From Deltaproteobacteria bacterium (lineage in GTDB: Bacteria; Desulfobacterota; Desulfobacteria; Desulfobacterales; Desulfosalsimonadaceae): 61,188 bases of DNA. Position numbers and translations under genes: made by a program. How positions within the stretch are numbered: position 1 is the stretch's first letter; every line of letters starts with the position of its first letter. Of the stretch, positions 1 through 61,188 are shown in pieces. The notes beneath the pieces are model-generated. The model did no database searches and had not been told where the DNA came from. It saw only the letters and a list, made by a program, of their open reading frames with translations. The stretch covers positions 1 to 61,188 of the forward strand of contig JAADHK010000112.1 in assembly GCA_013151835.1 (NCBI GenBank), read 5' to 3'.

Positions 1-187
1 CTGGCAAAAGAATTTAAACACCAGCCCGCCATACGATCAATCTTAAATAATGATCCGCCTTTTTTTACCTCTAATCACGCGCCGTTTTTTTTCTGATATC
101 CGTCATTGTGGAGATGCTTTTTTGGGGTCTGATATTAAAAATGTCCGTAAATTCATGCAGGGACAGCTATATTATGCACACCGTAGC

Positions 188-216
188 TTGACCCTGCGCC
201 TTATCCGACTTATCTT
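188..216 (+). promoter_or_regulatory. Candidate sigma-70 promoter for the copper genes
   Basis: TTGACC at 188-193 and TATCTT at 211-216 are separated by 17 bp and lie about 65 bp upstream of the copper chaperone start. No clear CueR-type dyad was seen between the boxes, so copper regulation is not shown. The rest of 1-282 holds no supported gene; a short ORF at 50-241 has no ribosome site or recognisable content. Confidence 0.4.
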
Positions 217-282
217 ACTAAAAGTAAAACCCGGAACATAGACTATCACCAATTATTCCTCATTAAATAGGGAGAAACCGTA

Positions 283-489
283 ATGGAAAATCTGAGTTTT
301 TCGATCCCGAACATATCATGCGGCCATTGCGTCATGGCCATAGAAAACGGCTTGTCTGAAATCAACGGGGTTTCGTCGGTAAAAGGCGATGCCGCAGGAA
401 AAACAATAGTTGTTGCATGGGATTTGCCGGCAACTCCCGATGAAATAAAGGCAAAACTGGATGAAATCGGCTATCCGGCCGCAGGATAG
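283..489 (+). CDS. copZ: Copper chaperone (HMA domain, CopZ-like)
   Basis: A 68-residue protein that is a single heavy-metal-associated domain. The Cu(I)-binding loop is SCGHC (Cys13 and Cys16), near the N-terminus as in CopZ. The length matches the family. A good ribosome site (AGGGAG) lies about 10 bases before the ATG. It ends 4 bases before the Cu(I)-ATPase start, so the two are almost certainly co-transcribed, with the chaperone delivering cytosolic Cu(I) to the pump. What is seen is the domain and metal motif; the delivery role is known for the family. Other HMA chaperones (for example mercury) are possible, but the neighbouring ATPase favours copper. Confidence 0.88.
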
Positions 490-493
490 GCAC

Positions 494-2740
494 ATGCCCG
501 CATCGACTAGACACATAACCCTTTTGATATCAAAGATGAGCTGCGTAAATTGCGCGGCAAACATCGAGCGGGTATTGTCGCGCAAGACAGACGGTGTGGC
601 TCGCGCAAAGGTGAATTTCGCCACCGAGCGGGCAGAGGTTGAATACATACCATCCATCATCGGAACAGATGAGATAATCGCCGCTGTCAGGCATGCGGGG
701 TATGGAGCCGAATTATCTGATTCGGAAACAGACATTCACAACGGGGAGACGGCGGCCCGCAAGGCCGGGGACCGGGACCAGTTGGTGCGTTTTGTCGTTG
801 GTGTTTTGCTTACCATACCTGTTTTTTCCATTTCCATGGGGCGGGGTTTTCATCTTTTTGGCCCGTGGGCCGATTCTCCCTTTATCGGCTGGCTGCTTTT
901 CATTCTTACAACGCCCGTGCTTTTTTATACGGGATGGGATTATTATACCGGCGGATTCAGAAGCCTTATGAATAAAAGCGCGAACATGGACGTGCTGGTC
1001 GCCATGGGCGCGTCAACCGCATATTTTTATTCCGTTGCCGTTCTCGTTATACCACGGCTTTCCGGGCATCTCCAATTTGAAACAGCGGCCATGATCGTTA
1101 CATTGATAAAGCTCGGAAAGCTTTTAGAGGCGCGGGCTAAAAAGAAAACCGGCGCGGCAATACACAAACTCATGGAGCTTGCCCCGAAACTCGCCACAAT
1201 AATCGAGGGCGATATTGAAAAGACAATACCCGTATCAATGGTGAAAAAAGGGGATATGATAATGGTCCGCCCGGGCGAGCGGATACCCGTGGACGGCAAG
1301 GTCATTTCCGGCAAGGCCTCGGTGGATGAAGCCATGATGACCGGAGAGCCTTATCCGGTCGCAAAGGGCGCGGGTGACGAGGTTGTGGGCGGGACCGTGA
1401 ACCTCGACGGAATGATCAGGTTTTCGGCCACCCGGGTGGGGAAAGAGACTGTTTTATCCCAGATCATCCGGCTGGTCGAGCAGGCCCAGGGATCGCTTCC
1501 GCCGGTCCAGGATCTTGCGGACAGGGTTGCCGCTGTCTTTGTCCCTGTCGTGATCGCGGTTGCGCTCATTACATTTTCCATATGGTGGACTGTGACCGGC
1601 GATTTTGTTTCCGCAATGATCAGGATGGTCGCTGTTCTGGTGATAGCCTGCCCGTGCGCCATGGGACTTGCCACGCCCACTGCGGTGATGGCTGGAACGG
1701 GAAAAGGGGCCGAGGCCGGAGTCCTGTTCAAGTCCGGGGCCGCTCTTGAAGCAGCGGAAAAGCTTGATGTTCTTTTGATGGACAAGACCGGGACCATTAC
1801 CAACGGCAGATTTTCAGTTACGGATGTCACAGGGGCGGCCGATTCAAAACAAGACGTAAATCACCTCATGGCCTGTGCCGGGAGCGTTGCGAAGAATTCA
1901 AACCATCCCGTGGCGGTCGCAGTGGCGCAAAAGGCAGTCCAAATGGGGCTAAACCTGCCTGAGAGCAGTGATTTTGTCGAGCACAGAGGAGACGGGGTAT
2001 CGGCTACCATCGATGGAAAAGAGATTCGCCTGGGAAGGCCCGGATGGATCGAATCCCTGGGCGTGGATATTTCAGGCGTAAAAACACGAATAGCGGATTT
2101 GCGCGGCAAGGGAAAGACCGTGGTCGTATGCGCTTATGACATGCATCCGCTAAGCATAATCGCGCTGGCGGATACCGTAAAATCAGGGGCCCGTGATGCA
2201 ATTCAAGGTTTTTACAATGCGGGTTTGAGACTCATTATGATTACGGGAGACAGCAGCCGAACCGCCGAAGCCGTCGCCGGACAACTCGGCATTGAGGAAG
2301 TCATGGCAGGCGTAAGGCCTGAGGAAAAGGCCGGAGTTGTGATGTCTTTAAGGGATTCGGGGCACAGGGTCGGCATGGTGGGAGACGGTATAAACGATGC
2401 TCCGGCCCTGGCAACGGCCGATGTCGGTTTTGCCATAGGCACGGGAACGGATATCGCCATTGAATCAGGGGATGTGGTGCTTTCGGGTGGAAGTCTTGCC
2501 GGGGTTATGCGGGCCATCGGTATAAGTCGCGCGACCATGGGAACCGTTAGGCAGAATCTATTCTGGGCCTTTTGTTATAACATTATTTTAATCCCCCTTG
2601 CGGCCGGAGTACTTGCACCGTTTGAGGCTGTTCCGGAGTTTTTGAGACAGTTAAACCCCATGCTTGCCGCAGCCGCCATGTCGCTTAGCAGTATTTCGGT
2701 TGTTACAAACAGCCTGTTGCTGTACAGGTCAAAATTATAA
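494..2740 (+). CDS. copA: Cu(I)-exporting P1B-type ATPase
   Basis: A 748-residue inner-membrane P1B ATPase exporting Cu(I) at the cost of ATP. It has one N-terminal HMA domain (CVNC, Cys17/Cys20), membrane helices, the transmembrane metal site CPC (Cys386-Pro-Cys388), the phosphorylation motif DKTGT (Asp430), and the hinge [10 protein letters not shown]. The C-terminal helices carry YN and MSLSS, the signature of Cu(I) subgroup 1B-1. CPCAMGL replaces the usual CPCALGL, a mild change. An upstream in-frame ATG at 461 lies inside the chaperone gene; the ATG at 494, just after the chaperone stop, gives a normal CopA N-terminus. The protein is complete and is followed closely by a small membrane protein. 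Confidence 0.93.
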
Positions 2741-2761
2741 CATTAATTCAGGAGACAAAAC

Positions 2762-2974
2762 ATGAATGAAAAAATAACTGTAGACCGGATGCTTTTACGG
2801 ATCGTGGGAATTCTCATTTTAAGCGTAACCCTGCTGACATGGTTGCACAGCATATACTGGCTCTGGGCGCTGGCATTTATAGGCGCTAATCTTTTTCAGT
2901 CATCGATAACGGGTTTCTGTCCGCTTGCGATAATATTGAAAAAGATCGGAATCAAATCAGGGCAGGCGTTCTGA
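2762..2974 (+). CDS. DUF2892 small inner-membrane protein
   Basis: A 70-residue hydrophobic protein with two predicted helices (about residues 12-30 and 33-52) and the sequence GFCPLAIILKKIG near the end. This matches the DUF2892/YgaP-type membrane module often found beside thiol or metal handling genes. It starts 21 bases after the copA stop with a clear GGAGAC ribosome site, so it belongs to the copper operon. Its biochemical role is unknown. The conserved Cys before Pro could bind metal or sulfur, but that is inference. Confidence 0.7.
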   Translation: MNEKITVDRMLLRIVGILILSVTLLTWLHSIYWLWALAFIGANLFQSSITGFCPLAIILKKIGIKSGQAF

Positions 2975-2978
2975 GAAG

Positions 2979-3785
2979 TTGACGAAACCGCCGACAATCG
3001 ATGCCAGTACCGGACTTGGCGAGCGCCTTGAGTCCATTTATTCCCTGTATAACAGGCGTGAATATGTCCATCCGGACCCGCTTGAATTCCTCTATGATTA
3101 TCCCGATCCGGCTGACAGAGAGGTGGCGGGCCTGATGGCATCGGCCCTGGCCTACGGGAACGTACGCCGGATATTAAAAAGCGTTTCATCAGTCCTAGAT
3201 AAAATGGGCCCGAAGCCCGTGCTCTACCTTCTTTCAAACAACTTTTTCGATTTTGAAAATGATTTTTCCGATTTCGTGCACCGTTTTGCAAGGGGGGGGC
3301 ACGTGGCGGCCCTTTTGGCCGGCGCAAAAAAAATTATTCAAAAATACGGTTCCCTTCACGAATGCATGTCCCAAAATATAGCCCGGGCAGACCCCGACGT
3401 TCTGCCCGGGCTTACCCTTTTTGCAGCGCAGCTTTGGGACAATGCTCCCGGACCAGGCCCCGGCCATTTGGTTCCGAGGCCGGAAAAAGGGAGCGCCTGC
3501 AAGCGGTTTCACCTGTTTTTGAGATGGATGGTAAGATGTGACGCAGTCGATCCTGGCGGGTGGGATGACATTTCCGCCTCGCTTTTGATCGTGCCGTTAG
3601 ATGTCCACATGTTCAGGGTTGCCCGCCGCCTGTGCATGACTTCACGCCGCCAGGCGGGCATAAAAGCGGCCATCGAGGTAACCGAGGGGTTTAAACGTTA
3701 TTCCCCTGATGATCCGGTTAAATACGATTTTGCCCTTACCCGGTTCGGGATCAGGGGGGATATTCCGGACCCTGTTTGTGGATGA
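2979..3785 (+). CDS. TIGR02757 family protein
   Basis: A 268-residue soluble protein matching the TIGR02757 family by its opening (YNRREYVHPDPLEF), the ASALAYGNVRRI segment, and a helix-rich C-terminal half (PLDVHMFRVARRLCMT). Family members are widespread in Bacteroidetes and deltaproteobacteria; the C-terminal half resembles a helix-hairpin-helix DNA glycosylase fold, but no enzymatic role is established. The start is a TTG four bases after the preceding stop, with weak Shine-Dalgarno pairing, so translational coupling is likely. Function is not known. Confidence 0.7.
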   Translation: MTKPPTIDASTGLGERLESIYSLYNRREYVHPDPLEFLYDYPDPADREVAGLMASALAYGNVRRILKSVSSVLDKMGPKPVLYLLSNNFFDFENDFSDFVHRFARGGHVAALLAGAKKIIQKYGSLHECMSQNIARADPDVLPGLTLFAAQLWDNAPGPGPGHLVPRPEKGSACKRFHLFLRWMVRCDAVDPGGWDDISASLLIVPLDVHMFRVARRLCMTSRRQAGIKAAIEVTEGFKRYSPDDPVKYDFALTRFGIRGDIPDPVCG

Positions 3786-3816
3786 TCAGAATTTTTATGA
3801 GTCAGGCATTTTTAAA

Positions 3817-3845
3817 TTGACTTGTGTTATACACTGTGTTACCAA
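3817..3845 (+). promoter_or_regulatory. Candidate promoter for tRNA-Ala
   Basis: TTGACT at 3817-3822 and TACCAA at 3840-3845 are spaced 17 bp apart and end 23 bp before the mature tRNA 5' end. The spacing and location fit a stable-RNA promoter. The -10 box is imperfect. Confidence 0.4.
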
Positions 3846-3868
3846 AATCTGATTAAATTAACCCATGT

Positions 3869-3944
3869 GGGGATGTAGCTCAGCTGGGAGAGCGCGGCGT
3901 TCGCAATGCCGAGGTCAGGGGTTCGAGCCCCCTCATCTCCACCA
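3869..3944 (+). tRNA. tRNA-Ala (anticodon CGC)
   Basis: A 76-nt cloverleaf. The 7-bp acceptor pairs GGGGATG with CATCTCC (one G:U), the D arm is GCTC/GAGC, the anticodon stem CGGCG/TGCCG encloses the loop TTCGCAA (anticodon CGC, reading GCG), and the T arm holds GGTTCGAGC. The 3' CCA is encoded at 3942-3944. There is no integrase or attachment-site duplication beside it. Confidence 0.95.
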
Positions 3945-4015
3945 TTTTTCCCATCGTATCCATTATGACATTTTTCCCGTCTTTATATTCTTTGTACATA
4001 TTTTCCGGTTAAGCC

Positions 4016-4180
4016 TTGATGATCTCGTAAAAAGTCAGGCAACCCGGTTAAGATGGCTAAGTAGAAAGTTTCATATACAAGGCGTAGTGGTGTCGCGAAA
4101 GCGGAGGCATACATATAGTGTTCCGAGCATTTCGCGACCCGCTACAACGCAGTAGATGTGACTTTTTACGACGCCATCAA
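4016..4180 (+). repeat. Hairpin mobile element, copy A (long type)
   Basis: A 163-165 bp element with imperfect terminal inverted repeats (left TTGATGATCTCGTAAAAAG, right the complement of TTGATGGCGTCGTAAAAAG). The interior can fold: GTCGCGAAA near position 4090 pairs with TTTCGCGAC near 4130, inside flanking GTAG/CTAC pairs. It is about 97% identical to copy C at 19962-20126. A direct repeat AAGCCT flanks it (4011-4016 and 4179-4184), consistent with a 5-6 bp target duplication. It sits between tRNA-Ala and hisB, and it makes the apparent upstream extension of the hisB ORF. Confidence 0.85.
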
Positions 4181-4202
4181 GCCTTTAGATTTGGAGAATA
4201 CC

Positions 4203-4790
4203 ATGGATAGAACCTGCGAGATTGAACGGAAAACCAGCGAGACGAGAATTTTTGCCCGCTTGAATCTGGACGGCACGGGCATGCACGAGATATCGACCGG
4301 TATCCCCTTTTTTGACCACATGCTGACCCTTTTTTCCGTTCATGGCTTTTTTGATCTCAGAATAGAGGCTTCGGGCGATATAGATGTCGATTTTCACCAT
4401 ACTGTGGAAGATGTCGGGATCGTCATGGGGGATGCTATTTCAAAGGCCCTGGGAGATAAAAAGGGGATCGTACGGTACGGGCATGCAGCAACCCCCATGG
4501 ACGAAACCATGGGGATGGTTGATATTGATCTTTCCGGGCGTCCCTTCCTTATTTACAATCTTCCTGAAACCATTCAACCCGCAACCGGATTTAATGCCTA
4601 TCTGGGCAAGGAGTTTTTCAGGTCGGTAGCCAACCTGGGGGGTATGAACCTTCACGTGAATGTTTTGTACGGCGAAAACGATCATCATATCATAGAGTCC
4701 GTCTTCAAGTCATTCGGAAGGGCTCTTGACCGGGCAACCAGGATTGATGAGCGGGTTAAACGAATTCTTTCTTCAAAGGGAAGCCTTTAA
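4203..4790 (+). CDS. hisB: Imidazoleglycerol-phosphate dehydratase
   Basis: A 195-residue enzyme of histidine synthesis (sixth step: imidazole glycerol phosphate to imidazole acetol phosphate). Metal-binding motifs are FFDHML, DFHHTVEDVGI and ENDHHIIES, with the usual duplicated His-rich pattern; length matches monofunctional HisB. The ORF is open further upstream to 4158, but that part is repeat DNA; ATG 4203 follows a GGAG at 4193-4196 and gives the normal N-terminus (DRTCEIERKTSETRI). hisA begins 2 bases after the stop, so the two form an operon. hisH and hisF are not in this window. Confidence 0.95.
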   Translation: MDRTCEIERKTSETRIFARLNLDGTGMHEISTGIPFFDHMLTLFSVHGFFDLRIEASGDIDVDFHHTVEDVGIVMGDAISKALGDKKGIVRYGHAATPMDETMGMVDIDLSGRPFLIYNLPETIQPATGFNAYLGKEFFRSVANLGGMNLHVNVLYGENDHHIIESVFKSFGRALDRATRIDERVKRILSSKGSL

Positions 4791-4792
4791 AT

Positions 4793-5530
4793 ATGATCGT
4801 TATTCCGGCGATTGATATCAAAAACGGGAAATGCGTCCGCCTCATGCAGGGCGAGATGGACAGGGAGACCGTTTTTTCAGACGACCCGGCACAAATGGCC
4901 CGGCGATGGGCCAATGAGGGCGCAGAGCTCATCCATGTGGTTGATCTGGACGGTGCTGTTGAAAAAAAGCCTAAAAATTTAGATGTGATCCGCAGGGTAA
5001 TCGAGGCGGCGAAGGTTCCGGTTCAAATCGGCGGAGGCATCCGGGATATTGAAACTGTCCGGATGTACATAAAAGCTGGAGTTGAGCGGGTTGTGATAGG
5101 GACTCAGGCCGTGAAAGATCCTGAACTGGTTGTCAATGCATGCGCCGGTTTTCCCGGCCGTATTATTGTGGGGATCGACGCCCGGGCAGGGCGGGTGGCA
5201 ATTGACGGCTGGACTGAAACAACCGGTATTTCGGCGGTCGAACTTGCAGGGCGGTTTGAGGGGATCGGGCTGTGCGCCATCAATTTTACCGATATAGAAC
5301 GCGATGGCATGCGCACGGGCCCCAATATTGAGGCGACACGGGAATTTGCCATGTCGGTCAATATCCCTGTTGTCGCATCCGGCGGGGTTTCGTCCATGGA
5401 CGACATCAAGGATCTCGCGCCATTGGAATCAGTCGGGGTCTGCGGTGTTATCACGGGCAGGGCGCTTTATGACAACACGCTTGATCTTGCGGAGGCCATC
5501 GGGTTTTTGAAAAAGACCGGAATATCGTAG
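4793..5530 (+). CDS. hisA: ProFAR isomerase (HisA)
   Basis: A 245-residue (beta/alpha)8-barrel enzyme isomerising 5'-ProFAR to PRFAR in histidine synthesis. The start MIVIPAIDIKNGKCVRL contains the catalytic Asp8, and the second-half acid is in FTDIERDGM. Phosphate-binding GGGIRD and ASGGVSS loops are present in both halves of the barrel. HisA rather than HisF is favoured by the IPAIDI start and the order after hisB. Its stop codon TAG (5528-5530) lies inside a palindromic repeat that begins at 5527. Confidence 0.95.
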   Translation: MIVIPAIDIKNGKCVRLMQGEMDRETVFSDDPAQMARRWANEGAELIHVVDLDGAVEKKPKNLDVIRRVIEAAKVPVQIGGGIRDIETVRMYIKAGVERVVIGTQAVKDPELVVNACAGFPGRIIVGIDARAGRVAIDGWTETTGISAVELAGRFEGIGLCAINFTDIERDGMRTGPNIEATREFAMSVNIPVVASGGVSSMDDIKDLAPLESVGVCGVITGRALYDNTLDLAEAIGFLKKTGIS

Positions 5531-5552
5531 GGGCGGCCCCCTGTGGCCGCCC
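5527..5552 (+). repeat. GTAGGGGC-type palindrome, probable terminator of hisBA
   Basis: A 26-bp palindrome of the GTAGGGGC family with arms GGGCGGCC/GGCCGCCC around CCCTGT, followed by GGTTGTTTTT. It starts on the last base of the hisA penultimate codon and supplies the G before and the bases of the TAG stop. The stem plus T-rich tail would work as an intrinsic terminator. Related sequences, with CAACC replacing CGGCC, occur at 40004-40029 and 58929-58954. Confidence 0.7.
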
Positions 5553-5608
5553 GGTTGTTTTTCGGCGTTTTTTGAACAGGCTGTCCGGTTATTTGTATTT
5601 TCAAATAA

Positions 5609-5637
5609 TTGACAAATTGCAGCATATGTATTATTTT
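5609..5637 (+). promoter_or_regulatory. Sigma-70 promoter for dnaG-rpoD
   Basis: A perfect -35 box TTGACA (5609-5614) and a TATTTT -10 box (5632-5637) with 17-bp spacing lie about 80 bp before the dnaG start in an AT-rich stretch. This is the best-matching promoter in the window. A small inverted repeat (TCCGG..CCGGA, 5645-5670) follows in the leader. Confidence 0.6.
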
Positions 5638-5716
5638 TATTCGATTCCGGTGGAAATTAATCCGCCGGAGTTTATGATCTCCTGAAAAGTTTGTGCAGCA
5701 TTGGGAGGTGCGCTGG

Positions 5717-7564
5717 TTGGCGTTTCATATCCCTGATGACAAGTTGGCCGAGATACGCAATAAAGCCGATATCGTCGAAGTCATATCCGAACGGGTAATG
5801 CTTAAAAAATCCGGTAAGGATTATTCCGGACTATGCCCGTTTCATGCCGAGAAAACACCTTCGTTTTCCGTGAGCCAGGATAAGCAGATGTATTATTGTT
5901 TCGGCTGTGGGGCCGGCGGGGATATTTTCAGCTTTATCATGAAGTCCGACGGTATGAAATTTTCCGAGGCGGTCCTGTTTCTTGCCAGAAGATACGGCAT
6001 TGATATTCCGAGCCGGGAAATGACCCGGTCTCAAAGGGAAGCGATCTCCAAACGTGAGAAGATACTTGCCTTAAATCGGCGTGTCATGGATTTTTATGCA
6101 GGATCTCTTGTCAGGAGTCCTGCAGGCGAGATTGCGCGCCAATATCTTAAAAAAAGGGGTATTTCACAAAAAATTATCGACCGGTTTAAATTGGGCTTTG
6201 CGCCGGATGGCTGGGATCGGCTTTCACGTTTTATTGCCCGGTCGGATGTCAAGCCTGAGCTTGCCGAGTCCGCCGGACTCATTGTTCCACGGAATGCCGG
6301 CAGGGGTAATACAGACAACGGGTATTACGACCGTTTCAGGAATCGAATTATTTTTCCCATAATCGATGTGGGCGGGCAGGTCATCGGTTTTGGCGGCCGG
6401 GTCATGGACGATTCAAAGCCGAAATATTTAAACTCCCCGGAAACGCCGGTTTATAACAAGTCAAAGACTCTTTATGGCCTGGATATAGCGCGAAATAAAT
6501 GCAGACAAGCCGCCATGGTGTTTATCGTTGAGGGATATTTTGATCTCCTGGCCCTGCACCAGCACGGCATTGAAAATACGGTGGCAACCCTTGGCACGGC
6601 ATTGACGGCCGCGCATGTCCGCCGTCTTAAGGGGTATGCAAAAAAAACCTGTCTGGTTTTTGACGCGGACACCGCCGGGATCAAGGCCGCCCAGCGGTCC
6701 GCCCCGATTTTTTTAGGCGAATCCATGACCGCTTCGGTTATGTTGCTCCCCGAAGGGCATGATCCCGATTCGTTTGTATTTGAACACGGTCCCGAACCCT
6801 TTTTAGCCCGCGCGCAAACGGCGGAAGGGATAGTTAAATTTCTTATAACCCGGGCCATGGCATCCCACGGGAACAGCATTGAAGGCAGGGTCGGTGTGGT
6901 TGCCGATATTGCCCCCGTCATAGGGGCCATGACGGACAGTGTTGCACGTTCCGAATATGCAGGATACCTGGCAGACCGGATAGGCGCCGATCCGAACGCC
7001 GTTATGGAAAAAATACGTGAAAACAGCGGTCGCATGGCCTCAAACCCGGAAACATACCGGGGGGGGTATGGCTTGGGACCGGAAAAAGGTTCCGGAGCCG
7101 GGCAGGACCTCACCGGCTCCCGGCGTATTGAACGTATGATTATCGCCATGATGATCCAGCACCCGGCCTCCATTGCCGATATTGTGCAAAAGGAGATTCT
7201 CGAAATGTTTACGGATTTGCATTTAAAAGAGATCGGGCAGGAAATTGTAAAATTTCCGCCTTCCGCTCATGGTGACATATCCCTTCTTATGAATCACCTT
7301 GAAGATGAAGATGATCAGCGCCTTGTAGCCTCCATGGCTATGGGTGGTGCAGGGGCTATGGGTGGTTTAGGGGCTATGGGTGAAATGCGCTGGAAGGAGA
7401 AGAGCTGCAACAGGATTATCGAGCAGTTCCTCGCCGGTTGCAGTAAAAAGAGCAATGACCTCGTATGCCGCATACGGGCGGCCGAGGAAAATAATGATCA
7501 TGAATTGATAAGGCAATTACTGACTGAAAAGCAGGCACAGATTAAACGACGAGGCAGGTTTTGA
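5717..7564 (+). CDS. dnaG: DNA primase
   Basis: A 615-residue replication primase. The N-terminal CHC2 zinc finger is CPFH (Cys40, His43) with CFGC (Cys61, Cys64). The catalytic core has the RNA-polymerase-like segment ending FGGRVMDDSKPKYLNSPET, and the Toprim domain follows with IVEGYFD and FDADTAG. The C-terminal helicase-binding region is present but contains a Gly-Ala-Met repeat. TTG 5717 was chosen because GGGAGG sits 8 bases before it and the protein then starts at the normal place; GTG 5693 would add an unsupported leader. The stop TGA is supplied by repeat copy B, and rpoD follows, as in the classical macromolecular synthesis operon (rpsU is absent). Confidence 0.96.
   Translation: MAFHIPDDKLAEIRNKADIVEVISERVMLKKSGKDYSGLCPFHAEKTPSFSVSQDKQMYYCFGCGAGGDIFSFIMKSDGMKFSEAVLFLARRYGIDIPSREMTRSQREAISKREKILALNRRVMDFYAGSLVRSPAGEIARQYLKKRGISQKIIDRFKLGFAPDGWDRLSRFIARSDVKPELAESAGLIVPRNAGRGNTDNGYYDRFRNRIIFPIIDVGGQVIGFGGRVMDDSKPKYLNSPETPVYNKSKTLYGLDIARNKCRQAAMVFIVEGYFDLLALHQHGIENTVATLGTALTAAHVRRLKGYAKKTCLVFDADTAGIKAAQRSAPIFLGESMTASVMLLPEGHDPDSFVFEHGPEPFLARAQTAEGIVKFLITRAMASHGNSIEGRVGVVADIAPVIGAMTDSVARSEYAGYLADRIGADPNAVMEKIRENSGRMASNPETYRGGYGLGPEKGSGAGQDLTGSRRIERMIIAMMIQHPASIADIVQKEILEMFTDLHLKEIGQEIVKFPPSAHGDISLLMNHLEDEDDQRLVASMAMGGAGAMGGLGAMGEMRWKEKSCNRIIEQFLAGCSKKSNDLVCRIRAAEENNDHELIRQLLTEKQAQIKRRGRF
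7334..7387 (+). repeat. 18-bp tandem repeat inside dnaG
   Basis: About 2.8 copies of an 18-bp unit (GGCTATGGGTGGTGCAGG with variants) encode a GAMGGA/GAMGGL-type peptide in the C-terminal region of primase. The unit is a multiple of three, so copy-number change would keep the frame. This low-complexity insert is not a normal part of the helicase-binding domain. Confidence 0.75.
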
Positions 7565-7724
7565 TGGCGTCGTAAAAAGTCCCATCTACTGCGTTGTAGC
7601 GGATCACGAAATGCTCGGAATACTTTATGTATGCCTCTGCTTTCGCGACACCACTACGCCTTGTATATGGAACTTTCTACTTAGCCATCGTAACCGGGTT
7701 GACGGACTTTTTAAGGGTCCGTCA
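7561..7724 (-). repeat. Hairpin mobile element, copy B (long type)
   Basis: A 163-164 bp element of the same subfamily as copies A and C, in the opposite orientation. It begins TTGATGGCGTCGTAAAAAG, and the right end has diverged (GACTTTTTAAGGGTCCGTC). A perfect 5-bp direct repeat AGGTT flanks it at 7556-7560 and 7724-7728. The left end overlaps the dnaG stop codon; removing the element and one AGGTT restores AGG TTG TAG, so the ancestral primase probably ended Arg-Leu-stop. The element separates dnaG from rpoD. Confidence 0.85.
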
Positions 7725-7781
7725 GGTTGTAGTTGTTCCATTAATATTGTCCGATAACACCTTTTCTGGAGGCGAACATTT

Positions 7782-9557
7782 ATGGCGAAACGACCGGTTA
7801 CCCCAAAAACTGGTGAAACCGAAAAAATCCGCAAGGAAAAATTTACCGACCTTCTTTCAACGGGCAGGGAGCAGGGTTTTCTCACTTATGAGCAGATAAG
7901 TGAGGTCCTGCCCGAGGAAATGATGTCACCCGAGCAGATCGATGAAACCCTTATGTGGTTTGATGATCTCGATATTGAAGTTGTTGAAAAGGAAAAGAAG
8001 AAGCTCTCTTTAAAGCCGAAAACGGAAGAAAACGTGGCATCATTAAAACCGGGTGCAGTTGATGAAAGCCTGAAGTTTCGCGCTGTAAACGACCCGGTTA
8101 AAATGTATCTGCGCGAAATGGGCATGGTGACTCTCCTTTCACGGGAGGGAGAGGTCGTGATCGCAAAGAAGATAGAGGCGGGCGAGCAGGAAGTTATAAG
8201 GTCGATGATAGAAACCACGCTCGGGGTTGACAGTATCATAAATCTCGGGGAGCAGATCGCAAGTGGCACCTTGAGGCCCAAACATGTGCTTAGGGACATT
8301 GATGAAGGCGATACCATCGTTGATGAGTCCATTCAGATTGAAAAGTTTCTGGAAACCATAGATGCCATAAAACAGATCGACATGGAGAATCATGAATTCA
8401 GGGATCGTCTTTTTTTAGAGAAGAAAATGTTACCTGAGGAGCAAAGGCGTATCAACCGTTCCATCCGCAGGCGTAACCGGAAAATATTCGATTTGTTTAA
8501 GGACTGGCGCCTCGAAGGGAGCGTGGTAGAGGAGATCGAGTGCAAGATAGGGGAGCAGGTTAAATGGTTTGAAGATACAAACTCCGTGTTCACGGAGTGC
8601 GCGGCCATCATCGGCCTTCCGGTTTCCCGGGTGAAGGAAAATTTAAGAAACGAAAAAGACTTTGTTGAATGGGTCTGTAAGTGCACGGATGCCGATAAAA
8701 AGGAAATTACGATACTGTTTGGAGATTTAAAGAAGCTCCAGGCCCAGACCGATGTAAGGGAGCGGGAGATCAAGGCCAGCGGCAGGCACCTCAAACGGAT
8801 CACGTGCCGCATTGCCGAGGGTCATGACAATGCAAAGGCGGCCAAGAGCGAATTGGTTCAGGCAAATCTGCGGCTCGTTGTGAGCATTGCAAAAAAGTAC
8901 ACGAACCGGGGGCTTCAGTTTCTGGATCTGATTCAGGAAGGCAATATCGGCCTGATGAAGGCGGTGGACAAGTTCGAGTACCGGAGAGGGTATAAGTTCA
9001 GCACCTACGCCACCTGGTGGATACGCCAGGCCATAACCCGCGCCATTGCGGACCAGGCAAGGACCATACGCATACCGGTCCATATGATAGAGACGATTAA
9101 CAAGCTTATCCGGACCTCGCGCTATCTTGTCCAGGAAATGGGTCGCGAGCCGACTCCCGAGGAGATCGCAGGCAAGATGGAGGTCCCCATCGACAAGGTA
9201 AGAAAGGTTCTGCGTATCGCCCGGGAGCCGATTTCACTCGAAACCCCCATTGGTGAGGAGGACGACAGCCATCTCGGGGACTTTATCGAGGACAAGACCT
9301 TCATGTCTCCGACGGACGCGGCAATCAGCCTCAACCTGGCGGAACAGACGCGAAAGGTACTGGCGACACTGACACCGCGCGAGGAAAAGGTTCTGCGCAT
9401 GCGCTTCGGGATAGGGGAAAAATCGGATCATACCTTAGAAGAGGTCGGAAATGATTTTGCCGTGACACGGGAGCGGATCCGGCAGATCGAGGCCAAGGCC
9501 CTGCGCAAGCTTCGGCATCCGACCAGGAGCCGGAAGCTGAAACAGTTTATCGAATAA
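7782..9557 (+). CDS. rpoD: RNA polymerase primary sigma factor (sigma-70)
   Basis: A 591-residue housekeeping sigma factor. Region 1.1 occupies about the first 80 residues, region 1.2 contains [11 protein letters not shown], a large non-conserved insert follows, and region 2 carries the -10 recognition block ([40 protein letters not shown]). Region 3 and region 4 ([37 protein letters not shown]) complete it. Presence of region 1.1 plus the insert marks it as primary rather than stationary-phase type. GGAGG lies 8 bases before the ATG. Insertion copy B may affect read-through from the dnaG promoter, and a local promoter in 7725-7781 cannot be excluded. Confidence 0.97.
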
Positions 9558-9570
9558 GTATGGAAACGCC

Positions 9571-9825
9571 ATGAAACCTGAGGATACGAAAAACGATGGT
9601 GAATTACGTCCCGAATACGATTTTGACTATTCAAAAGCCGTTCGGGGTAAGTATTATAAACGCATTCTTGATGAAGGCGCCAATATAGTTATGCTTGAGC
9701 CTGATGTGGCCGATGCGTTCGTTGATTCCGCCTCGGTAAATGATGCGTTGCGGTCGTTGCTTGAATTAACGCGAACAACCAATCGTCTGACCAAAACGGA
9801 CCGAATTTCTGATGGCAGGCAATAA
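9571..9825 (+). CDS. Small antitoxin-like protein (orphan)
   Basis: An 84-residue protein starting 13 bases after rpoD. The middle (DYSKAVRGKYYKRILDEGAN, then MLEPDVADAF..SASVNDALRSL) matches a common small-protein pattern in which a short DFSxGxRGKY stretch is followed by a ribbon-helix-helix-like LxPDVAxxFPDSxSVNxALR segment, seen in antitoxins of several type II systems. No toxin gene lies next to it, so it is either an orphan or has another DNA-binding role. The family resemblance is from memory; the absence of a partner is seen directly. Confidence 0.55.
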   Translation: MKPEDTKNDGELRPEYDFDYSKAVRGKYYKRILDEGANIVMLEPDVADAFVDSASVNDALRSLLELTRTTNRLTKTDRISDGRQ

Positions 9826-9858
9826 AATATCCGGATATTCGAAATTCAGATTCAGGCC

Positions 9859-9887
9859 TTGACAAAACAGGGTCGAGGCTGTAGGTA
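9859..9887 (+). promoter_or_regulatory. Candidate promoter for tRNA-Met
   Basis: TTGACA at 9859-9864 is perfect. At 17-bp spacing the -10 is TAGGTA (9882-9887), a weak match. It lies 60 bp before the tRNA. Confidence 0.35.
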
Positions 9888-9947
9888 ATTTTTGCTTTTT
9901 TCGCATCCCTTTTTTCATGTATTTGAGGATGCACTATTAATCCATGC

Positions 9948-10020
9948 GGGCCCATAGCTCAGCTGGCAGAGCCACCGGCTCATAACCGGTCGGTCCCAGG
10001 TTCGAATCCTGGTGGGCCCA
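9948..10020 (+). tRNA. tRNA-Met (anticodon CAT, elongator type)
   Basis: A 73-nt cloverleaf. The acceptor pairs GGGCCCA with TGGGCCC, the D arm is GCTC/GAGC, the anticodon stem ACCGG/CCGGT encloses CTCATAA (CAT), and the T arm is CCAGG TTCGAAT CCTGG. The 1-72 pair is G-C and the anticodon stem lacks the three G-C pairs of initiators, so it is not the initiator. A lysidine-modified tRNA-Ile(CAT) is a possible alternative. CCA is not encoded. Confidence 0.9.
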
Positions 10021-10067
10021 TACGATAAAGAATGCCCAATGAAAAAGCATACAGTATATAGCCGGGT

Positions 10068-10100
10068 AAAGGCGTGGCCAAAAAAGGCCGCGCCTTTTTC
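10068..10100 (+). terminator. Intrinsic terminator after tRNA-Met
   Basis: AAAGGCGTGGCC and GGCCGCGCCTTT form a 12-bp stem (one G:U) with an A-rich loop, followed by TTTTTC. It lies 48 bp after the tRNA and ends 26 bp before the next gene. Confidence 0.8.
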
Positions 10101-10126
10101 ATACTCGTCCGGTTTGGGGATGATAA

Positions 10127-11242
10127 ATGGCGCGGGTTCTCGATATAATTGAATTGATGGAGAACGTCGCCCCGGCAGCCCTGGCTGAAGACTGGGATAA
10201 TCCAGGGCTTCAGGTGGGCTGGCCGGACGCCGAGGTACGACACGTTTTTGTAGCTCTCGACCCTTCTTTGGCCGTTGTTTCCGCTGCCTGCGCCGCAGGC
10301 GCGGATATGCTCATTTGCCACCACCCCCTGATTTTTTCTTCCATTAAAAAATTTGATTTCACAACCCCGGCAGGCCGTATCATTGAGAAAGCAGTTCTTT
10401 CCGGGCTTTCAATATTTGCCGCGCATACGAACCTGGATAGTGTCTCCGGGGGGCTGAACGATCTGCTGGCCGGCATAATCGGGGTTTTTAAGACCCGGCC
10501 TCTCATGCCGGGGCAAAGCGAACAGGAATACAAGCTGGTCTTTTTCGTTCCCGAGTCCCATACAGACATAATGATCAGTGAACTTACGGCGCTTCCAACG
10601 GGGATCATCGGAAATTACAGAGGTTGTTTTTTTTCAGTGGCAGGAACGGGACGCTTTATTCCGCATGAGGGGGCACATCCTTACTCCGGTCATGTGGGGG
10701 AGGCCTCCCAAGTTCCCGAGTTTCGTGTTGAAACCAGGGTTTGCGGCCGCCATTTAAAGGAAGTCATGGATAAAATCCAGGACATCCACCCCTATGAGAC
10801 CGTGGCGATTGATGTCTATCCGGTTCTTTCGGGTAAAACCCGGCACGGCATCGGCCGGGTGGGGCGCCTTCCGGCTCCCATCGACCTTGCCGGCCTTGCC
10901 CGGAAAATCAAGACGTCCCTGCGTCTTAAATCGGTACGGGTCTCCGGGCCGCAGGATTTGAATGTGAGCCATGTGGCCTTGTGTACGGGGAGTGGCTCAT
11001 CTTTGCTTAAATCATTTTTTTCAAGTAATGCTCAGGTATTTATCAGCGGCGACCTGAAATACCATGATGCAATGGACGTTATGGCCAGGGGGCGGGCCTT
11101 GATTGATGTCGGCCATTTTGCATCCGAGCACATAATTGTAAGCGAGCTTAAAAAGAGACTTGAACACGAGGCTGTAGAATCACGGCTTGATGTCCGGTTT
11201 ACGGCATGGGACGGGGAGGCTGATCCATTTTATAGTCTATAA
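10127..11242 (+). CDS. Nif3-like dinuclear metal centre protein
   Basis: A 371-residue YbgI/Nif3 family protein. The first metal-ligand block is ADMLICHHPLIF, then FAAHTNLD, with the second-half ligands in DVGHFASEH. Between the halves, at about residues 140-235, is the CutA-like insert (YKLVFFVPESHTD ... GVGEASQVPEFRVET), as in the long YqfO-type proteins. Length fits that subtype. The family has a conserved two-metal site and wide distribution, and some members act as GTP cyclohydrolase-like enzymes in vitro, but the cellular role is not settled. The zinc-ribbon protein and rnpB downstream form a recurrent neighbourhood in related genomes (inference from memory). Confidence 0.9.
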   Translation: MARVLDIIELMENVAPAALAEDWDNPGLQVGWPDAEVRHVFVALDPSLAVVSAACAAGADMLICHHPLIFSSIKKFDFTTPAGRIIEKAVLSGLSIFAAHTNLDSVSGGLNDLLAGIIGVFKTRPLMPGQSEQEYKLVFFVPESHTDIMISELTALPTGIIGNYRGCFFSVAGTGRFIPHEGAHPYSGHVGEASQVPEFRVETRVCGRHLKEVMDKIQDIHPYETVAIDVYPVLSGKTRHGIGRVGRLPAPIDLAGLARKIKTSLRLKSVRVSGPQDLNVSHVALCTGSGSSLLKSFFSSNAQVFISGDLKYHDAMDVMARGRALIDVGHFASEHIIVSELKKRLEHEAVESRLDVRFTAWDGEADPFYSL

Positions 11243-11280
11243 TTAATGAACGTTCCCATCACCATATAAAACTCGGATCT

Positions 11281-11351
11281 AAGGGCTCGTAAAAAGCTCC
11301 ATATGCAAGGCGCGCGCAACGCCGCAGATGGATTTTTTACGAGTCCGTCAA
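11281..11351 (-). repeat. Hairpin element, copy D (internally deleted)
   Basis: A 71-bp short form: AAGGGCTCGTAAAAAGCTCC, CATATGCAAGGCGCGCG, CAACGCCGCAGATGG, TTTTTTACGAGTCCGTCAA. Compared with copy E it lacks the central GTACTTTTTGTAC hairpin loop block (about 55 bp), an exact loss of the hairpin tip. It lies just before the zinc-ribbon gene's ribosome site. Confidence 0.8.
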
Positions 11352-11367
11352 TTACGGGAGACTGACA

Positions 11368-12123
11368 TTGGTAACGACAAATACCCAGGCCGCCAGAACC
11401 ATTGCGGCTGTTTCAAGGGACCAGCTTGAAGCCCTGGTCCTTCTTCAGGAGACGGAAATCGAGATTGAGGATATCCGCCTGAAATTGTCACACCTGCCTG
11501 AGAAACTGGCGGCTGAAGGAGCGATCCTGGACGAATTTCTGCTTGCTGTCGAGAAAAAAAAGGCGGAACGTGACACGCTTTTAAAAATTTACCGTAGTTT
11601 TGAAGCCGATCTTGAGACAAACCAGGCCAGGGTTTCGAAAAGGGAGGCACAGCTAAAGGACGTAAAGACAAACAAGGAATACCAGGTGGTTTTAAAGGAG
11701 ATCCGGGACATAGGCGGAAAAAGCTCTGAAATTGAGGATAAGACTTTGAAATGCCTGGATGAAATTGATGTTCTCGATGATGCGGTTAAACAAAAAGAGA
11801 AGGATTGCCTTTCGGTACAATCCCGGGTAGAGTCGAAAAAAGATGAACTTGAGCGGGATGCGGAAAAACTTCGAAAAAAACTCGTTCTGATTGAGAAAAA
11901 AGGGGAGGAAATCCGGTCGACTCTGGATGAGAATCTGCTTGCTCAATACGGGACGATCAGGAAACAGGCGGGAGGCTCAGGGATCGTTGAAGTCTGTGAT
12001 GCTGTGTGCCTGGGTTGCCACCTTAATATTCCCCCGCAGATGTACAACGATTTGCACAAGAAAGATACGCTTCAGATTTGTCCCCATTGCAGCCGGTTGA
12101 TCTATGTGGGACTGGGTGAATGA
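11368..12123 (+). CDS. C4-type zinc-ribbon coiled-coil protein
   Basis: A 251-residue protein. Most of it (about residues 25-200) is a long charged coiled coil rich in Glu, Lys and Leu. It ends in a zinc ribbon: CLGCH...CPHC, near residues 214-242. This matches the zf-RING_7/C4 zinc-ribbon family. The start is TTG 11368 with GGGAG 8 bases upstream; the leader region before it is repeat copy D. Function is not established; nucleic-acid or flagellar roles have been proposed for relatives. It immediately precedes rnpB. Confidence 0.85.
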   Translation: MVTTNTQAARTIAAVSRDQLEALVLLQETEIEIEDIRLKLSHLPEKLAAEGAILDEFLLAVEKKKAERDTLLKIYRSFEADLETNQARVSKREAQLKDVKTNKEYQVVLKEIRDIGGKSSEIEDKTLKCLDEIDVLDDAVKQKEKDCLSVQSRVESKKDELERDAEKLRKKLVLIEKKGEEIRSTLDENLLAQYGTIRKQAGGSGIVEVCDAVCLGCHLNIPPQMYNDLHKKDTLQICPHCSRLIYVGLGE

Positions 12124-12150
12124 CGGAAAAACTTATTGTAAGATAATATT

Positions 12151-12546
<396 letters not shown>

Positions 12547-12604
12547 ATTTTATCCGCAGATTCCCCTGTGTTTTTCGTCCTGTTTCAAGCTCAAGGAGGC
12601 TGAC

Positions 12605-13939
12605 ATGCCTGAAAAGTTTCAAAAGCAGAATCTATGTGATCTTTCCTTCATGGGCAGGGTGAGTTTTTATTCGCATAATTACCTGAGATGCATGCGTTAC
12701 ATCACATCGTTTGAGTCCCCCGGCAATTCATTTACAAAAAGTCTTTTTTCAAAGCTGGCCATGACTTCCCACCTGCTCGAGGATTTTCTTGATTTTCATG
12801 GGGCTAAAAACAATTCAGACTGGTATTTTTACAGGGAGATGGCTGCTGCTGTTCGTCACCTGAGCCGTGCCGGTTATACCCAGAAGCATATCAGCAACAG
12901 GCTGGTGCGCTATGATATTGACAACAAGAGGTCTTTTCGGAAGCACGGGGAACTTGTCCTGGAATTCGTAACAAGTTCCCTGAAAAACCTCGCAGTTGCC
13001 ATTATTGCCGAGGCCAGGCGTCTTGAAATCAACATCCCGGACGACGGATACAGTGAGTCCAGTTTTCCCGGCGTTACCGCCGGCGAAATCCTGAAACCCG
13101 ATATCGACGATGAAGACAAGGTCCAGGCCCGGGACCATGTCGTCCGGGTTGCCAATGAATTTATCACTATTGTGGATGAGTTTAAAACGTTGGGGTTTTA
13201 CGAAAACGGCGATGGCGGCGCAAAGGAGAATTTCGCTCCCGACAGGGTAAACGAAGTTAAAATCCGGCGGTTTGAAATGCTGGTCCATAATCTCCAGTCC
13301 TCATTTGACACCTACGTCATCCAGGGCGGATTCGGCCATGGCAATCCGCAATTAAAAAAGTTCCGGTCCTATTTTTCAGTCATTTTTCATCTCCTCCAGA
13401 TCATGGGCCGGTTTCTTCATTTTTATGAGCGCCATTGTATCGATGTGGGATATAAGAATATCTACAGGAACGCCAGGAACCGCATCTGCCAGCTCATTCC
13501 GCCAGATGAACTCCTTGATTGCACCATGGATTACGGCCTTTATTACGTTAATTACTATTTCGCCACCGGCCGGAAAATAGCCCGCCGGATTTTAAAGGAA
13601 AACATAGAGCGCAAGTCGATCCGTGTCCCGGTTCCCGTGGAACTCGGATTTCATACCCGTCCCAGCCTCATGGTTGCAAAGATCGTGCAGAAACACGGTG
13701 GACATGTTGACCTGGTCGTTGGCAAAGACAGGTTTGATGCGAGCAGTGTCCTTGATATACAATATGCAGGGGGCAAGATACAAAAAGACGGGATTCAGGA
13801 GGTGGTTTTTGAAGGCGATGCGCGCGCTCTTCGTGATATAGATATTCTCGCGGGTGTAAACTATGGCGAAAACCAGATCGGAAAAGGGATAGAGCTTCCC
13901 AAAAGCATTCAGTATCTCAGGCAGAGCCGGACAATTTAA
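12605..13939 (+). CDS. Large protein with C-terminal HPr domain
   Basis: A 444-residue protein. The last ~90 residues (about 340-430) are an HPr-type phosphocarrier domain: GFHTRP places the PTS phosphohistidine at His350 with the partner Arg352, and DASSVLDI places a serine (Ser380/381) at the HPr-kinase site. The first ~335 residues are helical, rich in aromatic and charged residues, and not recognised. No EI, EII or HprK gene is near. The ATG 12605 was chosen for AAGGAGG 6 bases upstream and because earlier codons overlap rnpB. A regulatory rather than sugar-transport role seems likely, but that is inference. Confidence 0.75.
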   Translation: MPEKFQKQNLCDLSFMGRVSFYSHNYLRCMRYITSFESPGNSFTKSLFSKLAMTSHLLEDFLDFHGAKNNSDWYFYREMAAAVRHLSRAGYTQKHISNRLVRYDIDNKRSFRKHGELVLEFVTSSLKNLAVAIIAEARRLEINIPDDGYSESSFPGVTAGEILKPDIDDEDKVQARDHVVRVANEFITIVDEFKTLGFYENGDGGAKENFAPDRVNEVKIRRFEMLVHNLQSSFDTYVIQGGFGHGNPQLKKFRSYFSVIFHLLQIMGRFLHFYERHCIDVGYKNIYRNARNRICQLIPPDELLDCTMDYGLYYVNYYFATGRKIARRILKENIERKSIRVPVPVELGFHTRPSLMVAKIVQKHGGHVDLVVGKDRFDASSVLDIQYAGGKIQKDGIQEVVFEGDARALRDIDILAGVNYGENQIGKGIELPKSIQYLRQSRTI

Positions 13940-13973
13940 TACCTGTGCCGCATAAAATGGAAAGTGGATAATA

Positions 13974-14783
13974 ATGGTTAAAAAAATAAATGTTAAAAAT
14001 ACAGAGATAAGAATTGTTTCTATCCATGATGAAGATTATATTTCCTTAACAGATATGCTGAAGGCCAAAGATGGAGATTTTTTTATATCAGACTGGCTGA
14101 GGAATAGAAATACCGTGGAGTTTCTGGGGATTTGGGAACGGGTATACAACCCTGATTTTAATTATGGCGAATATGCCATAATTAGAAACCAGTCAGGCTT
14201 AAACAGCTATAAAATCAGTGTAAAAGAATGGGTCGCCAAAACAAATGCCATCGGCCTGGTTGCCAAAGCCGGGCGTTACGGAAGCACCTATGCCCATAAG
14301 GATATTGCCTTTGAATTCGGCATGTGGATCAGCGCTGAATTTAAAATATATCTTATTAAAGAATTTCAACGCCTCAAGGAAATTGAACAAAAACATCTCG
14401 GCTGGGATATAAAACGGAATCTTGCCAGTATTAATTATCGTATCCATACCGATGCCATCAAGGAAAACCTTGTTCCCCCGGAGTTAACACCTCAGCAGAT
14501 TAACCAGATTTACGCTCAGGAGGCAGATGTCTTAAACCTTGCCCTTTTTGGAATGACCGCAGCCCAGTGGCGGCGGAGCAATAAAGGGAAAAAAGGAAAT
14601 ATCAGGGATTACGCCAATGTCTCGCAACTGGTTTGTCTGTCTAATATGGAAGATCTGAATGCCCTGTTAATTGAGGAAGGACTGAATCAATCTGAAAGGC
14701 TGGTAAGACTCAATAAAATTGCAAGACATCAGATGAAAATATTGACCTCGAGCACAGGCACAAAAAAACTGGAAGGCAAATAA
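13974..14783 (+). CDS. KilA-N domain protein
   Basis: A 269-residue protein whose first ~125 residues match the KilA-N DNA-binding domain (EDYISLTDMLKAKD, FISDWLRNRNTVEFLGIWE, GRYGSTYAHKDIAFEFGMWIS, FKIYLIKEFQRLKE). The remainder is helical and contains ALFGMTAAQWR, a segment also seen in other bacterial KilA-N proteins. The gene is clearly richer in A+T than its neighbours and sits next to a decayed transposase, so it was probably acquired. KilA-N proteins are common in phages and mobile elements, but no other phage gene is here. Target and function are unknown. Confidence 0.85.
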   Translation: MVKKINVKNTEIRIVSIHDEDYISLTDMLKAKDGDFFISDWLRNRNTVEFLGIWERVYNPDFNYGEYAIIRNQSGLNSYKISVKEWVAKTNAIGLVAKAGRYGSTYAHKDIAFEFGMWISAEFKIYLIKEFQRLKEIEQKHLGWDIKRNLASINYRIHTDAIKENLVPPELTPQQINQIYAQEADVLNLALFGMTAAQWRRSNKGKKGNIRDYANVSQLVCLSNMEDLNALLIEEGLNQSERLVRLNKIARHQMKILTSSTGTKKLEGK

Positions 14784-14917
14784 ATGCTGGATAAAGACAC
14801 AAAACAGTGAATCAACTTCGAATAGGGTCGGACCAAGATAACAAATTATAATAAAAGATAATATGCTATAATTTAGGCCCGATATTTTTGTTTGTAAATG
14901 CTTTCATTGTAGCCATT

Positions 14918-15061
14918 GCAAGAGCAAAGTGGCGTTATATTCTTGGGTATGTATGGCATATTGCTCACAGATGCCATGAAAAGTTTGATATCGTAAAAAT
15001 TGATTGCCACGCTTCGTGGTATTTTTGTGCTAATCTGATACGAGGTCCAGTTCCTTGGTAG
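14918..15061 (+). pseudogene. Remnant of a REP-associated (Y1/IS200-like) transposase
   Basis: Forty-seven codons read ARAKWRYILGYVWHIAHRC then HEKFDIVKID before a TAG. This strongly resembles the N-terminus of RAYT/Y1 transposases (M-A-R-x-x-R...G-Y-V-W-H-I-T-H-R-C-H). The expected ATG is ATT here, the similarity fades after about 30 residues, and no catalytic Tyr domain follows. It lies in the 297-bp AT-rich gap before ispD; nothing else was found there except a possible -10 (TATAAT at 14869-14874). Confidence 0.6.
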
Positions 15062-15080
15062 AAGAAGAAGAGGTCATGGA

Positions 15081-15770
15081 ATGCCTGACGTTTTTGCCGT
15101 CATTGTCGCTGCGGGGCGCGGAACCAGGATGGGAGGCGATGTTTTAAAGCAGTATCTCGATATGGGCGGCCTTTCGATTCTTTCCCGTACCCTTGAAGTC
15201 TTTATCCTCCACCGCCAGATTGGCCGGATTTATCTGGTTGTGCCGGAAAATGATTTTGATTTTTGTCGAAAAATGGTGATTGCGCCTCTGATGGGCAGCG
15301 GCCGGGAAATCCATCTGATAGCCGGGGGAAAAACGCGCTTTGATTCCGTGGAAAACGGACTTGCCGCCATACCGGCCTCTGAAGGAATCGTCCTTGTTCA
15401 TGACGGTGTCCGGCCATTTGTCACCCCGGATATTATAAGCGCATGTATGGCGGAGGCCGTTAAGACCAAAGCGTGCATTGCCGCCGTGCCTGTTGCGGAT
15501 ACCCTGAAGATGGTTTCCAACGGGCGGATCACTTCCACGCTTGAACGCAATTCAATCTTTATGGCCCAGACTCCGCAGGCCTTTGATCTGTCCCTGTTAA
15601 AAGCCTCCTTTGCATTTGCCCGCAGCACCGGCTTTACCGCTACGGACGAAGCTGCGCTTGTCGAGCATTACGGCAAGCCGGTTTCAATCGTGGCCGGAAG
15701 CCGCGCCAATATCAAGATAACCACCCCGGACGATCTCGCCCTTGCCCGTGCATTGTTGCACTTAGGGTGA
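15081..15770 (+). CDS. ispD: 2-C-methyl-D-erythritol 4-phosphate cytidylyltransferase
   Basis: A 229-residue enzyme of the MEP isoprenoid pathway, transferring CMP to methylerythritol phosphate. The nucleotide-binding start is VIVAAGRGTRMGGDVLKQYL. VLVHDGVRPFV, the substrate site TPQAF, and TDEAALVE are present, and it ends ITTPDDLALA as in IspD. Length is normal. A purine-rich AGAAGAGG stretch precedes the ATG. ispF is not adjacent. The M23 peptidase gene downstream is separated by about 390 bp including repeat copy E. Confidence 0.94.
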   Translation: MPDVFAVIVAAGRGTRMGGDVLKQYLDMGGLSILSRTLEVFILHRQIGRIYLVVPENDFDFCRKMVIAPLMGSGREIHLIAGGKTRFDSVENGLAAIPASEGIVLVHDGVRPFVTPDIISACMAEAVKTKACIAAVPVADTLKMVSNGRITSTLERNSIFMAQTPQAFDLSLLKASFAFARSTGFTATDEAALVEHYGKPVSIVAGSRANIKITTPDDLALARALLHLG

Positions 15771-15909
15771 GGTTGATACTTTTTCTCCCGGGACATAACT
15801 TTCAATCCAGTCAAGCACATTCAAAACTTATTGATGCATTAGTAATAGTCGGATATTTTACGGTTTTTACGGCTAAGAGACGGGCACCGCCTCAACTCAA
15901 CTCAGGCCT

Positions 15910-16036
15910 GAGGGCTCGTAAAAAGCTCCATATGCAAGGCGCGCGAGCCGCAAAAGGGTGAAGGCGTACTTTTTGTACGTTGAGCTCTTTCGCGACTCGC
16001 GCAACGCCGCAGATGGGTTTTTTACGAGTCCGTCAA
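15910..16036 (-). repeat. Hairpin element, copy E (short type, complete)
   Basis: A 127-bp element: AGGGCTCGTAAAAAGCTCC at the left, TTTTTTACGAGTCCGTCAA at the right, and a central GTACTTTTTGTAC flanked by pairing arms. The remaining parts of the 387-bp gap (15771-15909 and 16037-16158) hold nothing recognised. The apparent upstream part of the peptidase ORF is encoded by this element and is not real. Confidence 0.85.
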
Positions 16037-16158
16037 AGCACATTCCAAATATATTGACATATGCATGTTCCTTTGATAATTATATAAAGTTAAAGAAAAG
16101 CAGTTCCATGCGCCCCGTTGAGGACGGGCTTTTTATTAACGAAAAAATGGAAGTATAT

Positions 16159-17091
16159 ATGCTTGAAATTATGAGTAAAATAAGGTCGCATCTCATGAAT
16201 AGGTCGGCGATGCCGGATATTTTACGGCAGATTATCACCCCGGCTGTCGTGCTTGTAACGGCGGTCGTTGTGTATGCCGGTACGTGGTATTGCGCGGATG
16301 TCAGGGATATCTACGCCAGGAGCCGTATTCAGCAGGGTGAAATCGTCCGTTTAAAGGCCGGTGTTGAGAAAAAAGATTCACAGTTGCGCCTGCTTTCCAT
16401 GAGGCTCAAGATGTTGAACCGGAAGATGGCCGAGCTTTCCGACCTTGAAACCAGGATTCGTACCGTTGCCGGAGTAACTCCCGAAAAACATACCGGATTT
16501 TCAGGCGTTGGCGGTGAAATGACCGATGCCATTGACCCTGTGCGCACAGCGGCGATACACTATGATGATCTTGCCCGATATCTGGATACCCAGATTGACA
16601 GGCTCCAGATAACTTCCGCCCATAAATCCGAAAGCCTGAAAGAATTGTTGAATATTTTACAGACCGAAAAGGAGATATTATCGGTCATGCCGTCCATAAG
16701 CCCGGTTGAGGGCGGATCGATTTCATCCGGTTTCGGTTACCGCAAATCCCCGTTTTCAGGAAAGCGCGAGTTTCATACCGGCATTGATATCGCTGACGGG
16801 ATCGGAGCTGGTGTCAGGGCTACTGCCGACGGTGTTGTTACTTTTTCCGGAAGACGCGGCACTTTCGGCAACCTGGTCGTGATCGATCACGGACACGGCA
16901 TTGTTTCCATGTATGGACATTTGAGTAAATGCATTGTTGAGCAGGGTGAAAAGGTTATTAAGGGACAGGCTGTCGGCGCGGTTGGAAGTACCGGCAGGAG
17001 CACTGGCCCGCACATCCACTACGAGGTCCGGTTCAACGGGATTCCCATGGATGCCGGAAAATATCTGCCCGAACATTTTGCAAAGCGTTAA
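16159..17091 (+). CDS. M23 family metallopeptidase (murein endopeptidase-like)
   Basis: A 310-residue envelope protein with one N-terminal membrane segment (around residues 27-45), a coiled-coil linker (VRLKAGVEKKDSQLRLLSMR...), and a C-terminal LytM/M23 domain. Zinc ligands are in FHTGIDIAD (HxxxD), VIDHGHGIVSMYGHL and GPHIHYEVR (HxH). It cleaves peptidoglycan cross-links or activates amidases. Start choice is uncertain among 16147, 16159 and 16171; GGAAG five bases before 16159 decided it. It precedes secA, a frequent order in deltaproteobacteria (from memory). Confidence 0.88.
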   Translation: MLEIMSKIRSHLMNRSAMPDILRQIITPAVVLVTAVVVYAGTWYCADVRDIYARSRIQQGEIVRLKAGVEKKDSQLRLLSMRLKMLNRKMAELSDLETRIRTVAGVTPEKHTGFSGVGGEMTDAIDPVRTAAIHYDDLARYLDTQIDRLQITSAHKSESLKELLNILQTEKEILSVMPSISPVEGGSISSGFGYRKSPFSGKREFHTGIDIADGIGAGVRATADGVVTFSGRRGTFGNLVVIDHGHGIVSMYGHLSKCIVEQGEKVIKGQAVGAVGSTGRSTGPHIHYEVRFNGIPMDAGKYLPEHFAKR

Positions 17092-17095
17092 GGTA

Positions 17096-17212
17096 TGACG
17101 GACTCGTAAAAGTCACAACAACTGTGTTGTCGTCTTTTTTCAGGCACGCATATAATAAATGCATGTTTCGTGCTTGAATAAAGATTACGCCTTGTATATG
17201 GTCCGCTGCGGC
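17096..17212 (-). repeat. Hairpin element, copy F (degenerate)
   Basis: Starts TGACGGACTCGTAAAAGTC and contains ACTGTGTTGTCG and TACGCCTTGTATATGG, which match the long subfamily in the order seen in copy B, with a diverged middle and no recognisable right end. It is a decayed copy between the M23 gene and secA. Confidence 0.55.
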
Positions 17213-17333
17213 GGATTAACTTTCCCGTCCTGATCCGCCTGCCCGATATTTTATTTGCCTGTCCGGCGTCCCCTGTTTTCCATTCTGATTTATTTAATGT
17301 CTGGATAATACACATAAAAGGAATATGATTTAG

Positions 17334-19868
17334 ATGAGTGCAAACGGTGTAGGTGCATTTTTAACCAGGATTTTCGGCAGCAAAAATGAACGGGTACTGA
17401 AAAAAATATATCCGATCGTCGACGCAGTCAACGCCCTGGAACCGGAGATTTCAGCCCTTGATGACGCCGCGCTTGCCGGGCGGACGACTTTGTTCAAAGA
17501 ACGGATTGCCAAGGGAGAATCTCTTGACAACCTCCTGGTCGAAGCCTTTGCGGTTGTGCGCGAGGCATCGAAACGGACGCTTGGCATGAGACATTTTGAT
17601 GTCCAGATTATCGGTGGCGCCATTCTGCACCAGGGTAATATCACTGAAATGAAGACGGGTGAAGGCAAGACCCTGGTGGCGACCCTTGCCGTGTATCTGA
17701 ACGCCCTTGCCGGCAAGGGGGCGCACGTGATTACGGTAAATGATTACCTTGCGAGCCGTGATGCCGAGTGGATGGGCAAAATATATAAATTCCTGGGGCT
17801 TACCGTGGGCACAATTGTGCACGGCCTGGATGATGTGCAGCGTAAAGCCGCCTATAATGCCGACATTACCTATGGAACCAACAATGAATTCGGGTTCGAT
17901 TATCTTCGGGACAACATGAAGTTCGACCGCGAATCCCTGGTTCAGCGGCCCCTTAATTTCGCCATCGTAGATGAGGTGGACTCCATCCTGATTGACGAGG
18001 CCAGAACGCCCCTCATCATTTCAGGCCCGGCCGAGGACTCGACAACTCTCTATTACCAGGTTAACAGTATCATTCCGCATCTTAAAGCCGAGGAACATTA
18101 CACTATTGATGAAAAGGCCAGGACTGTTGCGCTAACGGATGAAGGTGTCGCCCGATCCGAGGCGCTTTTAAAGGTTGATAACCTTTATGATTCAAAGAAC
18201 ATCGAATTGCTTCACCATGTCAACCAGGCATTGAAGGCTCATTCCCTGTTCACCCGGGATATAGACTATATCGTAAAAAACGGGGAAGTTATCATTGTTG
18301 ATGAATTCACGGGCCGGCTCATGCCCGGGCGGCGATACAGCGAGGGGCTTCACCAGGCACTTGAGGCCAAGGAGAAGGTAAAGATAGAAAATGAGAACCA
18401 GACCCTTGCCACCATTACATTTCAAAATTATTTCCGGATGTATGAAAAACTCTCCGGCATGACCGGAACCGCCGATACCGAGGCCGCAGAATTCAAGAAG
18501 ATTTACGACCTGGATGTGGTGATCATCCCGACCAATATGCCCTTGATCCGGGAAGATTATCCCGACGTTATTTATATGACCAAAATGGAGAAATACGAGG
18601 CCGCCATCAAGGAGATCATAGAGCTGAACCGTATCGGCCGACCGGTCCTGGTGGGAACAATATCCATCGAGGTGTCCGAATTATTGAGCCGGTTGCTGAA
18701 GAAAAAAGGGGTTCGGCACAATGTATTAAATGCCAAGAAGCACGAGGCCGAGGCTGAGATCATCTCCGGAGCCGGGCAGGCGGGAGCGGTTACCATAGCA
18801 ACCAACATGGCGGGCCGGGGGACGGACATCGTCCTGGGCGAGGGTGTGGTGGAAAAGGGTGGATTCCATATCCTCGGCACAGAGCGGCATGAAAGCCGGC
18901 GGATCGACAATCAGCTCCGGGGCCGTTCGGGGCGTCAGGGTGATCCCGGTTCTTCCAGGTTTTTCCTGTCACTCGAAGATGATCTTCTTCGTATCTTCGG
19001 GGGGGAGAAGATTGCTTCCATCATGAGTCGTCTCGGTATGCAGGAAGGTGAGCCCATCGAGCACAAGATGGTTTCCAAGGCCATTGAAAACGCCCAGCGA
19101 AAGGTTGAGGGGCACAATTTCGAAATACGAAAACAACTCCTGGATTTTGACGATGTAATGAACCAGCAGCGCGAGGTGATTTACCGCCAGAGGCAGCAGG
19201 CATTAAGTGACGAGAGCTTAAGGCCGGTGATAGGGGATATGATCCGGGAGAAAGCCGAGGAAATTGCCTGGGGGTTTACAGATGAAAAAACATCATCCGT
19301 CAACTGGGATTTCAAGGCCATTGCCGATGCAGTTGCCACACAGTTTAATCTCCGGATAAGGTTTGATGACAACATAAAATCGGGCCTCACTCCCGAGGGG
19401 CTTTCAGATTTGATTTTCGATGCCGCATGGAAGATGTACACGCATAAGGAGTCCGAAATCCCTGAGCCGGAATTCAGGCAGCTTGAACGTTACGTCATGC
19501 TCCAGACCGTTGACAATCTCTGGAAGGATCATCTGCTTTCAATGGACCATTTAAAGGAGGGGATCGGGCTTCGCGGATATGCACAGCAGGATCCGAAGCT
19601 CGTATATAAGAAAGAAGCCTTTGAGATGTTTAATGATATGATTCATCGGATCAAGAAGGAGACGCTTAAGATACTGTTTCGCATCCAGCTTGTTGAGCCG
19701 GAAAGCATGGAGGAGATGAACCGGAGGAAGGAGAGGGAAATGAATTTTTCCCATGGTGACGAACCGTCTAAGAAAAAGCCTTTTAAACGGAGCGAGGGAA
19801 AAGTGGGCCGCAACGATCCTTGTCCGTGCGGGAGCGGGAAAAAGTACAAGAAATGCTGCGGCCGCTGA
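17334..19868 (+). CDS. secA: Protein translocase ATPase SecA
   Basis: An 844-residue motor of the Sec pathway, pushing unfolded preproteins through SecYEG. Walker A MKTGEGKT, the Walker B/DEAD-like block [19 protein letters not shown], the preprotein cross-linking domain, and the second helicase half ([23 protein letters not shown]) are in order. The C-terminus carries the SEC-C zinc motif [15 protein letters not shown], which binds SecB. Length is normal. No frameshift was seen. A 230-bp leader containing repeat copy F separates it from the peptidase gene. Confidence 0.98.
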
Positions 19869-19961
19869 TATATTTATGCAATTACAACTCCAGGTCAGGT
19901 TCTCCGGAATTTGGCATTGAATTTTATATGCCCTGGGCGTTATAATAAAAGTAAGTTAACA

Positions 19962-20126
19962 TTGATGATCTCGTAAAAAGTCGGGCAACCCGGTTACGAT
20001 GGCTAAGTAGAAAGTCCCATATACAAGGCGTAGTGGTGTCGCGAAAGCGGAGGCATACATATAGTGTTCCGAGCATTTCGCGACCCGCTACAACGCAGTA
20101 GATGGGACTTTTTACGACGCCATCAA
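19962..20126 (+). repeat. Hairpin mobile element, copy C (long type)
   Basis: A 163-165 bp element nearly identical to copy A (about 5 differences). It is flanked by AACAT at 19958-19962 and 20125-20129, a 5-bp direct repeat consistent with target duplication. The right terminal repeat ends 35 bp before clpS and generates an artefactual N-terminal extension of that ORF. Confidence 0.85.
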
Positions 20127-20161
20127 CATTTACGAAAAGCCATTACAGGAGCCCGGTATTC

Positions 20162-20464
20162 ATGCCGGAAATAAAGGAAAAGGTGAGGCCCGCGACCGTA
20201 AGGAAGGTCGTGGAACCGCCCATGTACAGGGTGTTGCTGCATAACGATGACTACACCACCATGCAATTTGTGGTAAATATCCTGGTTGCCGTGTTCGGAA
20301 AGCCGTTTGAACAGGCATTTACAATTATGTTGAATGTCCACCGCCAGGGCGTGGGAGAGTGCGGAATTTATACATACGAGGTTGCTGAAACCAAGGTTGA
20401 GACCGTTCATAAGCTTGCGGTGGAAAGTGGCTTTCCGCTGAAAAGTTCCATGGAAAAGGTGTGA
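20162..20464 (+). CDS. clpS: Clp protease adaptor ClpS
   Basis: A 100-residue adaptor that binds N-terminal degron residues and hands substrates to ClpAP. Core motif YRVLLHNDDYTTMQFVV has the substrate-pocket Asn-Asp-Asp, and the C-terminal half has HRQGVGECGIYTYEVAETKV. ATG 20162 gives the usual short Lys/Arg-rich N-terminus; the ORF upstream of it is repeat DNA. clpA starts 4 bases after the stop, so the two are translationally linked. Confidence 0.95.
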   Translation: MPEIKEKVRPATVRKVVEPPMYRVLLHNDDYTTMQFVVNILVAVFGKPFEQAFTIMLNVHRQGVGECGIYTYEVAETKVETVHKLAVESGFPLKSSMEKV

Positions 20465-20468
20465 ATAT

Positions 20469-22718
20469 ATGAGCATGATAAGCAAAGGGCTGAGCATTGT
20501 CTTAAACCAGGCATTAAACGAGGCCAGGAAGCGTCGGCATGAATATGTGTGCGTTGAGCACATGCTGTATGCCATTCTCCACGACAGCGCCGGTATCGAG
20601 GTGATAGAGAGCTGCGGGGGGGATGCGGAACATCTCCAGGAGGAGATCGAACGTTTTTTTGAGGAAAAAATGATGACAATTCCCGAGGACCGGGAATATG
20701 TCCTCCAGCAGACCCTCCGCTTTCAGCGCGTTATCCAGCGGGCGGTAAATCATGCCCGCTCGGCCGAAAAGGATGCCGTATACGTCGGTGATATTCTGGC
20801 TTCGATTCTTGAGGAGAAAAAATCCCATGCCGCTTATTTCATTGCCGCAGAGGGGATTGCCCGGCTGGATGTGTTAAATGTAATTTCCCACGGCTCGTCG
20901 GACCCTCTTTTTGGAGATGCGTCCGATACCGGTCTTGTTGCAGGGAAAAAGAAACGAAAAAAGGTTGTTAACCCCCTCGAGGCGTTTACCATCGATCTTG
21001 TGGATCGCGCCGCAAAGGGAAAACTCGATCCCCTGATCGGGAGGAAGCCCGAAATGGAGCGGACAATCCAGGTTCTTTGCCGGAGGCGAAAGAACAACCC
21101 GGTTTTCGTGGGAGACCCTGGGGTGGGAAAGACCGCCATGGCCGAAGGCCTTGCAAGCAGGATCGCCGCCGGCGATGTGCCCGACATACTGGAGGGCACA
21201 AAGATATTTTCCCTTGACCTGGGCGCGCTTCTGGCGGGCACAAAATACAGGGGCGACTTTGAGCAGAGGCTCAAGGCCGTGATCAATGCATTAAAGAAAA
21301 AGGAAAACCCCATTCTTTTCATAGATGAAATTCATACCGTCGTCGGCGCCGGGGCTACCAGCAGCGGTTCCATGGATGCTTCCAATATCCTGAAGCCGTC
21401 GCTTATGACGGGCGAACTGAGATGTATTGGTTCCACCACCTATGAGGAATACAAGAATTTTTTTGGAAAAGACCGGGCCTTTTCCAGGCGGTTTGAAAAA
21501 ATAGAGCTTGCGGAGCCGTCTACTGAAGATACGATTAAGATACTAAAAGGCCTTAAGTCCTGTTATGAGGAGCATCACGGCATCACCTATACAGATGCGG
21601 CACTTAAAGCCGCAGCGCAATTATCAGCCCGTTATATAAACGAAAGGTATCTGCCGGACAAGGCAATTGACGTGATCGACGAAGCCGGCGTACTGCTCCG
21701 GCTTGCGCCTTCGGGCCGCAGGAAAAGGGTCCATCCCACAGATATCGAAAAGGTAGTCGCAAAGATTTCACGGATCCCCGTACAGCGCATATCAACATCA
21801 GACAGGATCAACCTTGCGGGCCTGGGTGACCGGATGCGTGAAAAGATATTCGGCCAGGACGAGGCAGTTAATTCGCTGGTAACGGCTATAAAGCGATCCC
21901 GGGCAGGACTTTCAGCGCCTGAACGGCCCATAGGGTCTTTTCTTTTCACCGGTCCCACGGGTGTGGGAAAGACCGAGGTGGCCAGGCAGCTTTCCGCAAG
22001 CTTAGGAATCGGCTTTCTCCGCTTCGACATGAGCGAGTATATGGAAAAGCACTCGGTGGCAAGGCTTATCGGGGCGCCGCCAGGATATGTCGGATTTGAG
22101 CAGGGCGGTCTTCTCACCGATCAGATCCGAAAAAGCCCCTATGCCGTCCTTCTATTGGATGAAATCGAGAAGGCACATATCGATATGTATAATATCCTCC
22201 TCCAGGTCATGGATCATGCGACGCTTACGGACAATAACGGAAAGACCGCTGATTTCAGAAACGTTATCCTGATTATGACTTCCAATGCGGGCGCAAGGGA
22301 AATGGCCGCAAATTCGATCGGTTTTGGCGGGACTGGCGCACAGGACACCATTGATAAGGGACAAAAGGCAATTGAATCCTTTTTCAGCCCTGAATTCCGG
22401 AACCGGCTTGACGAGACAATACATTTCAGGTCGCTTAATCCTGCTATCATGGAATTGATCGTGGACAAGTTCATAAATGAGTTTTCTCCCCAGCTTGCCG
22501 TAAAAAAGATCAGTATCCGGCTTTCGGCAAATGCCAGGAAATGGCTTGCGGAAAAAGGATTTGATCCGAAGTTCGGGGCCCGTCCCTTAGACCGGGTGAT
22601 CCAGCGGGAGATAAAGGATGTTTTAACGGACGATATACTGTTTGGCAGGCTTTCCAACGGGGGGAGCATTTTTGTTAAGGTCAAGGGGGGACGCCTGCTT
22701 TTTACTTATTCATTATAG
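20469..22718 (+). CDS. clpA: ATP-dependent Clp protease ATP-binding subunit ClpA
   Basis: A 749-residue double AAA+ unfoldase. It starts with the repeat Clp N-domain, then D1 with Walker A GDPGVGKTAMAEGLA and Walker B ILFIDEIHT, then D2 with GPTGVGKTEVARQLS and VLLLDEIEKA. The ClpP-docking region is in the D2 C-terminal part; the short length and absence of a coiled-coil middle domain separate it from ClpB/ClpC. Co-transcribed with clpS and aat, it forms the N-degron pathway with ClpP, which is not in the window. Confidence 0.97.
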   Translation: MSMISKGLSIVLNQALNEARKRRHEYVCVEHMLYAILHDSAGIEVIESCGGDAEHLQEEIERFFEEKMMTIPEDREYVLQQTLRFQRVIQRAVNHARSAEKDAVYVGDILASILEEKKSHAAYFIAAEGIARLDVLNVISHGSSDPLFGDASDTGLVAGKKKRKKVVNPLEAFTIDLVDRAAKGKLDPLIGRKPEMERTIQVLCRRRKNNPVFVGDPGVGKTAMAEGLASRIAAGDVPDILEGTKIFSLDLGALLAGTKYRGDFEQRLKAVINALKKKENPILFIDEIHTVVGAGATSSGSMDASNILKPSLMTGELRCIGSTTYEEYKNFFGKDRAFSRRFEKIELAEPSTEDTIKILKGLKSCYEEHHGITYTDAALKAAAQLSARYINERYLPDKAIDVIDEAGVLLRLAPSGRRKRVHPTDIEKVVAKISRIPVQRISTSDRINLAGLGDRMREKIFGQDEAVNSLVTAIKRSRAGLSAPERPIGSFLFTGPTGVGKTEVARQLSASLGIGFLRFDMSEYMEKHSVARLIGAPPGYVGFEQGGLLTDQIRKSPYAVLLLDEIEKAHIDMYNILLQVMDHATLTDNNGKTADFRNVILIMTSNAGAREMAANSIGFGGTGAQDTIDKGQKAIESFFSPEFRNRLDETIHFRSLNPAIMELIVDKFINEFSPQLAVKKISIRLSANARKWLAEKGFDPKFGARPLDRVIQREIKDVLTDDILFGRLSNGGSIFVKVKGGRLLFTYSL

Positions 22719-22728
22719 CCAATATAAA

Positions 22729-23460
22729 ATGCCGATTTTTCGCCTTCCTGAAAAAAATTCTTTTCCGCCGCCGCATTTTGCAGCTCCGAACGGTCTTCTC
22801 GCCGTGGGTGGAGACCTGAGTGAAAAACGGCTCATTGCCGCATATAGGAAAGGGATTTTTCCCTGGTATTCCAAAGGCGATCCCGTCCTGTGGTGGTCAC
22901 CTGATCCCAGAATGGTCCTTTATCCACAAGCGTTCAGGATTTCGCGGAGTCTGAGACGGACCATATCACGTGAAGTTTTTACCGTTACGAGTGATACCGC
23001 TTTTAAGCAGGTGATTTGCGCATGTGCCAGGGTAAGGCAGAACTGCGATGAAGAGACATGGATTACCGATGAAATGATAGATGCTTATTGCCGTTTGTTT
23101 TCTAGCGGGTACGCACATTCCATAGAAGCATGGAAGGATGGCGATCTTGTTGGCGGTCTTTATGGAGTTGCGATCGGTGGCGTTTTTTTCGGTGAATCCA
23201 TGTTCACGCGGGTTGCCAACGCCTCCAAGGTGGCGCTCGCTGCCTTGTGCAATTATCTTTCGGGGCTTTCCTTTGACATGATCGACTGCCAGGTGGCCAC
23301 AGCGCATTTAAGAAGTCTCGGGGCCGTGGAAATCCCGCGTAAACGGTTTTTGGAAAAATTGTTAATATCCATACAAAGACCCACCATTCGGGGTGATTGG
23401 GATATTGCAGCCTGCAACCGGCATCGCGGCCTTTCAGCCTCCCAGGTGCAGGTATTTTAA
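22729..23460 (+). CDS. aat: Leucyl/phenylalanyl-tRNA--protein transferase
   Basis: A 243-residue enzyme that adds Leu or Phe to proteins with N-terminal Lys or Arg, creating ClpS degrons. The signature GLLAVGGDLS, YRKGIFPWY, and WWSPDPRMVL is present, and IDCQVATAHLRSLGAVEIPR completes the GNAT-like fold. ATG 22729, 10 bases after the clpA stop, gives the normal start PIFRLPEKNSFPPP; the longer reading frame lies inside clpA. Grouping with clpSA is functional as well as positional. Confidence 0.95.
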   Translation: MPIFRLPEKNSFPPPHFAAPNGLLAVGGDLSEKRLIAAYRKGIFPWYSKGDPVLWWSPDPRMVLYPQAFRISRSLRRTISREVFTVTSDTAFKQVICACARVRQNCDEETWITDEMIDAYCRLFSSGYAHSIEAWKDGDLVGGLYGVAIGGVFFGESMFTRVANASKVALAALCNYLSGLSFDMIDCQVATAHLRSLGAVEIPRKRFLEKLLISIQRPTIRGDWDIAACNRHRGLSASQVQVF

Positions 23461-23480
23461 TAATTAAAAAAGGAGCACAT

Positions 23481-23810
23481 ATGCATTCAGATTGCCTGTT
23501 TTGTAAAATCGCCGGCAATGAAATGGGTACGGAATTTATCCATGAAACCGCTGAGCTCGTTGTATTCAAGGATATCAAGCCCCTGGCCCCGGTACATCTG
23601 CTGATTGTTCCAAAACGACATATCCGGGGTATCAACGATCTGGTTGATGACGACCGAGCCATTATCTCGGAATTGATTTTGACCGCAAGGGATATGGCGA
23701 AAAAAATGGGTGTCGAAAGATCGGGATACCGCATTTTTTTTAATGTTGAAAAAGGGGGCGGCCAGGAGGTTTTTCATCTTCATCTCCATTTGATCGGGGG
23801 ATGGGAATAG
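23481..23810 (+). CDS. HIT family nucleotide-binding protein (HINT-like)
   Basis: A 109-residue protein beginning CLFCKIAGNE and ending with the histidine triad EVFHLHLHLIGG, whose middle His is the nucleophile for phosphoramidate hydrolysis (AMP-lysine type substrates in the HINT branch). AAGGAG lies 6 bases before ATG 23481; the open frame upstream is inside aat. It is separated from aat by only 20 bases and is probably in the same transcript. The physiological substrate is unknown. Confidence 0.92.
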   Translation: MHSDCLFCKIAGNEMGTEFIHETAELVVFKDIKPLAPVHLLIVPKRHIRGINDLVDDDRAIISELILTARDMAKKMGVERSGYRIFFNVEKGGGQEVFHLHLHLIGGWE

Positions 23811-23908
23811 ACAAGAAACGCAAGTCGGATCAGGCCGGAGGCTGTAATCCGACAACTTCCGGGATTACCATTTTCCGGGCGAAAAAGATCACTTATCAGG
23901 AGTAAAAA

Positions 23909-25195
23909 ATGGGAAAAACCATTGCACGGAAAATTTTTGATTCGCATTCTATAGATAATCCCGCCGGAGACATTCATGTGATCCGGCTTGATGCGGTATT
24001 CTGCCACGAGATTACAACTCCGGCTGCCATAAATGACCTTGTTTCCCGGGGAAAGGACCGGATATTCGATCCTTCGAAAATAAAGGCCGTAATCGATCAT
24101 GTGACACCTGCCAAGGATTCCAAGACCGCCTTGCAGGGAAAGATTCTGAGGGACTGGGCGCGGCGGCACAAGATTGCCGATTTTTTCGATATCGGCAAAA
24201 ACGGAGTTTGCCACGCCATTTTCCCTGAAAAAGGATTTGCGCGCCCCGGATTTACGATTATCATGGGCGATTCCCACACCTGTACGCACGGGGCATTCGG
24301 CGCGTTTGCCGCCGGAGTCGGAACCACGGACCTTGAGGTCGGGATTTTAAAGGGCGTGTGCGCGTTTCGTTATCCAAAGACCATAAAGATAGACGTTGTG
24401 GGCACACTCCGTCCCGGCGTGTTTGCAAAGGACGTTATTCTTCATATCATTGGAGAAATCGGGGTCTCGGGCGCAACCGATCACGTCATCGAGTTTGCCG
24501 GGCCGATAGTGGAAGACATGAGCATGGAAGCACGAATGACACTCTGCAATATGGCCGTGGAGGCCGGGGCCACAAGCGGAATCTGCTGTCCCGACATGAC
24601 TACGGTTGATTACCTCTGGCCGCATATTGAAAATGAGTTTTCTTCAAAAGCCGAGGCCCTTAATAAATACAGTTGTTTTCTGCCGGACGCGGATGCCGAA
24701 TATGAGTCAGTGATCAGCATCGATATTAGCGATCTTTCCCCGCAAGTTACGTTCGGGTTTCTGCCCGAGAATGTAAAACCCGTAAGCGGGATGGAAAAGA
24801 CGCCCGTGGACCAGGTGTATATCGGTTCGTGTACCAACGGCCGGATCGAGGACCTCGAGGTTGCCGCGAAAATCCTTGAAGGCCGGCACATTGCCGATTC
24901 ACTCCGGGCAATTGTTTCTCCCGCGACCCCCGAAATCTATCGCAAGGCGCTTGAAAAGGGGATCATCAAGGTTTTCATGGACGCGGGTTTTTGCGTTACC
25001 AACCCAACCTGCGGGGCCTGCCTCGGCATGAGCAACGGGGTTCTGGCAAAAGGGGAGGTCTGCGCCTCGACCACGAACCGGAATTTTAACGGCCGCATGG
25101 GAAAGGGCGGCATGGTTCATCTTATGAGCCCTGCTACGGCTGCGGCCACGGCAATTGCGGGATATATCACGAATTCTGAGCTGTATGAAGGGTAG
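23909..25195 (+). CDS. leuC: 3-isopropylmalate dehydratase large subunit-type protein
   Basis: A 428-residue aconitase-superfamily large subunit of the short archaeal/bacterial class. Three Cys ligands for the [4Fe-4S] cluster are seen in IGSCTNGR and NPTCGACLGM. GDSHTCTHGAFGAFAAGVG and STTNRNFNGRMG are typical. It pairs with the small subunit gene 125 bp downstream. Members of this class act on isopropylmalate, homoaconitate or methylmalate, and leuA/leuB are not nearby, so the leucine assignment is the most likely but not proven. Confidence 0.88.
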   Translation: MGKTIARKIFDSHSIDNPAGDIHVIRLDAVFCHEITTPAAINDLVSRGKDRIFDPSKIKAVIDHVTPAKDSKTALQGKILRDWARRHKIADFFDIGKNGVCHAIFPEKGFARPGFTIIMGDSHTCTHGAFGAFAAGVGTTDLEVGILKGVCAFRYPKTIKIDVVGTLRPGVFAKDVILHIIGEIGVSGATDHVIEFAGPIVEDMSMEARMTLCNMAVEAGATSGICCPDMTTVDYLWPHIENEFSSKAEALNKYSCFLPDADAEYESVISIDISDLSPQVTFGFLPENVKPVSGMEKTPVDQVYIGSCTNGRIEDLEVAAKILEGRHIADSLRAIVSPATPEIYRKALEKGIIKVFMDAGFCVTNPTCGACLGMSNGVLAKGEVCASTTNRNFNGRMGKGGMVHLMSPATAAATAIAGYITNSELYEG

Positions 25196-25196
25196 G

Positions 25197-25292
25197 TTAT
25201 AGCAGTGCCATTAACTTAAGTGATATTTGTAGGGGAGGGGTTTACCCCCTCCCCTACATTTCCCCACCTAACCTAATGGCATTGAGTTATAA
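25197..25292 (+). repeat. Nested inverted repeat between leuC and leuD
   Basis: The outer arms TTATAGCAGTGCCATTA (25197-25213) and TAATGGCATTGAGTTATAA (25274-25292) are imperfectly complementary. Inside them a perfect 13-bp stem, TGTAGGGGAGGGG with CCCCTCCCCTACA, encloses TTTAC (25228-25258). Two nested hairpins of this kind look like another small mobile palindrome rather than an attenuator, since transcription must continue into leuD. Confidence 0.7.
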
Positions 25293-25319
25293 AACGAACC
25301 GGAGAAGAGGATAAAAAAC

Positions 25320-25844
25320 ATGAGCTGTTTTGGTGGCAATGTACTCTTTTTAGACAGATCGGACATTAATACGGACGAGATCATACCGGCTAAATATTTG
25401 ACGGAGATTTCAAAACAGGCCTTAAAGCCCTATCTGCTGGAAGATCTAAAGCTTCAGGGGTTTGACCCAACGATCGATATTAAGGATAAGCAGGTGATCA
25501 TAACCCGCGCTAATTTCGGGTGCGGGTCTTCCCGTGAGCACGCCCCCTGGGCGCTTGAGATAAACGGTATTCATGTTGTTATAGCACAGGGATTTGCACG
25601 CATCTTCAGGCAGAATATGTTTAATTGCGGAATGCTTGCCATCGCCCTTGCCGGAAAAGACATAGACCGCCTGTTTGCGGAGTTTGCTCCCGGCCCGGCC
25701 GCTGTCGATGTGGACCTGGACCGGAATATTCTTTCGGTTTCCGGTAATGGACAGGATATCCGAATCCCGTTTACGATTTCCGATTTTGACCGCGCCCTTG
25801 TAGAAGCCGGGGGGTGGCTGGAATATGCGGATAAGAAATATTGA
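25320..25844 (+). CDS. leuD: 3-isopropylmalate dehydratase small subunit-type protein
   Basis: A 174-residue swivelling-domain subunit. NTDEIIPAKYL is the substrate-specificity loop region and NFGCGSSREHAPWAL is the conserved block. The YLT loop differs from both textbook isopropylmalate (YLV/YLL) and homoaconitate (YLRT) forms as I remember them, so substrate specificity stays open. It forms the heterodimer with the upstream large subunit. A bidirectional terminator follows 120 bp downstream. Confidence 0.87.
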   Translation: MSCFGGNVLFLDRSDINTDEIIPAKYLTEISKQALKPYLLEDLKLQGFDPTIDIKDKQVIITRANFGCGSSREHAPWALEINGIHVVIAQGFARIFRQNMFNCGMLAIALAGKDIDRLFAEFAPGPAAVDVDLDRNILSVSGNGQDIRIPFTISDFDRALVEAGGWLEYADKKY

Positions 25845-25910
25845 CGGAATAGTTAAAATTCGCCTATTTCACAGGATGTTACGAGCATATTGGCAGATTA
25901 AGCATGATAT

Positions 25911-25942
25911 TTTTCACATCGTCGACGTCGACGATGTGAAAA
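25911..25942. repeat. Perfect 32-bp palindrome
   Basis: TTTTCACATCGTCGAC is followed directly by its exact complement with no loop. It lies between the leuD and hsp20 stop codons, so it is not at a promoter for either flanking gene. It could extrude as a cruciform or act in RNA as a hairpin. Confidence 0.85.
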
Positions 25943-25962
25943 GGGTCGGATTTAAGGATGTC

Positions 25963-26010
25963 AAAAAAAACCCGGCTACGGCAGATATTTGCCGTGTGCC
26001 GGGTTTTTTT
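25963..26010. terminator. Bidirectional intrinsic terminator
   Basis: An A8 tract, CCCGGCTACGGCA, a short loop, TGCCGTGTGCCGGG and a T7 tract form a stem of about 13 bp with T runs in both directions. It lies between the convergent leuD and hsp20 genes and can serve both. Confidence 0.88.
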
Positions 26011-26027
26011 ATCAGGCCCCATATTTC

Positions 26028-26438
26028 TTAATCGCTCTTGATCGCAATCTTTCTTGGTTTTGCCTTTTCCGCCTTTGGAAGGGTCAGCTTGAGCACACCG
26101 TTTTTCAGGTTTGCATCGATTCTTCCCTGATCAATGACCTCCGAGATGGTAAACTGCCTGAAGTAGCGGCCCACTTCGTATTCAATTGCAATGTCTTCTT
26201 CATCGGCCGATTCATAGGGCGCGATATCGCCGCTTAGAGTCAGGGTGTTTTCACGCAGATCAATGGAAATATCTTCCGCAGTTACACCCGGCATGTCCGC
26301 CGTTAGTATAATATTCTCTTGAGTCTCATATATGTCGACAGCCGGGACGAAGACAGGGCCGGGTTTTGTCTGTTCCGCCGGCCCGGCCACCTCGTGTTTT
26401 CCCATGACCTGGATTTCCTTGTTTTCAGTGGTATCCAT
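26028..26438 (-). CDS. Small heat shock protein (Hsp20/alpha-crystallin)
   Basis: A 136-residue ATP-independent holdase. The alpha-crystallin domain runs from about residue 33 (PAVDIYETQENIILTADMPGV) to the end, with the conserved L-x-NGVL-x-L block as LKNGVLKLTLPK. It is preceded by a strong AAGGAGG. The second Hsp20 gene lies 48 bp upstream on the same strand, so the pair is one operon of diverged paralogues. Confidence 0.93.
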   Translation of the reverse strand: MDTTENKEIQVMGKHEVAGPAEQTKPGPVFVPAVDIYETQENIILTADMPGVTAEDISIDLRENTLTLSGDIAPYESADEEDIAIEYEVGRYFRQFTISEVIDQGRIDANLKNGVLKLTLPKAEKAKPRKIAIKSD

Positions 26439-26486
26439 AATAATTACCTCCTTTTTAGTTAAGGGTTCAAAAGGATACTTCAGGGC

Positions 26487-26945
26487 TTAACGGATCTTAA
26501 TCTGTTTGGGCTTTGCCTCTTCCGCCTTTGGGATAGTAATGGTCAGTATCCCGTTTTTAAGCGTGGCATCGATTTTATCCCGCTCGATTTCACCCGGCAG
26601 GGTGAAGGCCCTGGAAAATCTGCCGAACTCCCGTTCTCTTCGGTGATACCCGGCGCTTTCGTCGGCAGGTGTTTCTCTGTGGCCGGTTATGGCGATGTTT
26701 CTGTCTGTGGACTGGATATCGAGTTCCTCCGCCGAAACGCCGGGGAGTTCCGCCCGGATAAAATAATTATTCTTATTCTCCGTAAGGTTAATTAAGGGAA
26801 AAACCCCGGCTCTTCGTGCCGGATAACCCTTTTCATCCGTTGCCTGGCCGAAAAGTTGATCGAGTTGTCGTTTCATTCGGTCGAGATCGGAAAACGGGCT
26901 TTTAAATCCAAATGCAGGAAAATCAATCCATCGTCTGGTAATCAT
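26487..26945 (-). CDS. Small heat shock protein (Hsp20/alpha-crystallin)
   Basis: A 152-residue holdase chaperone, first gene of the pair. The N-terminal arm has WIDFPAFGFKSPFSDLDRM, typical of this group. The alpha-crystallin domain contains FIRAELPGVSAEELDI, and the C-terminal block is LKNGILTITIPKAEE. ATG 26945 was chosen for GGAGG 6 bases upstream; an earlier start at 27014 adds a Cys-rich leader with no support. A heat-shock sigma promoter could not be confirmed. Confidence 0.94.
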   Translation of the reverse strand: MITRRWIDFPAFGFKSPFSDLDRMKRQLDQLFGQATDEKGYPARRAGVFPLINLTENKNNYFIRAELPGVSAEELDIQSTDRNIAITGHRETPADESAGYHRREREFGRFSRAFTLPGEIERDKIDATLKNGILTITIPKAEEAKPKQIKIR

Positions 26946-27128
26946 GGTTATTCCTCCTTTCGTTTTTTGTTGTTTACGGGCTTGCACGCAGAAACACTGC
27001 ATACAAGTTTGCATTTTTATAAATATATATCAGATTGTTATCACTCAATGTTCAATTATAAAATAATCACGCGGTAAATAGTGTCAAGGCTTGTATCCAT
27101 TTTTTTATCAAGGTCAGGTCGACATAAA

Positions 27129-27164
27129 TTGACTTTACAAAACTTAACGTTTACGTTATGTTTT
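27129..27164 (+). promoter_or_regulatory. Inverted-repeat operator overlapping the acyl-CoA operon promoter
   Basis: TTGACT at 27129-27134 is a plausible -35. From 27139 to 27164 two 12-bp arms with one mismatch (AAAACTTAACGT, TT, ACGTTATGTTTT) form a long dyad covering the expected spacer and -10. The core TTAACGTTTACGTTA resembles, from memory, operators of MerR-family LiuR regulators of branched-chain acid degradation; this has not been checked. No regulator gene lies next to it. Confidence 0.6.
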
Positions 27165-27165
27165 A

Positions 27166-27187
27166 GACGGATTTTTACGAGTCCATA
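27166..27187. repeat. Solo end of the hairpin element (copy N)
   Basis: GACGGATTTTTACGAGTCCATA matches one terminal repeat of the dispersed family, with no second end within 200 bp. It lies between the operator and the ribosome site of the acyl-CoA dehydrogenase gene. Confidence 0.6.
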
Positions 27188-27208
27188 CGATCAATATGGA
27201 GGAAATTT

Positions 27209-28357
27209 ATGGATTTTGACCTTTCAACCGAGCAGGTGATGATCCAAAAGGAGATCAGGCGGTTCGCTGAAAAACAGATCGCGCCTATTGCTCTGGAGTT
27301 GGATGAAAACGAGACTTTTTCATCTGAACTGACACGCAAGATGGGAGAAATCGGCCTGTTCGGCATGTTCGTAAATGAAAAATACGGCGGTCAGGGGCTT
27401 GATTATGTCTCCTATATCATAGGGGTTGAAGAGATCGCCCGGGTGGACGGGTCCCAGGCCGCGACAGTTGCGGCCGGAAATTCGCTGGGGATAGGGCCGA
27501 TTTATTATTTCGGGACGGAGGCCCAGAAGAATAAATACCTTCCAAAGTTGTGTTCGGGAAATGCCCTGTGGGGGTTCGGCCTGACCGAGCCTTCGGCAGG
27601 GTCGGATGCGGGCGGCACAAAGACTACGGCCGTGCATGATGGAAACCAGTGGGTCATCAACGGCTCCAAGATTTTTATCACAAACGCGGCCTGCGACCTG
27701 TCACTCGGGGTTACTGTTCAGGCCGTTACCGGACACAGGGACGACGGCAGGCCTGAGTATACCTGTTTTCTTGTCGAACACGGCACGCCCGGTTTCAAGG
27801 CGATTGCCATGCATAAAAAGATGATGTGGCGGGCTTCCAATACTGCGGAACTCTATTTTGACGATGTCCGGGTACCCGAAGAAAACGTGCTCGGAAACCC
27901 GGGCGAGGGATTCCATCAGATGCTCTCCACCCTTGACGGGGGGCGGCTATCCATTGCCTCAATGGGCCTTGGCGGGGCACAGGGGGCATTCGAGGCGGCG
28001 CTCAAGTATGCCAGGGGCCGGGTCCAGTTCGGCAAACCCATTTCCAGATACCAGGCAATATCGTTCAAGCTTGCCGACGCGGCCACCCAGATAGAGTGTG
28101 CGAGAAATTTGCTTTACAAGGCCTGCTGGCTCCGTGACAAAGGCCGGCCGTTCCAGAAACTCGCGGCAATGGCAAAGCTCTATTGCTCGGAACTCATGGG
28201 ACGTGTGGCTGACAGCGCCGTGCAGATTCACGGGGGGTACGGGCTCATGAAGGAATATAATGTGGAGAGGTTTTACCGTGATCAGAAGCTTTTAGATATC
28301 GGTGAAGGGACATCTGAAATCCAGCGACTTGTCATTTCACGACATATAGGATGCTGA
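27209..28357 (+). CDS. Acyl-CoA dehydrogenase
   Basis: A 382-residue FAD enzyme making 2,3-unsaturated acyl-CoA and passing electrons to ETF. Motifs are FGLTEPSAGSDAG, FITNA, a YARGRVQFGKPISRYQ helix and RFYRDQKLLDIGEGTSEIQR. The catalytic base is Glu366 in GEGTSE, the SCAD/MCAD position. True isovaleryl-CoA dehydrogenases use a Glu elsewhere and have Gly/Ala here, so isovaleryl-CoA specificity is not supported by this residue despite the operon context. First gene of the operon, with GGAGG before the ATG. Confidence 0.92.
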   Translation: MDFDLSTEQVMIQKEIRRFAEKQIAPIALELDENETFSSELTRKMGEIGLFGMFVNEKYGGQGLDYVSYIIGVEEIARVDGSQAATVAAGNSLGIGPIYYFGTEAQKNKYLPKLCSGNALWGFGLTEPSAGSDAGGTKTTAVHDGNQWVINGSKIFITNAACDLSLGVTVQAVTGHRDDGRPEYTCFLVEHGTPGFKAIAMHKKMMWRASNTAELYFDDVRVPEENVLGNPGEGFHQMLSTLDGGRLSIASMGLGGAQGAFEAALKYARGRVQFGKPISRYQAISFKLADAATQIECARNLLYKACWLRDKGRPFQKLAAMAKLYCSELMGRVADSAVQIHGGYGLMKEYNVERFYRDQKLLDIGEGTSEIQRLVISRHIGC

Positions 28358-28380
28358 ACATGAAGAAAGGGGGAAAAACC

Positions 28381-29169
28381 ATGCCGCAAGAGACAGATGT
28401 GTTAAAATACGAGACAAGGGGGAAGATCGCTATCCTTACCCTTAATCGGCCGTCAGCCATGAACTCCTTTAATTTTGATCTGTTGAAAGCGTTTAAAAAA
28501 GAGGTCAAGGATATCCGGTTTAATCCGGCCATACGGGTGGTGATCATTACCGGGGCAGGAAAGAGAGCGTTTTGCGCGGGAGCGGATCTTAAAGAAAGGA
28601 TCACTCTTTCGGAAATCCAGGTAAAGGAGTTTATTTACACGATCCGGACCCTGTTTTCGGAAATCGAGGGGCTCAACAAGCCGGTTATCGCCGCAGTCAA
28701 CGGCGTGGCCCTCGGCGGCGGAACCGAGCTGGCCCTGGCCTGTGATATCCGGATGGCATCCGAAAACGCGAGCATGGGCCTGACCGAAACAAGGCTTGCC
28801 ATTATTCCCGGCGCAGGCGGAACCCAGCGTCTTCCTCGGCTCATAGGGCGGGCAAAGGCCAAGGAACTCATATTTACCGGCCGCAGGGTCGATGCTTCCG
28901 AGGCCCTGGATATGGGGCTGGTAAACAGCGTGTGGTCTGGAGAATCACTTTTGGACGAGGCCGTGAAAATGGCGGACCTGATCTGCGAAGGCGGACCAAT
29001 AGCCATTGAACAGGCAAAATATGCGATTGACGCAGGCCTTGAAACCGATTTGAAAACCGGGCTTGCCATTGAGTCAAATGCCTACTGGATCACCATACCC
29101 ACCGAAGACAGGCTTGAAGGGCTTGCGGCTTTTTCGGAAAAGCGCAAACCTGTTTTCAAGGGAAAATAA
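28381..29169 (+). CDS. Enoyl-CoA hydratase (AUH/methylglutaconyl type)
   Basis: A 262-residue crotonase-fold enzyme that hydrates enoyl-CoA. Oxyanion-hole CAGADLKE and GVALGGGTELALACD are present, and both catalytic glutamates are seen (Glu116 and Glu136). GLTETRLAIIPGAGGTQRLPR is closest to AUH-type methylglutaconyl-CoA hydratases. The ATG 28381 has GGGGG 6 bases upstream; an earlier ATG at 28351 overlaps the dehydrogenase gene by 7 bases. It is the second gene of the operon and would act after the carboxylation step. Confidence 0.9.
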   Translation: MPQETDVLKYETRGKIAILTLNRPSAMNSFNFDLLKAFKKEVKDIRFNPAIRVVIITGAGKRAFCAGADLKERITLSEIQVKEFIYTIRTLFSEIEGLNKPVIAAVNGVALGGGTELALACDIRMASENASMGLTETRLAIIPGAGGTQRLPRLIGRAKAKELIFTGRRVDASEALDMGLVNSVWSGESLLDEAVKMADLICEGGPIAIEQAKYAIDAGLETDLKTGLAIESNAYWITIPTEDRLEGLAAFSEKRKPVFKGK

Positions 29170-29225
29170 CTCTATCCGCAACATGGTAAAATCGATGATC
29201 GCGTAAAATTTAAAAGGGGGATAAG

Positions 29226-30824
29226 ATGGGAGAAAATACCACTAATCGGGAATTCTGGTTAAGCGAGGAAAACAAGCTGGATGCCAGAGTCAGGGAAGCC
29301 ATGTGGCCGGGCGGTCAAAAGGCGGTTGAAAAGCTTGCGGGCCAAGGGAAAAAACCGGTGCGGGACCTAATCACGCAACTGATCGATCCGGGCGCGCCCT
29401 TTTATGAATTATCCAGGATCGCGGGGTTCGGCATGAATTACCCCGGTGTTTCCGATGTTCCGTGCGGCGGCGTGGTAACGGGTATCGGAAAGATCCATGG
29501 CAACTGGACCATGATATTCGGCAATGATTCCCGCGTAAAGGCAGGCACCTATTTTCCCATTACCTTAAAAAAGCATATGCGCGCCCAGGCCATTGCCGAA
29601 AAAAACGGCCTTAACTGCGTATATATCGCCGATTCCGGTGGAGCGTTTCTTCCCATGCAGGCCGATGTTTTTCCGGATGACCAGCATTTTGGGACGATGT
29701 TTTACAATATGGCCCGGATGTCCGCCATGGGCCTGAAGCAGATCACCCTGAGCACGGGCGGAAACACGGCCGGAGGGGCCTATATGGTTTTCATGGCCTG
29801 CCAGGCGGTGATGATAGACAAGATGTCCTATTCATTTCTGGGAGGTCCGCCCCTTGTGAAGATGGCCACCGGTGAGGTGATTTCGGCCGAAGATCTGGGC
29901 GGAGCCAAGGTTCACACCCATGTTACCGGAGGCGCGGATTATTTCTGCCTCGACCAGGATACGGCCATCGACAAGGTCCGTGAGATGTTTTCCTTAGACC
30001 CCCCGCAGACCATTCATTTCCATCGATATGAAGCAAGGCCTCCCCGGGAGCCGGAGGACGGTCTTTATGACCTGCTGCCCGCGTCAATACACCAGGCAAT
30101 AGACACAAGAGGCATTCTCTCCTGCATCGCCGATGACAGCCATTTTATAGAGTATAAAAGGGATTACGCGCCCGGCCGGGGGGATAACCTGATTTGCGGC
30201 AAAATTCGGATAATGGGGTTTCCAGTGGGCGTGATCGCTTCCAACCGCATTGGTGTGGTATTTGAAGAAGCGGCACGCAAGGCGGCCGAGTGGATCGTCA
30301 GGTGCAGCCATGAAAAACTGCCCATACTTTTTTTGCAGGCGTCTCCCGGCTACATGGTAGGCTCGGAATCCGAGCATAACGGGATCGGAAAATACGGCTC
30401 CGACATGGTTCGGGCCGTGTCCTGCGCTCAGGTGCCGAAGATTCAGCTCGTCATCGGGCCGGACAACGGGGCCGCCAATTACGGCATGTGCGGCCGGGCC
30501 TATCGCCCTAATTTTCTCTTTACCACCATGCGGGGCCGTACGTCGGTCATGAGCGGAAAGAGCGCTGCCGGGGTACTTCTCTCCATAGAGGAGCGCAAGC
30601 GGGCCATAAAAGGCGCTCCCATGACGGACGAAGAACGGGATGCTTTTTATGCGAAGATGAAGGCCAAGTACGACGGAGAAGCCCATCCGTTTTATTGCGG
30701 CGCGCGCATATTGAACGACCGGGCCTTAAAATTTTCCGAAATCCGGGACTGGCTTGCAATGGCCCTGGAGGTAAGTCTTTTAAAACCGATCGGGGAGCCG
30801 TCGTTTGGTAATTTTCGATTTTAA
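29226..30824 (+). CDS. Acyl-CoA carboxylase carboxyltransferase (beta) subunit
   Basis: A 532-residue biotin-dependent carboxyltransferase of the methylcrotonyl/propionyl-CoA class. The N half has the crotonase-like acyl-CoA site (ADSGGAFLPMQADVFPD, LSTGGNTAGGAYMVFM) and the C half the biotin-side site (YSFLGGPPLVKMATGE, ISAEDLGGA). The ends NRALKFSEIRDW complete a normal-length MCC-beta. No biotin carboxylase or BCCP gene is in the window, so the alpha subunit must be elsewhere, or the protein works as a decarboxylase beta subunit. The TAA stop (30822-30824) abuts repeat copy G. Confidence 0.88.
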   Translation: MGENTTNREFWLSEENKLDARVREAMWPGGQKAVEKLAGQGKKPVRDLITQLIDPGAPFYELSRIAGFGMNYPGVSDVPCGGVVTGIGKIHGNWTMIFGNDSRVKAGTYFPITLKKHMRAQAIAEKNGLNCVYIADSGGAFLPMQADVFPDDQHFGTMFYNMARMSAMGLKQITLSTGGNTAGGAYMVFMACQAVMIDKMSYSFLGGPPLVKMATGEVISAEDLGGAKVHTHVTGGADYFCLDQDTAIDKVREMFSLDPPQTIHFHRYEARPPREPEDGLYDLLPASIHQAIDTRGILSCIADDSHFIEYKRDYAPGRGDNLICGKIRIMGFPVGVIASNRIGVVFEEAARKAAEWIVRCSHEKLPILFLQASPGYMVGSESEHNGIGKYGSDMVRAVSCAQVPKIQLVIGPDNGAANYGMCGRAYRPNFLFTTMRGRTSVMSGKSAAGVLLSIEERKRAIKGAPMTDEERDAFYAKMKAKYDGEAHPFYCGARILNDRALKFSEIRDWLAMALEVSLLKPIGEPSFGNFRF

Positions 30825-30944
30825 CGGCTCCGTAAAAAGACCGTCTGCTGCGTTGCGCTTCACCGGGAAAATGCTACCGTACAAAAAGTACGCCTCCGCC
30901 TTTCCCGGCTCGCGCGCCTTGCATACGGAGCTTTTTACGAAGCC
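30823..30944 (+). repeat. Hairpin element, copy G (short type, complete)
   Basis: Ends ACGGCTCCGTAAAAAGACC and GAGCTTTTTACGAAGCC, with the central GTACAAAAAGTAC loop inside pairing arms (CGGGAAAA / CTTTCCCG region). It begins on the stop codon of the carboxyltransferase gene and ends 49 bp before the lyase gene, inside the operon. Confidence 0.85.
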
Positions 30945-30992
30945 TTGGATCCGTTGGGTTAGCGCAACATCATTCGACCAAAAGGAGGAAAA

Positions 30993-32009
30993 ATGGCGGA
31001 GTTAAATTATCCCAAAAAGGTTGTCTTAGGCGATATCACGGTCAGGGACGGGTTCCAGCACGAGGAAATACTCGTTCCCACCCGGGCCAAGCTGTGGCTG
31101 CTGGAAGAATCTATCCTCGCGGGATTCAGGCGCGTCGAGGTAACCAATTTCGGCAACCCGAAGCGGATGCCGCAATTTGCGGATGCGGACGATATCTATG
31201 AACAGCTTTTTTCAAGCCGCAGGGTTAAGCATTTGATGGAGAGTGTCGAGACCACGGCGATCACAATCAGGGAAAGAGCCGCCGACCGCGCCATTGCGGC
31301 AAAGCTTGCGGGACACGGACCCGATCGTATCCTTTTTATGGTTTCAACCTCCGAGTCCCATCACCGGACCAATTCCGGCCTTTCCCTTGAAGAATACTGG
31401 AAGATGTGCGAAAAATACATACAAAAGGCCCATGACGCAGGCATCAAGGTTTGTGGTACGGTGAGCACAATCTGGGGATGCCCCATCGAGGGGCCCACGG
31501 ATATGAACAAGGCTGTGGAATTCACGCGGCGCTGGCTCGATATCGGCGCCGACGACATCGAGCATGCCGACCACGACGGCTCGGCGCCACCAAACCGGGT
31601 TTACGATTATTTTTCGCGGGTTCTGGACGCAATCCCGGAGCCTGAAAAACATCTGGCCCATTTCCACGTGACCCGGGGATGGGGTCTTGCCAATGTTCTT
31701 GCGGCCCTGCAGGCCGGGATCACCCATTTTGAATCGACTTTCGGCGGCACCGGCGGCCAGCCCGCGAATTTCGTTGACCGGGTGCCCGTGGGCGGCACGG
31801 GGGAATACTATTACAACGATCCGACTATCACCGGCCTGGTGTCAACTGAAGACATGGTTGTCATGATGGACGAGATGGGGATTGACACGGGCGTTGATGT
31901 GGATCGTGTCCTTAAAATCGGCCGGATGGTGGAAAAGATACTCGGCCGCAGGCTCCGTTCCGAGTGCGCCCATAGCGGCCGGATACCCAAGGAAATAACC
32001 GGAAGATGA
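30993..32009 (+). CDS. HMG-CoA lyase-like enzyme (catalytic Cys replaced)
   Basis: A 338-residue DRE-TIM-like barrel protein. Arg18-Asp19 (TVRDGFQ) matches the catalytic Arg-Asp, and HFH at 223-225 matches the metal-binding His pair. The flexible active-site loop, normally GGCPYA, reads GGTGGQPANF with Gln256 in place of Cys, followed by a longer segment before LVSTEDMV. Classical HMG-CoA lyase needs that Cys, so the enzyme may be impaired, or act on another acyl-CoA. Position between the carboxyltransferase and acetoacetyl-CoA synthetase still suggests the last cleavage of leucine-type degradation. AAAGGAGG lies 6 bases before the ATG. Confidence 0.78.
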   Translation: MAELNYPKKVVLGDITVRDGFQHEEILVPTRAKLWLLEESILAGFRRVEVTNFGNPKRMPQFADADDIYEQLFSSRRVKHLMESVETTAITIRERAADRAIAAKLAGHGPDRILFMVSTSESHHRTNSGLSLEEYWKMCEKYIQKAHDAGIKVCGTVSTIWGCPIEGPTDMNKAVEFTRRWLDIGADDIEHADHDGSAPPNRVYDYFSRVLDAIPEPEKHLAHFHVTRGWGLANVLAALQAGITHFESTFGGTGGQPANFVDRVPVGGTGEYYYNDPTITGLVSTEDMVVMMDEMGIDTGVDVDRVLKIGRMVEKILGRRLRSECAHSGRIPKEITGR

Positions 32010-32021
32010 TAGGGGGAGACA

Positions 32022-33977
32022 GTGTCCAAACTACTCTGGCAACCGACCGAAGAACGGATCAACGCCACCAACATGTTTGCGTTCATCAGATTTGTCAATG
32101 CGCGCTTCAATCTGGATATTGACGGTTATAACGCCCTTTATCGCTGGTCGGTAAACCGTATTCCCGATTTCTGGGCCGCTGTCTGGAATTTTACCGACAT
32201 CCGGGCGTCCGTGCCGTATACGCAGGTGATTGACGATCTGTCAAAAATGCCGGGAGCAAGATGGTTTCCCGGGGCTCGTCTTAATTTCGCCGAGAATTTG
32301 TTGAGGTTCAGGGACGACCGGACTGCAATTGTCTTTTACGGAGAAGACCGGGTGCGCAGGCGCTTGACCTATCGACAGCTCTACGACCGGGTTTCCCGCG
32401 TTGCCGGTGCGTTACGAAAAATGGGCGTGGCCGCCGGGGACAGGGTGGCGGGTTTCATGCCTAACATGCCGGAAACAATTATCGCCATGCTGGCAGCAAC
32501 AAGCCTTGGGGCGACCTGGTCTTCCTGTTCCCCGGATTTTGGCATCAAGGGCGTGCTTGACCGGTTCGGACAGATCGCGCCCAGGGTACTCTTTGCGGCG
32601 GACGGCTATTTCTTCAAGGGAAAACGGATCGACTCCCTCGAGCGGATAGCCTCAATTGCAAAACAGATTCCGTCCATTGAACAACTCGTTATTGTCTCCT
32701 ATACCGTGGATGATCCCGACCTTTCAAAGATCAAAAAGGCCGTGAAATACGAAGATTTCGTGGAGCGCGAGCCGGCATGCGAGATGTCGTTTGCACAGCT
32801 TCCGCCTGATCATCCCCTGTATATCATGTATTCCTCCGGGACCACCGGTCTTCCCAAGTGTATGATCCAGGGGGTGGGCGGAATATTGATCAATCATTTA
32901 AAAGAGCTTGTTCTGCACACGGACCTTAAACGTGATGATGTGATTTTTTATTTTACGACTTGCGGATGGATGATGTGGAACTGGCTTGCAAGCGCGCTTG
33001 CCGTGGGCGCAACCCTTGTCCTCTATGAAGGCAGCCCGTTTTATCCCGGGCCGGAGGCGCTCTGGGGCATGGCCGAAAAGGAAAAGATCACGGTGTTCGG
33101 CACCAGCGCGGGTTATCTTGCGGCGCTTCGTAACACGGGCCTTACGCCGGGCGAAGAATATGATCTCAAGTCATTAAAAACCCTTCTCTCTACCGGCTCC
33201 CCGCTTTCCGAGGAGGGGTTTGATTTTGTGTACGATGCCGTTAAATCCGACCTTCAGCTTTCCTCGATTTCAGGCGGCACCGATTTAAACGGCTGTTTTG
33301 CCTTGGGTAATCCCATGGGGCCGGTTTATTCCGGGGAGTTGCAATGTCGGGGGCTCGGCATGAAGGTGGAAGCCTTTGACGAAAACGGAAAGCCGGTTAT
33401 CGGGCGCCAGGGCGAGCTGGTCTGCACGGCGCCGTTTCCGTCCATGCCGATTTATTTCTGGAATGATCCCGACGATAAAAAATACGTGGACGCCTATTTT
33501 GATGTCTATCCGGGAATCTGGCGGCATGGCGATTTTATTGAGATAAACGACCATGGCGGGGTTACGATTTACGGCCGTTCCGACACCACTTTAAATCCCG
33601 GGGGCGTTAGAATCGGGACAGCCGAGATTTACCGCCGGGTAGAGGAATTTGTCGAGATTGAAGACAGTCTGGTTGTGGGCCAGTCCTGGAAGGGGGACGT
33701 GCGTGTGGTTTTGTTCGTAAAACTTGGCGAAGGAGTAACCATAACAGACGAGCTTCAGACAAAAATCCGTACATCCATCAGGCAAAATGCCTCGCCGCGC
33801 CACGTGCCGGCAAAGATCATCGCGGTTGCTGATATTCCTTACACCCTGAACATGAAGAAGGTGGAACTGGCCGTAAAACATATTATTGAAAATCGGCCGG
33901 TATATAACCAGGACGCCTTGAAAAATCCGGAAGCCCTTGCGCTTTTCGAAAACCTGCCAGAACTTGCATCCGATTGA
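32022..33977 (+). CDS. Acetoacetyl-CoA synthetase
   Basis: A 651-residue AMP-forming acyl-CoA synthetase. Motif A3 is MYSSGTTGLPKCMIQ, A5-like blocks GGTDLNGCF and GVTIYGRSDTTLNPGGVRIGTAE are present, and the C-terminal Lys is in LNMKKVELAVK. The N-terminus (LWQPTEERI, FNLDIDGYNALYRWSV) and the overall length match acetoacetate--CoA ligase rather than acetyl-CoA synthetase. The start is GTG 32022 with GGGGGA upstream, 12 bases after the lyase stop. It would recover acetoacetate made by an HMG-CoA cleavage. Confidence 0.92.
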   Translation: MSKLLWQPTEERINATNMFAFIRFVNARFNLDIDGYNALYRWSVNRIPDFWAAVWNFTDIRASVPYTQVIDDLSKMPGARWFPGARLNFAENLLRFRDDRTAIVFYGEDRVRRRLTYRQLYDRVSRVAGALRKMGVAAGDRVAGFMPNMPETIIAMLAATSLGATWSSCSPDFGIKGVLDRFGQIAPRVLFAADGYFFKGKRIDSLERIASIAKQIPSIEQLVIVSYTVDDPDLSKIKKAVKYEDFVEREPACEMSFAQLPPDHPLYIMYSSGTTGLPKCMIQGVGGILINHLKELVLHTDLKRDDVIFYFTTCGWMMWNWLASALAVGATLVLYEGSPFYPGPEALWGMAEKEKITVFGTSAGYLAALRNTGLTPGEEYDLKSLKTLLSTGSPLSEEGFDFVYDAVKSDLQLSSISGGTDLNGCFALGNPMGPVYSGELQCRGLGMKVEAFDENGKPVIGRQGELVCTAPFPSMPIYFWNDPDDKKYVDAYFDVYPGIWRHGDFIEINDHGGVTIYGRSDTTLNPGGVRIGTAEIYRRVEEFVEIEDSLVVGQSWKGDVRVVLFVKLGEGVTITDELQTKIRTSIRQNASPRHVPAKIIAVADIPYTLNMKKVELAVKHIIENRPVYNQDALKNPEALALFENLPELASD

Positions 33978-34008
33978 TGTCTCTGCACTGGTGAAAGAGG
34001 GGATGAAC

Positions 34009-34809
34009 ATGTCTGAGGCAATAAAATTTGAAGTAAAGGAAGGGATCGCAACCCTTGTCCTAAACAGTCCGGAAACCCGGAATGCCATAACCGGGCGAGA
34101 AATGATAGACGGTATAATCCGGGCCTGCGATACCGTGAACGAGGATATGGACATCCGCGTGATGATCATCACGGGCGCTGATCCGGCCTTTTCCTCGGGC
34201 GGGAATATCAAGGATATGGCCGCAAAAAAGGGGATGTTTTCCGGCGGTTCGATGCAGCTTATGGAAAATTACAGAAATAACGTGCAGCGGATTCCCCTGG
34301 CCGTTCATAATGTTTCCGTGCCGACCATTGCTGCGGTAAACGGGCCGGCCATAGGCGCCGGGTGTGACCTTGCATGCATGTGCGACATGAGGATAGCGTC
34401 TGAAAAGGCCCGGTTCGGCGAGACCTTTCTTGCCGTGGGCCTGATCCCCGGGGACGGGGGCGCGTATTTTCTTCCCCGCATCATAGGGATGGCCCGGGCC
34501 TGTGAGCTGACCTTTACGGCACGGGTCATAGATGCCGCAAAGGCGCTTGAATACGGGCTGGTAAACTCGGTAACCCCACATGAAAGCCTGATGGATGCCG
34601 CATATGAACTCGCGCGGGAGATAGCCTCAAAGCCCGGACCTGCCCTTCGTATGGCAAAGCGGCTTCTTTACGCGGGCAGGGAATCGAGTCTTGAAACTCT
34701 TCTGGAACAGTCAGCCGCATACCAGGCACTCTGCCATCAGTCCGATGACCACATGGAGGCGCTTTCGGCTATTTTTGAAAAGCGTAAACCCGCATTTTCA
34801 GGCAAGTAA
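34009..34809 (+). CDS. Crotonase-family protein lacking the usual catalytic Glu pair
   Basis: A 266-residue enoyl-CoA hydratase/isomerase family protein. The fold motifs are clear (AFSSGGNIKDM, NGPAIGAGCDLACMCD). At the two hydratase glutamate positions it has Asp120 and Phe140, so simple hydration by the standard mechanism is doubtful; isomerase, lyase or hydrolase chemistry is possible. ATG 34009 has AGAGGGG upstream; the ORF runs into the preceding synthetase gene. It is the last gene of the operon. Confidence 0.85.
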   Translation: MSEAIKFEVKEGIATLVLNSPETRNAITGREMIDGIIRACDTVNEDMDIRVMIITGADPAFSSGGNIKDMAAKKGMFSGGSMQLMENYRNNVQRIPLAVHNVSVPTIAAVNGPAIGAGCDLACMCDMRIASEKARFGETFLAVGLIPGDGGAYFLPRIIGMARACELTFTARVIDAAKALEYGLVNSVTPHESLMDAAYELAREIASKPGPALRMAKRLLYAGRESSLETLLEQSAAYQALCHQSDDHMEALSAIFEKRKPAFSGK

Positions 34810-34846
34810 AAGACAATTTTATAAACACAGATTGTCACAGCAGACA

Positions 34847-34858
34847 CAAGCGTTAAAC
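34847..34858 (+). repeat. 12-bp direct repeat CAAGCGTTAAAC (left copy)
   Basis: CAAGCGTTAAAC occurs here and at 36870-36881 in the same orientation, bracketing aroK-aroE and a membrane protein gene. The sequence contains GTTRRRY, the integron core-site consensus. The remainder of the gap 34810-34915 shows nothing else. Confidence 0.5.
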
Positions 34859-34915
34859 AGCACCCCGTTCTATCTGTCCAGACCGGCCTTGCGATAATTG
34901 GTGCCAGCTCATTGT

Positions 34916-35428
34916 TCAATCGTCTTTCTTCCAGATTTCAATTATTCTGTCTGCGACCTGTCCGGGTGTCAGTTGCTCTGTATCAATTTCGTATTGAGCG
35001 GCGCTCGCGTATTTTGGAGCCCTTCGCTCCAGAACTTCTGCCACCTCTGCCGTGAAGTTTTTTTCGCCTGTCAAGGAGGGCCTTTCTATGTCTCCTTGAA
35101 TCCGCGAGACGATCATGTCTACTGAAGCCTTGAGCCAGACAATACAGGATGTCGCTTGCAGGATCTCAATGTTTTCAGTCCGTTCAATAACGCCCCCGCC
35201 TGTATCAATAATTATATTGTCAAGCTTTGCCAACTCCCGGGTGACTTCAGATTCCATGTCGCGAAATGTCGTCCAGCCATGATTTTCCACGATATCAGGA
35301 ATTGACATTCCCGCCTTCTCAACGATTCTCGCATCCATGGAAATGCATTTCATTTGAAGGCGCTCGGAGACTATCTTTCCGACAACACTCTTTCCCGTGC
35401 CGCGATATCCGATCAGTACGATGTTCAT
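34916..35428 (-). CDS. aroK: Shikimate kinase
   Basis: A 170-residue P-loop kinase that phosphorylates shikimate at O3. Walker A is GYRGTGKSVVGK, the shikimate-binding Asp is in CISMDARIVEKAG, and the conserved GGGVIERTEN contains the GGG of the family. FRDMESEV and the lid RPSL follow. The ATG overlaps the aroE stop by 4 bases, so the pair is translationally coupled. A split aroE-aroK operon, away from the other aro genes, may be a small acquired block (see the 12-bp repeats). Confidence 0.92.
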   Translation of the reverse strand: MNIVLIGYRGTGKSVVGKIVSERLQMKCISMDARIVEKAGMSIPDIVENHGWTTFRDMESEVTRELAKLDNIIIDTGGGVIERTENIEILQATSCIVWLKASVDMIVSRIQGDIERPSLTGEKNFTAEVAEVLERRAPKYASAAQYEIDTEQLTPGQVADRIIEIWKKDD

Positions 35429-36291
35429 GATTGATGATCCAGTTGCTCCATGACGACCCGGCGCATAACCCCAACCGGCGCATCAACGCCGGTGAAGTGT
35501 TCAAACTGCAGCGCCGCCTGGTTGATAAACATCTCAACGCCGGGAATCGTCTTAAGACCGCAAGATTTGGCTTCTGCCAGCAGTTTCGTTTCAAGGGGGG
35601 TATATACAACGTCGAAGACAACCTGCTCAGGCCGAAATAATCCGGGCGGTATTAAAGAGGCATCTACGTTTGGATGCATGCCGATCGGCGTACAATTGAT
35701 GATTAAATCCGCTTTTTCCATCTCTGTCGACAGCGTGTTTTCACTCACCCCTCCGGACTTGATGACGGCATCCGTACCGGCCTTAAGATCAGTTGTCAAT
35801 TCCTGAAGTTGATTTTCATTGATATCTATGAGCGAAAGTTCCTTCAGTCTTGTATTTAGGGCAAGCGTAAATGCAATCGCCCGCGCTACTCCGCCGGCCC
35901 CCAACATCAGGATGTTCTTGCCGTCAATCGCCACGCCGTTATCAACGAGCGCCTTTAATGCACCCATTCCATCCGTGCCCAAGCCGATCAATTTGTCCTG
36001 TTCATGAACAACCGTATTTATTGAACCAATGTTACGGTCCACGGCGGCAATCTCATCCACATATTTCATGACTTCAATTTTGTGCGGAATCGTGACGCTC
36101 ATTCCCCGGAAGTTTTTTATCGCACGCATGCCTGCCAATGCACCTTTGACATCCTCAACCGGACACGCCACATAGACGAAATTCAGGTCCAAAAATTCAT
36201 AGGCGGCATTATGAATTGCCGGTGAAAGGCTGTGCGCGATCGGATTGCCGATAACCGCGCAAACCTGGGTGTTGCAGTCAATTGATCTCAT
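35425..36291 (-). CDS. aroE: Shikimate dehydrogenase
   Basis: A 288-residue NADPH-dependent oxidoreductase converting 3-dehydroshikimate to shikimate. GNPIAHSLSPAIHNAAY binds substrate, VTIPHK contains the catalytic Lys, and MLGAGGVARAIAF is the dinucleotide loop; NCTPIGMHPN and GVEMFINQAALQFE complete the family set. AAGGAGG lies about 12 bases before the ATG. A duplicate elsewhere cannot be excluded. Confidence 0.94.
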   Translation of the reverse strand: MRSIDCNTQVCAVIGNPIAHSLSPAIHNAAYEFLDLNFVYVACPVEDVKGALAGMRAIKNFRGMSVTIPHKIEVMKYVDEIAAVDRNIGSINTVVHEQDKLIGLGTDGMGALKALVDNGVAIDGKNILMLGAGGVARAIAFTLALNTRLKELSLIDINENQLQELTTDLKAGTDAVIKSGGVSENTLSTEMEKADLIINCTPIGMHPNVDASLIPPGLFRPEQVVFDVVYTPLETKLLAEAKSCGLKTIPGVEMFINQAALQFEHFTGVDAPVGVMRRVVMEQLDHQS

Positions 36292-36326
36292 ATTTTTTTG
36301 AAACCTCCTTAGTTATAAGAATTCAG

Positions 36327-36818
36327 TTAAAACTCACGCAATTTTTTGAGTAAGGTTAACCATGCATTTACCTTCGCAAAAAGTAACAGGCCGACAACCA
36401 GTTTAAATATTTCAGCAAAAATCCAGAGTCCTTGCTCCAATTTGAGGTCGCCGAATGATTTTACGTATTGTAACATATGATTGGGTATTGTGGCTAAGGA
36501 CGTAATGAAGAAATATAGCCCTAAAATTTGTAATAAAAATCGTTCAATGTCATCGGATTCATTTTTGATAGTTGAGTCTGGAAGCTCATTCACAACCTTG
36601 GTGCCAAGACTCCAAATGATTTTTATGGCAATTAAACTGGCAGTCAATAAAGAAATGAAGATGATAACGGGCCATACGATTGATATCTTTTCAGGAGAGC
36701 GAAAATCCCTCAACATTAAATGGCTCTGCCAGATGAATGGAATTGATAGTATGGTCCTTACAAGTAACCAGATAGCAAAGAGTTTAAAAGCAATTCCTGC
36801 AATTATTTTTGAAGTCAT
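36327..36818 (-). CDS. Four-helix membrane protein of unknown function
   Basis: A 163-residue protein with four hydrophobic segments (about residues 4-28, 45-72, 91-112 and 130-155). No family recognised. There is no convincing ribosome site, base composition is AT-rich, and it lies between aroE and a run of gene fragments. It is probably acquired DNA; it may or may not be expressed. Confidence 0.5.
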   Translation of the reverse strand: MTSKIIAGIAFKLFAIWLLVRTILSIPFIWQSHLMLRDFRSPEKISIVWPVIIFISLLTASLIAIKIIWSLGTKVVNELPDSTIKNESDDIERFLLQILGLYFFITSLATIPNHMLQYVKSFGDLKLEQGLWIFAEIFKLVVGLLLFAKVNAWLTLLKKLREF

Positions 36819-36828
36819 AATTTATTCT

Positions 36829-36882
36829 TATAATGTACGGCTGAGGCGCAGCGTTTTCGCCGTCGCTTCCAAGCGTTAAACT
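36829..36882 (+). other. attC-like imperfect hairpin (weak)
   Basis: GTACGGCTGAGGCG, a TTTT-centred stem (GCG..GCGTTTTCGC..CGC) and CGCTTCCAAGCGTTAAAC form an imperfect hairpin ending in GTTAAAC, which fits the integron core GTTRRRY. The opposite end (TTATAAT) does not fit RYYYAAC well. No integrase gene is present. It is a candidate only. Confidence 0.25.
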
Positions 36883-36893
36883 CTAGTGATTTA

Positions 36894-37097
36894 TTAGGTT
36901 TTTTTAAGCTCTAAGACATTCTTAAATTTCCCATCTTCATCCAGAAATCTCAGTTCAGTCTCTGTTGATTTTTTGGGTTCATGTGAAATCAATTCTTCTA
37001 CAATTGGTGCTATTTGAGCTAAAGTTTTAAATGCCCTGGCTTTTGGTGTCAGGCGTACTTGATTGTTTGGTGATAATTTCTGGCATTTCATATTCAA
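36894..37097 (-). CDS. Short hypothetical ORF overlapping the zeta companion
   Basis: A 67-residue ORF of charged composition (RLTPKARAFKTLAQIAPIV, then ELRFLDEDGKF). It overlaps the 3' end of the companion gene by 71 bases in another frame. It could be a real small gene, or the frameshifted tail of a fusion. No family recognised and no ribosome site stands out. Confidence 0.3.
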   Translation of the reverse strand: MNMKCQKLSPNNQVRLTPKARAFKTLAQIAPIVEELISHEPKKSTETELRFLDEDGKFKNVLELKKT

Positions 37098-37218
37098 TTC
37101 TATTATTTTGCCAAACAGGCACTTTATAATTATTTTTTTTTGCGTCCTCAGCCACTTTGGTAGCCGCGCGTTGCAACGCCTTAAGTCCTAATAATGAATA
37201 TTTATTATATTTCTCCAT
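37027..37218 (-). CDS. Small companion protein of a zeta-like toxin
   Basis: A 63-residue protein (MEKYNKYSLLGLKALQRAAT, then KVAEDAKKNNYKVPVWQNNR). From memory, very similar small proteins follow zeta-toxin-like P-loop kinases in many bacteria, with the pattern ALxRAxxKVxEDxRxxxxxxPVWxDG. GGGGA lies 7 bases before its ATG, inside the toxin remnant, overlapping it by 14 bases. Whether it is an antitoxin is not known. Confidence 0.5.
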   Translation of the reverse strand: MEKYNKYSLLGLKALQRAATKVAEDAKKNNYKVPVWQNNRIEYEMPEIITKQSSTPDTKSQGI

Positions 37219-37486
37219 TGATCATCCCCGACTCTGCAATAATTAAAGGTAATTTCCCGGAGTTATCAAACATAGTCCAAGAGTTCACCAGATGCTTGTA
37301 AATCTCTTGAAAATTTTCCCAACTTCTATCATACCGACGCCTGATGACATGCTCCGGAACATTATGCCCGCCCTGAGCGACTCTTAACCTCACGCGTTCA
37401 ATTGCTAAATCAACTGATGGTAATTTAAGATAATAAATGATGACTTCGTAATTTTGAGCCCTCCAATTTTTAATTTTGTCGGCGTA
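37205..37486 (-). pseudogene. C-terminal remnant of a zeta-toxin-like P-loop kinase
   Basis: About 93 codons are open with no start codon: KNWRAQNYEVIIYYLKLPSV then AIERVRLRVAQGGHNVPEHV, IRRRYDRSWENFQ and a WTMFDNSG near the end. This is the conserved C-terminal half of the zeta-toxin/predicted ABC-type ATPase family. The Walker A half is absent; upstream of 37487 the sequence is unrelated with a stop codon in frame. Its intact small partner still follows. Confidence 0.7.
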
Positions 37487-37628
37487 TTAATGTTTTATAA
37501 ACACGAGTTGTAAACACGAGAAATAAGGATTTCAGCGCGACAAAAGGAAGGATGCAGACAAGAAATTTATAGATCAGTGTCTTTTTTCCAGGGGTTTTCA
37601 TGGAGATCAACCTGCAATTTTTAGGGGA

Positions 37629-37654
37629 CAGTTATGAGCTATAGCTCATAACTG
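37629..37654. repeat. Perfect 26-bp palindrome
   Basis: CAGTTATGAGCTA followed directly by its complement. No gene start is nearby in either direction. Confidence 0.8.
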
Positions 37655-37763
37655 CCTGAAATGCGTCCAGCTCAAGTCGATTTTGCATATGCAATGAAAA
37701 AACAATTTTATCAAGGTGTTAAATTGAAAAAAACGGGCTGTTTTCATGGCCCGAAAATGCGTC

Positions 37764-37793
37764 TTTTACTTGCCACGCGCGTGGCAAGTAAAA
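37764..37793. repeat. Perfect 30-bp palindrome
   Basis: TTTTACTTGCCACGC followed directly by its complement, extended on one side by more A residues. As RNA it makes a 15-bp hairpin followed by A/T runs, so it could terminate transcripts in either direction. Confidence 0.8.
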
Positions 37794-37979
37794 AAATCGG
37801 GGATGATCAGGGAGGGGCGCTTTCCCCGTTTTCCAGCAATTCGAGCAGAGCGGTACATTGGTGCCGTATGTTTTCCATATGATCCAGCCATTGTATTACC
37901 TGATAAAGGGTGCTCCCGAATTCCACGACGGTCTTTTATATGTCTATTGCAAACCCAAGGCCCTTGTACCCATGGGTAA

Positions 37980-38155
37980 TCTCTTTCTCTTGTTTTGCTC
38001 AGTTCCTGTTGTAAAGCGGGTTTTTCATTTCTTAAATGACGCTGCAGCGTTCGTTTGTTCACGGCGAGTTTTTTTGCCACGTCATGGGTTGAACTCAAGC
38101 CACTGGGCAATAATTCAAAAAGCGAGCTGCGCACCCGGCCGGCAGTTTTAAAAAA
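37980..38155 (-). pseudogene. AraC-family HTH remnant
   Basis: Reads KTAGRVRSSLFELLPSGLSS then DVAKKLAVNKRTLQRHL and ends around KTRE, after which similarity is lost. This matches the first helix-turn-helix of AraC C-terminal domains (V-R-x-x-L-x-E-L-L-P-S-G...VAxxLxxSxRTLQRxL). The sensory domain and second HTH are missing. Confidence 0.6.
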
Positions 38156-38214
38156 AAGGCATACAGCGAAAAGAGTGTAAAAGAAAATTTCATGATCCGG
38201 ACATTACTTGAGCT

Positions 38215-38250
38215 ATTGTAGAGACGCACGGCTGTGCGTCTCTACAATAT
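38215..38250. repeat. GTAGAGACGC-type hairpin downstream of folD
   Basis: A 16-bp perfect stem (TATTGTAGAGACGCAC and its complement) with a GGCT loop. It starts 7 bp after the folD stop on the minus strand. There is no T run, so it is a palindromic repeat rather than a classical terminator. Similar GTAGAGACGC palindromes are widespread in bacteria, from memory. Confidence 0.75.
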
Positions 38251-38256
38251 GCAGAA

Positions 38257-39114
38257 TTATCCGTTTTGCAGTTCACACGCCATAATAGTCTGCTTGCACA
38301 GCACCGATGTCGTGACCGAACCAACTCCTGCGGGCACGGGCGTGATCTTTTCCACAACAGGCTCGACGCTTGCGAAATCCACATCCCCGCAATATTTGCC
38401 CGGGTTGTCGGGATCGGCGTTAATGCCCACATCAATGACGATCTGGCCGGGTTTCACGAAATCCGCGTTGATCATCTTGGCTCGCCCGACAGCCGCGATA
38501 AGGATTTCAGCCTCCCGGCATACGCCCGGCAGGTCCTGGGTTCTCGAATGGCAGATGGTGACGGTTCCGTGTTCCCGCAAAAGGAGCATGGACAGGGGTT
38601 TCCCCACGACCATGGAACGGCCCACGACAACACAGCGTTTCCCTTTTAAGGTAATTCCGTAATGGTGCAGCATCTCCATGCATGCCGTGGGCGTACACGG
38701 AGGAAAGCCGGTGGCGTCATCTGTAAATACCTTGGCCGCGCCGCCCAGGGTCAGGCAGTCCACATCCTTTTCAACGGGAATAAGCGTTCTGATTTTTCTT
38801 TCATCCAGATGTTTGGGAAGAGGGGAGAACATCAAAATTCCGTTAACATCTTTTTTAGCCCCCACTTCAATAACAGCGGCTTCAAAAGCTGCCTGATCAA
38901 TGTTTTCCGGATATTCAAATACCTGCGAGTCCATACCCACCGCAATGCATGTCTTTTTCGCCCCGCCTTCATAAAACAGGTCATCGGGACGTGCGCCCAC
39001 CCGGATGATTCCAAGCTTAGGCGCGATCCCTTTGGCTTTGAGGTCCCCGACCTTTTTGGTGAGTTCAGCCTTTATGGCGTCTGCCACCGGTTTTCCTTTT
39101 AGAACTTCCGCCAT
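38257..39114 (-). CDS. folD: Methylene-THF dehydrogenase/cyclohydrolase
   Basis: A 285-residue bifunctional enzyme interconverting methylene-, methenyl- and formyl-tetrahydrofolate. [12 protein letters not shown] opens the catalytic domain, DVDCL is the substrate loop, and [19 protein letters not shown] is the NADP site, with TVTICHSRT and [10 protein letters not shown] at the end. The catalytic region YEGGAKKTC replaces the usual YVRNKxKAC, keeping a Lys but differing around it, so this is a divergent branch. It follows the cyclodeaminase gene by 12 bases and belongs to the C1 pathway. Confidence 0.88.
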
Positions 39115-39126
39115 TTTTTTTATCTC

Positions 39127-39759
39127 CTATTTTGTAAGTTTTGATATCACGAGGCTCAAGGTGTCATCGGCCATTTTGGAGCCTTGCAAAAGGAGGGTTT
39201 CCATCTCTTTTTTCGTGGTTTCGATGAACTCCTGATCCTTGATTGCGTTTAAATTTATGATAACATTTAATTGTCCGGCAATGAGCGCTGACTTCAGGAA
39301 GACGACCCCGCAGCCCACGTCGGATATAGCTATCATTGTCCCTATTTCTCCCATGCGGGCGTGGATTTTAATGCCCTCATATGCCTGGCGCATGATCTCC
39401 ATGGGAACCGAGCATGCCGTCTTGCAGCAATTTTCCATGGTTTCCGCCTTGAACTTGACTTCCTCGGGCGTGTTTTTCGGCAGTCCGTATGCCCTGGAAA
39501 GAGGTTCGAAAACCTCGGCGTCCTTGTCCACCAGGCTCTCAAGATCGGCGATTACCTTTTTGCCCTGCTCAAGAAGGTCTTTTACCTCGTCTTCGACATC
39601 GGCGTATTTCTTTTTTCCCACAGTCAGGTTGCCCACCATGTTGGAAAGGGCCATGCCGATGGCGCCGCCCATTGCAGCCGCGCCGCCTCCGCCGGGGACC
39701 GGGGACTTGGACGCGAGAACGTCGATGAAATCAGTGCAGGTTTTGTCGAGCATTGTCAT
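39127..39759 (-). CDS. Formiminotetrahydrofolate cyclodeaminase-type protein
   Basis: A 210-residue protein of the FchA/FTCD_C family that makes methenyl-THF from formimino-THF with loss of ammonia. Characteristic blocks are SPVPGGGGAAAMGGAIGMAL, NLTVGKKKY and ISDVGCGVVFLKSAL. The stand-alone domain (no formiminotransferase half) is typical of anaerobes. It forms an operon with folD, where it would feed methenyl-THF; in sulfate reducers this may belong to the methyl branch of the Wood-Ljungdahl pathway (inference). Confidence 0.88.
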   Translation of the reverse strand: MTMLDKTCTDFIDVLASKSPVPGGGGAAAMGGAIGMALSNMVGNLTVGKKKYADVEDEVKDLLEQGKKVIADLESLVDKDAEVFEPLSRAYGLPKNTPEEVKFKAETMENCCKTACSVPMEIMRQAYEGIKIHARMGEIGTMIAISDVGCGVVFLKSALIAGQLNVIINLNAIKDQEFIETTKKEMETLLLQGSKMADDTLSLVISKLTK

Positions 39760-39960
39760 TTTGGTTCCTCCTTATTTTTATGGATGTATATGAAAAACGT
39801 GTTGGTTTGTAAAATCGGGTGGACTTTATGATGACAGGTCCATGTGTTTGAATACTGCACGAATTATATTGAACGCCGGATTTTGTCAAGATTAAAGGGG
39901 GGTGTGGGGATGTGCTGTAGCGCATAGTATAGTGGGATAGTATTGCTTCAGGCATGCTCA

Positions 39961-40098
39961 TGGAAAAGGGCCTTGATCATCGTTTCGGCCAAATCCGGTT
40001 TTTGTAGGGGCAACCCCCTGTGGTTGCCCTATGATCAGGGTAAGCACAGGGGCTTACCCCTACCGGATGCCCGAAACGATGATCAAGGCCTGGAAAAG
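39961..40098. mobile_element. 122-bp MITE-like element with 8-bp target duplication
   Basis: Perfect 20-bp terminal inverted repeats (39969-39988 GGCCTTGATCATCGTTTCGG and its exact complement at 40071-40090) are flanked on both sides by TGGAAAAG (39961-39968 and 40091-40098). The interior is a second imperfect hairpin that contains the GTAGGGGCAACCCC palindrome. The element has no coding capacity. The intact ends and target site suggest a recent insertion. The rest of the 39760-40255 gap holds the solo end at 40216 and no gene. Confidence 0.85.
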
Positions 40099-40215
40099 CC
40101 GTTGACGTAGTGCATGAGTAAGGATAATCTGGCAGATATTCGAGGGCCATGTAAATTAAAGCAGGGATCGGCTGGAAGTGCCAAATAAATCAATTTAATA
40201 ATTACAAAATTTCTG

Positions 40216-40234
40216 CTTTTTACGACGCCATCAA
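40216..40234. repeat. Solo end of the hairpin element (copy J)
   Basis: CTTTTTACGACGCCATCAA matches the right end of copies A and C exactly but has no partner end nearby. It lies 20 bp upstream of the AsmA-like gene. Confidence 0.65.
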
Positions 40235-40255
40235 ATTTTAACAAAGGGGATTCAC

Positions 40256-42682
40256 ATGAAGCTTATCCTTAAAATCACCGGCATTATCGTTGCGCTGCTT
40301 ATAATAGCGATTATTTCCATTGCGGTGGTGGCACATTTTGTAATTACTCCCGAGCGGGTCCGGGCCCGTGTGATTCCTCTGGCCGAAAATGCTTTAAACA
40401 GGAAGGTTGACCTTAAGGACATAAGAATATCTATTTTTTCGGGCATAACGATTACGGGATTTTCCATTGCGGAAGCCGACGGCAAGACCCCTTTTGTCTC
40501 GGCCGATACGGCTGTTTTAAAATACAGGCTCATGCCCCTTTTACACGGGAAAGTCGAGGTGGATGAAATCGGCCTTTCCCATCCCAAAATCAGGGTCGTG
40601 CGGAACCGGGACGGGACTTTTAATTTCAGTGATCTTATCGTCTCAAAACAGGAAGAAGGAAAAAAAGATGCGAAAAAAACCAAGCCTGATACAAAACAGG
40701 GGAAAAACCCTGTTGCGCTCCTGGTTTCAAAAGCGGCTGTCTCAGGTTGTGATATAAATTTTACAGACCATGCAGCCCCGGGGAAAACCCCTTTTATTCT
40801 GCGCATCACCGGGCTTGACCTGAGAGCAAGCGATATATCCCTTAACAAGCCGTTTCCGTTTAATTTTAAAGCCGACCTTAACGGCAGGCGACTGTCTGCC
40901 GCAGGTTCGGTTGATCCCTCAAAATCGGCGTTTGAGGCCAAAATCAATATTTCCGGGTTTCCTTTAACCGATTTTGAGGCGTATTTTAAAAAAGCCGTGC
41001 CAGGCAAGCTTGAATCAGCCGAATTAAGCGTTGATGTGAAGATTACGGCCGACAGCAAAAAGGTTTTGTCTTCCGGAATCATAGGGGTAAAAAATATAGG
41101 CATGACCCTTGATTCCATGCCGGATGCACGGATCAAAAATGCCCACCTGTCACTTGATTACGATATTGGTGTCGACCTGAAGGCATCGGCTGTTACCATA
41201 AAAAAGGCGTCGGCTAATGTAAACGGCATAAAGATTAACGCAAAGGGTTTAGTGACCCGCTATGACAAGACGCCCGTGCTCGATGTGGGTGTGACCATCC
41301 CGGATACGAGTCTTTCAGATGTGCTTGGTGCCATGCCGGCAGGTATTGCCGCAAAGGTCAAAGACCTGAACCTGAAAGGGAAGGTTATGGCCGAAGCCCG
41401 TATTGCCGGACCGGTCTCTTCTCCTGAAAAACTCCTGGATATGGCCTGGGTATCGCTTGAGAATGTGTCTGCAAAGGCCGGAGGGCTTGAGCCGGTTGTT
41501 TTTGGCAAGATAAATGCCGCCCACGACAGCGTAAACACCAAAGGCCTTGTGATTGCGCTTGGCAAAGACAAGTTGTCAATTGATCTTGACGTTAAAAATC
41601 TCTTGGCACATCCAATGCTTGTCAAGGCGGATATAAGCTCTGATCATATTGATGTGGACGCACTTATGGCCGCTATGCAAAAGCCGGCAGCGCAGCAAAA
41701 GAAAATGCAAAAAAAGGAAGAGCTGCCCGTTTCCTCGAAAAAGCCTGTCGAAATCGGGCCTTTTGATATTCCCGTTACTGCGGATGCAAAGATCGTGATT
41801 GCTAACGCGCTTTACAAGGGGCTCGATATTTCGGACATCCGCCTTATGTGCAGGCTTGAAAAGAACGTCTTTTATCTGAAAGACTTTTCCGCAAAGGTCG
41901 CAGGTGGAACGATTGCGTCAACCGGCCGGGTTGATCTGTCCCGCAGGGGCCTCGGATATGTTGCAAACCTGAAGACCGCCGGGGTCAAGGCCGAACCGCT
42001 GGTGGCGGCGTTTGTGCCGTCCGCTTCGGGCACTGTGTTTGGAACCATTAATCTGACCGCAGATGTTAAGGGAAATGGAACGGACCCGGATGCCATTAAA
42101 AAGAACCTTTCTTCAAATATGGAAATAAAGATTGCGGACGGCCGTGTGACTGGCCAGGGGCTTGCGGCCGGCCTTGCCGATTTTTTTAATACAAAAAAAC
42201 TTAAGGTTATTGATTTTAAAAAATTCGCCGGAAACGTTAAAATTTCAGGCGGCAAGGCAATGATAGATTCTGATTTCAGCGGGCATGACGTACGCATGAG
42301 GCCCAAGGGCAAAATCGGGCTTGACGGCGGCCTCGATCTTGCGCTCGATCTTCGTCTTGCCCCGGAGTTAGCAAAAAAAATAGACAAACACGGTTCGGTT
42401 ACGAAGTTTCTTTCCGATGATTCCGGGTGGAGCATGATCCCGCTTAAGCTTGCTGGTACCTTTTCATCCCCCAAATTTTCTATGGATCTTTCCGCCGTGA
42501 CCACCCAGGCGAAAAAGAAAGCGGCGGCCATGATAGAGAATAAGATTAAGGAAAAGCTTTTTAAAAGATTTCTGCCAAAGACTAAAAAAGGGGAAAGCCG
42601 GGATGATTCCGGGAACAAACAGGTGGAAGAGGAGGCAGGCAAACTAATTAACAACGCCTTAAAGGGGCTTTTCGGAAAATAG
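40256..42682 (+). CDS. AsmA family envelope protein
   Basis: An 808-residue protein with one N-terminal membrane anchor (residues 4-26, rich in Ile and Val) and a long periplasmic part with repeated beta-strand pattern. The start FVITPERVRARVIPLAENAL plus the C-terminal segment (GRVTGQGLAAGLADFFNT, DLALDLRLAPEL) matches AsmA-like proteins, which are thought to bridge membranes and move phospholipids. A Lys-rich stretch (about residues 135-150) and a second one near 475-490 look like linkers. Start ATG 40256 has AAAGGGG upstream. No partner gene identified. Confidence 0.85.
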   Translation: MKLILKITGIIVALLIIAIISIAVVAHFVITPERVRARVIPLAENALNRKVDLKDIRISIFSGITITGFSIAEADGKTPFVSADTAVLKYRLMPLLHGKVEVDEIGLSHPKIRVVRNRDGTFNFSDLIVSKQEEGKKDAKKTKPDTKQGKNPVALLVSKAAVSGCDINFTDHAAPGKTPFILRITGLDLRASDISLNKPFPFNFKADLNGRRLSAAGSVDPSKSAFEAKINISGFPLTDFEAYFKKAVPGKLESAELSVDVKITADSKKVLSSGIIGVKNIGMTLDSMPDARIKNAHLSLDYDIGVDLKASAVTIKKASANVNGIKINAKGLVTRYDKTPVLDVGVTIPDTSLSDVLGAMPAGIAAKVKDLNLKGKVMAEARIAGPVSSPEKLLDMAWVSLENVSAKAGGLEPVVFGKINAAHDSVNTKGLVIALGKDKLSIDLDVKNLLAHPMLVKADISSDHIDVDALMAAMQKPAAQQKKMQKKEELPVSSKKPVEIGPFDIPVTADAKIVIANALYKGLDISDIRLMCRLEKNVFYLKDFSAKVAGGTIASTGRVDLSRRGLGYVANLKTAGVKAEPLVAAFVPSASGTVFGTINLTADVKGNGTDPDAIKKNLSSNMEIKIADGRVTGQGLAAGLADFFNTKKLKVIDFKKFAGNVKISGGKAMIDSDFSGHDVRMRPKGKIGLDGGLDLALDLRLAPELAKKIDKHGSVTKFLSDDSGWSMIPLKLAGTFSSPKFSMDLSAVTTQAKKKAAAMIENKIKEKLFKRFLPKTKKGESRDDSGNKQVEEEAGKLINNALKGLFGK

Positions 42683-42693
42683 CGCCCGGCCGG

Positions 42694-42724
42694 TTGACGG
42701 ACTTCCGAATAACTCATTTATAAT
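42694..42724 (+). promoter_or_regulatory. Candidate promoter for a small gene
   Basis: TTGACG at 42694-42699 and a perfect TATAAT at 42719-42724, with a 19-bp spacer (18 if the -35 is shifted). It lies downstream of the AsmA-like gene. Confidence 0.35.
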
Positions 42725-42775
42725 ATCTTGAAATTGTTATCGGCAATTATGTGGCAAGGATATCTTAGGAGGAAA

Positions 42776-42922
42776 ATGAACATGTTTAATATGACGTCTG
42801 AACTCCTTTTCGTTCACCAGAGTCCCGGCGGTTATTTTCGACGCACCGGCAGTTCCCGGCGACAGATGACGCCCGATTTTCTGGCCCGGCTGTTTCAGCA
42901 GCGAAGCCAGACCCGCCCTTAG
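42776..42922 (+). CDS. Candidate small basic protein
   Basis: A 48-codon ORF (46 from ATG 42782) directly after a very strong AGGAGG at 42767-42772; the spacing favours ATG 42782. The product is Arg-rich (FRRTGSSRRQMTPDFLARLF) with no recognised family. Promoter, ribosome site and ORF line up, but the gene is short and converges on the next gene. Expression evidence would decide. Confidence 0.35.
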   Translation: MNMFNMTSELLFVHQSPGGYFRRTGSSRRQMTPDFLARLFQQRSQTRP

Positions 42923-42938
42923 TCCATAGATATTTCTG

Positions 42939-43352
42939 TCAGCCTTTAGCAGCGCTCTGAAATGCCTCTTCAAGCCTTGTTTCCACATAGCGAATGTCTT
43001 GTTCATTAAATTCTTCCAGATCAAAACATACTGCATCTTCCCCCAGCAATCCTTTGGGTACATAATTGCCTTTTTCCTTGGGATCATGTATGAATTCACT
43101 GTAAAAACAGATAGACAGCCAGCGTGGCTGATCCTCAATAACGTCTATCATCGTAAACAGGGCCTTGTCGGTCTGGTTTTCGTGAACCGCTCTTAATGAA
43201 TAGGTTAATTCAGGCCGGGGATGAAATTCCAGGCTTACCCCTGGTTTGGATTCCAGGAATGCTTTTAAGCGTAAAAAAATCTTTTTATTTTGTTCGGAAG
43301 ATTCAGGCCAGTCTTTAATAAATGTGTCCAGTCCGGACAGATTTTCTTTCAT
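42939..43352 (-). CDS. Hypothetical protein, 137 residues
   Basis: A soluble acidic protein opening DTFIKDWPESSEQNKKIFLR with a middle (YSLRAVHENQ, MIDVIEDQPRWLSICFY) and the end DIRYVETRLEEAFQSA. It looks like a globular alpha/beta protein of a conserved bacterial type, but no family name can be given with confidence. GAGGAAAA precedes the ATG. Its composition matches its neighbours, so it appears native. Confidence 0.65.
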   Translation of the reverse strand: MKENLSGLDTFIKDWPESSEQNKKIFLRLKAFLESKPGVSLEFHPRPELTYSLRAVHENQTDKALFTMIDVIEDQPRWLSICFYSEFIHDPKEKGNYVPKGLLGEDAVCFDLEEFNEQDIRYVETRLEEAFQSAAKG

Positions 43353-43431
43353 TTTTTCCTCTTATGAGCGCCTTGGCTTCTTAATAAATTCATTAAGGTA
43401 TATCAGATCTTTACGGTGTTAGGTGTCCGGC

Positions 43432-44211
43432 TTAGGTGCCCGGCCGGCTCGTTTTCGGGCAAATTGTTTCAAATGACAACCAATGGGTTTCGGCCCGGGC
43501 CGTTTCCGTTCCGGAGGTCGTGTTAATCAATGTGTGCAAACAGTTAAAACCGTTACTTTCAGGGTTGCACTCACTTTTTGTCAAAATTACATCACCATAA
43601 AGCGATTCATTTGTAAAATGCACACGGATTAGATCAGGACGGAATTGCATGGCTATATCCGGTGGAACACTTTCGGTCGCCCATTGAACGTATACGGCGT
43701 TGTTTACATGCCGGTTGAAATCAAGGTCGTGCATGCGGACGGAAAATCGGTTCTCATGATCCGGATTATCGGGCGGGGCCAGTTCAAAAAGGTCGTTTGC
43801 GACCTTGGGCCCGGATTCATCAAAAAGTTCCGCCGGCAGGTGCCGGTTTAAGCGCAAGGGTTTTTTTGATTTCAGATCGATTAATATCCATGAGCTTTTC
43901 GCACGGGCGATTACATTTTTATCAATGTCCAGGACCTCGAATGCCCGTAGCTCATAAAGGTTTTTATCCGGGCTCCGCCATGTCATGATACAGATATTCT
44001 CTTTCCAGACCGGGTAGCGGAAAAATTTTATTTCATACTTGTGAACCACCCAGGCAAGGCCGAGTCTGGCAAGGTCGAGAGCGGAAACACCGAGCCTGTC
44101 ACAATGATCGCTCGCCACATCCTGGAACCAGTTGAATATGCTGACGGGCTTTATTGTGCCCGCAATACCGGTCTCGGCGTAACGGACTGAAAAAGATTGG
44201 GTAAATGGCAT
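43432..44211 (-). CDS. Acyl-ACP thioesterase
   Basis: A 259-residue double hot-dog enzyme releasing fatty acids from acyl carrier protein. The N-terminal hot-dog has VRYAETGIAGTIKPVSIFNW and VVHKYEIKF; the second domain has DLDFNRHVNNAVYVQWATES with the Asp/Asn-His pattern of plant and bacterial FatA/B-type enzymes. ATG 44211 was chosen over TTG 44223 because it gives the usual N-terminus, 8 bases after thyX. It is probably co-transcribed with thyX. Confidence 0.85.
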   Translation of the reverse strand: MPFTQSFSVRYAETGIAGTIKPVSIFNWFQDVASDHCDRLGVSALDLARLGLAWVVHKYEIKFFRYPVWKENICIMTWRSPDKNLYELRAFEVLDIDKNVIARAKSSWILIDLKSKKPLRLNRHLPAELFDESGPKVANDLFELAPPDNPDHENRFSVRMHDLDFNRHVNNAVYVQWATESVPPDIAMQFRPDLIRVHFTNESLYGDVILTKSECNPESNGFNCLHTLINTTSGTETARAETHWLSFETICPKTSRPGT

Positions 44212-44219
44212 ATCTTTAA

Positions 44220-45023
44220 TCAAACCTTTGGATGGTCAAAAACCCATTCCCCGGTCGTATCGTTAAGGGACATGTCCTGGAATACATGGGGGTATTCTTT
44301 TTTGCATATTTCCGCGATCTGCGAACAGACAATGCGTATTTCCTCTTCCGCATGCACGGATGTGCGCATTTCAATGATATGGCGCCACGATCTCAGGTTT
44401 CCGGTGACAACGATGGTTGTTCCGATCCCGATGGGCGCAAGCCTTCGGAACATGGAGGTGAGCATTTTTTTTGAGGTGAAATCTTCAAGGTCATCAAAGT
44501 TAAATATCCTTGCCATCTCTTTTTGGGCATTTTCCAGAAAATCAATGACATCAGCGAATTTTTTTTCAGCCTCCGGGTTGGCCCTGGCGCTGTCCGGAAT
44601 CCAGACGGGGAGATCGTCGAGCCTCACATACCTAAGGCTTTCCTGGCTGTAAGCCATCCCGGCCCTGTGGCGGACAAGTTCATGGGTGAAGACCCGGGAG
44701 ACGTTTCGGCAGATAAAGGTCATGCTGACGTGTTCGAGTATGGAGCCATGACCGCTTTTCAAAACATTGCCAATGTAGCCGGCGTTTCCTTTCCGCACGC
44801 GTCCCACGTTCGGGTTGGTGGCCTCGGGCTTTGACGGGTCATAGGGTTGCCAGCTTCTGTAACACATCCTGCCTGCCGCCTCGATGAGATTTTCACCGTC
44901 CGCAGCCGCCTTGTCGGGCTCCCAATCGGGATTGCCGATGTCTTTGAGATATTCGTTTAAACCCTCATTCACAAGCATGCTTTTTGCCACGAGATATGCT
45001 TTTGGTTTTTCGATATTCCGCAT
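44220..45023 (-). CDS. thyX: FAD-dependent thymidylate synthase
   Basis: A 267-residue flavin enzyme making dTMP from dUMP with methylene-THF. The signature region reads ELVRHRAGMAYSQESLRYVRL, one residue longer than the classical RHRx7S. LKSGHGSILEHVSMTF and WRHIIEMRTS are also typical. It stands in for ThyA, which is not in the window. The methylene-THF it uses is supplied by FolD-type chemistry, but the genes are not linked. Confidence 0.92.
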   Translation of the reverse strand: MRNIEKPKAYLVAKSMLVNEGLNEYLKDIGNPDWEPDKAAADGENLIEAAGRMCYRSWQPYDPSKPEATNPNVGRVRKGNAGYIGNVLKSGHGSILEHVSMTFICRNVSRVFTHELVRHRAGMAYSQESLRYVRLDDLPVWIPDSARANPEAEKKFADVIDFLENAQKEMARIFNFDDLEDFTSKKMLTSMFRRLAPIGIGTTIVVTGNLRSWRHIIEMRTSVHAEEEIRIVCSQIAEICKKEYPHVFQDMSLNDTTGEWVFDHPKV

Positions 45024-45110
45024 TATGCCCCCTTTTTTCTCGTTTAAACGATGATGATGTGATTTTTTGCTTTACGGCAAATCTCTGCCATGCCGGCCTC
45101 GGCTCCGAAA

Positions 45111-46178
45111 TTAATACAAAAAGGAAATATTGATCGATCCGAACTGATTTGCATTTTTCTGTGTTTCAAATGTTTTGCTCTGGTAGACATAGGCCATGCT
45201 GGCTTTTAAGCGCTCCGCATTGAAGGCGATGCCGCCCACGAGCTCGCTTACCAGGGGTTTTTTTGTAACACTGTGGCTGCTGGAAAAAGAATTTCCGTCT
45301 AGAAATATATTCCGGATCACGGCATTGCCGTTAACGGAAAAAAACAGGTGTATGCCCAGGTTATGTTCGGATGGAGATGTTTTTTCATTTAATATGGCAT
45401 TAAATACGCTTGCCGGCCGTATGGGGTAGTTGCCGAAGTCGTCCGGGATGTTAATGCCGAGCCGGAAGAGAAGCCCCATAGAGTAATAGGTCTGGGCGTT
45501 TCCAATTCCCCCGCCCGTGTTGAAAATCAGGTCATGGCCGAATCCATTGCCCAGGTTTGAATCGAGCATTCTTTTTTTGTATTCATAAATAATGCCTATG
45601 ACAGGTTCATCATTGAGCTGGTTGTCCCATCCTTTGGGGTCTTTTGTGTTTATCAGGCTGTGAACCGATGACTGGACTTCTTCGGCATATGAATCCGGGC
45701 CTACAAGGCCGCCGTAGAACTCAAGCGTATCCATGTGCCGGCCGTTTCTCTGGTGAAAACCGATTTCAAAATAGGTGATCCCGGCGTATGGCCTGTCGTC
45801 TTTAACAATGTCCGGGTCTTCGATATCATCCGGCGTGTAAATGTTCTGCCCGATTGAGAAGGTGATGGCCTTGACTGAACCCGGAGTTTTTCCGAAACCG
45901 ACAAAATTTACTACTGGATATAGCAATTTGTATGGATAAATGTCGGGATACTTATCCATGCCGAAACGACTCCAGGTAAGCTTCAGGCCGTTAGTGTACT
46001 GGCTGTCCTGGCCGGCGAATACGTCATTTTCCATGTAAAAGGAAAAGGAGCGCTGGGACCCTGAAATATCCGGCAACGCGGATTCCGCAGCCGCACTCAG
46101 GGGCATGAGCAGGATAATAAATAAAAAAGCGCAGAGCCCGGGTTTTAAAATCCGGGCAGGGCATGATGATTGTTCCAT
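45111..46178 (-). CDS. LpxR-like outer-membrane protein (DUF2219)
   Basis: A 355-residue protein with a signal peptide (hydrophobic stretch FLFIILLMPLSAAAE) and a beta-barrel pattern. SFYMENDVFAGQDSQYTNGLKLTWSR contains the conserved ENDxF..D..YTNG of lipid A deacylase LpxR. DDRPYAGITYFEIG is the second signature. The protein ends in Tyr, like many outer-membrane proteins. ATG 46178 was chosen because GGAG sits at the right distance; earlier starts have no leader support. LpxR removes 3'-acyloxyacyl chains from lipid A, but activity in this lineage is inference. Confidence 0.82.
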   Translation of the reverse strand: MEQSSCPARILKPGLCAFLFIILLMPLSAAAESALPDISGSQRSFSFYMENDVFAGQDSQYTNGLKLTWSRFGMDKYPDIYPYKLLYPVVNFVGFGKTPGSVKAITFSIGQNIYTPDDIEDPDIVKDDRPYAGITYFEIGFHQRNGRHMDTLEFYGGLVGPDSYAEEVQSSVHSLINTKDPKGWDNQLNDEPVIGIIYEYKKRMLDSNLGNGFGHDLIFNTGGGIGNAQTYYSMGLLFRLGINIPDDFGNYPIRPASVFNAILNEKTSPSEHNLGIHLFFSVNGNAVIRNIFLDGNSFSSSHSVTKKPLVSELVGGIAFNAERLKASMAYVYQSKTFETQKNANQFGSINISFLY

Positions 46179-46195
46179 AAACATTCTCCAAAGTT

Positions 46196-47299
46196 TTAAG
46201 TGTTCGCGGATTCCAGTCGTGGGGGAATATTGCCTTCGGCTCCGGGAGCGTCGGACCGTAAAAACCAGGCATTGATCAAGGCGTGGACCAGCGTGGCAAG
46301 AGGGATTGCAAAAAAGAGTCCCCATATACCCCATAAACCGCCGAAAATCAGAATGGCCCCTATGATGGCAACGGGGTGGAGGTTGACCACACCGGAAAGC
46401 AGGATCGGAACCAGGATGTTGCCGTCAATGAGCTGGATTACACTGTAGGCTGTTACCGCATAGACAAATTGATGGCCGATGCCCCACTGGAAGAAAGCCA
46501 TGAGCGCGACGGGTATGGTCATAATTGTCGCGCCTATATAGGGAACAAGCACGGACAGTCCGATAAAAAAGGATATGAGCATGGCGAAATTCAGTTTAAG
46601 GAATGAAAAAGCCATATATGTCGCGGACCAGACAATTATAATTTCCCATATTTTGCCTTGGACATAGTTTGCAATTTGTGAATTGACCTCGTTCCAGATA
46701 TTTGATGCAAGCTTTGTATGTTCCGGGAGGAAATTTTTAAACCAGTTCAGGATGAGGTTTTTATCCTTTAAAAAGAAAAAAACCAGAAAAGGCACGAGGA
46801 TCAGGTATACCATAAGCGTTATCAGGTTTCTCACCGATGCAACGGAATAGAGGACGATATTCTGGCCGATAATGGTAAGTTCCGATTTCATGTAAACGAT
46901 AAGTTCGCGAATCAGGCTTTCTGAAATAAATTCGGGGTATTTTTGCGGAAGTTGCATGAGCCGTTTCTGCCCGTTTGCTATCAGGGCCGGGAGTTCGTGG
47001 ATCAACTGGCCCACCTGTCTGGACAGGAGCGGTATAAGCCATATGACGAGGAGGAGCATGCATATAATAAAGAGAAAAAAGGTCAGTATAATTGCGGCAT
47101 TCCTGGGCAGGCTGAGCCTTGTAAACCAGTGGACCATTCCCTCAAGCAGGTATGCAATGATAAGGCCGGCAAACAGGGGCGTAAGCATTTTGCCGAAAAA
47201 GAAAATGCATAGAAATGAACCGATGAGGATCAGCCACAGGATCACGACCTGGGGGTCTGAAAGCCTGCGTTCAAACCAGTCTTTCAACATGTTTAACAT
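46196..47299 (-). CDS. AI-2E family transporter
   Basis: A 367-residue multi-pass inner-membrane protein with eight or so hydrophobic segments and the family motif block FLSVLVPYIGATIMTIPVAL, then PVAIIGAILIFGGLWGIWGLFFAIPLATLVH. Family members export AI-2, or act as Na+/H+ antiporters or general exporters; the substrate here is unknown. Starts at 47299 or 47290 are both possible. It lies 17 bases upstream of the LpxR-like gene on the same strand. Confidence 0.88.
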   Translation of the reverse strand: MLNMLKDWFERRLSDPQVVILWLILIGSFLCIFFFGKMLTPLFAGLIIAYLLEGMVHWFTRLSLPRNAAIILTFFLFIICMLLLVIWLIPLLSRQVGQLIHELPALIANGQKRLMQLPQKYPEFISESLIRELIVYMKSELTIIGQNIVLYSVASVRNLITLMVYLILVPFLVFFFLKDKNLILNWFKNFLPEHTKLASNIWNEVNSQIANYVQGKIWEIIIVWSATYMAFSFLKLNFAMLISFFIGLSVLVPYIGATIMTIPVALMAFFQWGIGHQFVYAVTAYSVIQLIDGNILVPILLSGVVNLHPVAIIGAILIFGGLWGIWGLFFAIPLATLVHALINAWFLRSDAPGAEGNIPPRLESANT

Positions 47300-47353
47300 G
47301 TCGAAAATCTCGTGCTGATTTTAATAACCCGGGGTGCCATTTGCCGTTTTGAA

Positions 47354-48205
47354 TCAGACGTGGTCATCAATCCAGCTTTCAAGGTCAGAAAGAACACGCT
47401 GCCGGCTGTCTCCCTTTTCATTGTATATTTCATGAAAAAGCCCGTCATAGAAATGAAGGGTTTTATCGGTTGACCCCACGGTTTTAAAAAAGTTTTTCGA
47501 AGTGGCCGGGCTGACGATATGGTCGCTGCCGGCAACCTGCAAAAGAAACGGTATCTTAATATTGGCGCCGGATTTTACCGTTTCATCCATGGCCTTTAAA
47601 AACTCCGTAAACCACCTTGAGCTTATCCGCCGGTGAACAAGGGGATCGCTTACATAACTTTCAACAACCTGCCGATCATGGCTCAGGTCGTCAGGGTTGA
47701 GTTCATTGTCGAATGTGAGTGAAGGCCAGATACTTGACATCAGTTTGCCGAGGGTTCCCTTTACCACCGGTACCTTGTCGGCCGGGGCAAGGCCCGGTGA
47801 GGAAGCGATAACCGCGCTTATTTTATCCGGGAATTTTTCAATATAATTTAAAACGATGAGTCCGCCCATGCTGTGTCCGAGCAAGAGTATTTTCATGCCG
47901 CCGGGCATTTGATCGACTGCCTTGTCTATAATCAGGGAAAGGTCGGCTACGTATTCGTCAAACCGCAGGACATGGCCGCGTTTCCCCTCGCTTTTACCAT
48001 GTCCCCGGTGATCATAGGTTGTTACTGATATTCCCTTGTTGTTTAAAAGACTGATTACATGGCCGTAACGACCGGAGTGCTCGCCCAAGCCATGAACAAG
48101 GACAAGTCGGGCGGTCTCGTTTTCAACCGGGTAGTTGCGAAAAAAGAGTTTTATCCCATCTGATGCCTGCACTGTGCCGGTTTGTTCTGAATTAGCTGGT
48201 CCCAT
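47354..48205 (-). CDS. Alpha/beta hydrolase (monoacylglycerol lipase-like)
   Basis: A 283-residue serine hydrolase. VHGLGEHSGRYGH forms the oxyanion side, DHRGHGKSEGKRGH is the family block, and Ser112 sits in LGHSMGG. The acid is in VAGSDHIVSP and the His in YDGLFHEIYNE. This is the lysophospholipase/MGL branch. No signal peptide is seen, so it is cytoplasmic. It starts just after a GGAGG-like region and lies upstream of the AI-2E gene on the same strand. Confidence 0.9.
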   Translation of the reverse strand: MGPANSEQTGTVQASDGIKLFFRNYPVENETARLVLVHGLGEHSGRYGHVISLLNNKGISVTTYDHRGHGKSEGKRGHVLRFDEYVADLSLIIDKAVDQMPGGMKILLLGHSMGGLIVLNYIEKFPDKISAVIASSPGLAPADKVPVVKGTLGKLMSSIWPSLTFDNELNPDDLSHDRQVVESYVSDPLVHRRISSRWFTEFLKAMDETVKSGANIKIPFLLQVAGSDHIVSPATSKNFFKTVGSTDKTLHFYDGLFHEIYNEKGDSRQRVLSDLESWIDDHV

Positions 48206-48270
48206 AATACGCTCCTCCCCCAGGAAAATTTATAGTTGTTCATTTGATGAAAATGGCCGGTAGTGATTTA

Positions 48271-48603
48271 TCAGATTCCAAGCCTTGAAAGAAGGTTGCA
48301 AATGTCATTGGCAAGGCTTGTCAGCTTTGGATAGGATGCGCCGATTTCCCGTGCGGATTCAGCTAACCCGTCTGCGGATATCTTAAGAAGGTCGGGGTTT
48401 ATTTCTTCTCGAACCGCCTGTTGGGTGGAAACCTCGGTAAACCCTGCGATGCTTTTTGCCTTTTCCCGGTCATCGTTGCTAAGCAGGTTGATTTGTGTGT
48501 TTAACTCGGTTAACAAGGACAGGTATTCGTCTTTTTTGTCATCGGGAATGTTCGGCGATGCCTTTATCTTTGTTTCGAGTTTTGAAAGGGTATGGGTAAG
48601 CAT
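48271..48603 (-). CDS. DUF4404 family protein
   Basis: A 110-residue helical protein opening THTLSKLETKIKASPNIPDD and ending AREIGASYPKLTSLANDICN then a LLSRLGI tail, matching the DUF4404 pattern (short coiled N half, then ExSHPxLxxxIxxxxxxLxxxGI). ATG 48603 was chosen because the longer open frame to 48732 is translated repeat copy H (MQGARVGKGRRR) and cannot be real. Function is unknown. Confidence 0.75.
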   Translation of the reverse strand: MLTHTLSKLETKIKASPNIPDDKKDEYLSLLTELNTQINLLSNDDREKAKSIAGFTEVSTQQAVREEINPDLLKISADGLAESAREIGASYPKLTSLANDICNLLSRLGI

Positions 48604-48629
48604 GGTAAGTATCTCCGCTGTCCGGTTTT

Positions 48630-48755
48630 GACGATTCCGTAAAAAGTCCGTCTGCGGCGTTGCGCTCACCGTAAAAGGCCTCAACGTACAAAAAGTACGC
48701 CTTCGCCCTTTTCCGACTCGCGCGCCTTGCATACGGATCTTTTTACGAAGCCGTC
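48630..48755 (+). repeat. Hairpin element, copy H (short type, complete)
   Basis: GACGATTCCGTAAAAAGTCC at the left and GATCTTTTTACGAAGCCGTC at the right; the central ACGTACAAAAAGTACG loop and arms GTAAAAGG / CCTTTTCC-like make a long hairpin. It lies upstream of the DUF4404 gene, 27 bp before its start. Confidence 0.85.
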
Positions 48756-48802
48756 GACCGTGTTTTCAAGTGGGTTGAAGTCCTTTTTGCGGATTAAAAT
48801 TT

Positions 48803-48824
48803 CGACTTTTTACGACGCCATCAA
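48803..48824. repeat. Solo end of the hairpin element (copy I)
   Basis: CGACTTTTTACGACGCCATCAA matches the right end of the long subfamily. No partner end lies next to it; the nearest element is copy H, 47 bp away, of the other subfamily. Confidence 0.65.
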
Positions 48825-48862
48825 TTTTGCGCCGCCCGGTAAAGAAACAGAAAGTAAGTCCG

Positions 48863-50743
48863 TTATTCACCGTACAGCAGTTCAGCAAGGTCGGCCAGAT
48901 CCATTGATTCAAGTACGCCCCTTTTGGGCACGCCGTTTTCATTAAACCCGCGGAGTGCATAAAATTCGGAAAGCATTTTATTCATGTCGGGAATGCTCCC
49001 TTCCGTGGGGCCGTCGTTGATCGGCGTCATCAGTCGCGCAGGAAGGTGGTCGTCGGCCGCCCGGGCTCCAAAAAGGTTGGTTAGCCCTCGTTTTGCGTAC
49101 CAGACCCGTTTTCCGATTGTAAGCACTTCGTCCAGGGAATAGTTAAACCCGGTAACCGCATTTACTATTCCCACAGTCTGGGTCGCATTCAGGGGTACGG
49201 CCCCCAGGTTGCAGAAGATGGCGCAATTGGAAAAAAACATGCCGTAATCCTCTGCCGCCGCGTTTAATACCGCACGGCCTTCACTGGAATGCTCTTCATA
49301 GTCTTCGGCCAGGATCTCTATTTCCGGGACATACATGGCCCCGCCCTCTACTTCAAAGGTCAGGCTCGCCTCGTGGCATGCGCCTCTGGGAGAAACGCCG
49401 TAAGCAAGGCCGTATCCGTGGAATCCCCTCGGGTCGTGCATGGGCGCCTCGAGTCCCTTGACGGTGGTGAGAAACCGTTCCGCTCCCTTTCCTATCTTTT
49501 TTGCGGCCGTCGCGCTGCCCAGGGCCAGAACCGCGCCAAACCCTTCCTGTCGCCCGATTTTTTCGGTCATGGCGACAATGGCTTCGGCATTTCCCCAGTT
49601 AAGTCGGATGCCGTCCGTCGTTGATTCATCGATCAGGCCGTTTTCAAAACATTCGATGGCAAAAGCAATGGTCGACCCGCAGGTGATGGTGTCCATGCCG
49701 TATCGATTGCAGATCTCGTTCGCCTTTGCAATGGATTCAATGTCTTTGTTCAGGCACATTGCGCCGAACGCGACCACGGTTTCATATTCCGGCCCCGGTC
49801 CATTTTCCATGGAAAAGGGACCGTTTTTAACCTCGGCGTTTTTCTTGCATGCCACCCCGCAACCGTAGCAGGTCCTGTGGCCGGTATGTATTTTTTCCTC
49901 TATTGCCGATGGGCCGATATCATCAATGTCCTCCCATTGGTTTTCCGAATAATTCTTGATGGGAATGTCGCCTCCTATGATCCCAACATCGATGTGAGCC
50001 GGGGTGCCGGAAGCGTGGATAGCGTCTATGAAGATGCTCTCCTCATAAACGGTTTTAAGCTCGTCACGCAGTGCTTTCAGGCGGTCCGGATCTGCCGGCT
50101 CAACCCTGTTTGTTCCGGTGGCATAGATGGCCTTGAGATTTTTTGAGCCCCAGACCGCGCCCATTCCTGTTCTGCCGCAGGCATAGCCTTTGTGGTTTAG
50201 AAGGGATGCGAACTTCACGAGGTTTTCCCCGGCCGGGCCGATACAGAGTACATGGCCCGGTTTCGTGCTTTCCGGTTTAAGGGCTTCGGTCATCCTGTCC
50301 GTGGTATCGTATACATCAAGTCCCCAATAGACAGCAGCATCACGGATTTCAACGGTTTTGTCGTTGATATGGATATAAACCGGTTTTTCCGATTTGCCGG
50401 TGATGACCATGCCGTCATACCCGGCAAATTTCAAAGATGAACCGAAATAGCCGCCGGTATTGCTGTCCCCCCAGAAACCTGTAAGCGGAGACCGGGTGCC
50501 CACGGCCCAGCGGGCCACGCCGTTAAGTTTCATCCCGGTCAGGGGCCCGGTCATGATAATAAAGGGATTGTCCGGGGAGAGCGGATCCGGCGCGGGTCCT
50601 TTTTTAATCAGGTCTATATACAGCCGGGTGATAAAACCGAGCCCGCCGATATTGTCGCGGGCAAAATCGGTGTCCAGCGCCTTTTTTTTGATATCGCCGG
50701 ATGTCAGGTCGATGTATAGAATCTGTCCTGCATACCCTCCCAT
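48863..50743 (-). CDS. Aldehyde:ferredoxin oxidoreductase
   Basis: A 626-residue tungsten- or molybdenum-bispyranopterin enzyme oxidising aldehydes to acids with ferredoxin, or reducing acids in reverse. Domain 1 starts GGYAGQILYIDLTSG. RSPLTGFWGDSNTGGYFG and KGYACGRTGMGAVWGSKNLK line the pterin site. The [4Fe-4S] ligands are Cys292, Cys295 and Cys299 (RTCYGCGVAC) plus a Cys in NCAIFC. Length is normal for the AOR family. Together with the alcohol dehydrogenase downstream it could link acid, aldehyde and alcohol. AAGGAGG precedes the ATG. Confidence 0.95.
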   Translation of the reverse strand: MGGYAGQILYIDLTSGDIKKKALDTDFARDNIGGLGFITRLYIDLIKKGPAPDPLSPDNPFIIMTGPLTGMKLNGVARWAVGTRSPLTGFWGDSNTGGYFGSSLKFAGYDGMVITGKSEKPVYIHINDKTVEIRDAAVYWGLDVYDTTDRMTEALKPESTKPGHVLCIGPAGENLVKFASLLNHKGYACGRTGMGAVWGSKNLKAIYATGTNRVEPADPDRLKALRDELKTVYEESIFIDAIHASGTPAHIDVGIIGGDIPIKNYSENQWEDIDDIGPSAIEEKIHTGHRTCYGCGVACKKNAEVKNGPFSMENGPGPEYETVVAFGAMCLNKDIESIAKANEICNRYGMDTITCGSTIAFAIECFENGLIDESTTDGIRLNWGNAEAIVAMTEKIGRQEGFGAVLALGSATAAKKIGKGAERFLTTVKGLEAPMHDPRGFHGYGLAYGVSPRGACHEASLTFEVEGGAMYVPEIEILAEDYEEHSSEGRAVLNAAAEDYGMFFSNCAIFCNLGAVPLNATQTVGIVNAVTGFNYSLDEVLTIGKRVWYAKRGLTNLFGARAADDHLPARLMTPINDGPTEGSIPDMNKMLSEFYALRGFNENGVPKRGVLESMDLADLAELLYGE

Positions 50744-50881
50744 GAGCTGGCCTCCTTTTGCCTTATGGTCAGTTGCCGGGTGGCGGGCCGTTTGTGCGGC
50801 CCATCCACCTCATGTGGCTGATCGTTCAAGGTGCTTCCCCCGGAATTCCGCTTGTTAACGGCCATTCCGGAGGGCCTGGTT

Positions 50882-51322
50882 TTACGCCGGTGCAACGGGT
50901 TTATACGCCTTTAAGATATTGTATTGTTCATACCCGTTTTCGTCCAGATACTTCGGGTACATATTATACGACGGCTTGATTGCGGGAAGAAGCTTTAACA
51001 CCTTGGGTATTGGACCCTTTGCTATCATCTCCCTGCGGGTCAGGGCCTTTGTGAGGTTGATTTTGCCGAACCAGAATTTATGCGCGATATCCGAGGACAT
51101 AGACATTTCCACAATGGCCTTTGTATCGGTGTCATTGGGACGCACGTCGATTTTATCACCGGAACAGTCAATAACCATGACAAGATCGGGATCTGTATAG
51201 CGAAAGCGGATGATGAGTTTTGATTTCAAGAGCTTGTCTGCAATCACCGGTGTCTCGCCCATTAGTTTAAAAAATCCTCCCAGGACTTCTTCAAATTTTT
51301 CCGAGGTTTGAAAATATGGCAT
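50882..51322 (-). CDS. SCP2-like sterol-carrier-fold protein
   Basis: A 146-residue protein with a single SCP2-type domain (TDPDLVMVIDCSGDKIDV, then MSSDIAHKFWFGKINLTKAL, RREMIAKGPIPKVLKLLPAI). The fold binds lipids or acyl-CoAs. ATG 51322 has AAGGAG 6 bases upstream. It is placed between AOR and an alcohol dehydrogenase, so it may help handle hydrophobic aldehyde or alcohol substrates; that is inference. Confidence 0.85.
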   Translation of the reverse strand: MPYFQTSEKFEEVLGGFFKLMGETPVIADKLLKSKLIIRFRYTDPDLVMVIDCSGDKIDVRPNDTDTKAIVEMSMSSDIAHKFWFGKINLTKALTRREMIAKGPIPKVLKLLPAIKPSYNMYPKYLDENGYEQYNILKAYKPVAPA

Positions 51323-51352
51323 TTTCTTCTCCTTCAAGTTATAGTGGTTAGG

Positions 51353-52528
51353 TTAGTAGGCTTTCTGAATATACGGCAGCAGTGTCTCTTCTTCCATTTC
51401 GCGGGGGTTGTAAAAAGATGTCCCGTCGTTTATGGCCCCTTCGGCAATGGCCTCAAGGCCGTCTTTCGGAATTCCGATATCCCTGAGGCGTAAAGGGAGG
51501 GCATCGAGTTTATTCAATTCTTTTCGCACTTCGAAGACCTTTTCTATAACCGCGCGTGCAAGGAATTTGTCATCTTTTCCGGATGCGTCGATCCCCATGG
51601 GAGATGCGAGCTTTGCGAGTTTTTCGTAAATTTCTTCGAAATTGTATTCCAGGCCGTAGGGGAGATAAATGCCGTTTGCAACGCCGTGGGGAACCCGGTA
51701 GAGCGCGCCGGTGGCATGGGCCATGCCGTGAACGCATCCCACCATGGAGTGGGTAAAAGAGATGCCGGCCATGCAGGATCCGATGAGCATGGCACCACGG
51801 GCCTCAACATCATCGCCGTTTTGTACGGCGGCAACGAGATTTTTTATGATAAGTTCGATGGCGCAGTATGCAAATGCATCCGAGATCGGGGATGCCGCCG
51901 TACCCACAAATGCCTCCATTGAGTGGGTCAGGGCATCCATTCCGGTTGAGGCCGTCAGTTTCGGCGGGAGGGACAGGGTCATTTCCGGGTCGAGCACCGC
52001 AACGTCAGGGAGAAGGTACTTGTCGACAAACGCCAGCTTTTCCTTGTTGTCGCGATCATAGACCATGGAGACCATGGTGACCTCGCTTCCTGTCCCGGCC
52101 GTGGTCGGTATAACGATAAGCGGATTTAAACGGCTTGTTAATGTCTGGGCGCCTGAATAATCCTCCACAAGGTCGCCGCCCTTTGAAAACAAGATGTTGG
52201 CGGCCTTTGCGGTGTCTATGACGCTTCCGCCGCCAATTGCGATTATGCCCTGTGCACCGGAAGCCTTGATCTGCCCAGCGCATCGTTTGACGCCTTCAAG
52301 GTCCGCATCCTGGGTCACCTCGGTGTATTTTCCGGTTACAATAAAGCCCGATTCAACAAGCCCGTCTTCGACCTTCCGTACAAGACCGAGGTCTGCGATC
52401 GGTTTGTCCGATACGATAAAATACTTTTCAATACCGATGATGTCGAGTTCGGGTTTGAGGTCGGTTGCGACACCAGTTTCGTAAACCACCTTGGTTGGAT
52501 TATGAAATTCAAAGAACTCCGGTAGCAT
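51353..52528 (-). CDS. Iron-containing alcohol dehydrogenase
   Basis: A 391-residue group III ADH. GGGSVIDTAKAANIL is the NAD loop, and PTTAGTGSEVT the conserved block. Metal ligands are in GMDALTHSMEAFVG (Asp/His region), and VHGMAHATGALYRVPHGVANG. Length and order are typical. It oxidises or makes primary alcohols with NAD(H). It lies 30 bases upstream of the SCP2 gene on the same strand, so AOR-SCP2-ADH likely form one transcript. Confidence 0.94.
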   Translation of the reverse strand: MLPEFFEFHNPTKVVYETGVATDLKPELDIIGIEKYFIVSDKPIADLGLVRKVEDGLVESGFIVTGKYTEVTQDADLEGVKRCAGQIKASGAQGIIAIGGGSVIDTAKAANILFSKGGDLVEDYSGAQTLTSRLNPLIVIPTTAGTGSEVTMVSMVYDRDNKEKLAFVDKYLLPDVAVLDPEMTLSLPPKLTASTGMDALTHSMEAFVGTAASPISDAFAYCAIELIIKNLVAAVQNGDDVEARGAMLIGSCMAGISFTHSMVGCVHGMAHATGALYRVPHGVANGIYLPYGLEYNFEEIYEKLAKLASPMGIDASGKDDKFLARAVIEKVFEVRKELNKLDALPLRLRDIGIPKDGLEAIAEGAINDGTSFYNPREMEEETLLPYIQKAY

Positions 52529-52637
52529 GACTATACCTCCGATTAGTGTTGTTGGATTTTTAAGCCGGTCGGCTGTTATAGTTTTTTAACAAAGCCGGGC
52601 AAGACGGTCAATAGATAAGTGATAAATATGACACTTC

Positions 52638-53408
52638 CTAAAGGATGCAGGGAAGGCGGTTTCTGAGCCGTATGCCCACAAGGTCGAGATGAACATCAAA
52701 GGCGATGATTCCCACCCCGGCCTCGGCGGCTTTTCTAAGTTGCCGCCCGTATTCCGGGTCGATGTCATCTGCCGGTTTTAAAATTTCAGCGTCCATGCGC
52801 TGGATCACAAAGAACATGAAACAGCTCAAGCCGTTTTCAACCTGACGCCGCAGTTCTTTCAGGTGAGCCTGGCCCCGTGTTGTGACCGCGTCCGGAAAGA
52901 ATGCAATTTTCCCCTTTACCAGCGTGCAGTTTTTTACCTCGACAAAGCAGGGCGGCAGGTCTCCGGCCGTTAATTGGAGATCGAACCGGGTATGTCTGCC
53001 CGATCTCACCTCGCGCCGCACTTTATCATAGGGTAAAAATTCCTCTATCTTTTTGTTTTGGGCGGCAAGCTGGACCAGCCTGTTCGGTACAAGGGTATTG
53101 ACGCCCACCATGCTTTCGGGCATTCGGATCAACTCCCAGCCGAATTTGAGTTTTCGGGATGCCTTGTCATGATAGGAAAGAAAGACCGGATGCCCCTGGT
53201 CCGAACATGTAGTCATTCGGCCTGAATTAGGGCAGTGGGCCGTAACCACGCTTCCGTCTTCAAGCCGGACATCGGCCATAAAACGTTTATATCGCCGAAT
53301 GAGCGTGCCGGGCGTAAGTTTTGGCCAGCGGATATCGTATTTTTCTTTAAATTCTTCCATGTATCCGTTCATACTCCCGGCCAGGTTGAAAATCCAGGGA
53401 ATTTCCAT
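52638..53408 (-). CDS. sfsA: SfsA family DNA/RNA nuclease-like protein
   Basis: A 256-residue protein. LIRRYKRFMADVRLEDG, VTAHCPNSGRMTTC, RFDLQL, CFVEVKNCTL and FPDAVTTRGQAHLKEL are the SfsA signatures, with the restriction-endonuclease-like core FDxxL...EVKN. The family was named for sugar fermentation stimulation but its nuclease role is still debated. The start is uncertain: 53408 lies 2 bases from repeat copy K, which has no ribosome site at the right place; Met codons at 53372 or 53360 are alternatives. Confidence 0.9.
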   Translation of the reverse strand: MEIPWIFNLAGSMNGYMEEFKEKYDIRWPKLTPGTLIRRYKRFMADVRLEDGSVVTAHCPNSGRMTTCSDQGHPVFLSYHDKASRKLKFGWELIRMPESMVGVNTLVPNRLVQLAAQNKKIEEFLPYDKVRREVRSGRHTRFDLQLTAGDLPPCFVEVKNCTLVKGKIAFFPDAVTTRGQAHLKELRRQVENGLSCFMFFVIQRMDAEILKPADDIDPEYGRQLRKAAEAGVGIIAFDVHLDLVGIRLRNRLPCIL

Positions 53409-53410
53409 GT

Positions 53411-53563
53411 TTGATGGACTCGTAAAAGTCGCAAAACTCCTTTTTACTCGACGGGGGATGGTTCCCCTCCCCCGGCATCCGAAATGAATTCAGATGGTTC
53501 TATCCCCACCCCGGCCGGAGCTACCGCGCTCGGCCGGTTGACGGACTTTTACGAGTCCGTCAA
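53411..53563. repeat. Hairpin element, copy K (family ends, different interior)
   Basis: Ends TTGATGGACTCGTAAAAGTC (53411-53430) and GACGGACTTTTACGAGTCCGTC region (53540-53563) match the family well, but the 110-bp interior is unrelated to all other copies. A 4-bp direct repeat ATGT flanks the ends (53407-53410 and 53563-53566). The insertion is directly beside the annotated sfsA start. Confidence 0.75.
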
Positions 53564-53846
53564 TGTTTCTTGTAACTTGAATCATTTTTGTGTCTTAAAA
53601 AATATGATACAGTTTTGGACAGATTTAATTAGAAAGGGATTTTGGAAGTATATAAAAAATCTTTTAAAATCGAGAAATTATATAAAAAACAGATCAAAAC
53701 ACTAAACTTGGCACGTAATTTGGATAGTATTTTAAAAAAGCGAAACGAGACGTCTTTTAAAAAAAACCCGGCCTGCGGCCATGTAAGGGTTATTTTTAAT
53801 GGTGCAGTTCCCAGAAACCACACCTTAATTAAGGTCTGTTTCCGTA
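53564..53846 (+). other. AT-rich gap without a supported gene
   Basis: The stretch has low GC. It contains a hairpin of AACCC/GGGTT with an inner GGCC pair before ATTTTT (near 53766-53799), which may be a terminator. A 73-codon ORF starting TTG 53642 is Lys-rich with no family resemblance and was not accepted. Confidence 0.4.
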
Positions 53847-54047
53847 TTGAAACCAGCCAATGAAAATATTAATAGAATACTGAATCTCGTGGAGCAGATG
53901 ATAGCCCTTGCCGACAAGGTTGATGACGAGCGCGAGGACGTGGGATGCGGTGTTCTTTGCGGTATTCTACGGGATGCGGGCTATAAGATAAAAAAGCTGG
54001 CTGAAGCCGAAAAAAAGGCGCATATGCGCAAGGGATACTGGCCGTAA
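53847..54047 (+). CDS. Small conserved-type protein, 66 residues
   Basis: Reads ILNLVEQMIALADKVDDERE then DVGCGVLCGILRDAGYKIKK and a basic tail. The block DxxCGVLYGxLRDxAYxIxxLAExE is, from memory, shared by small proteins in other sulfate reducers. The start is TTG 53847 with AAGG 12 bases upstream; no ATG lies earlier in frame. It precedes rubrerythrin by 190 bp. Function unknown. Confidence 0.55.
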   Translation: MKPANENINRILNLVEQMIALADKVDDEREDVGCGVLCGILRDAGYKIKKLAEAEKKAHMRKGYWP

Positions 54048-54233
54048 CCCGCGCAATTTTTACCAAAATGACAGGCCTGTTACGAAGATGTAATACTTAG
54101 GGCCCATGCAAAAATCTGTGAACTTATTCCTGCGCGAGCCCTTAGAATGTCCTATGGTTAGGCCATCGTGCCGAATCACTGTTACCACCAGGTGGGAAAT
54201 TTAATAAAACACTACAACAAAACGGAGGAAAAA

Positions 54234-54809
54234 ATGGCGAGTTTAAAAGGAAGTCAGACCGAGAAGAATTTACTCACCGCATTTGCCGGAGAGTCACAGG
54301 CGAGAAACCGTTACACGTATTTCGCCAGTAAGGCTAAAAAAGAGGGTTATGTTCAGATCTCGGCCATATTCGAGGAGACGGCGGATCAGGAAAAGGAACA
54401 TGCAAAAAGGCTTTTCAAGCTCCTCGAAGGCGGCGAGGTCGGGATTGCTGCCGCTTTTCCGGCGGGTGTCATAGGGGCGACCGTAGATAACCTGAAGGCC
54501 TCCGCAGCAGGAGAAAATTACGAGCATACCGAGATGTACCCTTCGTTTGCCAAAACCGCGCGGGAGGAAGGCTTTGATGCCATTGCCGCAGTGTTTATGG
54601 CAATAGCAGTCGCCGAGAAGCAACACGAGAAACGGTATAACGACCTTGCGGCCAATATCGAAAACAGCCGTGTATTTAAACGTGATGATGAGGTCGTGTG
54701 GCGCTGCCGAAATTGCGGATATCTTCACACAGGCACCGAGGCCCCTGAACAATGCCCGGCCTGTGCCCATTCACAGGCATATTTTGAGCTGCTCGGCGAG
54801 AATTATTGA
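54234..54809 (+). CDS. rbr: Rubrerythrin
   Basis: A 191-residue peroxide-reducing diiron protein. The ferritin-like domain carries the ligand Glu residues ([42 protein letters not shown]), followed by a C-terminal rubredoxin-type domain, [10 protein letters not shown] and [11 protein letters not shown]. It reduces H2O2 to water with electrons from rubredoxin in the cytoplasm. ATG 54234 has GGAGG 8 bases upstream; the longer frame has no support. It starts the oxidative-defence run. Confidence 0.96.
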
Positions 54810-54818
54810 TCGTTAGAA

Positions 54819-54935
54819 CTGGCGGACTCGTAAAGTCAGTCTGGGGTGTTGCGCGAGCCGGGAAAGGTCTTAACGTACAAAAAGTACGTTTTCGCCCTTT
54901 CCCGGCTTGCGCGCCTTGCATGCGGAGCTTTAAAA
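54819..54935 (+). repeat. Hairpin element, copy L (short type)
   Basis: CTGGCGGACTCGTAAAGTC, GCGCGAGCCGGGAAAGG, the central AACGTACAAAAAGTACG, CCCTTTCCCGGCTTGCGCGCC, and a decayed right end GGAGCTTTAAAA. It lies between rubrerythrin and desulfoferrodoxin, 23 bp before the latter. Confidence 0.8.
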
Positions 54936-54957
54936 TAATATATTAAGGAGATGGAAA

Positions 54958-55332
54958 ATGACTGAAAGACTTGAAATCTACAAATGCGAATTGTGCGGCA
55001 ATATTGTGGAGGTTATGGACGGAAACGACGGTACCCTGGTCTGTTGCGGCCAGCCCATGGCAAAGATGGAAGAAAACACGGTTGATGCGGCCAGGGAAAA
55101 ACATGTGCCCGTGGTTGAAAAAACAGCCGACGGGTATAAGGTGAGCGTCGGGGCCGTTGCCCATCCCATGGTGGAGGAACATTATATCGAATGGATCGAG
55201 CTTGTGGCAGGCGACAGGAGCTACACGAAGTTTTTAAAACCCGGCGATGCACCCGAAGCCGTTTTCTGTGTTGATGCACAATCCGTTATTGCGCGCGCTT
55301 ATTGCAACCTCCATGGCCATTGGAAGGCTTAA
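54958..55332 (+). CDS. dfx: Desulfoferrodoxin (superoxide reductase)
   Basis: A 124-residue two-iron superoxide reductase of class I. Centre I is the desulforedoxin-like domain ([16 protein letters not shown]), and centre II has His residues in [17 protein letters not shown] and the Cys-His pair in YCNLHGHW. It reduces superoxide to peroxide without making oxygen, feeding rubrerythrin. GGAG lies 6 bases before the ATG. The flavodoxin gene follows after 13 bases. Confidence 0.96.
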
Positions 55333-55345
55333 AGGAGAGAATAGA

Positions 55346-55786
55346 ATGTCGAAAGTATTGATTGTATTTGCGAGCCGGACGGGTGAAACCGAGGCCATAG
55401 GAAATCTGATTGCCGAGGGGCTCAGGTTTTCCGGCCATGAAGTGAGCGTTGTTCCGGTAAAAGAAATCAAGTCCGATAAAGACCTGATCGGCTACGATGC
55501 TTATGTATTAGGATCCGCCACATACCACGGCGGCATGATGGAAAAGATGAAGACCATGCTGTTTATTGCGGAAAAGGCGGGCCTCGAAAACAAGGTCGGC
55601 GGAGCCTTTGGCGCGTTTGGCTGGAGCGGGGAAGCGCCCGAGCGGATATATGACACCATGGAGAATATTTTTAAGATGGATATGGTGGGAGACCCCCTGA
55701 TGCTCAAATCAAGCAAGCTTGGGGGCGGGATGCAGATGGCTCATGAGTATGGCAAAAAACTCGCCTCTAAATTGACGGACTCGTAA
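55346..55786 (+). CDS. Flavodoxin-like protein
   Basis: A 146-residue FMN protein. FASRTGETEAIG is the phosphate loop, GSATYHGGMMEKM and GAFGWSGEAPE form the isoalloxazine site. It is like the C-terminal half of flavodiiron proteins, matching the homologue at 58970-60160 (GSPTLNN, GSYGWSGEAVK). The final residues (LTDS) and the TAA are encoded by the terminal repeat of copy M, so the native C-terminus has been altered. AAAGGAG precedes ATG 55346. It probably moves electrons to the defence enzymes. Confidence 0.9.
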   Translation: MSKVLIVFASRTGETEAIGNLIAEGLRFSGHEVSVVPVKEIKSDKDLIGYDAYVLGSATYHGGMMEKMKTMLFIAEKAGLENKVGGAFGAFGWSGEAPERIYDTMENIFKMDMVGDPLMLKSSKLGGGMQMAHEYGKKLASKLTDS

Positions 55787-55897
55787 AAAGTCCATCTGCG
55801 GCGTTGCGCGAGCCGGGAAAGGCCTCAACGTACAAAAAGTACGCCTTCGCCCTTTCCCGACTCGTGCGCCTTGCATATGGAGCTTTTTACGAGCCCT
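55772..55897 (+). repeat. Hairpin element, copy M (short type, complete)
   Basis: TTGACGGACTCGTAAAAAG at the left, GAGCTTTTTACGAGCCC at the right, GCGAGCCGGGAAAGG pairing with CCCTTTCCCGACTCG, and the tip GTACAAAAAGTAC. The left end contains the flavodoxin stop codon (ACTCGTAA). It is about 90% similar to copies G, H and L by eye. No clear target duplication was found. Confidence 0.87.
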
Positions 55898-56033
55898 TAT
55901 GCCCGAGTTTTAGGAATTTCTATGGAGTAGGCCGGGTTTCTTACCCGGTGATCCTTTATCAACATAAACAGGCGATACCGGCGGAGAGTTTTCTGCTTTC
56001 TGCCGGTGCGCCCAAACAATAAGGAGGCGCCCC

Positions 56034-56219
56034 ATGAGCACACCACAACATTGTCCGGGATTCGAACAGTTCAAGAACCTTAAATCCTTTACCTGCAATT
56101 GCCCGAATTGCGGTGAGCCGAAAGAAATTTTTTCAGATGAGTTCGGCAAGATCCAGAAGTGTGATAAATGTGGAAAAGAGATAGACTTTACACAATGCAC
56201 GCTTGAAGGCTCCGCATAA
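56034..56219 (+). CDS. Small double CxxC zinc-finger-like protein
   Basis: A 61-residue protein with CNCPNCGEPKEIF and KCDKCGKEIDFTQC, two CxxC pairs that probably bind one zinc or iron. AAGGAGG lies 7 bases before the ATG. It sits between the flavodoxin and cydA genes, 33 bases from the latter, so it is in the cytochrome bd operon. No family name recognised; a redox or assembly role is a guess. Confidence 0.7.
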   Translation: MSTPQHCPGFEQFKNLKSFTCNCPNCGEPKEIFSDEFGKIQKCDKCGKEIDFTQCTLEGSA

Positions 56220-56251
56220 TAGAGGGTTTTTGCCGGATATAGGAGGAAAAG

Positions 56252-57565
56252 ATGGATGTATTAATGCTTTCCCGGCTACAGTTTGCCGCAGCCACGCTTT
56301 TTCATTTTTTGTTCGTCCCTTTAACCCTCGGTCTCTCGGTTATCATAGCCGTAATGGAGACAAAATACGCGAGAACCGGGGATAAGATTTACCTTTCCAT
56401 GACGAAATTCTGGGGCAAGCTCTTTTTAATAAATTTTGCTGTGGGGATCGTAACCGGCATTACTCTGGAATTCCAGTTTGGCACCAACTGGTCCGAATAT
56501 TCAAAATATGTGGGCGATATTTTCGGCCCGCTTCTCGCAATAGAGGCGTCAGTCGCCTTTTTTCTCGAATCGACATTTCTCGGCATCTGGATATTCGGAT
56601 GGAAAAAACTTTCCGCAAAGGCGCACGCAGCAGTAATGTGGCTTGTTGCCATTGCAGGCAACTTGTCCGCCATCTGGATATTGATGGCAAACGGATGGAT
56701 GCAGCATCCGGTCGGGTATGTAATAAGAAACGGCAGGGCAGAGCTTAAAGATTTCACGGCAGTTGTTTTCAATACCTTCGGGCTTCTCGAGTTTTTTCAT
56801 ACAGTCAGCGGTGCGCTGCTCCTCGGCGGTTTTTTTGTCATGGGCGTAAGCGCCTATCACCTCCTTAAAAAGCAGCATGTGGATTTTTTTACCCGTTCCT
56901 TTAAAATAGGCCTTGTTTTTGGGCTGGTTTTTTCAATCATCACGGCCGGGAGCGGTGACAGTCATGGCGTTCATGTGGCGAAAGTCCAGCCGGTAAAGCT
57001 TGCGGCCATGGAATCCCAGTGGGTGACCGAAAGCCATGCGCCGATCCACTTATTTGCGATCCCGGATGAGAAGAATGAAAAGAATCTTATCCAGATCGGT
57101 ACGATTCCCGGCCTGCTTTCCTTTCTTGGGTATCATGATTTTTCGGCCACAGTCAAAGGACTAAGGGATTTTCCCCGTAAAGACAGACCCCCTGTTCTTA
57201 TCACCTTTCTTTCGTTCAGGATTATGGTGGGCCTGGGCACTCTTTTTATCTTTTTAACGTTCGTTGGATTTTTTCTTCGAAACAAGCTGCTGGAAAATCC
57301 GCTTTTTCTTAAGATCATGCTTTTTTCCATCCCACTTCCATACCTTGCAATCGAGTTTGGATGGACCCTTGCCGAGGTGGGACGTCAGCCGTGGATCGTC
57401 TATGGGCTGATGCGGACCTCGGACGCCGTCTCGCCGGTGGCCGGATATCAGGTTCTTATATCGCTTATTGGTTTTGTAGTCGTTTATTCGCTTTTAGGTG
57501 CGGCCGGATTTTATCTCATGGTGACCAACGCGAAAAAAGGCCCTGTGCCGGAGGCGGCCGCCTGA
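56252..57565 (+). CDS. cydA: Cytochrome bd ubiquinol oxidase subunit I
   Basis: A 437-residue membrane subunit carrying hemes b558, b595 and d. The N-terminus gives the His18 heme ligand (FHFLFVPLTLGL). GRQPWIVYG and the Q-loop region of the short type (no long insert) are seen, with the Glu in FFLEST and the Met ligand in the second half. It is the quinol-oxidising half of the high-affinity oxygen reductase, here used for oxygen removal. GGAGG precedes the ATG. cydB follows after 36 bases. Confidence 0.95.
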   Translation: MDVLMLSRLQFAAATLFHFLFVPLTLGLSVIIAVMETKYARTGDKIYLSMTKFWGKLFLINFAVGIVTGITLEFQFGTNWSEYSKYVGDIFGPLLAIEASVAFFLESTFLGIWIFGWKKLSAKAHAAVMWLVAIAGNLSAIWILMANGWMQHPVGYVIRNGRAELKDFTAVVFNTFGLLEFFHTVSGALLLGGFFVMGVSAYHLLKKQHVDFFTRSFKIGLVFGLVFSIITAGSGDSHGVHVAKVQPVKLAAMESQWVTESHAPIHLFAIPDEKNEKNLIQIGTIPGLLSFLGYHDFSATVKGLRDFPRKDRPPVLITFLSFRIMVGLGTLFIFLTFVGFFLRNKLLENPLFLKIMLFSIPLPYLAIEFGWTLAEVGRQPWIVYGLMRTSDAVSPVAGYQVLISLIGFVVVYSLLGAAGFYLMVTNAKKGPVPEAAA

Positions 57566-57601
57566 TTGTGTGAATAATTTTTCAAATATTGTGAGGAAAT
57601 T

Positions 57602-58630
57602 ATGATATTGCAATCAATATGGTTTTTTATATGGGGCCTGTTGTGGGCGATCTTTTTCATGACCGACGGGTTTGATTTCGGAGTCGGTGCGCTTCTCCCT
57701 TTTGCCGGGAAGACCGAAACGGATAAACGAATAATGATCAATGCAATAGGCCCCCTATGGGATGGGAATGAAGTCTGGTTGATAACCGCCGGAGGTGTGA
57801 CATTTGCCGCCTTTCCGACCTTGTACGCCGTCATGTTTTCGTCTTTTTACACCCCGCTGCTCCTGATCCTGTTCGCCCTGATTATTCGAGGGGTTTCCTT
57901 TGAATTCAGGGGAAAGATCGACAGCCCGGCCTGGAGACGGGTATGGGATACATGTATATTTATCGGGAGCGTGGCCCCGGCCGTGCTTTTGGGCGTTGCA
58001 TTCGCGAATATTTTCCGGGGCCTTCCCATTGGTCCGCACGGTTCTTATCATGGAAACCTTTTAATGCTTTTAAACCCCTATGGGCTGCTGGGGGGCGCTC
58101 TTTTCCTGGCATTGTTCGTCATGCACGGGGCTTTATGGCTTTGCATCCGCACGGAAGGGAACCTCCAGACGCGCTTTTTTGAAATTGCAGAGGCACTCTG
58201 GCTGCCGCTCGTAATACTTGCGATTCTTTTTTTTGTTGCGAGTTATTTTGCAACGCCTCTTTATGCAAATTATTTCGCCCATCCCATCCTTTTTTCGGTG
58301 ATTTTGCTTGCGGTGGCAGGGCTTTTTGGGATAAAAATTTTTATTGCGGGAAATTCTTATTTCAAGGCATGGATATCATCGTGCGTTGCAATCGTTTCTT
58401 CAACGTTTTTCGGCATCATAGGGCTTTATCCCAACATGTTTCCGTCATACATTGACCCGGCTTACAGCCTTACGGCTTACAATTCATCTTCAAGCGAGCA
58501 TACGCTTACCATAATGCTCGTGGTCGTTTTGATCTTTATCCCGATCGTGATCGCTTACCAGGTTTGGGCGTATAAGATGTTTACGGACAAGGTGAACGAA
58601 GACGACCTTGCCTATGAAGAAGCTTATTAA
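57602..58630 (+). CDS. cydB: Cytochrome bd ubiquinol oxidase subunit II
   Basis: A 342-residue subunit with about eight membrane helices. The start [20 protein letters not shown] carries the conserved GFDxG, and [19 protein letters not shown] and GVSFEFRGK are further signatures. It has no cofactors itself and stabilises CydA. GAGG lies 6 bases before the ATG. Neither cydX nor cydCD is in the window. Confidence 0.95.
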
Positions 58631-58647
58631 TTGAAAAGGAGGTAAAA

Positions 58648-58809
58648 ATGGACAATTACGTATGTGAGGTATGTGGGTATGTCTATGACCCTGAAAAAGG
58701 TGACCCGGACAACGGGATTGATCCCGGCACGTCGTTTGATGATCTGCCGGATGACTGGGAATGTCCCGTATGCGGAGCCGGGAAGGACGATTTCGAAAAA
58801 GAGCTATAG
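58648..58809 (+). CDS. Rubredoxin
   Basis: A 53-residue electron carrier with one Fe(Cys)4 site: [20 protein letters not shown] and [13 protein letters not shown]. All four Cys residues and the aromatic core are present. AAGGAGG lies 6 bases before the ATG, 17 bases after cydB. It is the partner of rubrerythrin and of the flavodiiron protein nearby. The stop TAG lies inside a palindrome. Confidence 0.97.
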
Positions 58810-58872
58810 GGCAGGCCCCCGTGCCTGCCCTATAGCCCCCGTGCCTGCCCTATAGCCCCCGTGCCTGCCCGG
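58805..58872 (+). repeat. Palindrome and 20-bp tandem repeat after rubredoxin
   Basis: TATAGGGCAGGC and its complement form a perfect 12-bp stem around CCCCGT, and the unit GCCCCCGTGCCTGCCCTATA then recurs about 2.5 times. The rubredoxin stop codon is within the first arm. The hairpin may terminate transcription. Confidence 0.8.
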
Positions 58873-58928
58873 GTGCAACACGCCTAACGGCAAAAAACGG
58901 GGAATCACCGGAAATCTGGCGAACATAT

Positions 58929-58954
58929 GGGCAACCACAGGGGGTTGCCCCTAC
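58929..58954 (-). repeat. GTAGGGGCAACCCC palindrome
   Basis: A 26-bp palindromic repeat, exactly the reverse complement of 40004-40029 and related to 5527-5552. It ends 15 bp before the flavodiiron gene start. Confidence 0.75.
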
Positions 58955-58969
58955 TGATAAGGAACAAGA

Positions 58970-60160
58970 ATGAAACCTGTTGAAATTGCTAAGGGGATTT
59001 ACAGCGTCGGCGTTGCGGACTTTAATATTCGTGATTTTCACGGCTATTCCACCGAAGCGGGCACGACATATAACGCGTTTTTAATCGTAGACGAAAAGGT
59101 CGTGTTGATTGACACGGTTAAAAAGGAGTTCGCGGACGAACTTCTTGCTAATATATCCGAAATCATCGACCCGAAAAAAATTGACATAGTGATAAGCAAT
59201 CACACCGAGATGGATCACTCAGGCGCCCTGCCCAGGATCATGCATTATATTGGCGAGGATAAGCCTCTGTATTGCTCCAGGATGGGGAAAAAGAACCTGT
59301 CCGCGCATTTTTCCCAGTCCTGGAATCTTCACCCTGTTAAAGACGGTGAGGAGCTGTCCCTTGGAAGCCGGACCCTGATGTTCATGGAAACCCGGATGCT
59401 CCACTGGCCGGACAGCATGTTTACGTATGTGAAGGAAGATGAAATTCTTTTTTCAAGTGATGCGTTCGGTCAGCATTATGCCGGGTATGAACTCTATGAT
59501 GACGTGCTCGGGGATGCTGCAATGTTCCAGGCCAAAAAATATTTTGCAAACATTCTCATGCTCTATGCGCCCCAGGTGCTGAAGCTTGTGGAAAAGGTCT
59601 CCGACATGGGCCTTTCCTTTAAGATGATATGCCCGGATCACGGCGTATTCTGGCGAACCGGCATCGGTTCGATCATCGATGCCTATGTCCGCTGGAGCAG
59701 CCATGAGACCGGGAAAAGGGCGGTGGTTATTTATGATACCATGTGGAAGAGCACGCGGAAGATGGCCGAAGCCATCGCCGACGGGATATCCGAAACAGGC
59801 GCGGCCGTTTCCGTCATTCACATCCGTTCATCTCACAGGAGCGAAATAATGACTGCGGTGCTTGATTCTAAGGCCGTTATCATCGGTTCTCCAACTTTAA
59901 ACAATTGTATTTTCCCCACGGTCGCCGACGTGCTCACCTATATGAAGGGCCTGCGTCCGAAAAACCGCATAGGCGCCGCGTTCGGCTCCTATGGCTGGAG
60001 CGGCGAGGCCGTGAAACAGATGAGTGGAGAGCTTTCGTCAATGGGTATGGAGCTTCTGGACGAGGGTTTGAAGATTCAGTATGTTCCGGACAGCGATGCC
60101 ATTGCCTCCTGCCGTGAATACGGGAGGAAGATAGGAGAGGCGGTTTGCGACCGGAAATGA
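58970..60160 (+). CDS. Flavodiiron protein (rubredoxin:oxygen/NO oxidoreductase)
   Basis: A 396-residue two-domain enzyme. The beta-lactamase-like diiron domain has HTEMDHSGALP (HxExDH), HWPDSM, SSDAFGQHY and CPDHGVFWR; the C-terminal flavodoxin domain binds FMN (YDTMWKSTRKMAEA, GSYGWSGEAV). It reduces oxygen to water, or NO to N2O, with rubredoxin as donor. Starts directly after GGAAC. The ferredoxin gene overlaps its stop by 4 bases. Confidence 0.95.
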   Translation: MKPVEIAKGIYSVGVADFNIRDFHGYSTEAGTTYNAFLIVDEKVVLIDTVKKEFADELLANISEIIDPKKIDIVISNHTEMDHSGALPRIMHYIGEDKPLYCSRMGKKNLSAHFSQSWNLHPVKDGEELSLGSRTLMFMETRMLHWPDSMFTYVKEDEILFSSDAFGQHYAGYELYDDVLGDAAMFQAKKYFANILMLYAPQVLKLVEKVSDMGLSFKMICPDHGVFWRTGIGSIIDAYVRWSSHETGKRAVVIYDTMWKSTRKMAEAIADGISETGAAVSVIHIRSSHRSEIMTAVLDSKAVIIGSPTLNNCIFPTVADVLTYMKGLRPKNRIGAAFGSYGWSGEAVKQMSGELSSMGMELLDEGLKIQYVPDSDAIASCREYGRKIGEAVCDRK

Positions 60161-60357
60161 CCAGGCCGCCGGTCGTTGATTTGAGTTTATGTATTTGCTG
60201 CGGGGTATGCACCGAGTGCTGCCCCGCGGTTTTTGTTTTAAATCCCGCCGGGTATATCGAGGTGGCGGACCTGCCGGATTATTTGGATCCGGATATTGAG
60301 GAGGCCGTTAGAGACTGCCCGGTAGACTGCATTGCATTCGATGAGTGCATGCCATGA
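60157..60357 (+). CDS. Ferredoxin, single [4Fe-4S]
   Basis: A 66-residue ferredoxin. Ligands are CICCGVCTECCP and CPVDC in the second half. The middle lacks a second cluster motif set. ATG 60157 overlaps the flavodiiron stop (ATGA) and is preferred over TTG 60145. It probably relays electrons to or from the flavodiiron system. The next gene also overlaps it by ATGA. Confidence 0.88.
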   Translation: MTRPPVVDLSLCICCGVCTECCPAVFVLNPAGYIEVADLPDYLDPDIEEAVRDCPVDCIAFDECMP

Positions 60358-61079
60358 ATCATGCGGGAGATGACAGCGGTATTGGATCATTCGGGCGGAC
60401 TGTTTCCCATCGCCGCCTCAAGGCGATTATCGGAACGTGGCTTACGGCATACGATATTGATGAGATCATGGAGCGGCTATCGGAAATTGCGCCAAGGCGA
60501 AGTATAAACTGCCTGATTTCCTGTTTCTGCCATATATATCCCGATGCCGCATGGATGGCCCGGGTGGCGGCCGGACGTATAACCGCAAACCTTGAACAAT
60601 CCGATATCGAATCTGCCCGGGTTATCATGCGCCGATTCATGTGGATGTTAAACGATGAATCCGGCGGCATCGGCTGGGGCGTGCCCGAGGCCATGGCCGA
60701 AGCCGTGGCGTGCAGCTTGCGCCTTGCGGATGAATATGCGTCCTTACTCTGTTCCTATTTGCTGCCGGATATGAATTATCTTGAATTTCCCGCCCTCCAG
60801 CAGGGCCTGCTATGGGGAATCGGTCGGGTGGCCGAAACCCGGCCCGACCTCATGGCCGAAACAGGTGATGCACTCATAGGTTTTATGTCTTCATCAGACC
60901 CGGTACACAGGGGGTATGCGGCCCTTGCCGCCGGAAGACTCGGTGTCGGCGGAAAGGCGCTTGAAGCCCTGACCGGCGATGATTCCTGCATCATGATTTT
61001 CATGGATGAACAACTGATGGAGACCACGGTCTCCGGACTGGCGGTTGCCGCATTGTCCAGGTTAGCCGTTAGCCGTTAG
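60354..61079 (+). CDS. DVU0298 family HEAT-like protein
   Basis: A 241-residue helical-repeat protein. The block RRFMWMLNDESGGIGWGVPE, EAMAEAVACS and YLEFPALQQGLLWGIGRVAE is typical of the DVU0298 family, known mainly from sulfate reducers. ATG 60354 overlaps the ferredoxin stop, so the three genes are translationally coupled. The last codons (LAVSR, TAG) are encoded by a heptanucleotide tandem repeat. Function unknown. Confidence 0.8.
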   Translation: MNHAGDDSGIGSFGRTVSHRRLKAIIGTWLTAYDIDEIMERLSEIAPRRSINCLISCFCHIYPDAAWMARVAAGRITANLEQSDIESARVIMRRFMWMLNDESGGIGWGVPEAMAEAVACSLRLADEYASLLCSYLLPDMNYLEFPALQQGLLWGIGRVAETRPDLMAETGDALIGFMSSSDPVHRGYAALAAGRLGVGGKALEALTGDDSCIMIFMDEQLMETTVSGLAVAALSRLAVSR

Positions 61080-61188
61080 CCGTTAGCCGTTAGCCGTTAG
61101 CTAAAAGCTAAAAGCTAAAAGCTAAAAGCTAAAAGCTAAAAGCTAAAAGCTAAAAGCTAAAAGCTAAAAGCTAAAAGCTAAAAGCTAA
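61061..61188 (+). repeat. Heptanucleotide tandem repeats, running off the window
   Basis: Six GTTAGCC-type units (61061-61101) merge into about 12.5 TAAAAGC units (61102-61188), both 7 bp long. The first block encodes the C-terminus and stop of the HEAT-like protein. Seven is not a multiple of three, so unit gain or loss shifts the frame. The true extent is unknown because the window ends inside it. Confidence 0.95.

Follow-up and report, generated by a model that had tools for sequence, protein, structure and literature searches.

A 122-bp MITE in a Desulfosalsimonadaceae genome shares its ends with insertion sequences encoding DUF6399, the probable source of its transposase

Results

A palindromic element with near-perfect ends lies between two divergent genes

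The window, the whole stretch of 61,188 nucleotides that was analysed, carries a 122-bp element at 39969-40090 that sits between two divergent genes, FTCD_C and AsmA/DUF748 (Table 1). The arms of its terminal inverted repeats (TIRs) are 23 nt long and match at 22 of 23 positions, the first 20 being perfect and the sole mismatch falling at position 21, and all 23 bp of the left arm are identical to one end of a DUF6399 element (L319) in genome G059. An earlier note on this DNA had described the coordinates, the perfect 20-bp TIRs and the exact 8-bp duplication TGGAAAAG, all of which proved correct base for base. The element, at just 122 bp, contains no transposase gene. As a single strand it folds into one long hairpin of -49.5 kcal/mol (z = -10.3; an equally stable fold in 0 of 200 shuffles of the 122 bp), and an Rfam scan returned no family at the gathering score. 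The palindromic core opens with GTAGGGGCAACCCC at 40004-40017. Other sites in the genome have the GTAGGGGCAACCCC hairpin free of these ends, with nearly the whole core on contig C115 and parts of it on C126 and C94, which bears out the earlier description of one repeat nested in another.

Table 1. Features of the locus (positions in the window) and DUF6399 elements with exact 8-bp duplications (length, or position in the named locus)
Feature	Position or length	Strand	Remark
Neighbour FTCD_C (formiminotransferase-cyclodeaminase) gene	39127..39759	-	Gene start to element, 209 bp
Left target-site duplication TGGAAAAG	39961..39968	.	8-bp duplications recur across the family
Left TIR GGCCTTGATCATCGTTTCGGCCA	39969..39991	+	From the sequence
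Spacer, left TIR to hairpin core	39992..40003	+	Varies in other own-genome copies
Palindromic core GTAGGGGCAACCCC...GGGCTTACCCCTAC	40004..40063	+	Occurs TIR-free elsewhere too
Right TIR	40068..40090	-	Pairs with left arm
Right target-site duplication TGGAAAAG	40091..40098	.	From the sequence
Neighbour AsmA/DUF748 protein gene	40256..42682	+	Element to gene start, 165 bp
L308	1916 bp		Duplication GTCCAACC; DUF6399 by Pfam HMM
L310	1918 bp		Duplication GCGCATTG; DUF6399 by Pfam HMM
L325	1793 bp, frame broken		Duplication GGAATTGC; DUF6399 by Pfam HMM
L337	1865 bp		Duplication AAATTTCG; DUF6399 by Pfam HMM
L331	1775 bp		Second TIR type GGCTACC...; duplication CGGCTTCT; DUF6399 by Pfam HMM
L333	1759 bp		Second TIR type GGCTACC...; duplication GTAAACTA; DUF6399 by Pfam HMM
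L360	3760-5453, 1694 bp		Second TIR type; duplication TTCATTTT; DUF6399 by tblastn

Two further repeats were seen in the window: a TIR-free part of the GTAGGGGCAACCCC hairpin at 58921-58954, near GCAGGCCCCCGTGCCTGCCC-type repeats, and a separate short repeat, TTTTTACGANGCCATCAA, which at up to 2 mismatches occurs 12 times (4016, 4163, 7561, 11334, 16019, 19962, 20109, 40217, 48740, 48807, 53411 and 55772) against 0.02 expected by shuffling and has matches in relatives too.

The element belongs to a family of copies flanked by 8-bp duplications

Scripted pairing of ends in the host genome yielded 10 end-bounded elements, the window's included, 5 of them with exact 8-bp duplications and 7 with duplications of at least 7/8; the 18-bp end had 40 matches at up to 3 mismatches, compared with 0 for a reversed-pattern control. 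BLAST of the element against its own genome gave 24 matches; these count palindromic copies again on the reverse strand and include matches to the core alone. Seven full copies share the interior, on contigs C77 (the window's), C64, C55, C147, C46, C1 and C32, the other six being 88-97% identical to the window copy, and an eighth, on C56, is cut off by the contig end. Exact duplications flank the copies on C77, C64, C55, C1 and C32, and 7/8 duplications those on C147 and C46. C42 and C104 carry a different interior; the duplication is 6/8 at C104, and at C42 it is 4/8 by script and an exact GAAGAAAA by eye when a 3-bp shorter left end is allowed. The tenth end pair, on C88 (duplication 3/8), is probably due to chance. 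In all, nine other elements bounded by these ends or by near variants of them accompany the window copy. The insertion of the latter, which the earlier note had called recent, is plausibly so from the exact duplication and ends. In two relatives (G028 and G032) the neighbouring gene is present and no TIR at up to 5 mismatches lies within 2.5 and 3.1 kb, respectively; these are not true empty sites, because their upstream sequence is unlike the window's.

The ends extend far beyond this genome. Of the 36 genomes of the family, 18 contain the 22-bp end at up to 3 mismatches, with a maximum of 204 matches in G034, and the exact 20-mer was found in at least 118 stretches when one genome per species was searched. 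Judged by the titles of their records, the 20-mer matches listed included Desulfobacterales and further delta lineages, Magnetococcales and Chromatiaceae, as well as one Anaerolineales MAG and other groups, contamination of MAGs being possible; viral contigs gave 0 exact matches.

Across all collected loci we catalogued 112 distinct elements, 60-800 bp long and bounded by such ends, from Desulfobacterales, Magnetococcales, Chromatiaceae, the Anaerolineales MAG and others. The sample is non-random, and since many of its loci had been retrieved with the exact 20-mer, the uniformity of the ends is in part a product of the sampling; variants exist. The 8-bp duplication is exact in 49 of the 112 and at least 7/8 in 64, against 0.02% and 0.28%, respectively, for randomly re-paired flanks, and among other lengths exact duplications numbered 6 at 9 bp and none at 6, 7 or 10 to 12 bp. 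These counts support the 8-bp duplication as a trait of the family. Decayed copies, shifts of the kind seen at C42, and pairs that are mixed or due to chance make up the 48 elements without a duplication. The target site has a weak symmetric preference, with G/C at the outer positions and A then T at the inner ones.

Grouping of 110 interiors by blastn (E <= 1e-3 over half of the shorter sequence) gave 31 groups, 16 of which have at least one member bearing a duplication of at least 7/8. When one representative per group was folded with RNA parameters against 60 shuffles, z fell below -3 in 21 of the 31 groups and in 13 of the 16 duplication-bearing ones, the remaining three being L081 (z -3.0), L160 (-0.9) and L156 (-0.4).

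Several loci have unusual arrangements. L090 (contig C30 of G010) holds four tandem 22-bp ends at 1070-1145, with a GGCC overlap and an 18-bp period, which recall the TIR arrays reported for Thiohalocapsa in the excerpted text of PMC10907252. The same 8 bases, GAATATAC, precede ends of this TIR family at L137, L148, L198, L210, L219 and L228, through insertion into another repeat or co-amplification with the flank. A 744-bp Magnetococcales element (L167, 6658-7401) has an exact duplication GCAAATCG and an interior formed by an array of repeated hairpin units, and at L149 (6211-6647) the left part of the element with its AGAATTAT flank occurs twice ahead of a single right end.

The same ends bound elements that encode DUF6399

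A scan for end pairs covered 381 kb of each of two plasmids from Ca. Thiodictyon syntrophicum. One pair, spaced 1,916 bp and flanked by the exact duplication GTCCAACC (L308), encloses one annotated gene, named 'DUF6399 domain-containing protein', whose product matches Pfam DUF6399 (PF19936, E 5.8e-59) with a weak N-terminal helix-turn-helix. Five further proteins match DUF6399, and for none of the 6 tested, the Thiodictyon protein included, does any NCBIfam transposase model score close to its cut-off. The DUF6399 elements with these ends are 1.8-1.9 kb long, and their sole large gene encodes the DUF6399 protein.

A TIR-agnostic search of 51 DUF6399 loci, many of which are fragmentary, for an exact 8-bp repeat beside a 22-bp inverted repeat at a spacing of 1.2-2.6 kb recovered six elements (L308, L310, L325, L331, L333 and L337), four with GG(C/G)CTTGATCAT ends and two with a second type close to GGCTACCCACTTAAAGCGGGAC. 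Ends of the first or second type bound 12 of 15 near-full-length DUF6399 loci, and 6 of those 12 have an exact duplication; L309, L311, L314 (in G034, the closest carrier), L316, L319 and L335 have TIRs at both ends and no exact duplication, and L354 and the cyanobacterial L361 and L362 have no recognised ends. In L321, whose frame is broken, inspection by eye shows a 9-bp duplication. ORFs in four loci with unpaired ends included no visible transposase. A complete second-type element (L360) lies in a predicted viral contig, IMGVR_UViG_3300002092_000058; a viral search found no relative with a single protein query and one with an alignment query, and a phage collection gave no DUF6399 match.

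The window MITE has only its outer bases in common with the DUF6399 elements, 23/23 in G059 and Thiocystis and 22/22 in G034. Position 17 of the TIR is C in 12 of 14 Thiodictyon MITE ends (none T) and in both ends of the resident DUF6399 element; in the other groups 110 of 114 ends have T there, as the DUF6399 elements of G034 and G059 mostly do.

Ten DUF6399 proteins share the invariant motifs D158-E-T, S-D212, D232-x-F-H and S-S-x-V-E484-G-R-N (L314 numbering), and in one protein only (L331) a weak rve and IS481 similarity spans D158 and D212. The conserved D, D and E and these matches suggest a DDE transposase, the likeliest reading being that a long insert would precede the E. An AlphaFold model reached pLDDT 41, too low to be of use, searches of PDB and PADLOC returned no relative and no match, respectively, and PHROGs gave one weak HTH match.

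DUF6399 and the ends co-occur across the order

Among 291 genomes of the order, at least 4 TIR matches occur in 12 of 21 DUF6399 carriers versus 22 of 270 others (Fisher p 1.3e-7, which is too small because the genomes are related), and at least 1 match in 18 of 21 versus 71 of 270. One carrier, G193, has an intact DUF6399 gene and no first-type end but does have a second-type end. In the window's genome (97.6% complete) neither HMM nor protein search found a DUF6399 gene, and G034 is the sole carrier among the 36 family members. Ten or more end matches without a DUF6399 gene occur in G000, G010, G014, G018 and G032, and one DUF6399-negative genome, 99% complete, has 167 TIR matches. In such genomes the transposon may have dropped out of short-read assemblies or been lost from the genome itself, or another enzyme may serve the ends.

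Discussion

The element is a real MITE, because duplications are far above the level of re-paired flanks, nine further elements occur in its own genome and 16 unrelated interior groups carry duplications; the absence of an internal gene agrees with this identification, which the earlier note had proposed. That note had also called for a transposase acting in trans, an idea strengthened by the DUF6399 elements that the same ends bound in other genomes. We consider it very probable that the element is a non-autonomous MITE moved in trans by the DUF6399 protein of a 1.7-1.9-kb insertion sequence, which in the window's genome would have been lost or left unassembled. The protein would recognise ends of about 22 bp (GGCCTTGATCATCGTTTCGGCC), excise or copy the element, cut-and-paste and copy-paste both being possible, and insert it through 8-bp staggered cuts in a target of weak symmetry (G/C outside, A then T inside), whose repair would leave the 8-bp duplication. 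The enzyme would need the ends only, and the interior would be a passenger, a hairpin repeat of the host.

IS1595 and ISL3 transposases also produce 8-bp duplications. The IS1595 family (PF12762) is absent from the host genome, and its 17 loci in 8 of 15 genomes or records had, at best, a single end with 6 mismatches. For ISL3 (PF01610), nine genomes gave one partial match (28 profile positions), a fragment at the end of own-genome contig C83, and the TIR is absent from the 1.65 kb there. We therefore rejected both as partners. The IS4 or ISAs1 partner suggested in the earlier note found no support, since the same ends enclose DUF6399 genes whose products, in the 6 tested, are near no NCBIfam transposase cut-off. 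It is very unlikely, despite the many TIR-rich genomes, the window's among them, that have no detectable DUF6399 gene, that a different classical transposase (IS4, ISAs1, IS256, IS66 or similar) moves the MITE and that the DUF6399 elements are fellow users of its ends; against this, every end pair more than 1 kb apart with an exact duplication in the loci scanned encloses a DUF6399 gene, and neither the 17 IS1595 loci (at up to 5 mismatches) nor the sole ISL3 match has such an end.

The MITE might instead have been amplified long ago and now be immobile, kept for a function of its hairpin as a terminator, in RNA stability or in insulating the divergent genes. The very stable fold, the position between divergent genes and the failure to find a partner-family transposase in the host genome fit this scenario, whereas seven copies, each at its own site and flanked by an exact or 7/8 duplication, and the lack of an Rfam family at gathering score, speak against it while being compatible with an old stop of movement; we hold it to be highly improbable. 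A chance inverted repeat is already refuted by the empty reversed-pattern control and by the duplication statistics against re-paired flanks.

Beyond trans-mobilisation by DUF6399, a wider proposal can be made, which we hold with slightly more doubt than belief: DUF6399 may be an unrecognised DDE transposase family that makes 8-bp duplications and has the 22-bp end as its minimal substrate, each host bracketing its own palindromic repeats as new MITEs. With the ends alone needed, hosts would build new MITEs, and the same ends would cross phyla while their cargo is replaced. If so, the DUF6399 system would be a general machine for spreading hairpin repeats. The shared ends link many small hairpin elements, from Desulfobacterales, Magnetococcales and Chromatiaceae as well as from an Anaerolineales MAG, to one mobile system. 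They give a testable role to a Pfam family whose function is unknown, and the elements make up a series, provided by nature, of minimal transposons in which the cargo changes and the ends hardly do.

The Pfam label of DUF6399 reads "unknown function", and plasmid records still name these proteins DUF6399. Neither DUF6399, PF19936 nor the 20-mer end was found in the open-access literature; ISfinder may list them under a different designation. ISNCY groups such as ISDol1 resemble the DUF6399 elements in length and have a Desulfobacterota host, and MITEAba12 (PMC6382973) is an example of a bacterial MITE. The ISNCY group names, ISDol1 among them, appear in the excerpted text of PMC8147514. Already well known are MITEs as such and, from the excerpt of PMC3119063, the sharing of ends only: in Haloquadratum walsbyi, MITE and transposon sequences are described there as unrelated save for a few terminal bases. 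By the same excerpt, the palindrome-associated transposable elements (PATEs) are, like ours, palindromic and too short for a transposase; they are described without TIRs or target duplications, both of which our element has, and we rejected that identity. In Thiohalocapsa PB-PSB1, hairpin-forming, MITE-like TIR arrays match IS-element ends of a Chromatiaceae genome (excerpted text of PMC10907252), a likeness to our element by description. Another Thiohalocapsa MAG (L130, L135) carries our TIR. The IS labels given in that excerpt are IS_223, IS411 and IS_238, with no DUF6399. Like bacterial MITEs in general, as the excerpt of PMC3119063 presents them, the element is short and non-coding, with TIRs, a target duplication and a transposase that would be supplied in trans; unlike them, it has a DUF6399 protein as its probable partner, and its 20-bp end is found, identical, in several phyla with interiors that are unrelated to each other.
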